Of a DNA stretch of 64,000 bases, positions 1-64,000 are shown in pieces. Source of the stretch: an uncultured Pseudomonadota bacterium (GTDB lineage: Bacteria; Pseudomonadota; Gammaproteobacteria; Methylococcales; Methylomonadaceae). The stretch covers positions 1 through 64,000 of the forward strand of contig CAIXED010000022.1 in NCBI GenBank assembly GCA_903918375.1, in the 5' to 3' direction. The position numbers and the translations under genes were made by a program. Below the pieces are notes generated by a model that worked only from the letters and a program-made list of their open reading frames with translations, did no database searches and was not told the origin of the DNA. Every line of letters starts with the position of its first letter. The first letter of the stretch is position 1.

Positions 1-760
1 GCTAGTGGCGACACAGTGACAGCAGCTCAAGAATACCTGAGCAAAGATGTCTTGGGTGAAGCTGCAAGCACTTTGCAGGTAAAATCTGGTTATAGCGTTA
101 AAGACAGTAGTAACTTTGATATGAGTGCTAACTACGACATTGCCACGCAAACTAGCGCGGGTAGCATTACCCCGAAAGCGGTGACTTTATCAGCCACTAA
201 AACCTATGACGGCAATTTAACCTTGAGCAATGGCCAGCTGACCATTGGCACCGGTATTGATGGTGAATCATTAGGTTTCAGTAGCGCGACGATACATAGT
301 AAAAATGTCGCTGATAACGCGATTAACTATGTTGATAGTGTCAACTTGATTGATGGTATCGGTGGTAAAGCCACTAACTATCAAGCCCCGTTACTGAGCG
401 AGGCTGCAGTTGGTATTAACAGTGTCAATTTAAGCAAAGCAGCATTAACCCTGAATGCCGTGACTGACACAAAAGTTTATGATGGTAATACCAGTTCTAA
501 CCAAGCGGTGACAGTGAGCGGGAATATCAGTGATGACACAGTGACAGCGTCTCAAGAATATCAGAGCAAAGATGTTTTGGGTGAAGGCGGCAGCACCTTA
601 CAAGTCAAAACCGATTACAGCATTAAAGACAGTAGTAATGTCGATATAAGCAGTAACTATGATGTTTCTACTCAAACTAGCATAGGTAGCATTACACCAA
701 AAGAGGTCACTTTAGGTAACGTGATTGCTGATAGTAAAGTTTATGATGGTAATACCGAGG
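1..760 (+). repeat. Internal repeats of the YDG unit (DTVTA-QEY-SKDVLGE...GSITPK...YDGN), two clear copies
   Basis: nt ~10-215 and ~535-760 encode near-parallel peptides (DTVTAAQEYLSKDVLGEAASTLQVK / DTVTASQEYQSKDVLGEGGSTLQVK). Confidence 0.8.
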
Positions 761-1218
761 CCAATATTAGTGCTGGCGAAATCAATGGCACTATTGCTGG
801 TGAAGTATTGAGTATCAGTGGTGTAGGCAGATTTGAGGATGCAAATATAGGTTCTGATAAGACGGTAACCGTTGAAAATGTCGCAACTTTAAATAAGCAC
901 GATGGTACGGGTTTATGGTCGAATTATCGTCTAAGTACAGTTGGAGAATTAACAGCCCTTGCTGATATTACAGAGCCAGCTCCTTCAGTATCTAATAGTG
1001 TTCCTACTGAGACTGATGTATTTGTTAAATATCCAGTAGAGTTGATTAATGTTAGATCTCCAGCTGCTTTGATAAATCCAGTGTCTGCTAATAATGCGAC
1101 AGAAACAGCTCTACCAAGTTTAACTAGAGATAAATCCAAAACTTCAACAAGTCCTGTATCAGTTAGTCGTCAAGATAAAACAGCAGCAGCTGTTGTTAGT
1201 CAGCATACAGGTAAATAG
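1..1218 (+). CDS. C-terminal part of a YDG-repeat filamentous exoprotein/adhesin (5' end outside window)
   Basis: Frame is open from base 1; repeated (K/T)xYDGN and GSITPK motifs typical of YDG/MBG domains; low-Cys, Ser/Thr/Asn-rich secreted composition. Confidence 0.8.
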   Translation, partial: ASGDTVTAAQEYLSKDVLGEAASTLQVKSGYSVKDSSNFDMSANYDIATQTSAGSITPKAVTLSATKTYDGNLTLSNGQLTIGTGIDGESLGFSSATIHSKNVADNAINYVDSVNLIDGIGGKATNYQAPLLSEAAVGINSVNLSKAALTLNAVTDTKVYDGNTSSNQAVTVSGNISDDTVTASQEYQSKDVLGEGGSTLQVKTDYSIKDSSNVDISSNYDVSTQTSIGSITPKEVTLGNVIADSKVYDGNTEANISAGEINGTIAGEVLSISGVGRFEDANIGSDKTVTVENVATLNKHDGTGLWSNYRLSTVGELTALADITEPAPSVSNSVPTETDVFVKYPVELINVRSPAALINPVSANNATETALPSLTRDKSKTSTSPVSVSRQDKTAAAVVSQHTGK

Positions 1219-1258
1219 AGTTAGCTAACGATTAGTATATTGTAACTGAGTTGCAAAA

Positions 1259-1282
1259 GCCGCCAGCTGAAAACTGGCGGCC
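1259..1282. terminator. Perfect inverted repeat (GCCGCCAG-N7-CTGGCGGC), possible terminator after the adhesin
   Basis: 8 bp stem 40 bp downstream of the stop; no clear U-tract. Confidence 0.45.
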
Positions 1283-1654
1283 GAAATCGTAAAAACGTAC
1301 GACATAGGCGCCATGTGAACCTCGTAAAATGCCCTGAGGGCTTTCTGAGAAGTATGCGAAAAGGTCTGTTGAGTTGCCTCTACTACTAATGCCAGTCAGT
1401 CATTTATTGCTTGTGGGCCCAATCTATAAAATCATAACTTTGAAGTAGAACGACCTGAATAAAAATCGGGGGCGGATATTGTCTATGTATTGACTGGTGA
1501 TGGTTGGTTGTCTTGTTGTGATTTGGTAACTCAAACCCGTGAGCTTATTGGTCTGTTAGGCTTTGATGATGGGGCTTTGCGACTAGAGCGTGTTGAGCTT
1601 ATTTGTATCTGAGCTACAACTTAAAAGTTGTGGTGGTGTTGGTGGGTAACGACG

Positions 1655-1790
1655 AGCATAAAAAAAACCGCTAAGCCTTATGACTTGCAGGTTTCTGTAT
1701 TTCTTAGGATTTCCTAAGGTTTTTCGTTGGTACGGAAACAGGGAACGAATCCTGCTTGTTGCGCGGCCACGCTATCCGGTTGAGTGAATT
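1655..1790 (-). pseudogene. Degenerate tRNA 3' end plus terminator copy; att-like remnant of the tRNA-Leu locus
   Basis: 1658-1733 aligns with 3980-4054 (CCGCTAAGC..ACTTGC.GGTTTCTGTAT....TTTTCGTTGGTAC); the minus strand next to it reads like a decayed T-arm ending in CCA. Confidence 0.6.
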
Positions 1791-1927
1791 ATATTGATAA
1801 AGTCGCTTTTTAAGTCGTCATTGTGATTTTTTCGCTTGATAAGCTTAAATCTCCCCCAATTCCCCACAAAAAAATAATAGGTAGTAGTATTTTTTAGAAC
1901 CAGCCTTTGATTGCTGGATGATAGAAA

Positions 1928-1951
1928 CAAAAAAGCCCCAAACGGGGCTTT
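1928..1951 (-). terminator. Rho-independent terminator of the small membrane ORF pair
   Basis: AAAGCCCC-GTTT-GGGGCTTT followed by TTTTG on the minus strand, just after the stop at 1972. Confidence 0.8.
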
Positions 1952-1971
1952 ATCATTAGTTTTGGCTTTTG

Positions 1972-2274
1972 TTATTTTGTTTTAAACAGTTCGCCTAATA
2001 TAAAAAAAATTCCAATACCGCCAGCAAGGCCAAGGCCAAGGCTAAGCTTTGCTGATGTCATAAGCTCTTGCATGAGTTGACTAGAAAACACTGAACCTAT
2101 CATAAGGCCAAAAGGTACTAGGGATGCACCATTTAACAGGTCATTTATTGATTCTCTAGTATTAAAACAAGAGTCACTGCCGTTGATCTTTCTAGCAGCG
2201 GCTTTAACTAATATTGCCAAAGCACCAAAGCCGATAGAAAACATATCTACGGCATTCCCATCGAACTCAATCAA
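1972..2274 (-). CDS. Hypothetical small membrane protein (100 aa)
   Basis: ORF with C-terminal Gly-rich TM helix; start overlaps the stop of the upstream ORF (ATGA). Confidence 0.55.
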   Translation of the reverse strand: MIEFDGNAVDMFSIGFGALAILVKAAARKINGSDSCFNTRESINDLLNGASLVPFGLMIGSVFSSQLMQELMTSAKLSLGLGLAGGIGIFFILGELFKTK

Positions 2275-2522
2275 ATGAAATGCCTTGCTTTTGCTAAAAA
2301 CACGGCAGCAGTTCCCAATATTGCACCTAGTTCATCATGGTGAGGAAAGTGGAACAGTAAGCCCATTACGGCAACACCCAAGATAGCGCCGCCCATTGAT
2401 AATCTGATCGTTTGCAGACTAAGTAAATTCGTTGATTGATTGACTTTTGATCTCATCACATTGTTACACATGCGAAACTTTGCAGAATTTTTAACCGCTT
2501 TTCTCATGTGAATGCCTCCCAA
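2271..2522 (-). CDS. Hypothetical small membrane protein (83 aa; start may be internal)
   Basis: ORF with predicted TM segments, ATGA-coupled to the next ORF. Confidence 0.5.
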   Translation of the reverse strand: MGGIHMRKAVKNSAKFRMCNNVMRSKVNQSTNLLSLQTIRLSMGGAILGVAVMGLLFHFPHHDELGAILGTAAVFLAKARHFI

Positions 2523-2618
2523 TTGTTTTTAAAAATTTTATCACAGCCAATATAAGCCTAGTTAGACTTAATAAACATTAATAAACCCCAGTAAAACAGT
2601 TTTTGGCGAATTATTTAA

Positions 2619-3875
2619 TCATCCGGCCTTGTGCTTAAACGGTAGAACGGTAGCCCCAGCTTTCAAGCTATCCAGATAATCCGCCCAGCTTTGCATCATC
2701 CGGCGGCGTTCTTCAAGATATTGAGCGCGATTGTAAGCGGCTCTAACGGCATCCTTTGGCGCGTGGGATAGTTGGCGTTCAATTGCATCAGGACTCCATC
2801 CCTGTTCGTTCAATAACGTGCTGGCTACAGTTCGGAACCCATGAGCGGACATAGTTTCCTTGTCATAACCTAGCCGCCTTAACGCCGATCTAATCGCGCC
2901 ATCTGACATTGATTTACCATTGTCATCTCGACATGGAAAAATATATTGCTGATTGCCAGTAAGCGGTTTAATGGCTTCTAGTATCTCAACGACTTGAGTA
3001 GATAGCGGCACAATATGATGAAAATCCACCTTACTAACAATAGGCCGCCACTCTTTAGCCTCCAAATCAATATCATCCCAAAGCATTTGCCGTATTTCGC
3101 CGAGTCTTTGAAATAGTAGCGGCGACAATCTAAAAGCCATTCTAACGATAAAAGTACCGTGATAATTTTGAATATCTCGAAGTAATTTACCGACTAGCTT
3201 AGGGTCGATAATTGCCGCATTGTGTTTAACCTTATGGGCTGGAATCTGCTTTGCTACAGGATGTGCTGGGTTGAATTCGGCTAGGTTATGAACAATGGCG
3301 TAATCAAATATTGATGTTATTTCAGCGTGTAGTCTGTGGGCTGTTTCAAGTTGCTGTTTATCAATTAAGGGTTTTAATGCCGCCAAGATTTCAAACGATT
3401 TGATTTCAGTAATTGATTTATTGGCAAGGGTAGGGAAGGCGTGGGTTTTAATTCGGCTGACTTTTTTGATATGGGTTTGAGGCTTGGTTAGATGCTCAAG
3501 TGATTTAAGCCATTGTTGGGCAACGTCGGCAAAACTGCCCAGTACGGGTAAACCTGCTTTTATTCGGTCGGTATTTTGTTGGTTTTGTTGAATAGTTTGT
3601 TTAACTGCTTTTCGCTTATCGGCTGGATTTATGCCGCTGTTAATATTTTCTCTAGCTATGGTCGCTTGTTGTCTGGCTGATTCCAAACTGGTAGCCGGAT
3701 AATTGCCAAACGCTATTTTGTACCTTTTGCCTTCAAAGGTATAAACAAAACGCCATAACTTTGAGCCTTTGGCATTGATGTGTAAAGCAAGGCCGCTACC
3801 GTCGTTAATACTGTAATCTTTTTCTTTCGGCTTAGCTGTTCTGTAAACCAAGTCTTTATTGAGTTTCTCAGCCAC
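2619..3875 (-). CDS. Tyrosine recombinase/integrase, P4 family (DUF4102-type N-terminus)
   Basis: N-terminus 'DLVYRTAKPKEKDYSINDGSGLALHINAKGSKLWRFVY' plus catalytic 'SAHGFRTVASTLLNEQGW' and 'QLSHAPKDAVRAAYNRAQY'. Confidence 0.95.
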   Translation of the reverse strand: MAEKLNKDLVYRTAKPKEKDYSINDGSGLALHINAKGSKLWRFVYTFEGKRYKIAFGNYPATSLESARQQATIARENINSGINPADKRKAVKQTIQQNQQNTDRIKAGLPVLGSFADVAQQWLKSLEHLTKPQTHIKKVSRIKTHAFPTLANKSITEIKSFEILAALKPLIDKQQLETAHRLHAEITSIFDYAIVHNLAEFNPAHPVAKQIPAHKVKHNAAIIDPKLVGKLLRDIQNYHGTFIVRMAFRLSPLLFQRLGEIRQMLWDDIDLEAKEWRPIVSKVDFHHIVPLSTQVVEILEAIKPLTGNQQYIFPCRDDNGKSMSDGAIRSALRRLGYDKETMSAHGFRTVASTLLNEQGWSPDAIERQLSHAPKDAVRAAYNRAQYLEERRRMMQSWADYLDSLKAGATVLPFKHKAG

Positions 3876-3979
3876 TATCCCCCCTAAGTGTTACCTTTTT
3901 TGGGGTGATTATACGAAGGTAACAAAAAAGGTAACAGTTTGGGCTGTATTTTGTTGGTTTTCGTTGATTTTCTTTGAAC

Positions 3980-4018
3980 AATAAAAAACCCGCTAAGCTA
4001 GATAACTTGCGGGTTTCT
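3980..4018 (-). terminator. Terminator of tRNA-Leu
   Basis: Minus strand AACCCGC...GCGGGTTTTTTATT downstream of the tRNA. Confidence 0.7.
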
Positions 4019-4049
4019 GTATGTATTTGTACTTCTTTGATCTTTTCGT

Positions 4050-4134
4050 TGGTACCGAGGGTCGGAATCGAACCGACACTCCTTTCGGAACCGGATTTTG
4101 AATCCGGCGCGTCTACCAGTTTCACCACCCCGGC
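4050..4134 (-). tRNA. tRNA-Leu(CAA)
   Basis: Minus strand GCCGGGGTGGTGAAACTGGTAGACGCGCCGGATTCAAAATCCGGTTCCGAAAGGAGTGTCGGTTCGATTCCGACCCTCGGTACCA: class II tRNA, anticodon loop TTCAAAA, CCA encoded. Confidence 0.96.
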
Positions 4135-4184
4135 AACGAAAGATCACATTATAGGGCCCTTTTTATATTTTGCCAAGCTTTTTA

Positions 4185-5033
4185 TTACGCTGCTATGACA
4201 AAAGCGGCTTTTAGCTTTTTCATGGCGTTTTGTTCAAGCTGTCTAATCCGTTCTGCAGACACGTTGTAACGGGCCGCCAAATCATGCAATGTTAATTTTT
4301 CTTCACTCAACCAACGGCTAGTCAAAATATCACGACTACGATCATCGAGATTTTCCAGCGCATCCATCAGTAAATCTTCCTGACGCATTTCCCAGTTACT
4401 ATTTTCCAGAATCACCGCAGGATCGGCACCGTGCTGTTCCAAATAAGCGATAGGTGCAATGCCGGTATCATCATCATCACTGGGTTCTAAGCTGACATCG
4501 TGGCCATCCAGTCGGCGTTCCATTTCATAAACGGTCTTAACATCAACATCCAAGTTTTCCGCAATCGCTTCAGCATCATCGGGTGATAAGGTGCTGGTAT
4601 CTTTTTTCATCTTGCGTAGATTGAAAAACAGCTTACGTTGGGCTTTTGTCGTCGCTACTTTCACCATGCGCCAGTTTTTAATCACATATTCGTGAATTTC
4701 GGCTTTGATCCAATGCACAGCGAAAGACACTAAACGCACACCCATGTCAGGATCAAAACGCTTAACTGCTTTCATCAAGCCTATATTGCCTTCTTGCACG
4801 ATGTCTGCCAACGGCAAACCATAGCCGGAAAAGCCCCGAGCAATGTGCGCCACAAAGCGTAAATTGGACATAACCAATTGCCGAGCCGCTTCCAAATCAT
4901 CGTAATCACGATAGCGAACAGCGAGCTCATGTTCTTGCTCAGCGCTGAGTCTTGGCATCCGCGCTATTAAATTAAGGTAAGAATCAAAGGTTCCGACCGA
5001 TAAATTGATCGGCAAAGCTAAAGAATGGTTCAT
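4185..5033 (-). CDS. rpoH: RNA polymerase heat-shock sigma factor RpoH (sigma-32)
   Basis: sigma70 regions 2 and 4; 'ADIVQEGNIGLMKAVKRFDPDMGVRLVSFAVHWIKAEIHEYVIKNWRMVKVATTKAQRKLFFNLRK' (RpoH box); start assigned to MNHSLALP. Confidence 0.95.
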   Translation of the reverse strand: MNHSLALPINLSVGTFDSYLNLIARMPRLSAEQEHELAVRYRDYDDLEAARQLVMSNLRFVAHIARGFSGYGLPLADIVQEGNIGLMKAVKRFDPDMGVRLVSFAVHWIKAEIHEYVIKNWRMVKVATTKAQRKLFFNLRKMKKDTSTLSPDDAEAIAENLDVDVKTVYEMERRLDGHDVSLEPSDDDDTGIAPIAYLEQHGADPAVILENSNWEMRQEDLLMDALENLDDRSRDILTSRWLSEEKLTLHDLAARYNVSAERIRQLEQNAMKKLKAAFVIAA

Positions 5034-5073
5034 TGTGCCTCCGATTTGAATCAAAAATAGTAATGACCGAATT

Positions 5074-5100
5074 CTAGCACTCGTTAGCATCGAGTGCTAA
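5074..5100. promoter_or_regulatory. CIRCE operator (HrcA binding site) upstream of rpoH
   Basis: CTAGCACTC-GTTAGCATC-GAGTGCTAA: matches TTAGCACTC-N9-GAGTGCTAA with one mismatch, exact 9 bp spacer, ~41 bp before the rpoH start. Confidence 0.9.
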
Positions 5101-5225
5101 TAGTTTAATTAATCGCAGCGAATCATTGAATTATCTAGGCTTCAACCGAGGATGGTGCTTTGCTCACAGGCGCCAAAGCCGCTAAAATGGCAACATATTC
5201 TCTAAACTCTAGGCCAATAATCATC

Positions 5226-6893
5226 ATGTCAGCTACTGATAGCCCTGTTTCATCGAATTTTATCCGCCATATTATTGCTGCTGATTTGGCGTCCAATAAA
5301 AACCAAGGCAAAGTTGCCACTCGTTTTCCGCCAGAACCAAACGGCTATTTACACATCGGCCACGCTAAATCGATTTGCTTAAACTTTACCTTGGCCGCTG
5401 AAAATAACGGCACCTGTAATCTACGTTTTGACGATACCAATCCCGAAAAAGAAAGCATTGAATACATGGAGTCGATTGAGCGCGATGTCGCTTGGTTGGG
5501 CTTTAAATGGGCTGGCAAATACCACGCCTCAGATTATTTTGAACAACTCTATCAATACGCCGTTCAACTGATTAAACAAGGCGATGCCTATGTTGATAGC
5601 TCAACAGCGGAACAAATGCGCCTTGATCGCGGCACTTTAACCGAGCCTGGCGTCGAAAGCGCAGACCGCAGCCGTTCCATCGAAGACAATTTGGATTTAT
5701 TCGCCCGTATGCGTGCCGGTGAATTTGCCGATGGTCAATATGTGCTTCGCGCCAAAATTGACATGGCATCGCCCAACATCAATCTGCGCGACCCAACCAT
5801 TTACCGGATTCGCCGTGTTCATCACCAACGCACTGGTGATGCTTGGTGTTTGTACCCCATGTACGATTACACCCACTGCATTTCAGACGCTATCGAAGGC
5901 ATTACCCATTCGATTTGCACCCTAGAATTTGAAGACCATCGTCCACTTTACGATTGGGTTCTCGACAAATTACAAACCCCAGCCCATCCGCAACAAATCG
6001 AATTTGCGCGTTTACAGCTTGAATACACCATCGTCAGCAAGCGTAAATTATTGCAATTAGTCACCGAAAACCACGTTAACGGTTGGAATGACCCAAGAAT
6101 GCCCACCATCGCTGGCCTTCGTCGTGCCGGCTTTACCCCAGCCGCGATTCGCGAATTTTGCGAGCGTATTGGTGTCACCAAAAACAACTCATGGATTGAA
6201 ATGGGGGTTTTGGAAAACTGCATCCGCGAAGACTTAAACGCAAACGCACCGCGAGCCATGGCAGTGTTAAGACCATTAAGAGTAGTGATCGAAAACTGGG
6301 AACAGGGCAAAACCGAAACTTACCAAATCGCCAATCACCCACAACAGCCAGAGCAAGGCCATCGTGAAGTGCCGTTCTCAAAAGTGATTTTGATCGAACA
6401 AGACGATTTTGAAGAAACCCCACCCAAAGATTTCAAACGCTTAATTCCCGGTGGTGAAGTGCGTTTGCGCGGCTCTTATGTAATCAAATGCGAACAAATT
6501 ATTAAAGACGACAACGGCAACATCGTTGAATTGCGTTGCAGTTACGATCCCGCTACCTTGGGCAAAAATCCAGAAGGCCGCAAAGTAAAAGGCGTGATTC
6601 ACTGGGTTTCCGAAGCCCATGCAATTCCTGCCGAGCTACGTTTATATGACCGCCTATTCAGTCATCCAAATCCAGACACACTCGACAACTTCCTCGATGG
6701 CATCAATCCTAATTCGCTAGAAGTATTAAGCGATTGCCGCGTCGAAGCCAGCCTAGCGAATGCCAGCCCAGAAAGCCGTTTTCAATTTGAACGTACCGGC
6801 TATTTTTGCTTGGATGCTGATAGCACGGCTGAAAAGTTGGTGTTCAATCGCACCGTTACTCTGCGTGATAGTTGGGGGAGTGGGCAGGTGTAA
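5226..6893 (+). CDS. glnS: Glutaminyl-tRNA synthetase
   Basis: Class I motif '[18 protein letters not shown]', 'VVSKRKL'-like KMSKS equivalent '[11 protein letters not shown]'; start at ATG 5226 ([12 protein letters not shown]). Confidence 0.96.
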
Positions 6894-6935
6894 ACTTAAT
6901 GATCACTGATTTAGTTTGATTCCACGAGGATTTCC

Positions 6936-7484
6936 ATGCTGCCCAAGTTTATTACCGTGATACTTATGCTTAGCCTTGCGTCGAATAGTTGCTTTGCTGA
7001 TGAAGCTGAAGATCAAGCAAATTCATTCGCCAGTATTTATGCTTCGCTCTGCCTGAAGAACTTAACAAATCTTGGAGCTCTTCGAGAACAACTCAAGCAG
7101 GTGCCCGCACTTCCTCAAGAAAAGGCTGAGCACTTCTTGGCAGGTAATATCGGCGACGCTTGGCCAGTTCCAGACAAAAACGGGGTGTTTGTGCTTGCTC
7201 TTCTTAGAGATAAACCCATCTGCCTTGTTTATGGACGCAGGGCAAATAGTGAGGTAGCAAGGAAGTTGTTCACCGATCTAGTCACAAACGCGCCATCACC
7301 TTTGACTACCAAGCAAGTCTTAAACGAGAAGGCTCAAACCACTGCAAACGGTGAAATTCAAACCGTATCGTACGATTGGTCAGTTCCGAACGCACCGAAA
7401 AACTTGCTGTTCACTCTTAGTACAGCCGCTTCGGAAACCGCAGACATTCAAGTGCTTGGTTCAGCGGCAATCGTGAGCCCATAG
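6936..7484 (+). CDS. Hypothetical secreted protein (182 aa)
   Basis: Signal peptide 'MLPKFITVILMLSLASNSCFA'; upstream GAGGA. Confidence 0.7.
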   Translation: MLPKFITVILMLSLASNSCFADEAEDQANSFASIYASLCLKNLTNLGALREQLKQVPALPQEKAEHFLAGNIGDAWPVPDKNGVFVLALLRDKPICLVYGRRANSEVARKLFTDLVTNAPSPLTTKQVLNEKAQTTANGEIQTVSYDWSVPNAPKNLLFTLSTAASETADIQVLGSAAIVSP

Positions 7485-7530
7485 TTGGCGGAGGTTTTTT
7501 AATTATGCTTATTCTCTACAAGCAGGAATA

Positions 7531-7652
7531 CTAAACCTAGTGCCAATTTACTGTGTTGAAAAAGAGTTTTTTGTAGGTGCGAATTTATTCGCATTGTTCA
7601 ACGTCTAATTGTGCGAATAAATTCGCACCTACAATACAAATCACGATGCTAG
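7531..7652. repeat. 122 bp direct repeat copy A with central palindrome (GTAGGTGCGAATTTATTCGCA...)
   Basis: ~94% identical to 8743-8864; internal inverted repeat TTGTAGGTGCGAATTTATTCGCA / TGCGAATAAATTCGCACCTACAA. Confidence 0.95.
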
Positions 7653-7706
7653 TGCCGGTGTTATTTCAACATATAGTCAATTTACTCAAGCCCATTCACT
7701 TCAGCA

Positions 7707-8741
7707 ATGTACGCAAACACTAAAAGCCGAATAATTTCTTGCGGCTGTTATTTATTTCTAAGCTCTTTGCTTGTTTTTAGTGAAGTGCTGTTAGCCGACT
7801 CTTCAAATGACTTTTGTCGCTCGTTAGATTTACATCAAGCTCACAAACTCTTGCGACCTTTGACTCAAGGGCAACGTAATACGCTCGATCTAAGCAAAAT
7901 TGATTGGCTCAATCCATCACCAGATCGTCAAATCAATGATTTGTTGGTAATTGATGCAGATAATGATGTACAGGACGACTTAATCGTCTCTGTTATCGAG
8001 GGTTCAGGACATTACGGCTACATGCGGGTGTATGGCATCTCGCAAAATGCAAATACTGCTGACCAACTTGTTGATAAAGGAAGCGTAGAGTTAGGCGTTT
8101 ATAAAGAGCCAGAATTTATCCGTATTGGCGAAACAAATTATCTGTTGTCATTAACGGAATCACAGGATGCTCAGCTTAGCCAGATTGAAAAAAAAGCTAA
8201 TGCTTATCAACTAAAAACGCTATGTAGAAATCAAGCCGAACTAAAGCTGAAAACCCAATGTCGCCACCCTGCCTGTGAAAAATTGACACAACTTGTTGAA
8301 ACGCCTGATTCCAATCAAGCATTTGTTGATTTTTCTTGGATGTTGCCTTCTAACCCACCCATGGGCCTTTCAGTTTATTTTTCACCACAGTGGAAGCAGG
8401 GCGAGGTTGATAACGCTGGGATAAATATCAATCAAGCTAAGGAGACTAGGCGTTTACAAGGTATTTTTGACGAGCAATCAGCGAGTTTGAGTCAACAGTT
8501 GCAACGAACCGTTAAATTGCCACAGCAAGGCGAATTTTTTCTATTTCAGGCTCATGGTAACAGAACGTATTGGGCTTGGGATTTAGGTACGCCCCCACTG
8601 GGTAATGCGATTCACCTTCTCTATACCAACAGCCATAAATCTGACTATATCGGAACGGTGCAGATAGAACGTCATGAGTCATTGAAACCGTGTCAGGCTA
8701 ATTGCATTACACCATTGTCAGTAATGTCATCAACCTACTGA
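7707..8741 (+). CDS. Hypothetical secreted protein (344 aa)
   Basis: Long ORF with hydrophobic N-terminus/signal; bracketed by direct repeats. Confidence 0.65.
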   Translation: MYANTKSRIISCGCYLFLSSLLVFSEVLLADSSNDFCRSLDLHQAHKLLRPLTQGQRNTLDLSKIDWLNPSPDRQINDLLVIDADNDVQDDLIVSVIEGSGHYGYMRVYGISQNANTADQLVDKGSVELGVYKEPEFIRIGETNYLLSLTESQDAQLSQIEKKANAYQLKTLCRNQAELKLKTQCRHPACEKLTQLVETPDSNQAFVDFSWMLPSNPPMGLSVYFSPQWKQGEVDNAGININQAKETRRLQGIFDEQSASLSQQLQRTVKLPQQGEFFLFQAHGNRTYWAWDLGTPPLGNAIHLLYTNSHKSDYIGTVQIERHESLKPCQANCITPLSVMSSTY

Positions 8742-8742
8742 G

Positions 8743-8864
8743 CTAAACCTAGTGCCAATTTGCTATGTTGAAAAAGAGTTTTTTGTAGGTGCGAATTTAT
8801 TCGCATTGTTGATCGTTTAATTGTGCGAATAAATTCGCACCTACAATACAAACCACGATGCTAG
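8743..8864. repeat. 122 bp direct repeat copy B, overlapping the start codon of the fructosamine kinase gene
   Basis: Same 122 bp unit as 7531-7652; 3' end 'CACGATGCTAG' contains the ATG at 8858. Confidence 0.95.
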
Positions 8865-9739
8865 AACCTGAACTACTCCAACACATCACCAAATTAACCC
8901 AAACCGACTTAAGCCAAGCCCAAATCCACCCCATTAGTGGTGGTGACATCAACGCTGCTTACCGTCTCCGCACGCCACAACATCAATGGTTTATCAAAAT
9001 CAATCGCGCGGCATTGGCTGATATGTTTGCCGCCGAAGCTCAAGGCTTACAGGAATTGGCGGTGCAAAACTGTATTCGCGTGCCAGCAGTAATCGCTCAG
9101 GGGCAATTCGGCTCACAAGCGTTTTTGGTGTTGGAATTTATCGGATTACAAGGTTTGCGTGGCGAATCGTCAAGCCGAATGGGTCAACAATTAGCCCAAT
9201 TGCATCGTATCCCACAGCCTTACTTTGGCTGGTACCGAGACAACACCATTGGTTCGACACCGCAAAGCAATCAGCGACATCATGACTGGGTTAGCTTTTG
9301 GCAACAGCAGCGCTTGGGTAAACAGTTACAGATTGCTGCCGATAACGGCTATCACGGCCAGCTACAAAAACTTGGCGAACGCCTGATAATCGCTGTTCCG
9401 CTGTTTTTTAGCGATTACACGCCGCAGCCATCACTGCTACACGGTGATTTATGGGGCGGCAATGCATCCGCTGACACCGACGGACAGCCAGTGATTTACG
9501 ATCCTGCTTGTTATTACGGCGACCGCGAAACCGATTTAGCGATGACCGAATTATTCGGTGGTTTTAATGCTGATTTCTACGCTGCTTATAACGCGGTTTA
9601 TGCTTTGGATACAGGCTATAAAACCCGAAAAACCCTCTACAACCTTTATCACATACTCAATCATTTGAATTTGTTTGGGACAGGGTATTTGCAACAGGCA
9701 CAACAAATGATCAATCAATTACTTTCAGAATTGGGCTGA
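8858..9739 (+). CDS. Fructosamine kinase family protein
   Basis: 'ISGGDINAAYRLRT', 'LLHGDLWGGNASADTDGQPVIYDPACYYGDRETDLAMTELFGGF'. Confidence 0.93.
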   Translation: MLEPELLQHITKLTQTDLSQAQIHPISGGDINAAYRLRTPQHQWFIKINRAALADMFAAEAQGLQELAVQNCIRVPAVIAQGQFGSQAFLVLEFIGLQGLRGESSSRMGQQLAQLHRIPQPYFGWYRDNTIGSTPQSNQRHHDWVSFWQQQRLGKQLQIAADNGYHGQLQKLGERLIIAVPLFFSDYTPQPSLLHGDLWGGNASADTDGQPVIYDPACYYGDRETDLAMTELFGGFNADFYAAYNAVYALDTGYKTRKTLYNLYHILNHLNLFGTGYLQQAQQMINQLLSELG

Positions 9740-9804
9740 CAAAACTTGCCTGATAAACAACTATTAACTATGCTTCGGCTTGGTTTTAAAAGCAGGATTA
9801 ATTT

Positions 9805-10065
9805 ATGAACACCAAATTGATAAGTACCCGTGTTTCCTTATCTCTGGCGGAAAAAGTCGATCAAATTGCACATAGTCAATCACATAGCAGAGGTTGGGTG
9901 CTGAATCAGGCATTATCGGCTTGGGTAGAACAGGAAGAAACTCGAAGTCGTTTAACCCGTGAGGCAATGGCTGATGTTGATAATAAGGCGGTTGTTGATC
10001 ACCAAGCCGTATTAGCATGGGCAGATAGTTTGGATACAGATAAACCTTTGCCATTACCACGCTAA
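9805..10065 (+). CDS. Ribbon-helix-helix (CopG/ParD-like) antitoxin
   Basis: 'STRVSLSLAEKVDQIAHSQSHSRGWVLNQALSAWVEQEE'; start/stop overlap with downstream toxin. Confidence 0.85.
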   Translation: MNTKLISTRVSLSLAEKVDQIAHSQSHSRGWVLNQALSAWVEQEETRSRLTREAMADVDNKAVVDHQAVLAWADSLDTDKPLPLPR

Positions 10066-10340
10066 TGCAATTGCATTGGACCAGTAAAGCCTTAGCTGAT
10101 CTAGCTCGACTTTATGAGTTTCTGGCTTTAGTTAATCGGCAAGCGGCTATCAAAATAGTCAAAACCTTAACCGAAGCGCCTTCAAATCTACTGACTAATC
10201 CACGCATTGGTGAAAAGTTGTCAGAATTTTGGCCGCGAGAAGTACGACGTTTAATTGTTGGTGATTATGAAATTCGCTACGAAATTCAAGCAGACCAAAT
10301 TTATATTTTGCGGCTTTGGCACACTCGCGAACATCGTTAA
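10065..10340 (+). CDS. RelE/ParE family toxin
   Basis: 'LHWTSKALADLARLYEFL...LIVGDYEIRYEIQADQIYILRLWHTREHR'. Confidence 0.9.
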   Translation: MQLHWTSKALADLARLYEFLALVNRQAAIKIVKTLTEAPSNLLTNPRIGEKLSEFWPREVRRLIVGDYEIRYEIQADQIYILRLWHTREHR

Positions 10341-10411
10341 AAATCTGCAATCTCGAGACATTAACGCTCATTTCAGCGAAAATATCCACCTTTTAACCGC
10401 AACAAACAGCT

Positions 10412-11215
10412 ATGTACAAATACGAGGGCTTGGTGGTTTACCAAAGCCACGATGACGAAGGCATCATCGAAATTGTTGATAAAGACGGCGAACGGGCTTT
10501 GCATTTTGGATCCGAATCGCGGCAAAGCAGTATGTTGCTGGCCGAACCTAATCGCCTGCATTCTTTATACGCCCGGGCCATGATGGCTGGTTTACTGTTT
10601 CAGCCGCAACCCCAAGAAGTCTTGATGATAGGTCTTGGCGGCGGCACGACAGCTAAATTTTTATTACACCAATTTGCCGATTGTCGCTTAAAAGTCATCG
10701 AATATCGCAGCAGTGTATTAAAAGTCGCCCGTAGTCATTTTGGCTTGCCGTTTGATGGTCGATTAAAAGTCAAAATCGGCTGCGGCGCTCAACATGTGCT
10801 TACCGAAAGCCGCCAGCATAGTGAGTTATACGACTTCTTAATGATTGATGCCTACGATCATGCCGGCATGGCATCGGAAGTCAGCAGCGAGCTATTTTTC
10901 GACAATTGTCACACCTTACTCAGCAAACAAGGTTTGTTGGTAATCAATCTTTGGGGCACCGACAAACCCTTATTTCAACAAGTGGCATGGAACCTAAGCC
11001 GCGTATTTGATCAACGCGTGGTATTCTTGCCAGTACGCAATCGCGGTAATGTGATTGGTTTTGCTTTTGGTGCCGATATGCCAAAATTCAGCATCAAAAC
11101 CTTAGTCGACCATGCCAAACAACTGGAACAGCGTTACCAGTTAGATTTTTCCAGCTATCTTCAAGACATAAAACGCCATAACGCCAGCGTTCTTAATCGG
11201 GTAATAAAATCGTGA
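10412..11215 (+). CDS. Spermidine synthase-like methyltransferase-fold protein
   Basis: '[16 protein letters not shown]', '[19 protein letters not shown]', '[13 protein letters not shown]'. Confidence 0.8.
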
Positions 11216-13368
11216 ATCACAACGCCGCCAATATTTTCGGCTACAAACAATACTGGGCTCATCGCTTTGGCCCTGCGCCGGAATTGCCAATGACTCTGGC
11301 AGAAATGCAACAACTAGGCTGGGATGCTTGCGACATTATTTTGGTAACCGGTGACGCTTATGTCGATCATCCCAGCTTTGGGATGGCGGTAGTGGGTCGG
11401 GTTTTAGAAGCGCAAGGGTTCCGAGTCGGGATTATTTCGCAACCGGATTGGCATAGCGCCGAAGACTTTAAAAAGCTCGGACAGCCGACACTGTTTTTTG
11501 GTGTCACCGGCGGCAATATGGATTCGATGGTCAACCGCTATACCTCGGATAAAAAAATCCGTTCCAACGATGCTTACACCGCCGATGGCGCAGCGGGAAA
11601 ACGCCCTGATCGCGCAGTCAATGTCTACGCCCACCGTTGCCGTGAAGCTTATAAAAATGTGCCGATTATCATTGGTGGCATTGAAGCCAGCTTGCGCCGT
11701 ATCGCCCATTACGATTACTGGTCAGACAAAGTTCGCAAGTCGATTTTGCTGGATTCCAAAGCCGATTTATTAGTCTACGGCAACGCCGAACGGCAAATTG
11801 TCGAAATCGCCCATCGCTTAGCCAAAGGCGAGCAAATTAGCGATTTGAAAGGCATTCGCGGCACGGTGCATTTTGTTAAACAAGTGCCACAAGGTTGGGT
11901 AGAAAAAGATTCCACCGATATTGATAAACCCGGCGCGGTTATCGTTCATCAAAACCCGTATCAAGAACAACCGGCTTGCGATAGCAAACCGAGCAACGAC
12001 AGCGGCGAACAAACCATCCAGTTCAAACCGATTGCCAACAAACAACGCGCCCAAACCGTGATCCGCTTGCCGGAATATGACGCGCTAAAAGACGATCCGA
12101 TTTTGTATGCCCACGCCTCACGCGTGATGCACGGTGAAACCAATCCTGGCAATGCGCGCGCCTTAATTCAGCGTCACGGCAATCGCGAAGTCTGGATTAA
12201 CCCGCCACCGCTGCCGCTAACTACGCCAGAAATGGATGGTGTGTTTGATTTGCCGTATTCGCGCTTGCCGCATACTGGCTACGGCAAAGCCAATATTCCG
12301 GCGTTTGAGATGATTCAACATTCGGTGTTGATTATGCGCGGCTGTTTTGGCGGCTGTAGTTTCTGCTCGATTACCGAACACGAAGGGCGGATTATCCAAA
12401 ACCGCTCCGAAGATTCGATTATTCGCGAGATTGAAGCGATTCGCGACACGTCACCGAATTTTACTGGCCATATTTCCGACTTAGGTGGCCCAACTGCCAA
12501 TATGTGGCGTTTGGCTTGTAAAGATCCGGCGATTGAAGCCTCATGCCGTAAGCCGTCTTGTGTTTATCCTGGCATTTGTCAAAACCTCAACACCGATCAA
12601 ACCCCGCTGATTAAGCTTTATCGTCGGGCGCGGAAATTGCCGGGGATTAAAAAAATCTTCATCGCTTCCGGTTTACGCTATGACATCGCGGTGGAAAACC
12701 CTGAATATGTCAAAGAGTTGGTGACTCATCATGTCGGTGGCTATTTAAAAATCGCCCCCGAACACACCGAGCAAGGGCCGTTGTCAAAAATGATGAAGCC
12801 GGGGATGGGTACTTACGACCGCTTCAAACAAATGTTTGATAAATACTCCAAAGAAGCCGGTAAAGAACAATATCTGATTCCGTACTTTATCGCTGCTCAT
12901 CCCGGCACCGAAGACAAAGATATGTTGAATTTGGCGCTCTGGCTAAAACGCAACGGCTTCCGTGCCGACCAAGTGCAAGCGTTTTTGCCATCACCGATGT
13001 CGATTGCCACCGCCATGTACCATTCCGGCAAAGACACTTTGCATAAAGTAGGCCGCAATGTGCCGGATATGCCGATTCCCAAAGGCATCAAACAACGCCG
13101 CCTACACAAAGCCTTTTTGCGTTACCACGACCCGAAAAACTGGCCGTTATTGCGTGAAGCTTTGAAGGAAATGGGCAGAGCCGATTTGATCGGTAACGGC
13201 AAACAGCATTTGATACCGAGCTTTCAACCCAAGTTAGCCGGTGAAGCAGGGCAGGCTAAGCCAGCGGTTAAAGCTAAGCCGTTTGCGACTAAGCATACTG
13301 GGTTTAATAAAGCTAAGGCTGGCGATAATCGTAGGCCGAAGCCGAGTTCTAAGGGGCGGGGTAGGTGA
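11212..13368 (+). CDS. ygiQ: YgiQ family radical SAM protein (UPF0313)
   Basis: '[26 protein letters not shown]', radical SAM '[28 protein letters not shown]'. Confidence 0.95.
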
Positions 13369-13437
13369 TTGTTTTATTGATTAAAAACCATAAAGCTTTA
13401 AAAAATCGGGCCACTTTTTTAATGCCTTAACTTTTGG

Positions 13438-13519
13438 TTTTGTCATTCCGTAGAAATCCCTTGGCCTACAAGTAATTCAATGTATTTAAAGTTAAGCGAT
13501 CCCTAACGGGGTGACAAAA
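13438..13519. repeat. Imperfect inverted repeat (TTTTGTCATTCCGTAG ... CTAACGGGGTGACAAAA)
   Basis: Terminal inverted arms 13438-13454 and 13502-13519 in non-coding DNA between ygiQ and the VapBC pair. Confidence 0.5.
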
Positions 13520-13599
13520 AAGTTAGTTAGCAAATCTAAAGGTTTGTTTTCCAAAGGCCATCAGATAATTTAAATGCTGCGTAACATTAGTTTAAGCAG

Positions 13600-13986
13600 C
13601 TACCAAAACAACTCCACGCCATAAGCGGTAAAAGCGGTATCGGCACTCGCTAATTTAAGATTTTCCATTTGCGACTGAACCAGAATCAAGCGATCGAATG
13701 GGTCTTTATGGTGAAATGGCAAACTGCTTAATGCAAAAATATGCTCAGTTTCGATGGCCAATAATTGCAAACCATTATTGAGTCTTTGTTCCTTAATTAA
13801 TTCGGGAAGCGATAAATCCAGCTCAAGCTTGCCTAATTGTTGTTTGATTTGAATTTCCCAAACACTGGCAATGCTTAGAAAAAATTCGTTGTCTAAGTCA
13901 TCATAGGCCGACAACAATCTCGATGGAATTTTATCAGGGGCTGTTCTAAGCCATAAGAAAGCATGGGTATCCAGCAGAATATTCAT
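13600..13986 (-). CDS. PIN-domain toxin (VapC family)
   Basis: 'MNILLDTHAFLWLRTAP', 'HHKDPFDRLILVQSQMENLKLASAD'. Confidence 0.9.
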   Translation of the reverse strand: MNILLDTHAFLWLRTAPDKIPSRLLSAYDDLDNEFFLSIASVWEIQIKQQLGKLELDLSLPELIKEQRLNNGLQLLAIETEHIFALSSLPFHHKDPFDRLILVQSQMENLKLASADTAFTAYGVELFW

Positions 13987-14189
13987 TTTTCACCCAGCCA
14001 AAAATCATCGGGTAACGGCTCGTTAAAGTCGTCATGAATAATAATCTTGCCTTTATATTCGCCGACAGTTCGCTTTTTCCGCAGTTGTCTTATTTGCTGT
14101 TTGCGTAAAAACACCACAAAATCTGTAACTTGTTTTTGCAAATCTGGGGGCAAAATTTCAATTTCATGAAGCAATTGCTGACCTTGCAT
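13983..14189 (-). CDS. Cognate antitoxin (DUF2281/VapB-like)
   Basis: 'LLHEIEILPPDLQKQVTDFVVFLRKQ', overlaps vapC start by 4 bp. Confidence 0.8.
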   Translation of the reverse strand: MQGQQLLHEIEILPPDLQKQVTDFVVFLRKQQIRQLRKKRTVGEYKGKIIIHDDFNEPLPDDFWLGEK

Positions 14190-14277
14190 ATTAATTCTCC
14201 GAACACTGTATCGCTGAATTTAAAGCTCTAAGAGGCTTTTTCAAGACCGAATTAGACTTGAGATAGTACGTCTTTTA

Positions 14278-14682
14278 TCAAAGTTGTAGGGCTTCATCAA
14301 GAAAATCCCCCGATTCAATCACTTCAAAACCGCTAATGTCGCGGTTATACAGATAAATCCAAGCGCTAATCTCACCCCCGTTAGCTAAATAAACCGTTTG
14401 CAACAATCGGCGATATTCAGTGGGTTCGGCAGAGCTTGGGCTACATTCCTCATAGTCATCCAGCCTTGACCACAAATCGGTACTGAACAATTGATAAACC
14501 TCTCCATAGACTTTATCCACCGGATTGCTAGAAGCCACCACCGCTGGATAGTCAGCGATTTTGTAAAGCTTGCCTTGATAGCTGGCTGGGCCTATCCATT
14601 GAGCTTGTTGTTGTAAACAGTCGGCCATCGGATGCTGGGCATCGCGGCGGAGAGTGCCGTAGACAAATAAGTGGTCTGGCAT
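14278..14682 (-). CDS. Gamma-glutamylcyclotransferase (AIG2-like) family protein
   Basis: 'DHLFVYGTLRRDAQHPMADCL', 'VYGEVYQL', 'LDDYEEC'. Confidence 0.9.
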   Translation of the reverse strand: MPDHLFVYGTLRRDAQHPMADCLQQQAQWIGPASYQGKLYKIADYPAVVASSNPVDKVYGEVYQLFSTDLWSRLDDYEECSPSSAEPTEYRRLLQTVYLANGGEISAWIYLYNRDISGFEVIESGDFLDEALQL

Positions 14683-14978
14683 GATTATTCAGCGCTTGCC
14701 TAATCATAGGCTGTCATTGTCAGGGGTCTTATTTTAACCCCATGTGATTGGGGCTATGGTTTCAATAATGTCATTAAGGCGTGATCACAAGCGTCCAACT
14801 TTGCCAGCTTGAAGTGATTTTTAAAATTTGTTTGTAAGCCTGTTTTTCTTGGTGTTTATGAATAAATCTAGCAAATTTAATGCATTGAGTTGAAAGTCTA
14901 AGCTGCCTGTGTTAAAAATCAAATGTAAAATTATGTAATTTCTTGTTGAATTCAGTAAATTTGTTTTGGGTGGTGCGT

Positions 14979-15383
14979 ATGACGGTTCGATTGGATAGAT
15001 CGCTGGGGTTTTATGAAAATGCGCTTAGGTTGACAAGTCAACGCCAACAGCTTTTAGCATCGAATATTGCAAATTCCGACACACCAAATTTTAAAGCCCG
15101 TGATTTTGATTTTAATGCGGCAATGAAAGATGCCCTCAATCATTCAATGCCGACATCGGCGATGGAAATGGCTCAATCCAATTCATTGCATCTGAATTCT
15201 GAGAATGGATTAGCCGGCAAATATGGGTTTTTGCGTAAAAACACCCAAAACAATCAGGATGGAAATACGGTTGAGATGGATGTTGAACGTGTTGCTTTTA
15301 CAGAAAATGCATTGCGATATGAAGCGGCTATTTCATTCGCTCATGAAGAAATTAAAGGTTTAGCAAGCATTGTTCAGGGATAA
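14979..15383 (+). CDS. flgB: Flagellar basal-body rod protein FlgB
   Basis: '[30 protein letters not shown]'. Confidence 0.95.
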
Positions 15384-15388
15384 CACAG

Positions 15389-15793
15389 ATGTCATTACTC
15401 AATATTTTTAATATAGCTGGATCTGGTATGACCGCGCAAAGTCAACGCTTGAATGCGGTGGCCAGTAATATTGCAAACGCTGATAGTACGGTAAGTGCTG
15501 ATGGCAGCGCCTATAAAGCGAAGCAGGTTGAGTTTATGGCAATCCCTATGGCGGGTATCAATAATGCGGGCGTCAAAGTTTCTCGTGTAATTGATGACAA
15601 TTCACCGCTTAAAAAGGTCTACAACCCTGGTCATCCTCAAGCTGATCAACAGGGTTATGTGTCTATGCCAAATGTTAATGTCGCAGAGGAGATGGTTAAC
15701 ATGATGTCGGCATCACGGTCTTATCAGAACAATGTTGATACGCTGAATGCGGCTAAATCAATGTTAATCAAAACCTTAACACTCGGTCAGTAA
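15389..15793 (+). CDS. flgC: Flagellar basal-body rod protein FlgC
   Basis: '[25 protein letters not shown]', '[21 protein letters not shown]'. Confidence 0.96.
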
Positions 15794-15809
15794 TCTCTGG
15801 AGCTTAATC

Positions 15810-16484
15810 ATGGCAACCAATATCAACGGGGTTACTACTACGGTAGCGGCTAATCCAAGCAATAACGCAGGGCAAGCCGCTATCCCAACCCAACCTGAAC
15901 AACAGCAAAGCCAATTTTTGACACTGTTAGTGGCGCAAATGCGTAATCAAGATCCATTAAATCCAATGGATAACTATCAAATGACATCGCAATTTGCACA
16001 ATTGAATATGGTTTCTGGCATTAATCAGCTAAACAAGACTTTGTCTAGTTTGGTGAGTAATCAGCAAGTGGGAGATTCTCTAAAGGCGGCAAATTTGATT
16101 GGCCACGAGGTGATGGTTGCTACCAACAAAGTTCAGCTTGCCGGTGGTGTTGGTCAAATGGGAATGGATCTTTCACAGGATGCCGACAATGTGAAAATAA
16201 ATATACAAGATGGCTCTGGAAATATTATTCGTACATTAGATTTAGGCCAACAAGCAGCCGGCATTCAAAAATTTGTTTGGGATGGTTCGACTGATAATGG
16301 TTTATCGGCGATTGAGGGTAATTATTCTTTTGATATTAAAGCATCTAACAATAATACGCCTGTGTCAGCGACTGCTTTAGCTACTGGCAATGTAGGAAAT
16401 GTATCAATGTCAGGTGGTGTTGTTAAGGCTAATGTATCTCCATGGGGCCAAATAGCCTTGTCTGATATAAGAGAAATTCTTTAA
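15810..16484 (+). CDS. flgD: Flagellar hook assembly protein FlgD
   Basis: 'FLTLLVAQMRNQDPLNPMDNYQMTSQFAQLNMVSGINQLN'. Confidence 0.95.
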   Translation: MATNINGVTTTVAANPSNNAGQAAIPTQPEQQQSQFLTLLVAQMRNQDPLNPMDNYQMTSQFAQLNMVSGINQLNKTLSSLVSNQQVGDSLKAANLIGHEVMVATNKVQLAGGVGQMGMDLSQDADNVKINIQDGSGNIIRTLDLGQQAAGIQKFVWDGSTDNGLSAIEGNYSFDIKASNNNTPVSATALATGNVGNVSMSGGVVKANVSPWGQIALSDIREIL

Positions 16485-16508
16485 AAAATATTAAATATAG
16501 AGGGTGTT

Positions 16509-17852
16509 ATGGGTATTTTTATTAATTCATCAACATTAGAAGATGCGTCTCATCGTCTTGATGTATTGGGTAATAACGTTGCGAACGTAAATACAGCGGG
16601 ATTTAAGCGATCAAGTTTTTCAGAAGAATTGAAAAAAGCCTCTGGTAGTCCTTATTATAAAGCTGGAATTAATCAAGATTTTAGTCAAGGTAATATAACC
16701 GGCACTACTAATCCATTAGATATGGCTATTAGTGGTAATAGCTTGTTTAGATTAGATACTCGAGGTGGTATTACTTATACTCGCAATGGTCAGTTTTCTC
16801 TAAGCAAGGATAATTATATTGTTGATCCATTTGGTAGTAAATTGACTGGTTATAAGCTCGGTGATAATGGCAAGATTGATTATAGCCAGTTAGCTGATTT
16901 GAAAATTGATACTGGTTTATCTAAAGCGGTTGCAACCTCGAAGTTGGGTTTAAAAACCTCGTTGGATTCAAGATTAGAGCCAGTTTTAAGCTCGATTAAA
17001 TTTGATCCATCAGATCCAAATTCTTATAGTAATTCTACGTTTACTTCAGTTTTTGATTCTTTAGGTGATCAGCATAATGTTCAGAATTTTTTTCGAAAAG
17101 TGTCTGATATTAGTGATGCCAATGGTAATTTTTCAACTTGGAAAATGTATACAATTGTTGATAATAAAATTGAAGATATACCGCCTACATCAACACTGGT
17201 GTTTGATAATTCTATAGGAAAGCTAGACACCGTTATTGATTCCGCTGGCAATACACTTAAATTCGATAAAACCTTAGAAAGATTGAAAACGTTTACAAAA
17301 GCCGGTGAAACTACGCCGACTGTAATTGAATATCAAAATAATATTGCAATTAATGAGCCTGCAAGATCAATAATTTATAGTAATCCAATCGCATCTAATG
17401 CAATTAAATCAGTTGAATTTTCTATCGATTTTTCCGGTTCAATTCAAAATGCTCATGATTTTGCTGTAGATACAACCCAAAATGGTAAGTCTGTTGCTGA
17501 AATGACGGGGTATAAAGTCAATAACGACGGCAAAATTGAAGCAATTTATGCAAATGGTACTACCGCAGAAATGGGGCAGGTTGTATTGGTTAAGTTTAAT
17601 AATTTAAATGGATTAAATTCAATTGCTAATAACCAATGGACTGAAAGTTCTGATTCTGGCACACCACAAATTGGAACAGCAGCCGACCCCAGTTTTGGCT
17701 CTATCCAAGGTGCCGCGACTGAGAGTTCTAATGTCGATTTAACGGTGGAAATGGTCAAATTGATTGCCGCGCAACGGGCGTTCCAATCTCAAGCAGAAGT
17801 GGTTAAGAAAGCAGATGAAACCATCCAAAATGTGATTCGTATCGGTGGTTAA
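16509..17852 (+). CDS. flgE: Flagellar hook protein FlgE
   Basis: 'LDVLGNNVANVNTAGFKRSSFSE', C-term 'VDLTVEMVKLIAAQRAFQSQAEVVKKADE'. Confidence 0.93.
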   Translation: MGIFINSSTLEDASHRLDVLGNNVANVNTAGFKRSSFSEELKKASGSPYYKAGINQDFSQGNITGTTNPLDMAISGNSLFRLDTRGGITYTRNGQFSLSKDNYIVDPFGSKLTGYKLGDNGKIDYSQLADLKIDTGLSKAVATSKLGLKTSLDSRLEPVLSSIKFDPSDPNSYSNSTFTSVFDSLGDQHNVQNFFRKVSDISDANGNFSTWKMYTIVDNKIEDIPPTSTLVFDNSIGKLDTVIDSAGNTLKFDKTLERLKTFTKAGETTPTVIEYQNNIAINEPARSIIYSNPIASNAIKSVEFSIDFSGSIQNAHDFAVDTTQNGKSVAEMTGYKVNNDGKIEAIYANGTTAEMGQVVLVKFNNLNGLNSIANNQWTESSDSGTPQIGTAADPSFGSIQGAATESSNVDLTVEMVKLIAAQRAFQSQAEVVKKADETIQNVIRIGG

Positions 17853-17881
17853 TAATCGATAAAGTCTAGCGGAGATTGATT

Positions 17882-18622
17882 GTGGATCGTCTAGTTTATA
17901 CAGCGATGACCGGTGCTAAGCAGGTCATGGAAAAACAAACCACTGTTGCTCAAAATTTGGCTAATACCAACACTATTGGTTTTAGAGGCCAAATTGATAC
18001 GTTTCGGGCGGTTCCTGTGCCTGGGGCGGGCTTGCCAACACGGGTTCAAGTGATGGACGAGACGCTGAGTGCGGATTATTCGGTAGGAAAAGTTTCACAA
18101 ACTGGGCGAAATCTCGATGTAGCTATTGAAGGCGCTGGTTGGATATCGGTTCTAACCGCTGATGGTCGAGAAGCTTACACAAGAGCGGGTGACTTGAAGA
18201 TAGCACCAAATGGAGCTTTGCAAATCCATTCTGGGCAATCGGTTTTAAGTGAAGAAGGGCCGATTATTGTTAATAACGATACGTCACTAATGATAGGTAA
18301 AGACGGCGCATTATCTTATTTAGTGGCTGGCGATAATCCAGTGACTACCAACTTTCTTGGCCGTATGAAATTAGTTAATCCGTCAATTAATGCATTAAAG
18401 CGTGGTGATGATGGATTGTTCTATGCAGTCGATGGCGGTTCGTTTAATGCAGATCCTAATGTCACTATCCAAAGCGGTGCGCTTGAGGAAAGTAACGTTA
18501 ATGTTGTTGAAACAATGGTCGATATGATTAGTTTAGGTCGGCAGTTTGATATGCAAATGGAACTGCTGAAAAATGCAGAAAGTAATGCAGCTAAATCTAG
18601 TCAAGTTATGAGTTTAACTTAA
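17882..18622 (+). CDS. flgF: Flagellar basal-body rod protein FlgF
   Basis: 'MDRLVYTAMTGAKQVMEKQTTVAQNLANTNTIGFRGQ'; GTG start at 17882 preceded by GCGGAG. Confidence 0.94.
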   Translation: MDRLVYTAMTGAKQVMEKQTTVAQNLANTNTIGFRGQIDTFRAVPVPGAGLPTRVQVMDETLSADYSVGKVSQTGRNLDVAIEGAGWISVLTADGREAYTRAGDLKIAPNGALQIHSGQSVLSEEGPIIVNNDTSLMIGKDGALSYLVAGDNPVTTNFLGRMKLVNPSINALKRGDDGLFYAVDGGSFNADPNVTIQSGALEESNVNVVETMVDMISLGRQFDMQMELLKNAESNAAKSSQVMSLT

Positions 18623-18688
18623 TTTTTATTTTTCATGGCGTGAAATAAATTAAGTTATTTAGGTTAAAAATAAGCAAGGTTAAATATT

Positions 18689-19474
18689 ATGATTCGGTCG
18701 CTTTGGATTGCCAAAACAGGTTTACAAGCTCAACAAACTAATATGGACGTGATTACTAATAATCTTGCCAACGTTAGCACTGATGGCTTTAAAAAATCAC
18801 GCGCTATATTTGAAGATACGCTCTATCAGACCATTCGGCAGCCGGGTGCACAGTCGTCTATGCAAGACCATCAATTACCTTCTGGTTTACAGCTAGGAAC
18901 TGGGGTTCGACCTGTTGCTACCGAACGCCTGTTCTTACAAGGTAATTTGCAACAAACAGGTAACGACAAAGATCTTGCGATTCAGGGGGCGGGATTTTTT
19001 CAGGTGTTAATGCCCGATGGCATGACTGGATATACCCGTGATGGTGCCTTTCAAACAGATAGTCAGGGGCGATTAGTAACATCAAGCGGTTATCAAGTTG
19101 TTCCTGAAATTACTATTCCAAATGATGCGCTTAGTTTTTCAGTATCCAGAGATGGGATTGTCAATATCACTCAGCCCGGTGTTATCGAACCTATTCAAAT
19201 TGGGACGATAGAGCTAGCTAGCTTTATTAATCCAGCTGGATTAGAAGCAAAAGGACAAAATATTTTTCTTGAAACAGCGGCATCAGGAACACCGAATTTA
19301 AACTTGCCAGATAATAATGGCATGGGGTATATCGTGCAGCAAAGTGTCGAGACTTCTAATGTCAATGTGGTTGAGGAAATGACCAATATGATTCAAGCGC
19401 AGCGGGCTTATGAAATTAATAGTAAAGCTGTGACAACATCGGATCAAATGTTACAGAGACTCGCTCAACTTTAA
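18689..19474 (+). CDS. flgG: Flagellar basal-body rod protein FlgG
   Basis: '[39 protein letters not shown]'. Confidence 0.97.
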
Positions 19475-19491
19475 TTGAAAAGGGAAATTTA

Positions 19492-20145
19492 ATGTTGCGT
19501 ATTACTGCACTCGGATTATTTAGTTTATTGGTTGCCGGTTGCAGTATAAAACCATCGTCTATTGTTCCCTATCCGACTTCCGCTTACCCTCAGCCAGCTA
19601 CTCCTCAGCCTCATCAAAATGGTGCGATTTTTCAAGCTGAAACCTATAAGCCTTTATTTGAAAACTATAGAGCGAGAGCGGTCGGTGATGTGTTAACTAT
19701 CGTGATTAGTGAAAAAGTATCAGCCGATAGAGCAAATGCTTCCTCAGACAATAAATCAAGTTCTGTCGATGCCCAAATTAATTCATTATTTGGTTTGCCG
19801 GTTTCTGGTATGCAAGCAGCTGAAAAAAGCAAATTACAATCGGATGGAAAAATGTCTGGTAGTGCCAGTTATAACTTTATTGGCACGATAGGGGTAACGG
19901 TTATTGATGTGTTGCCTAATGGTAATTTATTGGTTAGCGGTGAAAAACAAATCGGCATGGATAAAGGCACTGAATTTATTCGAATTTCTGGGGTAGTGGT
20001 GCCGACATTAATGGAGCCTGGGAATATATTAATGTCAACCAAGCTTGCTGATGCGCGTGTGGAATATCGTACTAATACTCAAATTGATGAGGCAGAGATA
20101 GTTAAGTCATTTGGCCGTATTTTTTCAACTTTCTTGATGTTATGA
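19492..20145 (+). CDS. flgH: Flagellar L-ring protein FlgH (lipoprotein)
   Basis: Lipobox 'LLVAGCS'; 'YRARAVGDVLTIVISEKVSADRAN', 'LPNGNLLVSGEKQI'. Confidence 0.96.
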   Translation: MLRITALGLFSLLVAGCSIKPSSIVPYPTSAYPQPATPQPHQNGAIFQAETYKPLFENYRARAVGDVLTIVISEKVSADRANASSDNKSSSVDAQINSLFGLPVSGMQAAEKSKLQSDGKMSGSASYNFIGTIGVTVIDVLPNGNLLVSGEKQIGMDKGTEFIRISGVVVPTLMEPGNILMSTKLADARVEYRTNTQIDEAEIVKSFGRIFSTFLML

Positions 20146-21224
20146 AATTATCATTTTTTGCCCGTCTAATTATTAAGATTTATATTGGGATATTATTAAT
20201 TATTGTTCCTAATGTTGCATTTTCTGAGCGAATTAAAGAATTGGTTAATATCCAAGGGGTTAGGGATAACCAAGTTATGGGTTATGGGCTTGTGGTTGGG
20301 CTAGAAGGTACTGGTGATCAACCTAACTATACCAGTCTGACTAATCATTCTATTTTGAATATGATGCAGCAGATGGGATTGAATATGCCAAGAACCAATA
20401 ATCCCAATCTCAGATCTAAAAACGTCGCTGCAGTTATGGTGACGGGGAATTTGGAAGCGTTTGCCCAACCTGGTCAGACTATTGATGTAACCGTGGCTTC
20501 TATAGGAACGGCGAGAAGTTTACGCGGTGGCACTTTACTGATGACACCACTAAAAGGTGCCGATGGTCAGATATACGCAATGGCCCAAGGTAATCTGACT
20601 TCAAGTCATCCGCCGGTCGCTGGTACGCATTCGTCTACAAACGCCATTAACGCAGTCAAAATCCCCATGACGATTGTTGATGGCGCAACGGTTGAGCGTG
20701 CTGTCAGTAGTGAAATAGGCGAAGGCGATACGATTAATCTCGAGCTTAAAAATACTGATTTTAGTCTTGCCGGTAAAGTAGTTGATGCAATCAATTTTCG
20801 CTTTGGTTTTAGTACCGCGCAAGCCAAGAACGCTAAGGTGATTAGTGTCAAAGTCCCTTTTGATCATCGTGATCGAGTTAATTTCATTGGCGAAATTGAA
20901 TCATTAAATGTGTCGATTGATAGCTCGGTACCTAAAGTGGTGGTCAATGAGCGCACCGGTTCAGTTGTAATTAATCAAGAGGTGACACTGGATGCCTGTG
21001 CCGTCACTTATGGCAATATTTCCGTTGTCGTTAGCGAGAATCCTATCCAAATAGAAACCGTGCCATCACCAAAAGCAAAATTAAAGCTGTTGCAAGCTGG
21101 GGTGTTGTTGGTTGATGTGGTGAATGCTTTAAATGGTATTGGTGCGACGCCACAAGATTTACTTGTGATTCTTCAGTCAATGAAGGCCGCTGGTGCTTTA
21201 CATGCTGAAATCGTGGTGATTTAA
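20142..21224 (+). CDS. flgI: Flagellar P-ring protein FlgI
   Basis: 'ERIKELVNIQGVRDNQVMGYGLVVGLEGTGDQ'. Confidence 0.97.
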   Translation: MKLSFFARLIIKIYIGILLIIVPNVAFSERIKELVNIQGVRDNQVMGYGLVVGLEGTGDQPNYTSLTNHSILNMMQQMGLNMPRTNNPNLRSKNVAAVMVTGNLEAFAQPGQTIDVTVASIGTARSLRGGTLLMTPLKGADGQIYAMAQGNLTSSHPPVAGTHSSTNAINAVKIPMTIVDGATVERAVSSEIGEGDTINLELKNTDFSLAGKVVDAINFRFGFSTAQAKNAKVISVKVPFDHRDRVNFIGEIESLNVSIDSSVPKVVVNERTGSVVINQEVTLDACAVTYGNISVVVSENPIQIETVPSPKAKLKLLQAGVLLVDVVNALNGIGATPQDLLVILQSMKAAGALHAEIVVI

Positions 21225-22127
21225 GTGATTAACTCAAAACCATCGAGTCATTTAGCGATTGATGCAAATGGATTGGGCTACTTGCGTAATTTGGGTAAGC
21301 AGAATTCTAAAGAGGGCTTAAAAGAGGCGTCTAAACAATTTGAGGCGCTATTTATCGATATGATGCTTCGCACTATGCGTCAGGCAACACCGAAAAGTGA
21401 GTTGTTTGATAGTCATGCGGAATCAATTTATACCTCAATCTACGACCAACAAATCAGCCAAATTCTTGCTCAAAAAGGTATAGGTTTGGCTGATGTCATG
21501 TTGGCGCAATTAAATAAAGCCGATAAGTCTTCTCCGCAAAATCCTTATTTATTGGATGCCGTAGCGCCCCAATCACTCAAACAAATTGAAAATCAGATTA
21601 ACAAGGAAAACGCTGTTTTTAGTGATAGCGAGCAACTGGTAAACCGTCCAATTCAAGCTAAAAATACAGCCTCGGTAGCGTCATTTGTCGATACTTTGTT
21701 GCCCCATGCTTTAGTCGTCGAGAAGATGATAGGAATACCGGCGAATTATGTGCTTGGCCAAGCGGCTTTTGAAAGTGGTTGGGGACAACACGTTATCAAT
21801 ATGCCTGATGGGGGGTCGAGTTATAACTTTTTCGGTATTAAAGCCACCAATGATTGGCATGGCAAAGTCGTAGAGGTTGCAACCACAGAGTACCTAGATG
21901 GAGTCCCAACAACAGTGACGGCTCGTTTTAGAGCCTATGATTCTGAAATTGAGGCATTTATCGATTATGCATCTTTCTTAAATAATAATCCCCGTTATAA
22001 ACAGGTCATCGCAAATAGCACTAATCCCGCTAATTTTGCACATGGTTTGCGTGTTGCCGGTTATGCGACGGATCCTGCTTATAGCCACAAGCTAATCAAT
22101 ATCATTAATCGGATTGAATCAATCTAA
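21225..22127 (+). CDS. flgJ: FlgJ, rod-capping protein with glucosaminidase-type muramidase domain
   Basis: 'ASKQFEALFIDMMLRTMRQATP', 'VLGQAAFESGWGQHVI...SYNFFGIKA'; GTG start. Confidence 0.95.
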   Translation: MINSKPSSHLAIDANGLGYLRNLGKQNSKEGLKEASKQFEALFIDMMLRTMRQATPKSELFDSHAESIYTSIYDQQISQILAQKGIGLADVMLAQLNKADKSSPQNPYLLDAVAPQSLKQIENQINKENAVFSDSEQLVNRPIQAKNTASVASFVDTLLPHALVVEKMIGIPANYVLGQAAFESGWGQHVINMPDGGSSYNFFGIKATNDWHGKVVEVATTEYLDGVPTTVTARFRAYDSEIEAFIDYASFLNNNPRYKQVIANSTNPANFAHGLRVAGYATDPAYSHKLINIINRIESI

Positions 22128-22134
22128 TTTTTTC

Positions 22135-22161
22135 TTAAGTTTTAGAAAATTTAGCCGTCAA
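22135..22161 (+). promoter_or_regulatory. Sigma-28 (FliA) promoter for flgKL
   Basis: TTAAGTTT-N11-GCCGTCAA against consensus TAAAGTTT-N11-GCCGATAA. Confidence 0.75.
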
Positions 22162-22203
22162 TAGTCTTAACAGTAAAAACTTAACAATAACTAGGATGAT
22201 TTT

Positions 22204-23826
22204 ATGGCTAACACTATAACAGTCGGGCTCAGTGCTTTGGTTGCAGCGCAGGCAGGTATTTCGGTCACTGGAAAAAATATAGCTAACGCCGCTTCCCCAG
22301 GTTACTCTCGGGAAAGAATCATACAAACAGAAGATGCGGTGCTCGGTGAAGGTACTAAAATCTCCGATATTCAAAGAATTTATGACCAATTTCTTGCGGG
22401 TCAAAAAATATCCGCTCAATCTTCATACAGTCATCTACAAGCGCAATACGACAAAATACAGCAAATTAATAATATGCTGAGTGATTCATCTATTGGATTG
22501 TCATCTTACATACAAGATTTTTTTGATAGCTTGCAAGAGGTTTCAGTTGCACCTAGTGATACGCCATCAAGACAATTATTTTTGTCTAATATTGATGCAT
22601 TAGTCTCAAATTTTAATCAATTTCAAAGTTTTGTAGATGGTATTGGTTCTGATGTTAATCAACAAATAGCCAGCAGTGTTGATGATATTAACAATATCGC
22701 AAAACAAATTGCTTCACTCAATGGTTCAATTGCCAGTGTTCAACAAACTTCAAATGGCACTATGGCAAATGAATTATTAGATAAACGAGATAATTTGATT
22801 GCCGAGTTAAGTAAAAACGTACAGGTTAGAGTTGCCACTGATGGAAATATAATGAATATTTTTATCGGTAATGGTCAATCTCTGGTTGTTGGAACAAGTT
22901 TTAATAAATTGGATGTGATACCTTCAAAATCAAACACCGCTAATGTTGATGTCGCATTTGATTTTAATGGTAAAAAAGCACCGATAGCTGCAAATCAATT
23001 AACCGGTGGCATATTAGGTGGGTTAATTGAATTTCGTAGTAAAAACTTAACCTTGGCACAGAGCTCAATCGGTCGCATTGCGCTGGGCTTAGCTTCTGGT
23101 ATGAATAAGATTAATCATGAAGGCTTTACCTTGAATGGCACTCAAGGCGGTGATTTATTTAATTTGCCAAAACTCAGTGTTATCGCTAATGCCGATAATT
23201 CTGGAACATCAATAAAAGTTGATTATTCCGATATTGCCAAGTTAACCACCAGTGATTACAGTCTAAAAAAACTTTCAGGAAAATATAATTTAATCAGAAC
23301 TTCAGATAATGTTTTGTTATCGTCTGAGTCTAAAGATTCACTACAGGCAGCAGCAAATTTAGAAGGTTTGAGTTTTGATATTAACTCTTTAGAGAAAATG
23401 CAAGATGGCGATCAATTTTTAATTAGGCCAACTGCTAATATAGCAGGTGTTCTATCGGTAGCTATTTTGAACATTAATGATATTGCTGCGGCATCAAAAT
23501 CAGGCTTGGTTGGCGATAACAGCAATGTCTTGAAAATGATTGCATTACAAACCGATAAAACACTGAATAATGGCTCATTAAGCTTTCAGAATGCCTATGC
23601 AAAAATGGTAAGCGATATCGGTGCAAAAACCCGTGAGCTTGCTTTAACCAGTGTGTCAGCTAATAGTATGTTAACTCAAGCTAGTACAGCACTTGATAGT
23701 GTAGCTGGTGTTAATTTAGATGAAGAATCTGCAAATTTACTTCGATATCAACAAGCTTATCAAGCAGCTGGAAAATTGATTGAAATTTCCAAAGTATTGT
23801 TTGATACGTTAATTCAATTAGGGTAA
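22204..23826 (+). CDS. flgK: Flagellar hook-associated protein 1 FlgK
   Basis: 'GLSALVAAQAGISVTGKNIANAASPGYSRERII', C-term 'DEESANLLRYQQAYQAAGKLIEISKVLFDTLIQLG'. Confidence 0.96.
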   Translation: MANTITVGLSALVAAQAGISVTGKNIANAASPGYSRERIIQTEDAVLGEGTKISDIQRIYDQFLAGQKISAQSSYSHLQAQYDKIQQINNMLSDSSIGLSSYIQDFFDSLQEVSVAPSDTPSRQLFLSNIDALVSNFNQFQSFVDGIGSDVNQQIASSVDDINNIAKQIASLNGSIASVQQTSNGTMANELLDKRDNLIAELSKNVQVRVATDGNIMNIFIGNGQSLVVGTSFNKLDVIPSKSNTANVDVAFDFNGKKAPIAANQLTGGILGGLIEFRSKNLTLAQSSIGRIALGLASGMNKINHEGFTLNGTQGGDLFNLPKLSVIANADNSGTSIKVDYSDIAKLTTSDYSLKKLSGKYNLIRTSDNVLLSSESKDSLQAAANLEGLSFDINSLEKMQDGDQFLIRPTANIAGVLSVAILNINDIAAASKSGLVGDNSNVLKMIALQTDKTLNNGSLSFQNAYAKMVSDIGAKTRELALTSVSANSMLTQASTALDSVAGVNLDEESANLLRYQQAYQAAGKLIEISKVLFDTLIQLG

Positions 23827-23832
23827 TAGTCT

Positions 23833-24753
23833 ATGCGTATTAGTACAAATAGTATTTTTGAAGCAGCAAGTAATAGATTAAATGACTTGCAAACTAAGAT
23901 TGATAATGTATCTCAGCAAGTATCAACTGGACGTAGAATTCTTAGTCCCTCAGATGATCCAGTATCAGCTGCTAAAGTAATTGAAATGCAAACGTCTCAG
24001 GCAATCAATAGCCAATTAGCTAAAAATATTGCACATTTAGAGGCTAATTATGGGGTGGTTGATGCAAAACTGACCGGCATAATTGATACTCTACAAGGCG
24101 TTAATGAGCATGTAATAAGCGCAGCTAATAGCACTTATAATGATAATGATAGAGCTGCGATAGCAATTACTTTACAAGGTTATTATGACCAATTATTGTC
24201 TTTAGCCAATTCATCTGATGGTGCTGGTCATTATTTATTTGCGGGTAAAAAAACTGATGCCGAGCCTTTTGTTGTAAATCAGGATGGCGCTGTTAGTTAT
24301 GTTGGTAGCTCATCACAAAGTTATATACAAATCGATAACTCTAGGGTAATGGAAACCAGTGTATTGGGGAATCAATTATTTTCTGATGGCGATATTTTTA
24401 ATAAATTACAAACAGCGATAACGGCTTTAAAAAAACCTGCTACTGAGCAAAATGCGAATGAATTGCGTAAAACAGCTTTAGATGCGTTAGCAAGTAGTTT
24501 TGCTACAACTTTTTCCATGGTAACTAATGCTCAATCTTATATGGGTATTAAGTTAAAGAGTTTAGATAATGTAAAATCACTAAACGATAATATCGATTTA
24601 CAGTTTTCTCAGAATTTATCAAGATTACAAGATGTTGACTACAATAAAGCAATATCTGATCTTAATAAGCAACAGCTGGTGTTGCAGGCTGCGCAAAAGA
24701 CCTTTGCACAAACTAGTCGATTAAGTTTGTTTGATTATATAAATTTCAATTAA
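23833..24753 (+). CDS. flgL: Flagellar hook-associated protein 3 FlgL
   Basis: 'MRISTNSIFEAASNRLNDLQTKIDNVSQQVSTGRRILSPSDDPVSAAK'. Confidence 0.96.
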   Translation: MRISTNSIFEAASNRLNDLQTKIDNVSQQVSTGRRILSPSDDPVSAAKVIEMQTSQAINSQLAKNIAHLEANYGVVDAKLTGIIDTLQGVNEHVISAANSTYNDNDRAAIAITLQGYYDQLLSLANSSDGAGHYLFAGKKTDAEPFVVNQDGAVSYVGSSSQSYIQIDNSRVMETSVLGNQLFSDGDIFNKLQTAITALKKPATEQNANELRKTALDALASSFATTFSMVTNAQSYMGIKLKSLDNVKSLNDNIDLQFSQNLSRLQDVDYNKAISDLNKQQLVLQAAQKTFAQTSRLSLFDYINFN

Positions 24754-25513
24754 TGCTTATATTTGCAATGCCTTGTTGTAGCAATATTAAAAGCGATTCA
24801 CTCAAATAAGGTAGCATCAGTTTAAGCATGATAAAACCAGTGAGTAATGTAATAGGAAAGCCTATGCCAAACAAATTCAGCTGAGGAGCGGCGCGATTTA
24901 AAATTCCTAGTGCCATGTTCATTATTAATAATGTTGTAACAATAGGTAGCGATAGTTGTAGTCCTGTTCTGAATATATTGCTACCTAAAAGGGCTAATTC
25001 TTTAAACTGTAGGCTAGTTATCGATTTACCGCTAACAGGGATTGTTTGAAAACTATTGATTAAACTTTCAATCAATAATAGATGAAAATCACAGCTGATA
25101 AAAAGCATGATTGCTAATGCTGTGAGTAATTGGCTCAAAGATGTCGTTCTTCCTTGAGATTGCGGATCAAAGAAAACACCAAATCCAAGCCCCATAGTCA
25201 TACTAATTATTTCACCAGCTAAACCGATTCCGGCAAAAATAACTTGCATCGAAAATCCGATTGAAAATCCGATTAAAAATTGTTGAATTAATATTAATAA
25301 GCCATTCCATGATAATGGATCTTCTTCAATTATCGTTGGCAGATTAGGTGTAATTAGTAATGAAATCGCAAACCCTAAGCCAATTTTGATAGTGATGGGT
25401 ACACTACGATTACCCAATATCGGTGCAATAGATATGAAAGCTAAAATCCGAGTAAATGGCCAAAAGAAATGGCCAATTAATAGATAAAGCTGTGAAGTAG
25501 TAAATTCAATCAA
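24746..25513 (-). CDS. fliR: Flagellar export protein FliR
   Basis: 'FFWPFTRILAFISIAPILGNRSVP' and polytopic pattern; follows fliQ. Confidence 0.95.
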   Translation of the reverse strand: MIEFTTSQLYLLIGHFFWPFTRILAFISIAPILGNRSVPITIKIGLGFAISLLITPNLPTIIEEDPLSWNGLLILIQQFLIGFSIGFSMQVIFAGIGLAGEIISMTMGLGFGVFFDPQSQGRTTSLSQLLTALAIMLFISCDFHLLLIESLINSFQTIPVSGKSITSLQFKELALLGSNIFRTGLQLSLPIVTTLLIMNMALGILNRAAPQLNLFGIGFPITLLTGFIMLKLMLPYLSESLLILLQQGIANISIN

Positions 25514-25516
25514 TGT

Positions 25517-25786
25517 TTAGTTAGCATAAAAAGCAATATCCAACAAAACTTGGCTTAAATAATTGCTGAGTATTGTCAGCATCCAAGGTCCTAGTATTAT
25601 AAGCACTATAAATATACCAAGTAATTTTGGAATAAAAGATAGCGTTGCTTCGTTGATTTGAGTTGCCGCCTGAAAAACACTAACAATCAGACCTATCACT
25701 AATGCAATGATAAGCATAGGGGCGGCCACTAATATAGTTACTTCAATCGCCTTATGTCCAATTGACATTATTATTTCAGGAGTCAT
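25517..25786 (-). CDS. fliQ: Flagellar export protein FliQ
   Basis: 89 aa; 'VGLIVSVFQAATQINEATLSFIPKLLGI'-type FliQ motif. Confidence 0.96.
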   Translation of the reverse strand: MTPEIIMSIGHKAIEVTILVAAPMLIIALVIGLIVSVFQAATQINEATLSFIPKLLGIFIVLIILGPWMLTILSNYLSQVLLDIAFYAN

Positions 25787-25798
25787 AGTTCTCTTTAG

Positions 25799-26587
25799 TT
25801 ATTGAAAGCTTTGTCCTAATGAACCTAAAAGTAAATGCCATCCATCAACTAAAACGAATAACATAATCTTAAATGGCAAAGAGACAATTGATGGTGAAAC
25901 CATAACCATACCCATAGCCATTAAAACACTAGCGACTACCATATCGATAATTAAGAATGGTATTAGTATCGTAAAACCAATCTGAAAAGCGGTTTTCAGT
26001 TCGCTAGTTGCAAATGCAGGGACTAATACTCTAAAAGGAATTTCACTTTCATTTTGTATCGGCGGTGTATTTGATATTTTTAAATATAATGCTAAATCAG
26101 CCTGTCTAGTTTGACGTAACATAAATTGTTTTAAGGGTTCTCCGCCTTGGTTTATGGCTTCTACAATGTTAATTTTATTTTCTGAGAGCGGAATATAGGC
26201 GACTTGATAAATCTTATCAAATACCGGATTCATTACAAATAATGTCAGAAATAGAGTTAATCCAATTAAAACCTGATTAGGTGGTGTGCCTTGAGTACCT
26301 AGCGCCATTCTTAATAGCGATAGTACGATAATGATACGAGTAAAACAGGTCATCATTAATACTATTGCTGGCAAGAATGACAGTGATGTAAGTAGTATTA
26401 ATAATTCAATATTAAGCGTATATGCTTGCCCACCTCCATTGGTTGGCATTGCATTGATTAAAGAGGGGAGCGCCGCTTGTGCGGAATTTTGGGTAATTAA
26501 GCCTATGCCAATTAAAGCAGCAAATAGGCTTATAAATTTTTCTTTAGATGAGAGATTAATCATTAGATTTAAATCTGTATTTATCAA
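25799..26587 (-). CDS. fliP: Flagellar export protein FliP
   Basis: '[55 protein letters not shown]'. Confidence 0.97.
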
Positions 26588-26885
26588 GCCATGATGTGGC
26601 TTGATTGCTGGTAGCTAAATTATTGTCTTGGGTGGTAGGTGGTGAATCGAGTGTGAGTAATGTATTGATTGAGCTTGATGTCACACCTACCAGCAACCAT
26701 TGCCCAGCCACCTCAATTAAGACTAATCGTTCATTAGCACCCACTGGTAAATTTGCGTGCATCGAAATTAATCCTGTTTTCCCAAATGTTTTATTGCGAA
26801 TACGGAGAAAAAACCACGCTATAAAAATTAGTATGGCTAAAATAATGATGGATGGGAGCAACGCTCCTAAATAATCTTGATTCAT
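26556..26885 (-). CDS. fliO: Flagellar protein FliO
   Basis: Single-TM protein '[31 protein letters not shown]' between fliN and fliP. Confidence 0.9.
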
Positions 26886-27259
26886 CTATTTAATTTGTGG
26901 ATGCGATCGGCAGGGCTGATAATCTCGGTAAGACGAATACCATATTTATCATTAACAACGACAACTTCACCATTCGCGATTAAATGCCCATTTATCAAAA
27001 TATCGAGTGGCTGTCCGGCAATACCATCTAATTCGATAACCGAGCCTTGTGATAATTTTAAAAGATTCTTGATCGGGATTTTTGTACGGCCTAATTCAAC
27101 AGTCAGGCTAACCGGAATATCTATGATAAAGTTGAGTTCATGATGTTGATTGTCATCATTTTTTTCATTAGTCAAATCTTTAAAAATTCTATCAGCTTTA
27201 GATGGCTCTGCTTGAGATTCGCTTGACCATTCTTCTTGATTATTAATTGGATTAGTCAT
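26882..27259 (-). CDS. fliN: Flagellar motor switch protein FliN
   Basis: 'IIDIPVSLTVELGRTKIPIKNLLKLSQGSVIELDGIAGQPLDILINGHLIANGEVVVVNDKYGIRLTEI'; start assigned to MTNPINNQEE. Confidence 0.96.
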   Translation of the reverse strand: MTNPINNQEEWSSESQAEPSKADRIFKDLTNEKNDDNQHHELNFIIDIPVSLTVELGRTKIPIKNLLKLSQGSVIELDGIAGQPLDILINGHLIANGEVVVVNDKYGIRLTEIISPADRIHKLNR

Positions 27260-27260
27260 T

Positions 27261-28253
27261 TTAAATTTCCTGGCTATCATGGTGAGGTGCATTAATTAAT
27301 TTTTCAACGCGCAATGCATATTGTCCGTTTAGCTTGCCGTAACTACATTCTATGATAGGTATATTGTTGATAGTAGCTGATATAATTTCAGGCATTTCAA
27401 TTGGAATTATATCATTCACTTTCATATTCTGAATGTCACGTAATGTCAAATCTATGGATGTTAAATTGGCTGTAAGTTCAACATCGGCACTTTGAACTTC
27501 ACGTTTTAGCATTAACTCCCAGTTAGTATTAGGGGTTGGTGTTTGTTTATTAGCTTTGTTTTGTAATAACTCTTGAATAGGTGAGATTAATTCTGTTGGC
27601 AGACAGAAATTTATATTGCCAGATAAGTTACCTATTTCAACTTTGAATGTGGTCGATAATACTAAATCGCTAGGTTGTGTGATCGTTGCGAATTTAGGAT
27701 TGGTTTCTACTCTAAGCAAGTTAATATCGATTTTATAAATGTCTTCCCATGCTTTTTTGAGACAGTCAAAGATAATCTTAATTATGCGGTTAGCAATTCT
27801 TTGTTCTATTTGGCTGCATTCGTGATTGGCAGTCAATTTGGGGAGGCTACCTGTGCCGCCAAATAAATGATCAACAAGCAAAAATATCAGCTTGTAATCG
27901 ATAGTGATTAATGCGTTGCCTGGTAAAGGATTTATCTCGATGAGATAAATATTAGCGGGTAACAGTATGTTTTGTGTGAAATCACCATGGATTTCAGTCT
28001 TTAAATAGCCGGAAGTAATCTCTACTGGTTTACAGAGTAGATTAAATAGCTCGCTCTTAAATAGTTTACTAAACCGTTCGTTAATCAATTCAATAGCAGG
28101 GAAGTGTTGGCTTTCACTATATTGTTCTGATATAAAACTGTAAGAATCAATTTTTTTCGTGTTATTTAAGGTTTTTTTGTTATGTTTGTCTGTAACGCCA
28201 ATCAATAGTGAGTCTAGTTCAGATTGGGCTAGAAATTTTTCATTAAGTGGCAT
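27261..28253 (-). CDS. fliM: Flagellar motor switch protein FliM
   Basis: 'LLSQ/SELDSLL', 'VDHLFGGTGSLPKLTANHECSQIEQRIANRI'. Confidence 0.95.
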   Translation of the reverse strand: MPLNEKFLAQSELDSLLIGVTDKHNKKTLNNTKKIDSYSFISEQYSESQHFPAIELINERFSKLFKSELFNLLCKPVEITSGYLKTEIHGDFTQNILLPANIYLIEINPLPGNALITIDYKLIFLLVDHLFGGTGSLPKLTANHECSQIEQRIANRIIKIIFDCLKKAWEDIYKIDINLLRVETNPKFATITQPSDLVLSTTFKVEIGNLSGNINFCLPTELISPIQELLQNKANKQTPTPNTNWELMLKREVQSADVELTANLTSIDLTLRDIQNMKVNDIIPIEMPEIISATINNIPIIECSYGKLNGQYALRVEKLINAPHHDSQEI

Positions 28254-28279
28254 TGTTGATAACTCTAGTAATAAAAATA

Positions 28280-29458
28280 TTAAACATAGATATTGATTAA
28301 GCCATGTCTTGTAATTGTTTTTACCTCAACGATATTGTTATCTGATTTTTCACTGTTATTATTGTTTGAATTAGATGAAAAACTTTGCTTGTTGTTTTCT
28401 GAGTGGCTTTGTTGGGAGCTAACGCTGGTTTGGCCTAGTTGAATGCCGGATTGTTCAAATAGGCTATTCAGTTGTGGTAGCGAGTTTTGTATTGTTTGTC
28501 TAACCTCAGGATGTTCGGCAAAAAACTGTATAGTGGTTTGTTGATGAGCATTTATTTGAAGTTGTACTTGAATGGGGCCTAAATGTTCAGGGTTTATAGT
28601 AATATTTGCACTATTAATATTGTTGTGGTTCATGAAAATAATTCGTTGACTAAAAGCTTCATTCCAACCTGATTCGTGAAGTCGATTATTGATTTGATAG
28701 CTTGTCGATGCTGTATTAGCAATGTCAGTTTTGATTTGATGTTCAAATAAATTATGCTTAGGCTGAGCGTCGGTTAAAGATAGATTTACTGGATTTTCAG
28801 CAATAAACACAGCCGCTTCACTGCTGGTTTTAGAAGGTGAAAGGTCTTTTGTTGTCGAATCTTGACTTAATTCGGCTGATTGCTGAATAACAGAAACGCT
28901 GGCAATAGACTCTGATTTATTTTCATCGACCTTAGTGTTTTTATTAGCATGACTGATTTGGTTAGCCATGTTGATATTCGCCAATAAATTATTGGGTGTT
29001 ATATTGTTTCCTAGTGAATTAGTTGATTGATCAGAATTGTTGGTTAATTCAACTTCGGTGGACGGATTTTTGGTTTGGTCGGTCGAACTAGGGTTTGGAT
29101 TCTTTAATAAGGTTATTTGTGTATTTATATCGGTTTCAATAGGCTCAATATTATCCAAATCGCTTGTTGTAGTGACTTGCCTATGAATAAGGGGTTTGCC
29201 TATAGCAGCAGATGTTAATGTGTTTTTTTCTTGCTGATGTTTGTCTAAAGATGAATTAGATGGCTGTTTTGGTTTATATTTATTATCAGTAATAGCCAAG
29301 GTATTACTTTGAGAATCTTGTTCATCGTTACTGGAATTTACCTGTTGATTGAGTACCGAGTTAAAGCTTAATTTATCCGAGTCTGCTTTTGTATTGGGTT
29401 TGTCAATCAATTGGCTGCTTGATTGCAAATTAGCTTCAGTTACAGTGATTACTCTCAT
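28280..29458 (-). CDS. fliK: Flagellar hook-length control protein FliK
   Basis: Q/N/S-rich; C-terminal 'ANITINPEHLGPIQVQLQINAHQQTTIQFFAEHPEVRQTIQNSLPQLNSLFEQSGIQLGQTSVS'. Confidence 0.92.
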   Translation of the reverse strand: MRVITVTEANLQSSSQLIDKPNTKADSDKLSFNSVLNQQVNSSNDEQDSQSNTLAITDNKYKPKQPSNSSLDKHQQEKNTLTSAAIGKPLIHRQVTTTSDLDNIEPIETDINTQITLLKNPNPSSTDQTKNPSTEVELTNNSDQSTNSLGNNITPNNLLANINMANQISHANKNTKVDENKSESIASVSVIQQSAELSQDSTTKDLSPSKTSSEAAVFIAENPVNLSLTDAQPKHNLFEHQIKTDIANTASTSYQINNRLHESGWNEAFSQRIIFMNHNNINSANITINPEHLGPIQVQLQINAHQQTTIQFFAEHPEVRQTIQNSLPQLNSLFEQSGIQLGQTSVSSQQSHSENNKQSFSSNSNNNNSEKSDNNIVEVKTITRHGLINIYV

Positions 29459-29895
29459 ATTCTTACCTGCTGTAGACGTGAAGACATTTCGTCGTTTAAT
29501 TTTTGCTCAGTTTTGTTTTCATTGATTCGATTAATCAGTCGATTTCTATCATTCAATGTTTGGAATGATAAACGTTTTTGCTCAGCCTTTTGCCATTCCT
29601 TTCGATAATGGTCAACAATATTCTTATTTGAGTTTACTGTTTTTTGTTGTTGGTTTATTGCTTTATTAAGGTTGGATAAAAAGGTTTGATAATTATTGTA
29701 AGCACTCATGTTTAAACCCTGTGCCATTTTATTATCAAGCTGTTCACCATATTGATTGCGATAATCTGTCAATAGTTCTAGTTTTTTAATTTCTTCTTGA
29801 TAAGCGAAGTTAGCCTGACTAAGTCTTAATCCAGCTTTTTCTGATTGCTGAGTTGCTAAATCGATTAGTGTTAATATTGAAGAATAGTTCGACAT
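29455..29895 (-). CDS. fliJ: Flagellar export protein FliJ
   Basis: Coiled-coil protein, 146 aa, between fliI and fliK. Confidence 0.88.
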   Translation of the reverse strand: MSNYSSILTLIDLATQQSEKAGLRLSQANFAYQEEIKKLELLTDYRNQYGEQLDNKMAQGLNMSAYNNYQTFLSNLNKAINQQQKTVNSNKNIVDHYRKEWQKAEQKRLSFQTLNDRNRLINRINENKTEQKLNDEMSSRLQQVRI

Positions 29896-29919
29896 TATAT
29901 TTTGACTTTTATCTAGCGG

Positions 29920-31317
29920 TTAATGATTAAAAACCAAGTTTAAATCGTTTAAGCTTCTCTCAATATCAAAACATTCCTCAATATTTTGTTGAAGAAAATT
30001 AGTGATGCGTTCATGCATTGAGATTGCTTTATCGAGTAAAGGATTACTACCTGGGCTGTAAGCACCCACATTAATTAAATCGCGATTACGTTGATAAACT
30101 GACAGTAATTGTTTTAAACGACGCGCAGTTGCTTGATGATTGGTATTGGTAATGTTGTGCATCGCTCTACTAATTGATTGTTCAATATCAATAGCGGGGT
30201 AATGTCCTGCCTCAGCTAAATTCCTACTTAATACAATATGACCGTCGAGAATCGCTCTTGCTGCATCGGCTATCGGGTCCTGTTGATCATCACCTTCAGT
30301 TAACACGGTATAAAAAGCTGTAATTGAGCCACCGCCGGTTTCACCATTGCCAGCGCGCTCTACCAATGCCGGTAATTTTGCAAACACAGAGGGTGGGTAG
30401 CCCTTAGTTGCGGGAGGCTCGCCAATTGCCAACGCAATTTCCCGTTGTGCCATTGCAAACCGAGTTAAGGAATCCATGATTAGTAGCACATTTTTGCCTT
30501 GATCTCGAAAATGCTCAGCGATAACCGTGGTGTAGCTTGCGCCTTGTAAACGTAGTAATGGCGGTAGGTCGGCGGGCGCGGCAACGACCACGGCACGCGC
30601 TCGGCCTTCAGTTCCCAAAATGTTTTCAATAAATTCTTTTACTTCTCGACCGCGTTCTCCGATTAAACCAACCACAATGACGTCAGCGGAGGTATAACGG
30701 GCCATCATGCCTAGTAACACACTCTTACCCACACCTGAGCCTGCGAATAGTCCCATCCGTTGACCGCGACCAACCGATAACATGCTATTGATTGCACGGA
30801 TTCCAACGTCCAAAACTTCGGTAATCGGTTCTCTGCGGAGTGGGTTTATCGCTTGTGAATACAGTGGTGCGGTTTGGAAGTTTTGTAGTGGACCTAAATC
30901 GTCAATCGGTTGTCCGGTGGCATCAAGCACGCGACCAAGTAATGCCGTACCTACGGGTAATCGACGCCCATGTGTTGATTGATTATCGGGGCCGGTTTGT
31001 CGATGGAATAGTGACGGTGTTGGTTTTTCAATGGCAGTAGGAATCACAATTGCACCGGGCTGTACACCTTCGACATCACCGAGTGGCATTAGATATAAAC
31101 GCTCATTGCCAAATCCAACCACTTCGGCATCTAAGCGATGGCCGCTAGGTAAGGGGATGTGACAGGGGCTACCAATTGCTAATTTCAAACCTGTTGCTTC
31201 CATGACTAAGCCGGCAACCCGACTGACACGACCAAAACAGGGCGTGTTTTCCTGATATTTAATTTGATTCTGACAATCTTTTAAAAATGGTAACCATATA
31301 TTTTCTTGACTGTTCAT
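29920..31317 (-). CDS. fliI: Flagellum-specific ATPase FliI
   Basis: '[43 protein letters not shown]', '[35 protein letters not shown]'. Confidence 0.98.
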
Positions 31318-31320
31318 AGG

Positions 31321-32034
31321 CTACTCGAATTTCAACCAGTCAGTATTTTGTCCTAACGCCAGTTGTAAATATTGCCAGCGATTAGCAATAGTGGCATCAA
31401 TTTGATTGGTTGCGGTATTAATTTTACAGCCGCCAGGTGCTATATTGGTATCGAGTATGATTTTCCAATCGGACTGAGTAAGTTCATCGCCTATGCTTTG
31501 ATTAAGCAGTTCGGCATCAATTGGGTTTATATATAATTTTGCAGGTAATTGTAAGTAGGGTAGGTTGTTGATAGCCTGTTTTATTATATTAACCACTAAT
31601 TCTGGCTGTACTGTCAGTGCAGTTTTGACCATGGCTTGTGCTAAATCTAAACTTAGCAGTAGAATTTGTTGAGCAATATTTTCTCTGGCATCAATTAAAT
31701 CAGTTTGATATTGATTGATTAATGTATCGAATTGTTGGCGTAATTCAAATTGTAGTTGTTGATTTTGTTGCAAAGCCTCTTGTGTTGCTTTTGCTGTGCC
31801 TTGTTCTGTACCTTGGATTAATCCATCGGCATAGCCTTGCTCAAAGCCATTTTGATAGCCTTGATCTCGGGCGAGGTTGATTTCTTGTTCAATGATCGAC
31901 AAGTTGATCTGTTGATTATTGTTGTCATCAGTATTTATTGATGGTGACAGTATTTCATCAAAAGACTTCAAGTCCCATTGCTGGTAATTAGTTTGAATTG
32001 ATTTTGAATTAGACAAAATAAATTTCTCCATCAT
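31321..32034 (-). CDS. fliH: Flagellar assembly protein FliH
   Basis: 'EQGYADGLIQGTEQGTAKATQEAL' and C-terminal FliH pattern; position between fliG and fliI. Confidence 0.9.
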   Translation of the reverse strand: MMEKFILSNSKSIQTNYQQWDLKSFDEILSPSINTDDNNNQQINLSIIEQEINLARDQGYQNGFEQGYADGLIQGTEQGTAKATQEALQQNQQLQFELRQQFDTLINQYQTDLIDARENIAQQILLLSLDLAQAMVKTALTVQPELVVNIIKQAINNLPYLQLPAKLYINPIDAELLNQSIGDELTQSDWKIILDTNIAPGGCKINTATNQIDATIANRWQYLQLALGQNTDWLKFE

Positions 32035-33004
32035 GGCGTAAATTTATTTGCCCTTCATCATCTAAGCGTCTTATGAGTTGCAAAATGTCTTTTTGCTGTT
32101 TATCGATGTCTTGAAGCTTAACGGGGGCTTTGGCTTCAAAGTCTTCACGAAATATATCGGCCGCGCGTTTTGTCATATTGGTGAAGATTTTTTCTTTTAA
32201 TTCTTCGCTACTACCTTTTAGTGCAATGATTAAGGCTTCTGGTTTAATGAAACGTAATATAATCTGAATATCTTCATTTTCAAGCTTCACAATGTCGTCA
32301 AACTTAAATAATCGGTCTTTGATTTTTTTTGCTATTTCAGAATCAATTTCGTTTAATTTTGATAATAGACCAGATTCAATATCATTTTCTAAGAAGTTAA
32401 TAATAGAGGCGGTAGATCGTATACCATCAATCGGTTTTAATTTCCTGACCTCATTACCGATTAATAATTGCGATAAAACATCATTTAATTCATTCAGTGC
32501 AATCGGTTGAGCGGCATCCATTTTGGTAATTCTTAACAGCACTTCTGCTCTTATATTTTCTGGTAATTCAATCAATACTTTACTTGCTTGCATTGGTTCA
32601 AGATGAACCATGATTGTGGCAATAATTTGAGGATGTTCTTGGCTAATTAAGTCAGCAATTGCTTTGCTTTCCATTAGTTTTAAGCGTTCGATTCCAGAAA
32701 TATCGTCAGTGACCATAATTCTATTAACTAAATTATTTCCTCTATCTTCACCCAGTGCTTTAGTGAGTACGTGGCGTATGTAGTTTTCTGAATCGATACC
32801 AAACAGAGTTTGCTTGATTGAGTCATGATGAAAGTCATGCAGTACATGTTCCAAATCTTCGGTGGATACACTTTTCATCGCTGACATGGCGCTACCTAGT
32901 TTTTCAACTTCATGTTGTTCTAGGTATTTTAGAACTTCGGCTGCTTCATTTTGACCCAATGCAAGCATCAAAATGGCTGCTTTTTGGATGCTTGCTTCAC
33001 TCAT
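32009..33004 (-). CDS. fliG: Flagellar motor switch protein FliG
   Basis: 'KAAILMLALGQNEAAEVLKYLEQHEVEKLGSAMS', 'QEHPQIIATIMVHLEPMQASKVL'. Confidence 0.96.
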   Translation of the reverse strand: MSEASIQKAAILMLALGQNEAAEVLKYLEQHEVEKLGSAMSAMKSVSTEDLEHVLHDFHHDSIKQTLFGIDSENYIRHVLTKALGEDRGNNLVNRIMVTDDISGIERLKLMESKAIADLISQEHPQIIATIMVHLEPMQASKVLIELPENIRAEVLLRITKMDAAQPIALNELNDVLSQLLIGNEVRKLKPIDGIRSTASIINFLENDIESGLLSKLNEIDSEIAKKIKDRLFKFDDIVKLENEDIQIILRFIKPEALIIALKGSSEELKEKIFTNMTKRAADIFREDFEAKAPVKLQDIDKQQKDILQLIRRLDDEGQINLRHDGEIYFV

Positions 33005-34583
33005 GATTCATCCAGTTTTTAAGAACACTGGCGACTATTTGAGGGTTTTCAGCAGCCATTTTTCTAGCAGCTTCAATATTAATCGGTTGATCTTCAACTA
33101 TTGATTGTTTGGATGGATTGGCTTGGTTGCTTAGTTTGGTTAAGGGGAGATTTTTAATTAATGGTTTTAGTAATTTAAAAAGATAAGCAATGATTGCAAT
33201 CGCAAATAGGTATTGGCTTGCGGTTTTTGTGTTTTCAATAGTTAAGAGTTGATTCCAAAAATCTGGGCTATCTATTTGTTCGGTGTTTACTTTTTTAAAA
33301 GGAATGTTAACCACACTGAGGGCGTCACCTCGATCTTCTTTGTAGCCCATTGCTTGTTTTACAAGGCTAGTAATTTGTAGTTTGTCTTCTTCGGTAAAGG
33401 CAATACTGATAGGTTTGCCGTTGCTATCTATTTCGGTTTTGTAATTAACGACTACTGCAACTGTCAGACGTTTAATGGTTCCAGTTGGATTTTTAACAAA
33501 GCGAACCGTCTTATCGACTTCATAATTGGTGGTGGTTTCATGCTCGTCACTGGATTGACTGGCGCTGGCTGGTGCTGTCGTTTGGTTGAGCATTGGTATT
33601 TGATTCAACTGACCAAGTTGACCGGGTTGGTTTGAATAGGCACCTGGTATACCACCGGCTTTATTGCTGCCATTATCACTGCTCGATGATTTGCTATGTT
33701 CACTACGCTTGGCAACATTATTGGCTGTGTTGTTGGGGGTATAAATCTCAGCGGCTTGCTCACTATGAGAAAAATCAACATCGGCAGTTGCTTCGGCTCG
33801 AAGGTTTTCTTGTCCCAAAATGGGAATCAAAATAGATTCAATTCTGTGAACTATGCCGTTTTGTAATTCGTTTACATAGTTTAGTTGGCTAGGATCAAGC
33901 TGATTGTCTGTGGTGTCTGTTGTGGACTTGGTGAGTAAGTTACCGTTTTGATCAACGATGGTAACGTTTTCTGTCAGTAGCTCTGGAATACTGCTGGATA
34001 CAAGATGCAAAATGCCATCAATTTGTTGTTGATCGAGTTTCCTACCTGGATGCAAAGATAATAAAACCGAAGCGGTTGGTTTTTGTTTTTCACGAACAAA
34101 TACTGAAGGTTTGGGGATGGCTAAGTGAACTCGCGATGTTTGGACTGAGGCGATGGAATTAATCGATCTAGCCAATTCACCTTCAAGTGCTCGTTGAAAG
34201 TTAATTTGTTCTAAGAATTGTGAGGTGCCTATTTTTTGGCTTTCCATCAGTTCAAAGCCAATATTGCCGGATTTAGGTAATCCTTGCGTAGCCAATTTTA
34301 AGCGGACATCGTGAACGCGATCTGCGGGGATTAAGATTGCATTACCATTTTCTGCGTACTGATAAGCTACGTTCATTTGTTGCAAGGAAGCAATAATTGC
34401 CCCACCGTCCCGGTCGGAATAGTTGGATACCAATACCTTGAAATCGGGTTTTTCAACCCATAACCAAGTTGTCATCATCGCACCCAGAATTAAAGCAATA
34501 CATGCCCCTATAGCCAAATTACTACCTAATGGGCTTTGGAAAAATTTGCTTATCGAGGTTAAAGATTCCTTGGTAGAAGCCAT
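32997..34583 (-). CDS. fliF: Flagellar M-ring protein FliF
   Basis: 'FKVLVSNYSDRDGGAIIASLQQMNVAYQYAENGNAILIPADRVHDVRLKLATQGLPKSGNIGFELME'. Confidence 0.97.
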   Translation of the reverse strand: MASTKESLTSISKFFQSPLGSNLAIGACIALILGAMMTTWLWVEKPDFKVLVSNYSDRDGGAIIASLQQMNVAYQYAENGNAILIPADRVHDVRLKLATQGLPKSGNIGFELMESQKIGTSQFLEQINFQRALEGELARSINSIASVQTSRVHLAIPKPSVFVREKQKPTASVLLSLHPGRKLDQQQIDGILHLVSSSIPELLTENVTIVDQNGNLLTKSTTDTTDNQLDPSQLNYVNELQNGIVHRIESILIPILGQENLRAEATADVDFSHSEQAAEIYTPNNTANNVAKRSEHSKSSSSDNGSNKAGGIPGAYSNQPGQLGQLNQIPMLNQTTAPASASQSSDEHETTTNYEVDKTVRFVKNPTGTIKRLTVAVVVNYKTEIDSNGKPISIAFTEEDKLQITSLVKQAMGYKEDRGDALSVVNIPFKKVNTEQIDSPDFWNQLLTIENTKTASQYLFAIAIIAYLFKLLKPLIKNLPLTKLSNQANPSKQSIVEDQPINIEAARKMAAENPQIVASVLKNWMNHE

Positions 34584-34796
34584 GATCTAGTAATGTATTT
34601 GTGATTTAGGTGAAAAAAGCGAATGATTAAACTGATAAATGTAAAAAATTGTTAAAGTTGAGTATACAATAAGCTCATCTGATCTGTTCAACTATTTAGA
34701 AATCGATTTTGAACAGTGTTTGGGGTTGTGATGTGCAGACACTGACGGATGGAAGGTGTATGGACTTAATTGATTGATTAACTAAAGGGGATGTTT

Positions 34797-35141
34797 ATGG
34801 TTGCGATTGATGGCGGACAAATTGAGGCGATGATTTCTCAAATCCGTAATGCTGTTTCAGGTGTAAACGCGCCGAATTCGATTCAATCGAAGCTTGGGGA
34901 GACTCCGTCAGCGAGTGGTGTCGATTTTGCACAGATTTTTAAAACTCAACTCGATCAGGCGAATCAATTGCAAAAAAATGCCCAACAGCTTGGGCAGCGA
35001 TTTACCCTCGGTGACGAATCCGTCAATCTTTCCGATGTGATGATAGGCTATCAAAAATCCTCAATTGCTATGCAAACCACGCTGCAAGTGCGTAACAAAT
35101 TGGTCTCTGCTTATCACGATATTATGAATATGCAGGTTTAA
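34797..35141 (+). CDS. fliE: Flagellar hook-basal body complex protein FliE
   Basis: 'FAQIFKTQLDQANQLQKNAQQLGQRFTLGDESVNLSDVMIGYQKSSIAMQTTLQVRNKLVSAYHDIMNMQV'; likely start MVAIDGG. Confidence 0.95.
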   Translation: MVAIDGGQIEAMISQIRNAVSGVNAPNSIQSKLGETPSASGVDFAQIFKTQLDQANQLQKNAQQLGQRFTLGDESVNLSDVMIGYQKSSIAMQTTLQVRNKLVSAYHDIMNMQV

Positions 35142-35147
35142 TTTTTC

Positions 35148-35432
35148 TTAGAGTTTCGGCGGTGTGGCTTTTTCAATTTGATATAGCCATGCCAACAGTT
35201 CGGCTACCGCTTTGTAGAGATTAGGCGGAATTTCTCGGTCTAGTTCAACTTGCATCAGCAGGGCGACCATTTCCTTTGATTGATGCACATAAATTTCATT
35301 TTCTTGAGCAAGTTTGATGATTTGTTCTGCAATTAATCCTTTACCGGAAGCGACCACCTTGGGGGCTTGAGTGCCGGCGGCATAGGCTAAAGCAACCGCT
35401 TGTCGTAAATTGGGGTCTTTAGGCGCGGCCAT
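35148..35432 (-). CDS. Stand-alone FlhB C-terminal-domain homologue (FhlB type)
   Basis: 'AVALAYAAGTQAPKVVASGKGLIAEQIIKLAQENEIYVHQSKEMVALLMQVELDREIPPNLYKAVAELLAWLYQIEK' aligns to FlhB downstream of the NPTH cleavage motif. Confidence 0.92.
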   Translation of the reverse strand: MAAPKDPNLRQAVALAYAAGTQAPKVVASGKGLIAEQIIKLAQENEIYVHQSKEMVALLMQVELDREIPPNLYKAVAELLAWLYQIEKATPPKL

Positions 35433-36366
35433 CGTCGTAAGTTTGCAAAGTTTCTAATCTAATTCCCGCGCTAGCTAGCGAATCAACAAGCTTGTGACTG
35501 TTATTTTTTAATAAGCCCGCAACATCAGCTTGATTAACATGCAATTGCAATTGGGCAGATTCACCTTGTAGGTTAATGGTGGCCGAAATTTGACCTAAAT
35601 TGGGCATATCTAACTTAATCGTTGTCTTCCAGCTGCTGTCATACTGCGACTCATCGGGTGTTTGCTTGTTTGAGTCTTGATCTTTAATCACTTCCCATTG
35701 CATTGATTGCCCAGGCCATGCCTCACCTAACCAAACAAAGCGATTGTTCTCTAAGGTTTCAAGTTGTATCGGGATAAGGCTACTGCTTGCTTGATGAGTG
35801 TTCTGAGGTTCTTGGCGGATTTGCTCAACGCTTCGCTCGCCCTCTGTCCATTGTTTTAAATGTGACTCATAAAATACGCCGCTTTTATCAACCGCGTTAT
35901 TAAGTTGGCTGGCTAGTTGATTGGGGTCCGGTGTCGCGCTGGTTGTTAATGGTGCGGTGCTAGCGATAGGACTGGGTTCTGGATTTTGTTGAATTAACTT
36001 AGCAAGTAATTGACCTGTATCACTGATAACAATTTGTCCTAAATCAACCATTTGCATACTGATGGAGAAGCGAGGTTGATGGTTTTCATTGGCAATCAAG
36101 GTTAATCGTAGTTGATCACCAATTTTAAAATCAGCTGGTAGGCGTAGTTGTAACAGTGAACCTGCTTCTAAGCTATTGTCGATTCGAATGACTGCTGAGC
36201 CATCTTTGAATCGATTAATAATTTGCCCCTGTAACTGTTTGCCAATAGCGATTTGATCAAATTTAAGAAAGTCATCTTGGCGTGGGCTGCCAACGGTATC
36301 GCTTAAACCTGTTGAGGATGAGGGGGATACTGGCGAGTTGCTCGTTAGATTGAGGTTAACGGGCAT
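35419..36366 (-). CDS. Second FliK-like/flagellar hook-length-control-type protein
   Basis: C-terminal 'GQISATINLQGESAQLQLHVNQADVAGLLKNNSHKLVDSLASAGIRLETLQTYDD' resembles the FliK C-domain; overlaps fhlB. Confidence 0.75.
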   Translation of the reverse strand: MPVNLNLTSNSPVSPSSSTGLSDTVGSPRQDDFLKFDQIAIGKQLQGQIINRFKDGSAVIRIDNSLEAGSLLQLRLPADFKIGDQLRLTLIANENHQPRFSISMQMVDLGQIVISDTGQLLAKLIQQNPEPSPIASTAPLTTSATPDPNQLASQLNNAVDKSGVFYESHLKQWTEGERSVEQIRQEPQNTHQASSSLIPIQLETLENNRFVWLGEAWPGQSMQWEVIKDQDSNKQTPDESQYDSSWKTTIKLDMPNLGQISATINLQGESAQLQLHVNQADVAGLLKNNSHKLVDSLASAGIRLETLQTYDDGRA

Positions 36367-36368
36367 AT

Positions 36369-36704
36369 TTAGTCACTGTGTTGGTTGTAAGCTTGTTGGA
36401 CTTTTTGTTGCGTATCTAAGCTGCTAATTTTTAAGGCGAGTTCATGTTGCCAGGGTCGGGTGATGTTAAAAAGCAGATGGTTGCATTTCAAAATTTCAGC
36501 AACTAATGTCATGACTTTTGTACGCTGCTGTTGATTTAGCGCCATGTGTGGCGAGTATTGTTTGAGAATATCTATTTGTTGTGAGAAAACGGCTTCAAGT
36601 TCCGCTAACTGCTGCTCATCACGTTGTTCAGCCACTTCCAGCATCTGCTGTGCTAGTGAAAGTATCGTTTCATGAATAGCGATGTATTCATCTTGAGTAA
36701 TCAT
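36369..36704 (-). CDS. FliT-like small flagellar chaperone candidate
   Basis: 111 aa helical ORF directly downstream of fliS. Confidence 0.55.
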   Translation of the reverse strand: MITQDEYIAIHETILSLAQQMLEVAEQRDEQQLAELEAVFSQQIDILKQYSPHMALNQQQRTKVMTLVAEILKCNHLLFNITRPWQHELALKISSLDTQQKVQQAYNQHSD

Positions 36705-36706
36705 GA

Positions 36707-37138
36707 TTATGAGCTAACAGCCGAAAATTCTTTAGATGGGATTTGATTGTTGCTAGCTATCGAAGCCCAGGCACTTTTAATTTCATTCATTAATTTGTAG
36801 ACCTCGTCTAATAGCTCAACTTGATTATTCAGATGAGCATTAAGTAGTTGTTTAATCATATAGCTATATAAATTATCCAAATTACTGGCTAATTCCCCAC
36901 CTTGCTCAAAATTTAGGCTACTGCGTAAACCACTGTCGATTAAGGTCACTGCATGAGCAATTGCATTGCCTTTTTCAACAAGCTCTTGTTTTTGCATGTG
37001 ATGTTTGGCTTTAACAATTGCAACCAAGGTCGCGTCCAGTAGCATTGAGATTAATTGATGCGGATTTGCGCTATAGGCTGAGGTTTCTAGGCCGACATTT
37101 GCATAAGCCTTAGCGGCATGATTGCTATATCTATTCAT
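36707..37138 (-). CDS. fliS: Flagellin chaperone FliS
   Basis: 'AAKAYANVGLETSAYSANPHQLISMLLDATLVAIVKAKHHM'. Confidence 0.96.
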   Translation of the reverse strand: MNRYSNHAAKAYANVGLETSAYSANPHQLISMLLDATLVAIVKAKHHMQKQELVEKGNAIAHAVTLIDSGLRSSLNFEQGGELASNLDNLYSYMIKQLLNAHLNNQVELLDEVYKLMNEIKSAWASIASNNQIPSKEFSAVSS

Positions 37139-37160
37139 AAGACTACCTGTATTTTAAGGT

Positions 37161-39161
37161 TTAATTGCTTTTCGACAGCGAGGTAAGCTGTTGCGTCAAG
37201 TAGCTACTGGTTGATGTCATTTTCGACATAATCGTATCAAGCGAGTTAAATTGAGCCTCATAACGCTTTTGCAAGACGGTTAGTCGATCTTGAGTTCGGG
37301 TAATATCATCGCCCAGCTTTTTGATTGAAGCATTTATACCGTCAGTTCTAGTTGTAATTAGGCCGTTGCTTGCTGTGAATGAGTCAATCAGTTGATTGAC
37401 TTGCACTGCAATGCCTTGGGTGTAGTTCACCGTGCCCCGATTACCGATACCGCCGCCAATCATTTTGATTGTCAGTCCTTCACTATCATCGCCTGTGGCA
37501 CCAATCAGATATTGGCCGCTCGATGTGACTGTTTTACCGTTAATGCTGCCAATCATATTAAGACCAGATTGTGCGACGCCATTACCACCCAAAATAGTTT
37601 CGGCGGCATTGCCGCTTAGGTTAATTGATGAGGTTGAGCCAAAGTAATTGGAAACAAGATTAATTTTGCCGTCATTGCTGGCGTTAACTGCGACACTTAG
37701 CCCAAAGTTTGCAAAGCTGCTATTGGCGTTAATGCGAGATTGGATTTCTGCGGCTAATCCACTGGCTGTATAGCTTCCAGCGGTTAACTTGATAGACGAA
37801 CTGATGCCGTTTAAATTGACGCTCAAGCTATCGTTGATGTTGGCTGTAATGTTTAGGCCTGCGGCTGATTGACCGCTGAGAGAACCTTGGCTTGCCATTT
37901 GGCTAATGTTGACAGCATAGCTACCAGTTTTAGTCGCTGATGAGGTGCTTACATATTTTATTTGACTGTCTGTACTGTTACCGGTAGCGGTAAATAAACT
38001 GGCAATTTGATCGTAGGCACTATCAATCGCTGTTTGTAATTTAGTTGAATCAAGTGTCAGTGTGCCTTCTTTTTGAAAGCTAATACCTATCTGGTTTAAC
38101 ATTTTAAACCCCGTTGAACCATTAGGTAGGGCAGAGCTAAGGGTGCTTCGGATTTGATTCTTGATAGAGCGGAGTGACGATTCACCGTAGAGCGTAGCGC
38201 CTTTTTGGGTGTTTGTGTCATAAGTGGTCAAGGTGCTAATTGAGCTGATTAAGCTGTTATAGCCTTTGACAAGATTCTGCAAATTGGTGGATAGCGTATC
38301 GGTATTTCTGGCAATGTTGAGATTAGTCGGGCTGCCCGTATTGATTTTCTGCAGCGATAGCGTAACGCCTGTGATTACATCATCAATCGTGTTACTGGAT
38401 TTAGTGATCGCAAAGCCATCGATTTTAAGTTTTGCGTTTTGCGCCTTGGTCAATTCAGTCAGTGCTTGGCCTGCGTTGTTGGTGGGGTCATAGTTTAAAA
38501 AATCCGACAGGGTGGCATCACCGGATACAGCGATTTTCATACTCTGAGTTTCACCGGTTTGGCTATTGCTTAATAGCAATCGGTAAGGCGTATTCGTACC
38601 ATCGTTAATAATCGATGCAGAAACACCGATGTTTGCAGAATTAATGGCGTCGCGAATACCGGATAGTGTGTTGTTAGAACTGTCGATTGTGACTGTCTTT
38701 GATGGCAAACTATTATTAACAAACGCAGCGCCCGTGTATTTGCCATCAGTAGTGGTTCCACCTTGTATCGTGCCAAAATCAAAACGGATTGTGCCAGTAC
38801 CTAGAACATCGTTAATGCCGTTTTTACCACTACTGACAATCTTTTGGCTTTGTGCCAATTGATTAACTTCGATGTTGTAATTGGCAGGTAAAGCATTCCC
38901 CGATAGTTTGCTAGTTAATGAAATATTTTCTGAGCTAGAGGCGGTTAATGATTGAAAACCTTTACCATCACTCAGCGCCCGTAGAGTGGTTTGAAATTGG
39001 GATAGATTGCTCTTAATTGAGCCAAAAGCACTGAGCTTAGCGTTGTAGTCAGCCTTTTTAGTATTGAGGGTGTCTAAGGGTTTTTGTTCAGCCTTCATTA
39101 AACTTTGGACTAAACTGCTTACATCCAAACCTGAGCCAACGCCTGCTGAAGAAAGTCCCAT
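37161..39161 (-). CDS. fliD: Flagellar filament cap protein FliD (HAP2)
   Basis: 'GVGSGLDVSSLVQSLMKAEQKPLDTLNTKKADYNAKLSAFGSIKSNLSQFQTTL'. Confidence 0.96.
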   Translation of the reverse strand: MGLSSAGVGSGLDVSSLVQSLMKAEQKPLDTLNTKKADYNAKLSAFGSIKSNLSQFQTTLRALSDGKGFQSLTASSSENISLTSKLSGNALPANYNIEVNQLAQSQKIVSSGKNGINDVLGTGTIRFDFGTIQGGTTTDGKYTGAAFVNNSLPSKTVTIDSSNNTLSGIRDAINSANIGVSASIINDGTNTPYRLLLSNSQTGETQSMKIAVSGDATLSDFLNYDPTNNAGQALTELTKAQNAKLKIDGFAITKSSNTIDDVITGVTLSLQKINTGSPTNLNIARNTDTLSTNLQNLVKGYNSLISSISTLTTYDTNTQKGATLYGESSLRSIKNQIRSTLSSALPNGSTGFKMLNQIGISFQKEGTLTLDSTKLQTAIDSAYDQIASLFTATGNSTDSQIKYVSTSSATKTGSYAVNISQMASQGSLSGQSAAGLNITANINDSLSVNLNGISSSIKLTAGSYTASGLAAEIQSRINANSSFANFGLSVAVNASNDGKINLVSNYFGSTSSINLSGNAAETILGGNGVAQSGLNMIGSINGKTVTSSGQYLIGATGDDSEGLTIKMIGGGIGNRGTVNYTQGIAVQVNQLIDSFTASNGLITTRTDGINASIKKLGDDITRTQDRLTVLQKRYEAQFNSLDTIMSKMTSTSSYLTQQLTSLSKSN

Positions 39162-39184
39162 TGTTATATCCTCGTCGCAACTAA

Positions 39185-39568
39185 CTAAATATTATTTCTG
39201 TAGATCAAGCCTTGTTTCGGGTCATTAGCTCGGCTAAAGTCGATTGCTTGTTCACTAGGTATTTGGCGAATAATTTCGTCAGTTTTAGTATCTTTCACCA
39301 CAATCACCACTTGCCCACCATTGTCGCGAACATCGAATTCAACCGAAATATTATGACTTTTAACTAAATCGTTAAGCGTATTAGCCGCCTTTTGAATATC
39401 TTGGATTGGTGCCGGTGCATTTTGGGTTACCGAAGAAGCTGCGCTATCTGAATTTCCTATAAGGTTTAGCTTATCTAATAACGCATCGGTTGCTTGGGGT
39501 TGGGTATTGGTCGTTGCACTCTTAGTTGTCGAGTATTTAGTTGTACTATCAATTGACTGAATATCCAT
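39185..39568 (-). CDS. flaG: FlaG family protein
   Basis: 'AANTLNDLVKSHNISVEFDVRDNGGQVVIVVKDTKTDEIIRQIPSEQAIDFS'. Confidence 0.93.
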   Translation of the reverse strand: MDIQSIDSTTKYSTTKSATTNTQPQATDALLDKLNLIGNSDSAASSVTQNAPAPIQDIQKAANTLNDLVKSHNISVEFDVRDNGGQVVIVVKDTKTDEIIRQIPSEQAIDFSRANDPKQGLIYRNNI

Positions 39569-39624
39569 AAGGATATACCTCATAAAAAATTTAACGATAC
39601 CTTGGATTCCATGGCTTTAATGTC

Positions 39625-39660
39625 CTTAAAACCTCGCTAAATTAAAATTTAGCGAGGCTT
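39625..39660 (-). terminator. Rho-independent terminator of fliC
   Basis: Minus strand CCTCGCTAAATT-TT-AATTTAGCGAGG followed by TTTTAAG. Confidence 0.85.
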
Positions 39661-39674
39661 AAGCTAAAAGTGGC

Positions 39675-41408
39675 TTATTTCAATAGCACCATTACGTTAT
39701 TAGGTAATTGGTTTGCTTGTGCCAACATTGCCATACCCGCTTGTTGCAAGATTTGAAAACGTGCCATTTGTGCTGTTTCTGCCGCGTAGTCAGTATCTAA
39801 GATATGACTTTTCGCGTTTGTGAAACTCTCGTTTGAAACTGTCAGCGTAGAAATTACCGCTGATAGACGGTTTTGAGTTGCACCTTGTTGAATCTGGGCA
39901 ACGTTAACCTGTTTCATAGCTTCGTCTAGTTGTTTGATCGCATCTTGAGCATCAACCTGGGTCAGAATATTGACACCATTAGAGTTACTAGAAATCAAAC
40001 TTTCTGTGCTTCCAGCGGTGGTGTAAGAAACCGATTGTACTGCTGATAATTTAGCCGCTGAGCCATTAGCAGCAAAATCGGCACTAACTAAAGCATCAGC
40101 TGCATTGGTATAAACGAACTGACCAGCTTGTAGATTTGTATCCGTAGTAATCAGGCTGCCATTTTCATCACGAAATTTGGTGTTGCTAGAGCCTGTTATG
40201 GCGAATGTTTCGTCTGATTTGATTTGATATTGTTTCAAACCGTTTACTTCGTTAGTTGCTGTACCCTCAATAGTGACAACTGCTTGCGAGGTATTGGCAG
40301 CAACAGTAGGTGCTTCAATGCCACCGTATTCAACGACAGAGGCAAGAACAGCTTGTTCTGGCAAATCATTCCACTGACCATTGGTGTACAGTTGAACCGC
40401 ATCTTCATTGCCAGCGTTATTGGGTTCGCCACCAGCCCAGTTAGTCCAACTTAATTTGCCTGTTTCTGGCGCGCCTGCATATGCAAATTGACCTTCTGTT
40501 ACAGCATCATTGGCGTTGATCCATACAGATTGATTTTTAGTTCTAGCAATATCAGTGACAAAAGCGTTTTCGCTAGCGCTTGTAATTGTTGTCAAATAAC
40601 CTTTTTGATCAGCTACACCAGCGATACCTGTAATTGATTGCGAAGCGGCATTGCTAATTGCATCGCTTGTGCTGCCCGCAACTGCAGTTGGTGAACCATT
40701 AGTTGCATCGAATTTTTTGCCGCTAGCAATAAATTCATAGATGTGACCATTGGCTGCATTAAAGAAAACATTGCTTGCTCTTGGATCATTCGCACTAGCA
40801 AGGCTTGATTTCCAAGTGTCAAATTGGGCTTGAGTAAAGGTGGTTGCTTTAGGAGCAGCTGTGGTAGTTGCTGTTTGTGCTTGTAGACCTGTGCTAACTG
40901 CCGCAGACACTTTATCTAAATTAATGCCTTGTAATTTAATCGTGTCGTATGCGGTGGTGTCAGAACCAATTTGAATGGTGATCGATTTATCGCTCAACGC
41001 ATTATTACCGTTGAAATAGGTATTGTTTTTAATACGACCTATCTCTTGTTGTAACTGTAAGAATTCAGCGTTCAACAATTCTCTATCCGAGGTACCGTTC
41101 GTACCGTTAGAGGCTTGAACCGCTAATTCGCGCATTCTTTGCAAGTTATTGTTGATTTGAGTCAGTGCGCCTTCAGCTGTTTGAGAGAATGAAATTGCAT
41201 CGTTGGTATTGCGAATTGCAACCGTTTGACCGCGAATTTGTGATTCAAGACGATTAGAAATAGTCAAACCTGCGGCATCGTCTTTCGCACTGTTTACACG
41301 CAAACCAGTTGATAAACGTTGAATTGATTGAGCAAGTGCGTTCTGAGATTTAGTCAGATTATTCTGAGTATTCAAAGACGCCAAATTGGTGTTAATGAAA
41401 GAAGACAT
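39675..41408 (-). CDS. fliC: Flagellin with C-type-lectin-like domain in the central variable region
   Basis: N-term 'NTNLASLNTQNNLTKSQNALAQSIQRLSTGLRVNSAKDDAAGLTISNRL' and C-term 'QQGATQNRLSAVISTLTVSNESFTNAKSHILDTDYAAETAQMARFQILQQAGMAMLAQANQLPNNVMVLLK' are flagellin D0/D1; middle has GYLTTITSASENAFV...WTNWAGGEPNNAGNEDAVQLYTNGQWNDLP...VVEYGG. Confidence 0.95.
   Translation of the reverse strand: MSSFINTNLASLNTQNNLTKSQNALAQSIQRLSTGLRVNSAKDDAAGLTISNRLESQIRGQTVAIRNTNDAISFSQTAEGALTQINNNLQRMRELAVQASNGTNGTSDRELLNAEFLQLQQEIGRIKNNTYFNGNNALSDKSITIQIGSDTTAYDTIKLQGINLDKVSAAVSTGLQAQTATTTAAPKATTFTQAQFDTWKSSLASANDPRASNVFFNAANGHIYEFIASGKKFDATNGSPTAVAGSTSDAISNAASQSITGIAGVADQKGYLTTITSASENAFVTDIARTKNQSVWINANDAVTEGQFAYAGAPETGKLSWTNWAGGEPNNAGNEDAVQLYTNGQWNDLPEQAVLASVVEYGGIEAPTVAANTSQAVVTIEGTATNEVNGLKQYQIKSDETFAITGSSNTKFRDENGSLITTDTNLQAGQFVYTNAADALVSADFAANGSAAKLSAVQSVSYTTAGSTESLISSNSNGVNILTQVDAQDAIKQLDEAMKQVNVAQIQQGATQNRLSAVISTLTVSNESFTNAKSHILDTDYAAETAQMARFQILQQAGMAMLAQANQLPNNVMVLLK
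40323..40769 (-). other. C-type-lectin-like domain segment of the flagellin (aa ~214-362)
   Basis: CTLD signature: NGHIYEFI, GYLTTITSASENAFV, WxNWxxGEPNNxGNED, NGxWNDLP, VVEYGG; no cysteines. Confidence 0.85.
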
Positions 41409-41486
41409 GGTGTTTCTCCAGTAAATTTAAAGTTCAGTCAGGTAGTTACACCGTTCGTTTGTAGCTCACTAACGATGTTGAATTTA

Positions 41487-41513
41487 TTAACGGGCTTGCT
41501 CGCAAAAACTTTA
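41487..41513 (-). promoter_or_regulatory. Sigma-28 (FliA) promoter for fliC
   Basis: Minus strand TAAAGTTT-N11-CCCGTTAA; -35 perfect to consensus, spacer exact. Confidence 0.88.
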
Positions 41514-41574
41514 GAAATATTTTGCATAAATTTACAAACTCATTGTTTAGCTAACTGGAATCGGTTGTTTGGTT

Positions 41575-42384
41575 TTACTGGTTCTTAATTTTGGCTAAGT
41601 TGAAATCGAAGTCGAAATCAAAGTCGTCGGTGATATTGACTAAGTCATTGCTGGATTGGATTTTGGGTTTGTTTGTCAATTCGTCACGGGTTAAATGGCT
41701 CGAATTTGGATGTGCAGCAAAACTCGATTGGGCGGAGTCGCTAAGCCTTTCATCATCGCTAAACAGCGGTTTTCTTAGTCGCTTGAATCTTTGGAAACCT
41801 AGAATGCTCAATATGCCTGTTAAAAATACAATCACATTTAAAGGATTAAATCTGTTGCTCGGCTCGATTGTGGAAGCCGGAGGCGATATTGTGTCGGTAT
41901 TAACTGGCGCAGTAGTGTCGGATTTTATCGGTAAAGACAAATTCGGATGAGTGTCTGCTGGGGTTTGATCTGTGTTGGTTACAGTTAAATTGGCTGGGTT
42001 GATTACAGTCTCTTTTAGATTGAGGTTAAGACGACTATAGCTGACTTGTTTTTTTGATCTGATTTCTAATAACAAATCGACTTTAGGATTTTCAAGCGCT
42101 GATTTGGAATAGATTTTAATCGTTGAACCAACTCGTTTGAGATGGATTTTATGCAGATTGTCATTAATAACCACACCTGCTTGCACCATTTTCTGAACCG
42201 GTGCGATTTTGACGGTGGTTTTGGATTTCAGCTCATTAGCGCCGAGCAACAGGGCCATTGTGCCGTTTAAGTTCTCATGTAGCCGTGAATTAACAGTAAT
42301 CTCACCCAGTTCAGCAGCGTTAGCTATCGGCGAAACTGAGAACAAGCAAATCAGGGTTATCGGGCTGAATTTAGAATTGGGCAT
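41575..42384 (-). CDS. FimV/HubP N-terminal-domain-like protein, short form
   Basis: 'AAELGEITVNSRLHENLNGTMALLLGANELKSKTTVKIAPVQKMVQAGVV...LDLLLEIRSKKQVSYSRLNL' resembles the FimV N-terminal region; one TM segment. Confidence 0.75.
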   Translation of the reverse strand: MPNSKFSPITLICLFSVSPIANAAELGEITVNSRLHENLNGTMALLLGANELKSKTTVKIAPVQKMVQAGVVINDNLHKIHLKRVGSTIKIYSKSALENPKVDLLLEIRSKKQVSYSRLNLNLKETVINPANLTVTNTDQTPADTHPNLSLPIKSDTTAPVNTDTISPPASTIEPSNRFNPLNVIVFLTGILSILGFQRFKRLRKPLFSDDERLSDSAQSSFAAHPNSSHLTRDELTNKPKIQSSNDLVNITDDFDFDFDFNLAKIKNQ

Positions 42385-42388
42385 AATT

Positions 42389-43252
42389 TTAATGAGCGGT
42401 GATGGGTTGGCTAGTTTCGCTATTGCTTAATGCATCGAGATTTTCGGTTGGATTAGCAAGAATCATTAACTGCACTCGTCTATTTTTCATTCTGCCTTCA
42501 CTGGTTTTATTGTCACCAATAGGATGGGTGCCGGCATAGCCCAGCGCTGCTAGGCGATTGTCAGCAATGCCGTGTTCGATTAAAAACCGCACTACACCAC
42601 TTGCTCGAGCCGATGATAATTCCCAGTTGGACGGGTAAATTGGGGTGTTGATCGGTTTGTCGTCGGTATATCCCTCAACTCTGATCTGATGAGTTTGATT
42701 TTTTAATATTGTCGCTATCGATTCTAAAGTTTGCTGAGATTGCGGATTGAGCTTGGCATTTGCAGGGGTAAATAAAATACTGGCGTTGATAACAACACTG
42801 ACGCCCCAGGTCGATTTGTTGATATGAATGGTTCCCTGATCAATCATCGATGTCAGGTTTTGTTGCAGTTGCTCGACGATTGAATCGATTTGTGCTTGTT
42901 CTTTGCTAATCAATAATTGTTTGGTTTGCTGTTCGCTGTTGCTTGCTTGGGGACTCATCTTCTCTATTGTTGCGATTGAGCTGTTATTGGCCAAGTCGCT
43001 GGGGAGTGTCGAGAATAATGATGAAGGCAAACTGAGCTCATCGAAGCCAATAGCACTGTCATATTGAGTTGTTGGTTCAGTCTCGGTTTTCTTAACCGTC
43101 GCAATCAGCTGGTTGGGGTTGTTTAATATTGTCATCGCATAGAGAGCCGCAAAAAGCGCGAACATCAGGGTAATAAAGTCGGCATAGGAGATTAACCAAC
43201 GATCTTGACTATGACGATGGTCTTGCGATTCTTGATAAGGTTTACGAGTCAT
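42389..43252 (-). CDS. motD: Flagellar motor stator protein MotD/MotB (OmpA peptidoglycan-binding domain)
   Basis: 'DRWLISYADFITLMFALFAALYAMT', 'IRVEGYTDDKPINTPIYPSNWELSSARASGVVRFLIEHGI'. Confidence 0.92.
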   Translation of the reverse strand: MTRKPYQESQDHRHSQDRWLISYADFITLMFALFAALYAMTILNNPNQLIATVKKTETEPTTQYDSAIGFDELSLPSSLFSTLPSDLANNSSIATIEKMSPQASNSEQQTKQLLISKEQAQIDSIVEQLQQNLTSMIDQGTIHINKSTWGVSVVINASILFTPANAKLNPQSQQTLESIATILKNQTHQIRVEGYTDDKPINTPIYPSNWELSSARASGVVRFLIEHGIADNRLAALGYAGTHPIGDNKTSEGRMKNRRVQLMILANPTENLDALSNSETSQPITAH

Positions 43253-44003
43253 AGCGGATAGTTTGATGCCAGTAACTGCTCATACGTTCTTGAATTAAGC
43301 TAGGGTGCTCACCTTGTCGGATAGACAAAAATGCATCCGCTAACATTTCCCTTTTTAGCACTTCAATCTGGATATGTTGTTTAAGCTTGTTAGCAATCGG
43401 TAGGAAAATTAAGTTGGCGATACCAACGCCGTAAATAGTCGAGACAAAGGCAACGGCAATGCCTTGTCCAAATAAAGCCGGCTGAGAAATGTTTTCCATA
43501 ATATTGGTCAAACCTAACACAGCACCTAGAATGCCCATGGTTGGCGCATAGCCGCCAGCCGCTTCCCAGACTTTCACTGCCAAGTGTTGATCACGTTCAA
43601 AGCTGTTGATATCAATGTCTAAAATTTCACGGATTATAGTGGGATCAATACCATCAACAACCAGCCTTAAACCTTTGCTAATAAAAGGGTCTGGATAGTC
43701 GGAAATCATATGATCCAGTTTTAAGAAGCCGTTGACCCGAGCGGTTGAACTCCAAGTTTGGATGGTGTTGATTAATTCACTATAAAAGTCATCGTAAGGG
43801 GTAAAGGCTCGATGCAACATTCGTAAGCCATGTAACAGGTTAGCAAAGCCATTTTGCAGTAGAACTGCGCTAAAAGTACCGCCCAATACAATGACTAATG
43901 CCGAGGGTTGTATGATTGAAAGTACATGGCCGCCTTCTAGCATTTGGCCAAACAATATTGCTAAAAGACCTAGCGCTAGGCCGATTAAACTTCCCCAGTC
44001 CAT
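43242..44003 (-). CDS. motC: Flagellar motor stator protein MotC/MotA
   Basis: 'SLIGLALGLLAILFGQMLEGGHVLSIIQPSALVIVLGGTFSAVLLQ', 'VWEAAGGYAPTMGILGAVLGL'. Confidence 0.93.
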   Translation of the reverse strand: MDWGSLIGLALGLLAILFGQMLEGGHVLSIIQPSALVIVLGGTFSAVLLQNGFANLLHGLRMLHRAFTPYDDFYSELINTIQTWSSTARVNGFLKLDHMISDYPDPFISKGLRLVVDGIDPTIIREILDIDINSFERDQHLAVKVWEAAGGYAPTMGILGAVLGLTNIMENISQPALFGQGIAVAFVSTIYGVGIANLIFLPIANKLKQHIQIEVLKREMLADAFLSIRQGEHPSLIQERMSSYWHQTIRYDS

Positions 44004-44716
44004 TTTTGCTCCTTTAAGATGCTTCTGATACGGCCAATTGCTTGACTATGAATTTGTGAAACTCTTGATTCTGTCACGCCCAATATCGCGCCGATTTCTT
44101 TGAGGTTAAGTTCTTCTTGGTAATAAAGACTCATCAATAATTTTTCCCGCTCAGGTAGTGCGTCGATGCTATTAACCAACGCCGCTTGAAAGCCTTGTTC
44201 GAGTAATTCCTTTAGCGGGTCATCGTTTTGTTCAGATTGAAAGCGCTCAAGAAACTGGTCGCCGTTGTCATCATTTTGAAAGTCCTCGATGTATAGCAAT
44301 TGGTGGCCGCTATTTTCGGTGAGGAATTTTTGGTAATCCGTTATCGATAAATTCAGTTGTTGTGCGATTTCGGCTTCGGTTGGATGGCGTTGATTTAGGC
44401 GTTGTAGTTCGCTAATTGCCTTTTCAATTTTTCGCATATTGTCACGAACTGTTCTGGGTAACCAATCCATATTGCGTAGTTCATCGAGGATGGCGCCGCG
44501 AATGCGTAAGGTGGCATAGGTTTCAAATTGTGCTTGTTGGGTATTTTCAAAGCGTTGAAGTGCATCAATCAGTCCTATCATGCCAGCCTGAATTAAATCA
44601 TCTTCTTCGACATTAGCCGGTAATTTGGCTTTGATTTGATGGGCGATTTTTTTGACCAGCGGGATATGAAGGCTAAAAATAGCGTCTTTCTGAGAACGGC
44701 CTTTGGCATCATACAT
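43985..44716 (-). CDS. fliA: Flagellar sigma factor FliA (sigma-28)
   Basis: 'HIPLVKKIAHQIKAKLPANVEEDDLIQAGMIGLIDALQRFE', 'LYYQEELNLKEIGAILGVTESRVSQIHSQAIGRIR'. Confidence 0.97.
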   Translation of the reverse strand: MYDAKGRSQKDAIFSLHIPLVKKIAHQIKAKLPANVEEDDLIQAGMIGLIDALQRFENTQQAQFETYATLRIRGAILDELRNMDWLPRTVRDNMRKIEKAISELQRLNQRHPTEAEIAQQLNLSITDYQKFLTENSGHQLLYIEDFQNDDNGDQFLERFQSEQNDDPLKELLEQGFQAALVNSIDALPEREKLLMSLYYQEELNLKEIGAILGVTESRVSQIHSQAIGRIRSILKEQKWTGEV

Positions 44717-45353
44717 AACGACTTCCCAAAACACTGTTGTGAATGGTGGAGGAGGGCGTTGTTAGCAAGGTTTCCAAAACCTGGCTGAAAGCCTTTGCAG
44801 TCGCAGTATCGGATTGAGTATCTAATGATTGATTGCTGTGTTGCCAATCAACCTCGTTTGGAATCCAGCCTAGCGAAACTAAATTTAAGCCTAAAAAATC
44901 ACGGCTGGTGCGAATCAGATTTTGTTGAATGAGCGAGGCTTGTTCACTGCTGGTGTCAATGACTAATAATTTGAAAACCTGATTACTTAAGTATTTATGT
45001 AATGTTTTGAGTTTTAAATAAGTGGATTTGATTGCTTCAGCATCGGCTGTTGTTATGACAACAATATCGCTGTCCGATAAAGTGTTGATGAGTGAGTGAC
45101 TGAGCGGGTTTAGCTTTACATCAATTAAATAGACTTTGTTTGCTGAATCACCTGTTGGCTTATTGGCATACTCGACTAAATCAAATAGCTCAACATCGAA
45201 ACCTTTGTTGATCAATTGCCAAGCAAAATTAAGCAAAAATCCGCGACTGTGTGCAGAACTAAGTTCAGATAAAAAACAAATTTGCTGCTTAGAATGACTT
45301 GCCAATAGGCGGCGAAGTCCGGCTGCTTGGTCGAGATGTTGATTAACTGACAT
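44709..45353 (-). CDS. FlhG/FleN-like MinD-family protein lacking a Walker A motif
   Basis: N-term 'DQAAGLRRLL' (FlhG motif); 'YLIDVKLNPLSHSLINTLSDSDIVVITTADAEAIKSTYLKLKTLHK' matches the MinD/FlhG core; located between flhF and fliA; no GKGGxGKS/T. Confidence 0.8.
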   Translation of the reverse strand: MSVNQHLDQAAGLRRLLASHSKQQICFLSELSSAHSRGFLLNFAWQLINKGFDVELFDLVEYANKPTGDSANKVYLIDVKLNPLSHSLINTLSDSDIVVITTADAEAIKSTYLKLKTLHKYLSNQVFKLLVIDTSSEQASLIQQNLIRTSRDFLGLNLVSLGWIPNEVDWQHSNQSLDTQSDTATAKAFSQVLETLLTTPSSTIHNSVLGSRYV

Positions 45354-46542
45354 GATGCGGGTAGGGATTTGAGTTCATCAGCAGCGATAGTTCGCTATCT
45401 TTGAGTCTGGTCGAACTGCGCGAATGGCGATGTTCAAAAGCTTGATACATCAATTTTTCAGCATCTGCCAATTCCAAATCTTCAGGCACTCGTTGTCCCG
45501 ATGCCAAATAAAATAATTTGAGTTTATGACGCAACAGCACTTCCAAGGCGTTGCTGATAGTCACTGCTTCGTCAAGTTTGGTTAATATGCAACCTGCTAG
45601 GCCAGAGCCTTGGTAAGCCTCAACGATTTCGTTGAGTGTATCGATTGAACTGGTCGCATTTAAACATAGCAGCCGTTTAATCGGCTTGTTAGCGATTGAT
45701 AACAGGGCGAGTTGTTCGCTAATCATCTGGTCACGCTGACTCATGCCAACCGTGTCAATTAAGATGCTGTGCTTATCGGTTAATGAATCTAAAGTGAGCG
45801 CTAATTCGTTTTGGTCGCGGACTGCGTGGACGGAAACGCCGAGAATTTTGCCATAAATACGCACTTGTTCAGGTGCGCCTATCCGGTAACTGTCGGTATT
45901 GATTAAAGCCAGTTGATTCGCACCGTGGCGTAAAACAAAACGGGCGGCAAGTTTGGCGGTTGTGGTGGTCTTTCCAACCCCAGTTGGGCCGACCAAAGCA
46001 TAAATTCCACCTTGATCAAGCATTTCTTGTTCGGTATTAACGGTGATTAGATTGTGTAATAAAACCGCTTTGGCCCATTGTAGGCAAGTGTCTATATCCG
46101 CTGGTAAATCCGCTGGAATATTGGCCGCCATATACCTTGCCAAACTAGCGCTAAAGCCTAAAGCCAATAGTTCCGCAAAAATAAGTGCTTGATTGCCATG
46201 ATGTGGTTTTTGCTCATGATTAGTCGCCGTATCATCCAGTCGATTGGCGAGAAAATTTCGCATTTCGCGTAGTTCTTCCAGCAAGTTTTTAACAACTGGA
46301 TCAGGATTTGTCGATGCCGATAGATTGCTAATCGATGTCTGTGTTGGTTGTGACGCCAGACTCGTCGCTGGTTTTTCCGATTCATCAATGACTTGGGTTA
46401 AGTCATCTTCCAGAGAAGCCAGAATTTCAAAGCCGTTCATGACATGACGATTTGACAGGATAATCGCTTCCGGTCCTAGTGACTCACGGACTTGGGACAA
46501 TGCTTCGCTGACAGAGGGGGCGAAAAAGCGTTTAATTTTCAT
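45343..46542 (-). CDS. flhF: Flagellar biosynthesis GTPase FlhF (SRP family)
   Basis: 'MKIKRFFAPSVSEALSQVRESLGPEAIILSNR', 'YALVGPTGVGKTTTTAKLAARFVLRHGANQLALINTDSYRIGAPEQ'. Confidence 0.97.
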   Translation of the reverse strand: MKIKRFFAPSVSEALSQVRESLGPEAIILSNRHVMNGFEILASLEDDLTQVIDESEKPATSLASQPTQTSISNLSASTNPDPVVKNLLEELREMRNFLANRLDDTATNHEQKPHHGNQALIFAELLALGFSASLARYMAANIPADLPADIDTCLQWAKAVLLHNLITVNTEQEMLDQGGIYALVGPTGVGKTTTTAKLAARFVLRHGANQLALINTDSYRIGAPEQVRIYGKILGVSVHAVRDQNELALTLDSLTDKHSILIDTVGMSQRDQMISEQLALLSIANKPIKRLLCLNATSSIDTLNEIVEAYQGSGLAGCILTKLDEAVTISNALEVLLRHKLKLFYLASGQRVPEDLELADAEKLMYQAFEHRHSRSSTRLKDSELSLLMNSNPYPHHVS

Positions 46543-48611
46543 GCGAATGCGCCAACCAGATTAGTGACTTTGATTGAATAAGTGTTGGGTAACTCGGCGT
46601 GAGAGATGACTTTTAATTGCGGCAGGTTTTTACGCAAAAATCGAGCCAGCATAAATCGCAAAGGTGAGGGCACTAGCAGTACGGGGGCAAAACCCAGTTG
46701 TTCTTGTTTTTGAGTAGCCAGCGCGGTTTGTGAAGCCAGTGTTTCAGCTAAGCCCGGTTCAATGCCTTCACCTTCCACACCACTTGATTGAATTCCTTGT
46801 AGCAGTAATTGTTCTAAACGGTTTTCCAGTGTCATCACTGGTAATTCACGTTCACTTGGGAAGATCTGCTGCACGATAGCTCGACCCAAAGCGATACGAA
46901 CCATGGTTGTTAATAATGTCGCATCCTGGGTTTGTGGGGCGTATTCAGCAACGGTTTCAATAATGGTGTTCATATCGCGAATATGAACTTCTTCAATTAG
47001 CAAGTTTTGTAATACTTTTTGGAAAATTGATAAGGGTAGTAATTTGGGAATCAGCTCTTCAATCAGTTTTGGCGCTTGTTTAGCTAAATGATCGAGTAAA
47101 GCTTGCAATTCTTGGCGACCTAATAAATCGGCAGCGTGAGTAATCATTAAGTGATTGAGATGAGTGGCAATCACCGTACTCGCATTGACCACCGTATAAC
47201 CCATCGCTTGAGCTTGTTCATTCAATTGGCTATCAATCCAAATAGCCGGTAAACCAAAGGCAGGATCAGTGACTTCGATGCCCGGTAAAGGGCCTGTCAC
47301 CATGCCTGGATTAATCGCAAGTAATTGCCCAGGATGTGATTCGCCAGCGCCAATTTCTACGCCTTTCAGGCTAATTCGATAGGCTGACGGTTTTAGTTCT
47401 AAGTTGTCATTAATATGCACCGCTGGTGGTAAAAAGCCTATTTCTTGGGCAAATTTCCGTCGCACACCTTTGATTCGGCGAAGTAATTCACCGTCTTGAA
47501 CTTGGTCCACCAAAGTAATGAGCCGATAGCCAACTTCAAGGCCTAATGCCTGAATGGGTGAAACATCTTGCCAAGTCACTTCTTCCATTTCTGGCGCAAC
47601 AATATTGGGCGTAATCATTTCAACCAAGGATTCATCTTGTTTTTTGCGTTGGTAGTTATAAGCCAAGCCCGCAATAATCGATGCTAGTAACCAAAACGCA
47701 ATATGAGGCATGCCCGGTATCATGCCAAGACCGCCAACAATGCCGGCAGTGATGTATAGGATTTGTGATTTCATCAGTAACTGGGTAACCATTTGGCTGC
47801 CAAGGTCTTGATCACTGGCAACCCTTGATACCACTGCACCCGCAGCAACCGAAATTAGCAGTGAAGGAATTTGGGCAACCAAACCATCACCAATTGCCAG
47901 TAATGTGTAAGTCTCAAGGGCTTTATTAAAGTCCAATTCATGCTGAACCATGCCGACGATTAGGCCGCCGATCATATTGACAATAACAATAATGATGCCT
48001 GAAACCGCGTCACCTCTGACATATTTACTAGCGCCATCCATTGCGCCATAAAACTCGGCTTCTTGAGAAACTTGTTTACGGCGTAGTTTGGCTTCTTCTT
48101 CGCCAATTAGTCCTGAGTTAAGGTCGGCATCAATTGCCATTTGCTTGCCTGGCATTGCATCTAAGGCAAAACGTGCACCAACTTCGGCAATACGTCCAGC
48201 GCCTTTGGTAACCACAACGAAATTGATAATGGTCAGAATGATGAAAACAACACCACCTACCAGATAATTACCACCGATTAAAAAGTGCCCAAACGCTTCA
48301 ATTACTTTTCCTGCCGCATCGGGTCCATTGTGGCCTTCAGTCAGTACGATACGGGTTGAAGCGACGTTAAGCGAGAGTCTGAGCATGGTAGTGATCAGCA
48401 ATACTGCTGGAAACACCATGAAATCCAAGGGATTGATGGTGTACAGCGCTGTTAATAAAACGATGATTGATAATGAAAGATTGAAACTAAAAAAAATATC
48501 CAACGCGAACGAAGGAATAGGCAAAACCATCAGTGCCAACATCATTATCACTAGGATAGGCGCTGCTAAGGTTTTACCGTTTAGTTTTTGCGGCCAAAAG
48601 GCAAAATTCAT
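46539..48611 (-). CDS. flhA: Flagellar export protein FlhA
   Basis: 'VFPAVLLITTMLRLSLNVASTRIVLTEGHNGPDAAGKVIEAFG', 'RFALDAMPGKQMAIDADLNSGLI'. Confidence 0.98.
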   Translation of the reverse strand: MNFAFWPQKLNGKTLAAPILVIMMLALMVLPIPSFALDIFFSFNLSLSIIVLLTALYTINPLDFMVFPAVLLITTMLRLSLNVASTRIVLTEGHNGPDAAGKVIEAFGHFLIGGNYLVGGVVFIILTIINFVVVTKGAGRIAEVGARFALDAMPGKQMAIDADLNSGLIGEEEAKLRRKQVSQEAEFYGAMDGASKYVRGDAVSGIIIVIVNMIGGLIVGMVQHELDFNKALETYTLLAIGDGLVAQIPSLLISVAAGAVVSRVASDQDLGSQMVTQLLMKSQILYITAGIVGGLGMIPGMPHIAFWLLASIIAGLAYNYQRKKQDESLVEMITPNIVAPEMEEVTWQDVSPIQALGLEVGYRLITLVDQVQDGELLRRIKGVRRKFAQEIGFLPPAVHINDNLELKPSAYRISLKGVEIGAGESHPGQLLAINPGMVTGPLPGIEVTDPAFGLPAIWIDSQLNEQAQAMGYTVVNASTVIATHLNHLMITHAADLLGRQELQALLDHLAKQAPKLIEELIPKLLPLSIFQKVLQNLLIEEVHIRDMNTIIETVAEYAPQTQDATLLTTMVRIALGRAIVQQIFPSERELPVMTLENRLEQLLLQGIQSSGVEGEGIEPGLAETLASQTALATQKQEQLGFAPVLLVPSPLRFMLARFLRKNLPQLKVISHAELPNTYSIKVTNLVGAFA

Positions 48612-49759
48612 CAGTGATTACCTGTGTTCGATAAAGGATCAAAATCAGCGGGAATATCAATATAGTCAGGTATCAGAGGTTCAATACCGCCGTATTTTTG
48701 CCAATCTCTAAGCTGGAACACATAGGCCAGGATTTGTGCGACAGCGGTATAAAGTTGACTGGGAATTTCATCGCCAATTTCGCTGTGGTGATATAAGGCT
48801 CTCGCTAACGGTGGTGCTTCCATTAAAACCACTTTATGTTCTAAAGCCAGTTCTCTAATTTTTAAGGCGATTTGATCCATGCCTTTAGCAACTATCAATG
48901 GGGCATGATTGGCATTTTCAGGGTATTTCAGCGCAACTGCGTAATGAGTTGGATTGGTAATCACAACGTCGGCCTTGGGAATTTGGCTCATCATTCTGCG
49001 TCTAGCCATCTCACGTTGTATGGAGCGGATTTTGGCTTTTGTTTCAGGATTGCCTTCTGATTCTTTGGCTTCGTCACGCAAATCTTGGCGAGACATTTTT
49101 AGCTTTTGCGCGTAGTGATACATTTGGTAAGGCGCGTCTATAAAAGCAATAATCGCTAACGCTAAGGCCATAAAGGTAAAGCAAACTAAAAGTATCTGGC
49201 CTTGGTGAGCACTGGCAACGGTTAACGGTTCTGAGGCTAAAGCAAAAATGGCGTCGGTGTGGGACATGATCACTAACCATGAAACATAACCGACTAATAA
49301 TGTTTTGATAATAGACTTGAGTAACTCAACAAGTGCATGTTTTGAAAACATGTTCGACAGGCCATTAGCAGGGTTGAGCTTGCCAAAATTGGGAATAAAC
49401 ACTTTATTCGAAAACAACCAGCCACCAATTAGGGCAGGTGAGATTAATGCTGACAGTATTACTAACCCCACCAATGGCAATAAACTGAGTATCAAATTAA
49501 ACGAATCCAGCGCCAAACTGTTATCAACTAGTGGGGCATCAACTTGATTTATTACCTCGAATACTAATGCGTTAGCTAACAAAGCTTTCAGTTGTTGAAC
49601 CATAGACTCGCCATTTATCCATAAGCTCATCGCAGCCGCTATCAACACTGAAAAAGTGGCCAGTTCTTTCGAGCGAGGGACATCACCTTCTTCTCGAGCT
49701 TTTTCGAGTCGTCTAGGTGAGGCTTGTTCGGTTTTTTCCAGATCGCTTTCTTCTGCCAT
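48611..49759 (-). CDS. flhB: Flagellar export protein FlhB
   Basis: 'EKTEQASPRRLEKAREEGDVPRSKEL', autocleavage 'VVITNPTHYAVALKY'. Confidence 0.98.
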   Translation of the reverse strand: MAEESDLEKTEQASPRRLEKAREEGDVPRSKELATFSVLIAAAMSLWINGESMVQQLKALLANALVFEVINQVDAPLVDNSLALDSFNLILSLLPLVGLVILSALISPALIGGWLFSNKVFIPNFGKLNPANGLSNMFSKHALVELLKSIIKTLLVGYVSWLVIMSHTDAIFALASEPLTVASAHQGQILLVCFTFMALALAIIAFIDAPYQMYHYAQKLKMSRQDLRDEAKESEGNPETKAKIRSIQREMARRRMMSQIPKADVVITNPTHYAVALKYPENANHAPLIVAKGMDQIALKIRELALEHKVVLMEAPPLARALYHHSEIGDEIPSQLYTAVAQILAYVFQLRDWQKYGGIEPLIPDYIDIPADFDPLSNTGNH

Positions 49760-49942
49760 TAGCTCGTTTGATCGCTTTTATCGGGGCTTGGTAATCATAA
49801 TAACCCAATCGCTAATTGTTTTTGTAAAAAAATGTAAAAGTTGTGGATAGCTTGGTATATTTAGACGGGTTTACTTGAGCAGTTTGATAGCGCTCTAGTG
49901 TTAAGCGAAAAGCAAAAATTATTTTAGCGTTGCGCTGTAAGT

Positions 49943-50644
49943 ATGAGTTTAGGATGGGGTATGGCTAAGTTTTTGATTACGTTTGTATTATTATTTTTTG
50001 GTGCTGATTCAATAGCCAGCGTCGGAGAGAACAAGCAATTTCTGATCCAAGAGGCTAGCCATTATTTAAGGTCACTGCCTGATATCAACAATGATTCGCA
50101 AATCAAAATAGCGATTCCGCATCTCGGAACAACAAACCATGGTTGTCAGGATTTGAAGTTTTCCGTAATCAGCAGAAATCATCAAAGTGGTTATTTCAAG
50201 CTAGGGGTTTTATGCCGTGATTCCGAGTCGTGGCATTCTACTTTCAATGCTTACGTCATCAATCCCAGAAACTATTTTCTTGCTGCTCATACTTTAGATG
50301 AAGGGCAAATTATTAAGGATTCGGATATTAGTGTGTTGCATGATTTTAAGGCTGCCACACCAACAGCCATCGTTAGCAAAAAACAACAAATTTTGGGATA
50401 TACGGTTGCTAGGCCCATAGAAAAAGGCAAAGTATTTCAAAGAGCTGACTTGAAACTAACTAAAAACTTAGCAAGAGGACAAACGATAAAAATTATCAGC
50501 CGTGGTAATGGGTTTTTAATCAGTAATCAGGGAACCTTATTAAATAGTCCTAGAAACGGACAATCTGCAAGGGTTGAAACGGCTTCTAAACAGGTGTTGA
50601 CTGGAATTGTCGAAGGGGCTGTCGTTGTTGAAATTGTGAATTAA
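49943..50644 (+). CDS. flgA: Flagellar P-ring assembly chaperone FlgA
   Basis: SAF-like C-terminus 'YTVARPIEKGKVFQRADLKLTKNLARGQTIKIISRGNGFLISNQGTLLNSPRNGQSARVETASKQVLTGIVEGAVVVEI'. Confidence 0.93.
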   Translation: MSLGWGMAKFLITFVLLFFGADSIASVGENKQFLIQEASHYLRSLPDINNDSQIKIAIPHLGTTNHGCQDLKFSVISRNHQSGYFKLGVLCRDSESWHSTFNAYVINPRNYFLAAHTLDEGQIIKDSDISVLHDFKAATPTAIVSKKQQILGYTVARPIEKGKVFQRADLKLTKNLARGQTIKIISRGNGFLISNQGTLLNSPRNGQSARVETASKQVLTGIVEGAVVVEIVN

Positions 50645-50657
50645 TGTTAAAAAAGGC

Positions 50658-50684
50658 TAAAGTTTTCACCGCCATGGTCGTTAA
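50658..50684 (+). promoter_or_regulatory. Sigma-28 (FliA) promoter for flgMN
   Basis: TAAAGTTT-N11-GTCGTTAA upstream of flgM. Confidence 0.8.
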
Positions 50685-50728
50685 CTAAGATAAGAAACTG
50701 ATGACACCAACCTAAAGTAGGTAACAAC

Positions 50729-51034
50729 ATGAAAATTGACAGCTCGTTTAATAATGCAAATCTGCCGATTAGCAATAAATCTGTAAATCGAGTGAGTCAA
50801 TCTTCTGAGAACATTGGCGCTAATGTTTCAGCGAGTAGCAATGTTCAGTTATCGGAGTATTTGCAATTACATGAAGCTAAAGCAGCTTCAATCGTTACAT
50901 TCAATAGCGAAAAAGTTGAGCAAATAAAAGCGGCTATCGCAGATGGTCGATATCAGGTTAACCCTGAGGCAATTGCTGAAACCCTGATTGCGACAGCGCG
51001 TGAAATTTTGAAAACACAACAGCCTATTGCCTAG
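50729..51034 (+). CDS. flgM: Anti-sigma-28 factor FlgM
   Basis: 'KVEQIKAAIADGRYQVNPEAIAETLIATAREIL'. Confidence 0.95.
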   Translation: MKIDSSFNNANLPISNKSVNRVSQSSENIGANVSASSNVQLSEYLQLHEAKAASIVTFNSEKVEQIKAAIADGRYQVNPEAIAETLIATAREILKTQQPIA

Positions 51035-51037
51035 CCA

Positions 51038-51505
51038 ATGTCTGTAAACCTAGCGCTTTTAAATCAAAACTTAAAGATTGAAATTAGTCTGATGGAGCAA
51101 TTCCTTGGAGTTTTAATCAATGAACAGTCGGTGCTTCTATCAAACGACATCGATGGTTTAGAGCGCATATTACAAGTCAAATCTGAGTTATTAAACCAAT
51201 TGTCGGTTGCCAGTAATCATCGATTATCTGCTTTAGGTGAGGTGGGTTTACCGCAGCAAAACTCAAGCATGACGCTTCTAATGGCGCAATCCAGTAATCC
51301 AAGTATTGAACAATCTTGGCAACAACTGATTAATATTGGCACCCAAGCTGAAGAGATTAATAGAAATAACAGCCTGATTGTTAATCGACTTTTTGCCAAA
51401 AATCAAAACAGTCTTGCGTTTTTACAAGGTAAAGACGCAAATTTGATTTATGGCCCCGATGGGCATAACACCACGCATCTGACTTTACGGACTATAAAAG
51501 GTTAG
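51038..51505 (+). CDS. flgN: Flagellar chaperone FlgN
   Basis: 'LMEQFLGVLINEQSVLLSNDIDGLERILQVKSELLNQL'; directly follows flgM. Confidence 0.9.
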   Translation: MSVNLALLNQNLKIEISLMEQFLGVLINEQSVLLSNDIDGLERILQVKSELLNQLSVASNHRLSALGEVGLPQQNSSMTLLMAQSSNPSIEQSWQQLINIGTQAEEINRNNSLIVNRLFAKNQNSLAFLQGKDANLIYGPDGHNTTHLTLRTIKG

Positions 51506-51580
51506 ATATTAGGCCGTTTTTAATATCCTGATAGGTGGCTAGTTCGATACCAGCGCCCATTAATCTTTATCTAAAATGCC

Positions 51581-51804
51581 AATTACGCCCTAGCGCACGC
51601 CCAAACATCCACTCGATTAACCCCCTGATTTTTTAAAGTAGCGGCCAATGCGGAAGCGGTTGAGCCGGTGGTGATGACGTCGTCAATAATCGCTAGATGT
51701 TGATAAATAAGTGGTTTTGTTACTACAAATGCCGTTCGCTACGGTTGGCGATATGTTCGGCGAGTAAATGATCAACTGGGCGGGCGTTTGGAATTTTTAG
51801 CTTC
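51581..51804 (-). pseudogene. Truncated, internally deleted comF copy
   Basis: 51581-51730 nearly identical to 58703-58853 (3' end of comF incl. stop); 51734-51804 resumes similarity at ~59052. Confidence 0.9.
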
Positions 51805-52133
51805 TAGGGTTAATCGGCTAAGAAATCGATGAGATAGGCTTCAAAAATAGCTAAAAACTGTGTCATATAACACAGTTTAATAAATTACTAAGTGATTCAA
51901 GAGCTTATCAGTAAAGGTGCGACAATTGGTCGCATTTTGTAAAAGTAAAAAACTGTATACCCTAAAAAAGAGCTCGTTGAGCTTCACTTTACAATCCAAA
52001 CTTGAATGGAACAGTTTTCTCCCCGAAAACCACAAGGATGTACTTATTCGCCCTACAGCCTGAGCCGATAGTCTTGAAACATGATTGATATGAAAGGCTG
52101 CCTGCCAGTCCAAAATAGTAGGAGCACAGTGAC

Positions 52134-52574
52134 GTGTCAGAAACGGATTTAACTAACAATGAAGCTTTAACCCTACTTTATCGCGAGCATCATTCTTGGT
52201 TATTAAACTGGTTGAGAAAGCGCCTCGACTGCAGAATGCAGGCCGAAGATCATGCTCACGACACATTTATGCGGATTTTGGCGGCGCGTGATCCATACGC
52301 TATCGTTGAACCTCGCGCATACCTGACTACCATCGCCGCTTTACCAGAAGCGCTAGCACCGTCCCCCGAACAACACATCATTATTCTGGCAACCTTGCAA
52401 GAAATCGATGCCTTACTTGATCAACTACCGGCTAAAGTCCGTAGCGCCTTTTTGATGTCACAGCTCGATGGCCTGACTTATGTCGAAATTGGTCAACGCT
52501 TAGGGGTTTCGGATCGAATGGTCAAAAAATACATGGCAGGGGCAATGCTGCATTGTCTGACTGCCGAGCTTTAA
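52134..52574 (+). CDS. FecI-like ECF sigma factor with apparent in-frame deletion of region 2.4
   Basis: 'LLYREHHSWLLNWLRKRLDCRMQAEDHAHDTFMRILAARDPYAIVEPRAYLTTIA|ALPEALAPSPEQ...LPAKVRSAFLMSQLDGLTYVEIGQRLGVSDRMVKKYMAGAMLHCL'. Confidence 0.88.
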   Translation: MSETDLTNNEALTLLYREHHSWLLNWLRKRLDCRMQAEDHAHDTFMRILAARDPYAIVEPRAYLTTIAALPEALAPSPEQHIIILATLQEIDALLDQLPAKVRSAFLMSQLDGLTYVEIGQRLGVSDRMVKKYMAGAMLHCLTAEL

Positions 52575-52583
52575 GGTATTCAT

Positions 52584-53545
52584 TTGAACAATCATCGCTT
52601 AAAGATTAACCCCGCCGTATTAGCGCAAGCAGCCGAATGGTTCGCTGTTTTAGGTTCTGGCACAGCCTCCAGCGCCGAGCAACAGCAGTGGCAAACTTGG
52701 CTAGAAGCCCATCCTGATCACCGAGCGGCTTGGACTAGAGTCGAGTTTTTTACCAGCAAATTCGATCACTTACCCACTCATGCTGCTTCCGCTGCACTAA
52801 ACCAACCCGACCTTGAGCGCCCCGGACACTAAAAGCCTTAGCCGTATTGGGGGCGATTGGCTTGTCTAGCTGGCAAATCGCGCGAGGTCGATACCTACAA
52901 GATTGGATAGCCGATTATCAAACTGGATTAGGGGTAACCAAAACCATTACCTTGGCTGATGGCTCGAAAGTTACTTTAGATACCAATAGCGCCTTTAATC
53001 TCGAATACACACCAACACTACGCTGCTTGCAATTAGTCAGTGGCGAAATCTATATCGAAACCGCCCCCGACAACAGCGGTATACAGCGTCCCTTTGTCGT
53101 CGATAGCCAAGAAGGTCGTGTTCGTGCCTTGGGTACTCGTTTCAGCGTCAGACAATTATTGGGTAACAGCCAAGTGACGGTATTTGCCGATGCCGTTGAA
53201 ATTCAACCGAGTCAAGCCGGATTAAGCAAGTTAACCATTAAAGCAGGGCAAACAATCCAATTCAGCCCAGAGCGGATTGATAAAGTCGTGAACATCAGCG
53301 CCGACCGTCCAGCTTGGACACAAGGCATCTTGCTTGCCGACAACATGCCATTAAGCGAATTCCTACTCCAGCTCAATCGCTACCGACACGGCTATATCAG
53401 CTGCGACCCACAAATTGCCGATTTACGTATCGTCGGCTCGTTCCCGCTTAATGATACTGATCGTATTTTGGCAATGCTGGCCGAAACGCTACCAGTTAAA
53501 ATCTCGCAACCGCTGCCGCTTTGGGTGAAGGTATTGCCAGCTTAA
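52584..53545 (+). pseudogene. FecR-like anti-sigma regulator split by a frameshift at ~52818-52830
   Basis: ORF 52584-52832 carries the FecR N-terminal domain (DUF4880); the other frame from 52817 to 53545 carries the TM and FecR domain 'ITLADGSKVTLDTNSAFNLEY...VRALGTRFSVRQ'. Confidence 0.88.
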
Positions 53546-53569
53546 TGGCAGTGATCCAGTCCCTGAGAA

Positions 53570-53752
53570 CGATGGTAAACTTGGTGCTAAATTAAAAGTA
53601 AAGAGTAACTTAGCTGACTTTCCTGTGCTAGGCCAATCAGGAAAAGCCCCATGTACTCGACAGTTAATTCCACATGAAAGCTACCGGATAGTTTATGAGA
53701 TTCAACAAGAAACCTTATGGGTGTTGGCTTTGATTCATACTGCTCGGCATTA
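53570..53752 (+). pseudogene. 3' remnant of a RelE/ParE-family toxin
   Basis: Plus-frame peptide 'DFPVLGQSGKAPCTRQLIPHESYRIVYEIQQETLWVLALIHTARH*' without N-terminal half or start codon. Confidence 0.75.
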
Positions 53753-53899
53753 GCCACCAATTTGTGATTAGCCTTTGGGTTGGCTTGCAAACCGATTTCG
53801 ATACTGAAAAAGCCAAAGATAATCTGGCTGATGTTTTATCTCGAATTCAGCGTTTTGAACCGACGGAAACGATAGCGGCATAGGTTAAAGATCATACAT

Positions 53900-54178
53900 T
53901 TACATGCTTGTGAAAAGCTGAGCATGGCTGCCGAGTCTAGTTAGATAAACTTGTTGCTCATCAACCCTATAAATCAACAACGTATCGCCACCTAAATGTA
54001 ATTCTCTAAAATCTTTCCATTCGCCTTGTAAAGCGTGATCTTTAGCCTCTGGCGGCAACACTTCGTTATTGATTAAGTTGGCAACGTATATAAACAACTT
54101 GGTTGCCTGTGTTTCCGTCAATCGGATGTTGCGCATATCCTTGATGAATGTCTTATGTCGCGAAAGAGTTTTCATCAA
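53900..54178 (-). CDS. YafQ-family mRNA interferase toxin
   Basis: 'RHKTFIKDMRN...LPPEAKDHALQGEWKDFRELHLGGDTLLIYRVDEQQVYLTRLGSHAQLF'. Confidence 0.92.
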   Translation of the reverse strand: MMKTLSRHKTFIKDMRNIRLTETQATKLFIYVANLINNEVLPPEAKDHALQGEWKDFRELHLGGDTLLIYRVDEQQVYLTRLGSHAQLFTSM

Positions 54179-54432
54179 GCACCAATTTCACGCTTAAGTT
54201 GCTCAAGCGAAATGGTTTCCAGATTTTTTCCAGCGCGGACATCTAGCATGGCGGCTTTGCTTTCCTCATTGGGTAACACGACATTGAACGGTAAGCCTTG
54301 TTTCGCCACAATCATGCTGGTGAATATATTGACCGCTTCACTAAAGTTCATGCCAAGTTGAGCAAGGATTTGCTTAGCTTCGATAAGCTTTTCCTCATCA
54401 AGACGCAAACTTGTTTGTATTTTTGCTGACAT
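54175..54432 (-). CDS. RelB/DinJ-family antitoxin
   Basis: 'IQTSLRLDEEKLIEAKQILAQLGMNFSEAVNIFTSMIVAKQGLPFNV', 4 bp overlap with toxin. Confidence 0.92.
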   Translation of the reverse strand: MSAKIQTSLRLDEEKLIEAKQILAQLGMNFSEAVNIFTSMIVAKQGLPFNVVLPNEESKAAMLDVRAGKNLETISLEQLKREIGA

Positions 54433-54596
54433 ACGATTGCTCCTTATAAGATTAAAATTCAGTATACCATTTGGGATTCATGCTGGAAATTATCCTGTCA
54501 CGCAAAAAAATATTTAAAGTTTTTCAATTTTTAGTTCCCCTTTTTGGTTTTCGATTGGCAATAGCAGTGGAAACAGTTTTTAAAAGGAGAAACTCC

Positions 54597-57005
54597 ATGT
54601 CAAAGCGAAAAAACAATCTAGCTATCGGTAAGCCATCATCGCGCTTGCATCAAACCATCAATGGATTGATGTTGGCTTCGGTTTTGGTCGTATCACCCTC
54701 GGCGATGGCTGATGGCGATGCACGCGCTAAACGCAATTACCAAATCAGCAGCGGCACACTTAGCCACGCCCTGAGTCAATTTGCTGGCAGTGCCGGTATT
54801 TTGTTATCGGTCGATGCGAGGTTGACTGATGGTAAAAGTAGTAAGGGATTGGAGGGGGCGTATACGTTTGAGGAAGGGTTGCAAAGGCTGTTGGCGGGGA
54901 CAGGATTGGTTCATGCGTTTACTAATAGTAATACGCTTACATTGAAGGTTTTGGAAAAACAAGGTCAAGTGGATGCATTGACTTTGCCCGCTGTAAAGGT
55001 TGAAGGGAAATCAATCACAGAGGCAAATTCAAGTTTGACTACTCAATCGATTCAACAATCAAAGGCTAAAATTAACGGTGTTCCTGGTGGAGCATCGGTA
55101 ATCGACGGAGAGCGAATTCGCGAGGGTGTTGTTTCTACTGTTAACGATGCTTTGGCTTATACCCCAGGTGTGTTTGTTGGTGATGTTGGTGCTGGTGCGG
55201 CGGCTAATGGTTCTCAAATTTCTATGCGCGGTTCAGATATAAATTCTCGAATATCTCCGCTTAGAGGGTTAAAGCTATTGCGTAATGGAATGCCGTTTAC
55301 TTTTGCAAATGGTGAATCCGATACTCAATTGATCAATCTGGATAGTATTCAGAATATTGAGGTTTATCGTGGTGCTAATGCAATGGAATACGGTGCTAGC
55401 AATCTCGGTGGTGCAATCAACTTTATTTCACCGACTGGATATACTGCAGATCGTTTGAAAGTAGGCATGACATTGGGTACTAATGGTTACGTCAAGCCTT
55501 CTGTTAGTGGAGGTGGTGTCATAGGAAATGGTTGGGATGCTTATGGTTCATTTTCCTACCCCGATTTTGGTGGGAATCGTGAAAAAACGAGCCAAGAGAT
55601 TTTTAATGGCTATGGCAATTTAGGCTACCGATGGAATGACAAAAATGAAACACGCTTGCATTTCGATATTCAAAATCAAAATCATCTTTTTGCCTCTCCA
55701 CTGACTCAAAAGCAAATCAAGGAAAATCCTAGGCAAAATCCAAGTACTAATGCATCGCCAACTGGCTTTCCCTTTTATAGGGTTGATTTACAACATACTG
55801 TGCGTATGAATGGTGGCGATCAGTTTGATGTGGGGGCTTATTATTCAGATCAAGATTGGTCATGGTTTCTCAGTGATTTCGGTTTGTTTCGTGATCATTG
55901 GCAGGATACAGGCTTCACTTGGCGGCATTTGATCAATAATGAACTGTGGGGATTAAAAAATCGAATTGTTTGGGGTGGTTTGAATCAGCTAATGTGGATT
56001 GATGATCGCAATATGTGGAATTCTGACTATTCAGCACCGATTAGTTCAGCAAATATTCCTTTGCAAAGTCATGAGCGAGATCATTACAACAATGTTGAAG
56101 CCTACGTTGAGGATCAACTTAGTTTGACCGATAAACTGACCCTGATTTTAGGCGGACAAGTACAGTACAGAAAAGCCAATATCAACCGTATTTTCTCGGC
56201 TGATGCGCCGACAACACCTGATCAAGGCGATCAAGATTTTTTCAATTTTAATCCTAAGCTTGGCTTTACTTGGCAAGCAACTAATGAGGCGCAGTTATAC
56301 GGCAATGTTAGCCGTAGTGCTGAGCCACCGCCTTTGATTGATTTAGTCAATGTATATCAACAGCCAAAATTAAGAAATCAAAAGGGTACGACTCTTGAGA
56401 TAGGTACTCGTGGTCAAAGCGAATGGTTGAAATGGGATCTCGCTGTTTATCACGCGTGGCTTGATAATGAATTATTGATTGTGCCGCTGCCACCTAATTT
56501 CAATACATTTACTACCAGCAATGCAGGCAGTACACAGCATACCGGTGTTGAATTAGGTTTGGAAAGAACCTTGCCTTTGTCGTTGTTGGCTAAGGAAGAC
56601 CAAATTCGTTTACGTGGTAGTTATACTTGGAATAACTTTCATTTTGATAATGATCCTTGGCTAGGTGATAACCGTTTACCAGGCATACCTGAACATAATG
56701 GTCGAATTGAAGCTTTATATGAGCATCCAAGTGGATTTTATGTGGGCCCTAATATGCAAGCGGCAAGCGCTAATTTTGTTGATTTTAGTAATACGCTATC
56801 TGCTCAACCGTATGCATTACTTGGCGCTAGAGTTGGATGGGATGATGGTAGGCATTGGAAGTTGTTTGTTGATGGTCGTAACTTGACTAATGAACATTAC
56901 TCATCGTCTGTTTATGTCACAGGTAATGCCGAATCACAAGATATAGCTCAATTTAATCCCGGTGCAACCAGAATGGTCTATGGTGGTGTCGAGTATCGTT
57001 GGTAA
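54597..57005 (+). CDS. TonB-dependent outer-membrane receptor with N-terminal STN signalling domain (FecA/transducer type)
   Basis: 'YQISSGTLSHALSQFAGSAGILLSVDARLTDGKSSKGLEGAYTFEEGLQRLLAGTGL' (STN); plug/barrel; ends 'GVEYRW'; RBS AAAAGGAG before ATG 54597. Confidence 0.94.
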   Translation: MSKRKNNLAIGKPSSRLHQTINGLMLASVLVVSPSAMADGDARAKRNYQISSGTLSHALSQFAGSAGILLSVDARLTDGKSSKGLEGAYTFEEGLQRLLAGTGLVHAFTNSNTLTLKVLEKQGQVDALTLPAVKVEGKSITEANSSLTTQSIQQSKAKINGVPGGASVIDGERIREGVVSTVNDALAYTPGVFVGDVGAGAAANGSQISMRGSDINSRISPLRGLKLLRNGMPFTFANGESDTQLINLDSIQNIEVYRGANAMEYGASNLGGAINFISPTGYTADRLKVGMTLGTNGYVKPSVSGGGVIGNGWDAYGSFSYPDFGGNREKTSQEIFNGYGNLGYRWNDKNETRLHFDIQNQNHLFASPLTQKQIKENPRQNPSTNASPTGFPFYRVDLQHTVRMNGGDQFDVGAYYSDQDWSWFLSDFGLFRDHWQDTGFTWRHLINNELWGLKNRIVWGGLNQLMWIDDRNMWNSDYSAPISSANIPLQSHERDHYNNVEAYVEDQLSLTDKLTLILGGQVQYRKANINRIFSADAPTTPDQGDQDFFNFNPKLGFTWQATNEAQLYGNVSRSAEPPPLIDLVNVYQQPKLRNQKGTTLEIGTRGQSEWLKWDLAVYHAWLDNELLIVPLPPNFNTFTTSNAGSTQHTGVELGLERTLPLSLLAKEDQIRLRGSYTWNNFHFDNDPWLGDNRLPGIPEHNGRIEALYEHPSGFYVGPNMQAASANFVDFSNTLSAQPYALLGARVGWDDGRHWKLFVDGRNLTNEHYSSSVYVTGNAESQDIAQFNPGATRMVYGGVEYRW

Positions 57006-57064
57006 ACGGTTTAATTGAGCTGAAGTTCTGACTGAAAAGTAGTGTTTTTGATAAGGATTTAAAC

Positions 57065-58294
57065 ATGGCATTGATACGTTTTCAGTATTTTCAATCCAAA
57101 TTATCTGTCAGGACTCATAAACTAAAAATGCGCCGTCAACGCTGGTTGGTGGCGCATTTATGGTTAGGATTGTCATTTGGCTTGTTGCTTTCGATTTATG
57201 GTCTTACCGGAAGTGTTCTGGTTTTTAATCCAGAACTTGATGAGTTTTTGCATCCTGAGCTTTTAAAGGTCGATGTGTCTAGCCATTCAAAATACTGCTC
57301 ATTAAAAGAGATATTTAATGCTGGTAGAACCGAAATGCCTCAGAATGCAAAACTTACCTTTGCGACGTATCCGCGTAATGAGTATGCAGCGGTTCAATTG
57401 CGATTTACGCTAGAGAACGGTGACGGTGTAATTGAACAATGGCTGGTTGCGGTTAATCCGTATAACGCCCAAGTAATCGGAAAACAATTTGTAAGTCGTT
57501 CTAGCGATTGGTTACCTAGTACCTTTATTGGGGTAATCTTTGAATTACATTACGCTTTGCTAATGCCTTGGAGTTTCAGCACTCCAATTGTTGGTTTGTC
57601 TGCAATGTTATTGATTATATCTATACTGACCGGCTTAATTGTTTGGTGGCCACTCTCCAGCAAGTGGCACCAAGCGCTCACACTCAAATTGGGTGCTGGG
57701 AATGCGCGTTTTAATTACGATTTGCATAAGATCAGCGGTTTTTATACGGCAGTAGTCTTGATTCCAGTGCTATTTTCGGGTGTATACATGGTATTACCGA
57801 ACAACGTCGTTCCCGTCTTGGAATTATTTTCGCCAGTAACTTATCGATACTGGTTTGAATCTAGCGCGCCTAATTCTGCAGTCAGTGGAATATCTATCGA
57901 GAAGGCTGTTGAAATAGCATTGCAGCGTTATCCTGAAGGGCGACCGAATATGATTTACGGTGTTTCAGAAAAGCGTGATGCCTATACAGTGTGTCAAAAC
58001 GGTGTTCATTCGCCGAATACCTTGCTAGATAGGCGTTGTGTGGTCATTGATCAATATTCAGGGAAATTGTTGGATATTGATGATCCGTCTATCGGTTCGG
58101 CTGGAGAGGTTTTTACCCATTGGCAATGGCCTTTGCACTCTGGGCAAGCATTTGGTATGGCTGGTCGAATTCTTGTCTTTATTTCAGGACTTGCTTGTCC
58201 GGTCTTATATGTCACTGGCCTCATCCGCTGGCTACAAAAACGCCGAGCCGCCAAGCAACATCAAGCCAGACAATCGGCTAATCGAGTTTGTTAA
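57065..58294 (+). CDS. PepSY-associated TM protein
   Basis: 'RQRWLVAHLWLGLSFGLLLSIYGLTGSVLVFNPELDEFL', 'HKISGFYTAVVLIPVLFSGVYMV'. Confidence 0.92.
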   Translation: MALIRFQYFQSKLSVRTHKLKMRRQRWLVAHLWLGLSFGLLLSIYGLTGSVLVFNPELDEFLHPELLKVDVSSHSKYCSLKEIFNAGRTEMPQNAKLTFATYPRNEYAAVQLRFTLENGDGVIEQWLVAVNPYNAQVIGKQFVSRSSDWLPSTFIGVIFELHYALLMPWSFSTPIVGLSAMLLIISILTGLIVWWPLSSKWHQALTLKLGAGNARFNYDLHKISGFYTAVVLIPVLFSGVYMVLPNNVVPVLELFSPVTYRYWFESSAPNSAVSGISIEKAVEIALQRYPEGRPNMIYGVSEKRDAYTVCQNGVHSPNTLLDRRCVVIDQYSGKLLDIDDPSIGSAGEVFTHWQWPLHSGQAFGMAGRILVFISGLACPVLYVTGLIRWLQKRRAAKQHQARQSANRVC

Positions 58295-58518
58295 TGCAAC
58301 GAACCAAGAAAAACCAACGACCTTTACCGCCTATGGTAGTTTTTGCCGAACAAGCCGCCGAGGTATTTCCGGCGGTTCGTTATTTCCAGATTCATTTTGA
58401 ATTTCTACAAGAACAGTTGCAGTTGATTGCGCGTAACCAAGAGGCTTTGCAGCAGCAAATCCAGCAATTGGAGGCGCGGTTGTCGGTTGTTGGTCAAACT
58501 GAACAATTAAGTAATTAA
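58294..58518 (+). CDS. Small coiled-coil hypothetical protein
   Basis: ORF overlapping end of the PepSY gene; Q-rich helix. Confidence 0.55.
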   Translation: MQRTKKNQRPLPPMVVFAEQAAEVFPAVRYFQIHFEFLQEQLQLIARNQEALQQQIQQLEARLSVVGQTEQLSN

Positions 58519-58561
58519 TCGGAAGGTTTAACGGCAAGTGGTGGCACAGCACTTGAGGCTG

Positions 58562-58637
58562 TCGTCATTCCCGCGAAGGCGGGAATCCAGACCTCGAAGC
58601 CAATAGCCTAGATTCCCGCTTGCGCCGGAATGACCAA
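58562..58637. repeat. REP-like palindromic element (GTCATTCCCGCGAAGGCGGGAATCC...GATTCCCGCTTGCGCCGGAATGAC)
   Basis: Inverted arms GTCATTCCCGC... / ...GCCGGAATGAC. Confidence 0.8.
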
Positions 58638-58704
58638 ATTAATAGCGTCGAAGGGTCATCATATTGAGGGAACGCGTGCCTGATCAACAAACTACAAAAT
58701 TCAA

Positions 58705-59403
58705 TTACGCCCTAGCGCACGCCCAAACATCCACTCGATTAACCCCCTGATTTTTTAAAGTAGCGGCTAACGCGGAAGCGGTTGATCCGGTGGTGATGAC
58801 GTCATCAATAATCGCTAGATGTTGATAAATAAGTGGTTTTGTAACCGCAAATGCCTGTTTAAGATTGGTTTGGCGTTGTTTGGCGCTTAGGCCGGTTTGA
58901 TGGTCGGTGTCGCGGATTCGGGCGCAGCTGTTTAAATCTAGCGGGATGTTGAGGTGGTTGGCGACATGACGGGCGATTTCGATGGATTGGTTAAAGCCGC
59001 GTTGACGGTAGCGGTTGGGGTGTAGCGGCACGGCAATTAATGCTTCTGGACGTTCGCTGCTGTTGGCGATGTGTTCGGCGAGTAAATGACCGAGTAGGCG
59101 AGCGTTTTTGTAGTCGTGGTGAAATTTTAGTTGGCTGACTAGATAGCGGATGCTGGCTTGATAGACAAACGGTGCGTGGGTTTCGTCGAAAGCGGGGGAT
59201 TGTTTTAAACAATTGCCGCACAGTTGTGGTTTGCTGATTGGATTGGCAAACCGTGCGCCGCATTGGTAGCAGCAATGGAGGTTTCTTGGCAGGTCTTGAA
59301 AGCAGGCTTGGCAGAGGTCTAAATCATTAAAGCCGGGGCTGTTGCATAAGATACAGCGCGGCGGCAGCAATTTGTTCTGTATAATATTCAGCCAGTTGTT
59401 CAC
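58705..59403 (-). CDS. comF: ComF family protein (phosphoribosyltransferase-like)
   Basis: Zn-finger 'CILCNSPGFNDLDLCQACFQDL', PRPP motif 'LAIIDDVITTGSTASALAATL'. Confidence 0.95.
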   Translation of the reverse strand: MNNWLNIIQNKLLPPRCILCNSPGFNDLDLCQACFQDLPRNLHCCYQCGARFANPISKPQLCGNCLKQSPAFDETHAPFVYQASIRYLVSQLKFHHDYKNARLLGHLLAEHIANSSERPEALIAVPLHPNRYRQRGFNQSIEIARHVANHLNIPLDLNSCARIRDTDHQTGLSAKQRQTNLKQAFAVTKPLIYQHLAIIDDVITTGSTASALAATLKNQGVNRVDVWACARA

Positions 59404-59473
59404 TTTATTTTATTAAATAGGTTGATAAGTGCTGTGAAGCCATTTGACCTGCGATTGCTTGGAGATTACCAGA

Positions 59474-60451
59474 ATGTCGGCCACCTCGGAACTGAATACA
59501 GTACGCCATGATTGGCAATTAAGCGAAGTTGAAGCTTTATTGGCTTTGCCGTTTAACGATTTGTTATTTAACGCGCAAACCGTGCATCGGGCTAATTTTG
59601 ATCCGAATGAGATTCAAGTCAGTAGTTTATTGAGTATTAAAACCGGTTCTTGTTCGGAAGATTGTGGTTATTGCCCACAAAGCGCTCGTTACGATTCCGA
59701 TTTAAAACCCGAAGCCTTGATGCCGATTGATGCGGTGTTAAAAGCCGCGCAAGATGCTAAAGATCAAGGTGCTTCACGTTTTTGCATGGGTGCTGCGTGG
59801 CGTAGTCCTAAAGATCGCGATATTGAGCGCGTGGTTGAAATGGTGCAGGGCGTTAAGGCTTTGGGGATGGAAACTTGTGTGACCTTGGGGATGTTGACCG
59901 ACAAGCAAACTCAGGCGCTAAAAGACGGCGGTTTGGATTATTACAATCACAATCTCGATACCTCCGAAGATTATTATTCAGAAATTATCACGACTCGCAC
60001 CTATCAAGATCGTTTGGATACTTTGGAACGGGTGCGTGATGCAGGGATTAATGTTTGCTGTGGCGGTATTGTTGGCATGGGCGAGTCTGAAACTGACCGC
60101 GCGAAATTGTTGCTGCAATTAGCCACCATGCCAAGTCATCCTGAAAGCGTACCTATTAATATGTTGGTGCAAGTCGAAGGTACGCCTTTGCATGGTGCTG
60201 ATGCGATGGACCCGATTGTGTTCGTGCGTACCATTGCCGTGGCGCGGATTTTGATGCCGAAATCGCGAGTGCGTTTGTCGGCAGGTCGTAAAGAGATGAG
60301 CGATGAAATGCAGGCTTTGTGTTTCTTTGCTGGCGCTAATTCTATTTTCTACGGTGACAAATTGCTCACCACCGATAACCCAATGACCAATCACGACCAA
60401 AAGTTGTTCCAACGCTTGGGCGTGTACATGGGCGGTTCTAGTTACGCTTAA
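59474..60451 (+). CDS. bioB: Biotin synthase
   Basis: '[22 protein letters not shown]', '[29 protein letters not shown]'. Confidence 0.98.
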
Positions 60452-61611
60452 TGACGGCCGGTTTTTACGATTTTGACGCTGAACTGCAAAGCCTAAATCA
60501 GCAAAGTTTGTATCGACGGCGGCGAGTGGTGGAATCGCCGCAGTCTGTGCTGATGCAGCTGGATGGGCGGCAGGTCGTCAATTTTTGCAGCAATGATTAT
60601 TTGGGCTTGGCTAATCATCCCGAGGTGATTGCCGCGTTTAAGCGTGGTGTCGATCAATACGGGGTCGGCAGTGGCTCGGCGCATTTGATTTGCGGCCATA
60701 GCCATGCTCATCATGCTTTGGAAGATGAGTTGGCGGCATTTACCGGACGCGAGCGGGCTTTGTTGTTTTCAACAGGCTATATGGCTAACTTGGGTGCGAT
60801 TTCGGCCTTGGTGGGGCGTGGTGATAGCGTCTTAGAAGATCGTTTAAATCATGCTTCTTTATTAGATGGCGGTTTGTTATCGGGGGCTAGATTTCAGCGT
60901 TATCAGCATAATCAATTAGACGATTTGCAAGCGCGGTTAGCGGCCAGCAAGGGTAAGGCTTTGATTGTCAGTGATGGCGTGTTTAGTATGGACGGCGATT
61001 TGGCTTTGTTACCGGATTTGGCGAATTTGGCTGCACAGCATGGCGCGGGATTGTTGATTGATGATGCTCATGGCTTTGGGGTTTTGGGTGTCAATGGCGG
61101 TGGCGTTGTTGAACATTTTGGTTTAAGCCAGCAGCAAGTGCCGATTTTGATGGGGACTTTGGGCAAGGCCTTTGGCACTTTTGGGGCTTTTATTGCTGGT
61201 TCCGATGCCTTGATTGAGTATTTGATTCAAAAAGCCAGAACTTATGTGTTCACTACAGCGATGCCTGCGGCAGTTGCTGAGGCGACGCGAGTGAGCTTGC
61301 GTTTATTGCAGCAGGATGCTTGGCGACGTCAGCATTTGCAGTTATTAATCAGTCGTTTTCGTGCTGGCGCTGAGCAGCAAGGTTTACAGTTAATGGCTTC
61401 GGCAACTGCGATTCAACCGATTATTTTAGGTGACAGCGAAAACGCTTTATTAGCCAGCCAGCGATTATTAGCGCAAGGTTTTTGGGTGAGTGCGATTCGA
61501 CCACCGACGGTGCCAGCCGGAACTGCGCGTTTGCGGATTACTTTTTCCAGTTTGCATACTGAACAGCAGGTCGATGCTTTGCTAGAAGCGTTGCCCAAGG
61601 CTTTGGCATGA
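60451..61611 (+). CDS. bioF: 8-amino-7-oxononanoate synthase
   Basis: '[16 protein letters not shown]', '[15 protein letters not shown]'. Confidence 0.97.
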
Positions 61612-62369
61612 GCGGGATTCATTATCAAATTTTCGGCCAAGGTCAGCCTTTAGTGATGATTCATGGCTGGGCGATGCATAGTGGGATTTGGCAGTCGTTT
61701 GCTGAGCAATTGGCGCAGCATTGTCAGGTGATTTGCGTTGATTTACCTGGGCATGGGCTTAGTGAAGCTATCGAGCCTTTTTCATTAGAAAATATCAGTG
61801 ATAGTTTGATGCAGGCATTGCCGGTGCAGCAATTTAGTATTTTAGGCTGGTCTCTGGGCGCAACGGTGGCGATTGATATGGCTTCGCGTTATCCAGATCG
61901 GGTGCAGTCCTTGCAGGTATTGGCGGGCAATCCCTTGTTTGTGGAAAGTGTGGCTTGGCCAGGAGTGAAAGCGGAAGTTTTAGATGGTTTTGCAGAGCAA
62001 TTAGCCAACGATGTTCAACAGACTTTGGTGCGATTTTTGGGTTTGCAGGTTAAAGGTTTGGCGGATGCTAAGACTTTGTTGCAACAAATTAAAACGGCGG
62101 TGCAAGCTTATCCAGCGCCAAGTTTGCAAGCCCTGCAAGCCGGATTGCAGATTTTGAAACACAGCGATGGCTGCGTGGCGTTGCAGCAATTGCAGTGTCC
62201 GGTATCGGTGTTGATGGGCGATAGAGATAGTTTGATTCCATTGGCGCTGGCCGATTCGTTAAAAAGATTACAGCCTGCTATTCAAATTCATCTACTGGAA
62301 AATGCCGGTCATGTACCGTTTTTATCCCATCCTCAACCGTTATTGGAACGGGTGATTGCTGATTTATGA
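61608..62369 (+). CDS. bioH: Pimeloyl-ACP methyl ester esterase
   Basis: '[18 protein letters not shown]', '[15 protein letters not shown]'. Confidence 0.95.
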
Positions 62370-63154
62370 GTCATCACGGTCAATTAGATAAAGCCAAAAT
62401 CAAACAGTCGTTTGCTTCAGCCGCTGGTAGTTATGATGCTGTAGCGGCATTGCAGCGCCAAGTCGGTTTGGATTTGCTGAAAAAATGTCCGTTGCAAGCT
62501 GAGGCGGGTTTGGTGATGGATTTGGGTGCAGGCACTGGATTTTTAACCCGCGCCTTAGCGGTTACTGACTATCAATCCTTGCTGGCGGTGGATATTGCCT
62601 TGCCGATGTTGTTAAGCAGTCGGCAAAAAAATCAGTCGCTTGTGGTTGATTATCTATGTGCGGATGCGGAGCAGTTACCGTTAGCCAATGCTTCGCTGCA
62701 GCAAATTTATTCGAATTTGGCCTTGCAGTGGTGTGAAGATTTGCGGGCGGTGTTCGCGGATTGTCGTCGGGTTTTGCGGCAGGATGGGCAATTGGTATTG
62801 GCGACTTTTGGGCCGGCAACCTTAAAAGAATTAAAAGCAGCTTGGGCGAAAGTCGATGATTTTGCTCATGTGAATCAATTTTATTCGCTGCAAGACATTA
62901 ATGGTTTTCTGCAACAGGCAGGGTTTAGTGATTTAAGTCTTGAATCGGTGGTTTATCAAACTCAATACGATTCGGTGCTGGGTTTAATGCATGAATTAAA
63001 AGGCTTGGGGGCGCATAACGTCAGTCAAAGCCGCAATCGCAAACCGACTACTCGCCAGCAATTGCAACAGATGATTAAGCATTATGAAAATGCGATGTCT
63101 GATGGCCAGATTATCGCCAGTTATGAAATTATTTTTGTGCGGGCAGGGCGATGA
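62366..63154 (+). CDS. bioC: Malonyl-ACP O-methyltransferase
   Basis: 'IKQSFASAAGSYDAVAALQRQVG', 'VMDLGAGTGFLTRAL'. Confidence 0.96.
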   Translation: MSHHGQLDKAKIKQSFASAAGSYDAVAALQRQVGLDLLKKCPLQAEAGLVMDLGAGTGFLTRALAVTDYQSLLAVDIALPMLLSSRQKNQSLVVDYLCADAEQLPLANASLQQIYSNLALQWCEDLRAVFADCRRVLRQDGQLVLATFGPATLKELKAAWAKVDDFAHVNQFYSLQDINGFLQQAGFSDLSLESVVYQTQYDSVLGLMHELKGLGAHNVSQSRNRKPTTRQQLQQMIKHYENAMSDGQIIASYEIIFVRAGR

Positions 63155-63831
63155 CAGCGGGTTTTTTTGTTACTGGTACGGATACTGACGTTGGCAAAAC
63201 TTGGGCAACCATTGCTTTGATGCGTGGTTTGCAAAGACAAGGATTGCAAGTGGCTGGGATGAAGCCAGTGGCGGCGGGTTGTGTTTGGCAGGATCGGCAA
63301 TTAAAAAATGCTGATGCCTTATTGATGCAAGCCAATGCCTCAATGGATTTGGATTACATCATGATTAATCCCTATGCCTTTGAACCCGCTGTTTCACCGC
63401 ATTTGGCTTGTGGTGAGGTGGTGGTTGAATTGCCGGTGCTGGTTGATCGGTTTAAACAATTACAGCAATTGGCTGATTTAGTGGTTGTTGAAGGTGCTGG
63501 TGGTTGGTATTCGCCAATGAGCGCTGAATTTGATAATGCTGATTTGGCACAGGCTTTAGGTTTGTCAGTGATTTTAGTAGTCGGGTTGCGATTAGGTTGT
63601 ATTAACCATGCACGACTGACTTTGAAGGCGATTCAGCAGGCAAAATTGTCTTGTCTTGGTTGGGTTGCTGTTGAAATTGATCCGCTGATGCAAGGTTTTC
63701 AAGCGAATTTAGCCTATTTGCAACAGCAGTTGGATGTGCCTTTGTTGGCGGTTTTGCCGCATATTCAGACGCCGGATTTTGAGTTTTTAAGTCAGCAATT
63801 TAATCAGGAAACTCTCAAAAAATTGATCTAA
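63151..63831 (+). CDS. bioD: Dethiobiotin synthetase
   Basis: 'GFFVTGTDTDVGKTWATIALMRGLQ', 'VVEGAGGWYSPMS'. Confidence 0.97.
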   Translation: MTAGFFVTGTDTDVGKTWATIALMRGLQRQGLQVAGMKPVAAGCVWQDRQLKNADALLMQANASMDLDYIMINPYAFEPAVSPHLACGEVVVELPVLVDRFKQLQQLADLVVVEGAGGWYSPMSAEFDNADLAQALGLSVILVVGLRLGCINHARLTLKAIQQAKLSCLGWVAVEIDPLMQGFQANLAYLQQQLDVPLLAVLPHIQTPDFEFLSQQFNQETLKKLI

Positions 63832-63878
63832 ATCAAAAAACATCAGCTTGCTAAGGCGAAAATGCTTACAGGCTAGGA

Positions 63879-63917
63879 GGCTTGGCAACAGCAATGTTGA
63901 CAGGCCTTTTTTATTTT
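63879..63917 (+). terminator. Terminator of bioBFHCD
   Basis: GGCTTGGCAACA-GCAA-TGTTGACAGGCC stem-loop followed by TTTTTTATTTTT. Confidence 0.75.
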
Positions 63918-64000
63918 TCGTGGTAAATCAGGAAAAGCTCTTCTGGTTTACCGTGGTGTGATGGGTTAAAATTACACAGTTAATTTGCGATAATAATAAG

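Follow-up and report, generated by a model that had tools for sequence, protein, structure and literature searches.

A C-type lectin-like domain inserted in the sole flagellin of a Methylococcales bacterium

Introduction

The stretch of DNA analysed here (64,000 nucleotides, referred to as the window) encodes a flagellin whose centre had been read as a C-type lectin-like domain (CTLD), which raises the question of whether the domain is a genuine lectin fold and what a flagellar filament built from such subunits might do. A flagellar filament consists of thousands of subunits, and the centre of a flagellin is normally its most variable part. As the first-pass annotation of the sequence stated, domain-bearing flagellins are a known class, and flagellinolysins (PMC5595980, PMC7643111), in the accounts drawn from these two papers, are scattered across unrelated bacteria and display their activity along the filament. 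The text of PMC5595980 counts 61 types of domain in the central regions of flagellins, and its printed top ten includes the metallopeptidase, vWFA, Sialidase and Peptidase_M26 domains and does not include a C-type lectin domain. The CTLD member of this class is without description in the literature searched, although the supplement of PMC5595980 may list it.

A sole flagellin with a domain between intact ends

The window belongs to contig 22 of a draft genome (2.79 Mb, 82 contigs, 99.8% complete) that carries a pmoA-type gene (AMO family, 1.8e-127), and its host is read as a Methylococcales methanotroph. The flagellin gene, its parts and its neighbours are listed in Table 1. The normal flagellin ends described in the annotation are both recognised by Pfam above cut-off, Flagellin_N over residues 5-141 (4.4e-42, 143.9 bits against a cut-off of 26.6) and Flagellin_C over residues 492-576 (4.8e-17, 62.5 bits against 23). 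With the flgL model TIGR02550 the protein scores 79.8, below the cut-off of 127.2, and it is not identified as FlgL. It is also, as had been claimed, the sole flagellin of the genome: the PF00669 search gave one other match only, in a 307-residue open reading frame at 23833-24753 (match at 23839-24255), which we read as a putative FlgL. Lectin_C is the sole Pfam domain between the flagellin ends, and an HExxH metallopeptidase insert of the flagellinolysin kind was not found there.

Genes for MotA/B, the export ATPase, FliK and FliR also lie within the window. The FliA-like promoter upstream of the flagellin gene matches 14 of 16 consensus positions; across the window, six of the 127,940 positions tested score at least 13. 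The filament cap protein FliD is long, with 666 residues against 463 for the FliD-like protein adjoining a flagellin in a congener (G019, L036:776-2167), and Pfam assigns no name to the additional region.

Table 1. Positions in the window of the flagellin gene, its parts and neighbouring flagellar features
Feature	Position	Strand	Basis or remark
Flagellin gene with CTLD insert, 577 aa	39675..41408	-	Pfam Flagellin_N, Flagellin_C, Lectin_C; single copy
N-terminal D0/D1, aa 1-175	40884..41408	-	alignment with 14 congeneric flagellins
Linker and short helices before CTLD, aa 176-213	40770..40883	-	missing from short congeneric flagellins
C-type lectin domain, aa 214-362	40323..40769	-	profile, PDB-sequence and fold matches
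Principal Ca2+/sugar site E328, N330, E335, N347, D348 (GEPNN...NED...WND)	40365..40427	-	SP-D and CTLD alignments
Residues aligned with auxiliary Ca2+ site, D301, E305, N331, D336	40401..40508	-	SP-D alignment
Post-CTLD region, aa 363-483	39960..40322	-	low-confidence model, partly beta
C-terminal D1/D0, aa 484-577 and stop	39675..39959	-	Pfam, congener alignment
Sigma-28 (FliA)-like promoter, TAAAGTTT-N11-GCCCGTTAA-type	41487..41513	-	~80 nt upstream of flagellin ATG
fliA-like sigma factor, candidate reader of flagellin promoter	43985..44734	-	putative, from sequence reading
flaG	39185..39583	-	Pfam FlaG 6.7e-17
fliD filament cap, 666 aa	37161..39161	-	Pfam FliD_N/FliD_C
fliS flagellin export chaperone	36707..37138	-	Pfam FliS 1.5e-32

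The insert has a C-type lectin fold with a complete principal site

In the full protein, Lectin_C (PF00059) matches residues 268-350 with 1.4e-9 and 39.0 bits (Pfam cut-off 22.6), and the excised lectin region scores 42.8 bits against the same cut-off. A phmmer search against PDB sequences returned surfactant protein D (SP-D) at 7.5e-16, conglutinin at 2e-14 and MBP-A at ~5e-12. Since both the profile and the PDB sequences match, the CTLD is not a chance motif match. The CTLD call of the annotation thus passed the profile search, its placement of the domain at residues 214-362 of the 577-residue frame (window 40323-40769, minus strand) is correct, and all the motifs that it quoted are found in the protein. 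The fold agrees as well. The full-length flagellin, modelled with CTLD relatives in AlphaFold2, has a mean pLDDT of 68.5, and block means across residues 191-360 are 78-98, with 84-98 over most of residues 193-362, which include the CTLD. In Foldseek searches of the PDB the top matches to this model are exclusively CTLDs and no unrelated fold, with the CRD of conglutinin at TMt 0.91 and rmsd 1.8, MBP-A at TMt 0.86 and SP-D at TMt 0.69-0.79. In the linker, helices are modelled at residues 193-205 and 209-213, and residues 363-483 have pLDDT mostly below 50 and no homologue among 369 class-mates. With few relatives behind the model of D0/D1 and the outer region, pTM is 0.43, and the position of the CTLD on the filament, presumably outward-facing, is taken by analogy.

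In alignment with SP-D, all five ligands of the principal site are present, and the auxiliary-site residues are retained save for Asp to Asn at 331; we take the aligned residues to be equivalent to the Ca2+ ligands of animal CTLDs. An unusual extra stretch of ~30 residues follows the first strand. There is no cysteine in the whole flagellin, and the disulfides of animal CTLDs are missing. The annotation had noted this absence, rightly, and had seen in it a fit to an exported filament subunit. The absence is not specific to such subunits, since 90 of the 161 non-flagellin bacterial CTLDs compared are also free of cysteine, although nine of nine flagellin CTLDs are without it. Similarly, EPN is retained as stated, and the label 'mannose-type' that came with it is to be held lightly, because EPN is the common state among the free bacterial CTLDs compared (133/161, in a set partly selected by the EPN motif). 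EPN and WND, usual in the bacterial CTLDs compared (motif-selected in part), may have been inherited.

The lectin domain is an addition to a shorter flagellin

Congeneric flagellins are mostly open frames of ~284-310 residues. The closest flagellin, that of a congener (277 residues, 61% identity over the shared ends), is without the insert and runs from D1 straight to D1, where the window flagellin has ~310 residues, and the CTLD is therefore an added domain. Alignment with congeners places the insert at the usual D1/outer-domain junction. G+C is even over all parts of the gene and thus gives no sign of very recent insertion. When the insert alone was searched in 369 class-mates, the window itself was the sole match; among the class-mates searched, the window version of the CTLD flagellin is present in one methanotroph only and has no orthologue. 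Two other congeneric flagellins are long, one of 404 residues and one of 600 (L034:959-2761, G033:C84), the latter with a long, repetitive, Ala-rich and apparently helical insert; the searches made matched no lectin in either of them. The 600-residue flagellin gene adjoins a transposase-like open reading frame. In a Methylovulum sp. (G304, L149), a flagellin in a 714-residue frame has repeated Flagellin_IN-like segments, and a genome from the family of the window genome (G197) encodes a two-lectin protein (L068).

A second lineage of CTLD flagellins in Micavibrionaceae

A search for further flagellins with a CTLD, which the annotation had proposed, was productive: at least eight genomes of Micavibrionaceae (Alphaproteobacteria) hold an orthologous CTLD flagellin of ~445 residues. 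A scan with a narrow CTLD alignment over one genome per species (GTDB) confirmed 343 relatives, and among the best 80 that were kept was a 446-residue flagellin with a CTLD from an alphaproteobacterial MAG of this family (L100). NCBIfam flagellin models match it down to 1.5e-47, its Lectin_C match is above cut-off and its Flagellin_N match, at 23.6 bits, is slightly below. Seven more came from a search of 104 Micavibrionaceae genomes, all seven with both Lectin_C and Flagellin_N above their cut-offs; the genome samples overlapped and one scan was motif-driven, and these counts are not the true prevalence of CTLD flagellins. One of the eight (G308, L157:1117-2097) is split by a frameshift, which is either a sequence error or the mark of a decaying gene. 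In the AlphaFold2 model of L100, the CTLD, with pLDDT of 86-98 over most of its length, lies between the long first D1 helix and the next helix, an insertion point that differs from that of the window flagellin, and the Foldseek matches of the model are CTLDs. EPN and WND are present in all eight of the Micavibrionaceae flagellin CTLDs.

A genome with one of these CTLD flagellins (G303) also encodes a Laminin_G_3 flagellin (L150:1471-3042), and Laminin_G_3 occurs in 3 of 20 Micavibrionaceae flagellins scanned, that of G303 included. The fold of Laminin_G_3 is concanavalin-A-like and likewise frequent among glycan-binding domains. When 339 class-mates and 337 genomes of the class of Micavibrionaceae were surveyed with Lectin_C, no new CTLD flagellin appeared among the loci fetched, and in viral contigs a single-sequence CTLD query gave ten pattern matches and no relatives. 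The CTLD matches in phages and plasmids were set aside, being other kinds of protein by annotation.

The lectins appear to have been recruited separately and, in Micavibrionaceae, to be held by selection

A tree of 59 rows places the window CTLD together (87/83) with CTLDs among which are that of a congener and others of the family; its likeness is to lectin proteins secreted within the order to which it belongs, Methylococcales. In the same tree, the Micavibrionaceae flagellin CTLDs are nested in a 98/99-supported set, most of whose members are CTLDs from the adhesins of that group itself. Flagellin CTLDs form one group in 0% of 200 bootstrap trees, the branch separating them is starred, and in the AU test their single origin has p 0.073. 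Given these three results and the different insertion sites, the origins seem to be separate, and two independent recruitments of a CTLD into flagellins are the best reading of the sequences.

Between the Micavibrionaceae orthologues, dN is 0.12-0.32 in the CTLD versus 0.34-0.54 in the C-terminal part of the flagellin, with synonymous sites saturated or nearly so. As the CTLD changes more slowly than the C-terminus, a reversal of the usual pattern, selection appears to hold the lectin, which argues for a selected function of the CTLD in the Micavibrionaceae flagellins.

Discussion

We consider it reasonably probable that the inserted CTLD makes the filament of this sole flagellin a polyvalent, probably Ca2+-dependent, adhesive lectin. 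In this reading, a secreted-type bacterial CTLD was inserted at the normal D1/outer-domain junction of the methanotroph's only flagellin; the flagellar type III system would export the product, which would polymerise via its intact D0/D1. Every subunit would then bear an outward-facing, probably Ca2+-dependent glycan-binding site, with thousands of these along a filament. Weak binding by single CTLD sites turns strong when polyvalent, and a filament of this kind would be weak per site and strong in sum, so that a swimming cell may adhere to polysaccharide, be it its own or foreign exopolysaccharide, biofilm, or algal or bacterial surfaces. A polyvalent lectin filament is thus plausible, and it is strengthened by the second, apparently independent lineage of CTLD flagellins with its strongly constrained lectin.

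It is also conceivable, if rather unlikely, that the CTLD serves a structural or antigenic role in the outer region: as a Ca2+-stabilised substitute for D2/D3 in which sugar binding is not selected, it would act on filament stiffness, subunit contacts or recognition by phages and predators. Flagellin outer regions do vary freely, with many unrelated domains, in the account given in the text of PMC5595980, and the 600-residue flagellin of the congener G033 holds a different, helical insert. However, the window CTLD has the full principal Ca2+/sugar site, and the Micavibrionaceae CTLDs keep EPN and WND and are more conserved than the flagellin C-terminus, while sister flagellins of that family carry Laminin_G_3, itself of a fold common in glycan binding. 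CTLD folds often bind ligands other than sugars, and this fact together with the extra ~30 residues after the first strand of the window CTLD would suit a protein or other non-glycan ligand, which we find improbable nonetheless, since the canonical EPN and WND sugar site is retained and non-sugar CTLDs, to our knowledge, typically lose it.

There is very little to commend the notion that the lectin stretch is an assembly or binning chimera, foreign to the real gene: the genome is indeed a draft of 82 contigs, but a single open frame spans all regions with even G+C across them, the gene lies inside an extended cluster of flagellar genes, and eight other genomes hold a fusion analogous to it. 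Variable proteins of diversity-generating retroelements (DGRs) share the C-type lectin fold, and the CTLD might be a DGR target made hypervariable through a reverse transcriptase. We rejected this origin, whose probability is close to nil, because the genome has no RVT_1 match and no repeat of at least 25 bases was found around the flagellin gene; furthermore, the window domain belongs to the Ca2+-site Lectin_C kind.

The polyvalent lectin filament may be compared with several known systems. Like flagellinolysins, the window flagellin holds a functional domain between intact Flagellin_N and Flagellin_C, a lectin fold in place of the metallopeptidase; unlike them, it is the sole flagellin of its genome, and the Micavibrionaceae lineage uses another insertion site. 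With the other domain-bearing flagellins in the text of PMC5595980 it shares a class defined by foreign outer domains. The CRDs of animal collectins (SP-D, conglutinin, MBP-A) resemble the window CTLD in fold, in the five Ca2+/sugar-site residues and in EPN, whereas the window CTLD lacks cysteines and a collagen neck and has the additional N-terminal stretch, and its multivalency would come from the filament. Nearest to the flagellin lectins, lineage by lineage, are the free CTLD proteins of Methylococcales and Micavibrionaceae (PEP-CTERM proteins and large adhesins), which are separately secreted and, unlike the CTLD flagellins of the window and of Micavibrionaceae, are not flagellins.

If the lectin reading is right, a sugar-reading function is built into every subunit of the filament, which gives the proteolytic flagellins a binding counterpart and makes the filament a natural scaffold for polyvalent display. 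That the fusion apparently arose twice, at different sites, hints at a general way for bacteria to recruit secreted lectins onto flagella. Cultured Micavibrio prey on bacteria, and we raise, tentatively, the possibility that at least two lineages independently made their flagella into Ca2+-dependent lectins and that the CTLD and laminin-G filaments of Micavibrionaceae recognise glycans of prey or partners.

Towards the start of the contig, the window also encodes a partial YDG-domain surface protein (16-1218, plus strand) and a phage-type tyrosine integrase (2619-3875, minus strand).
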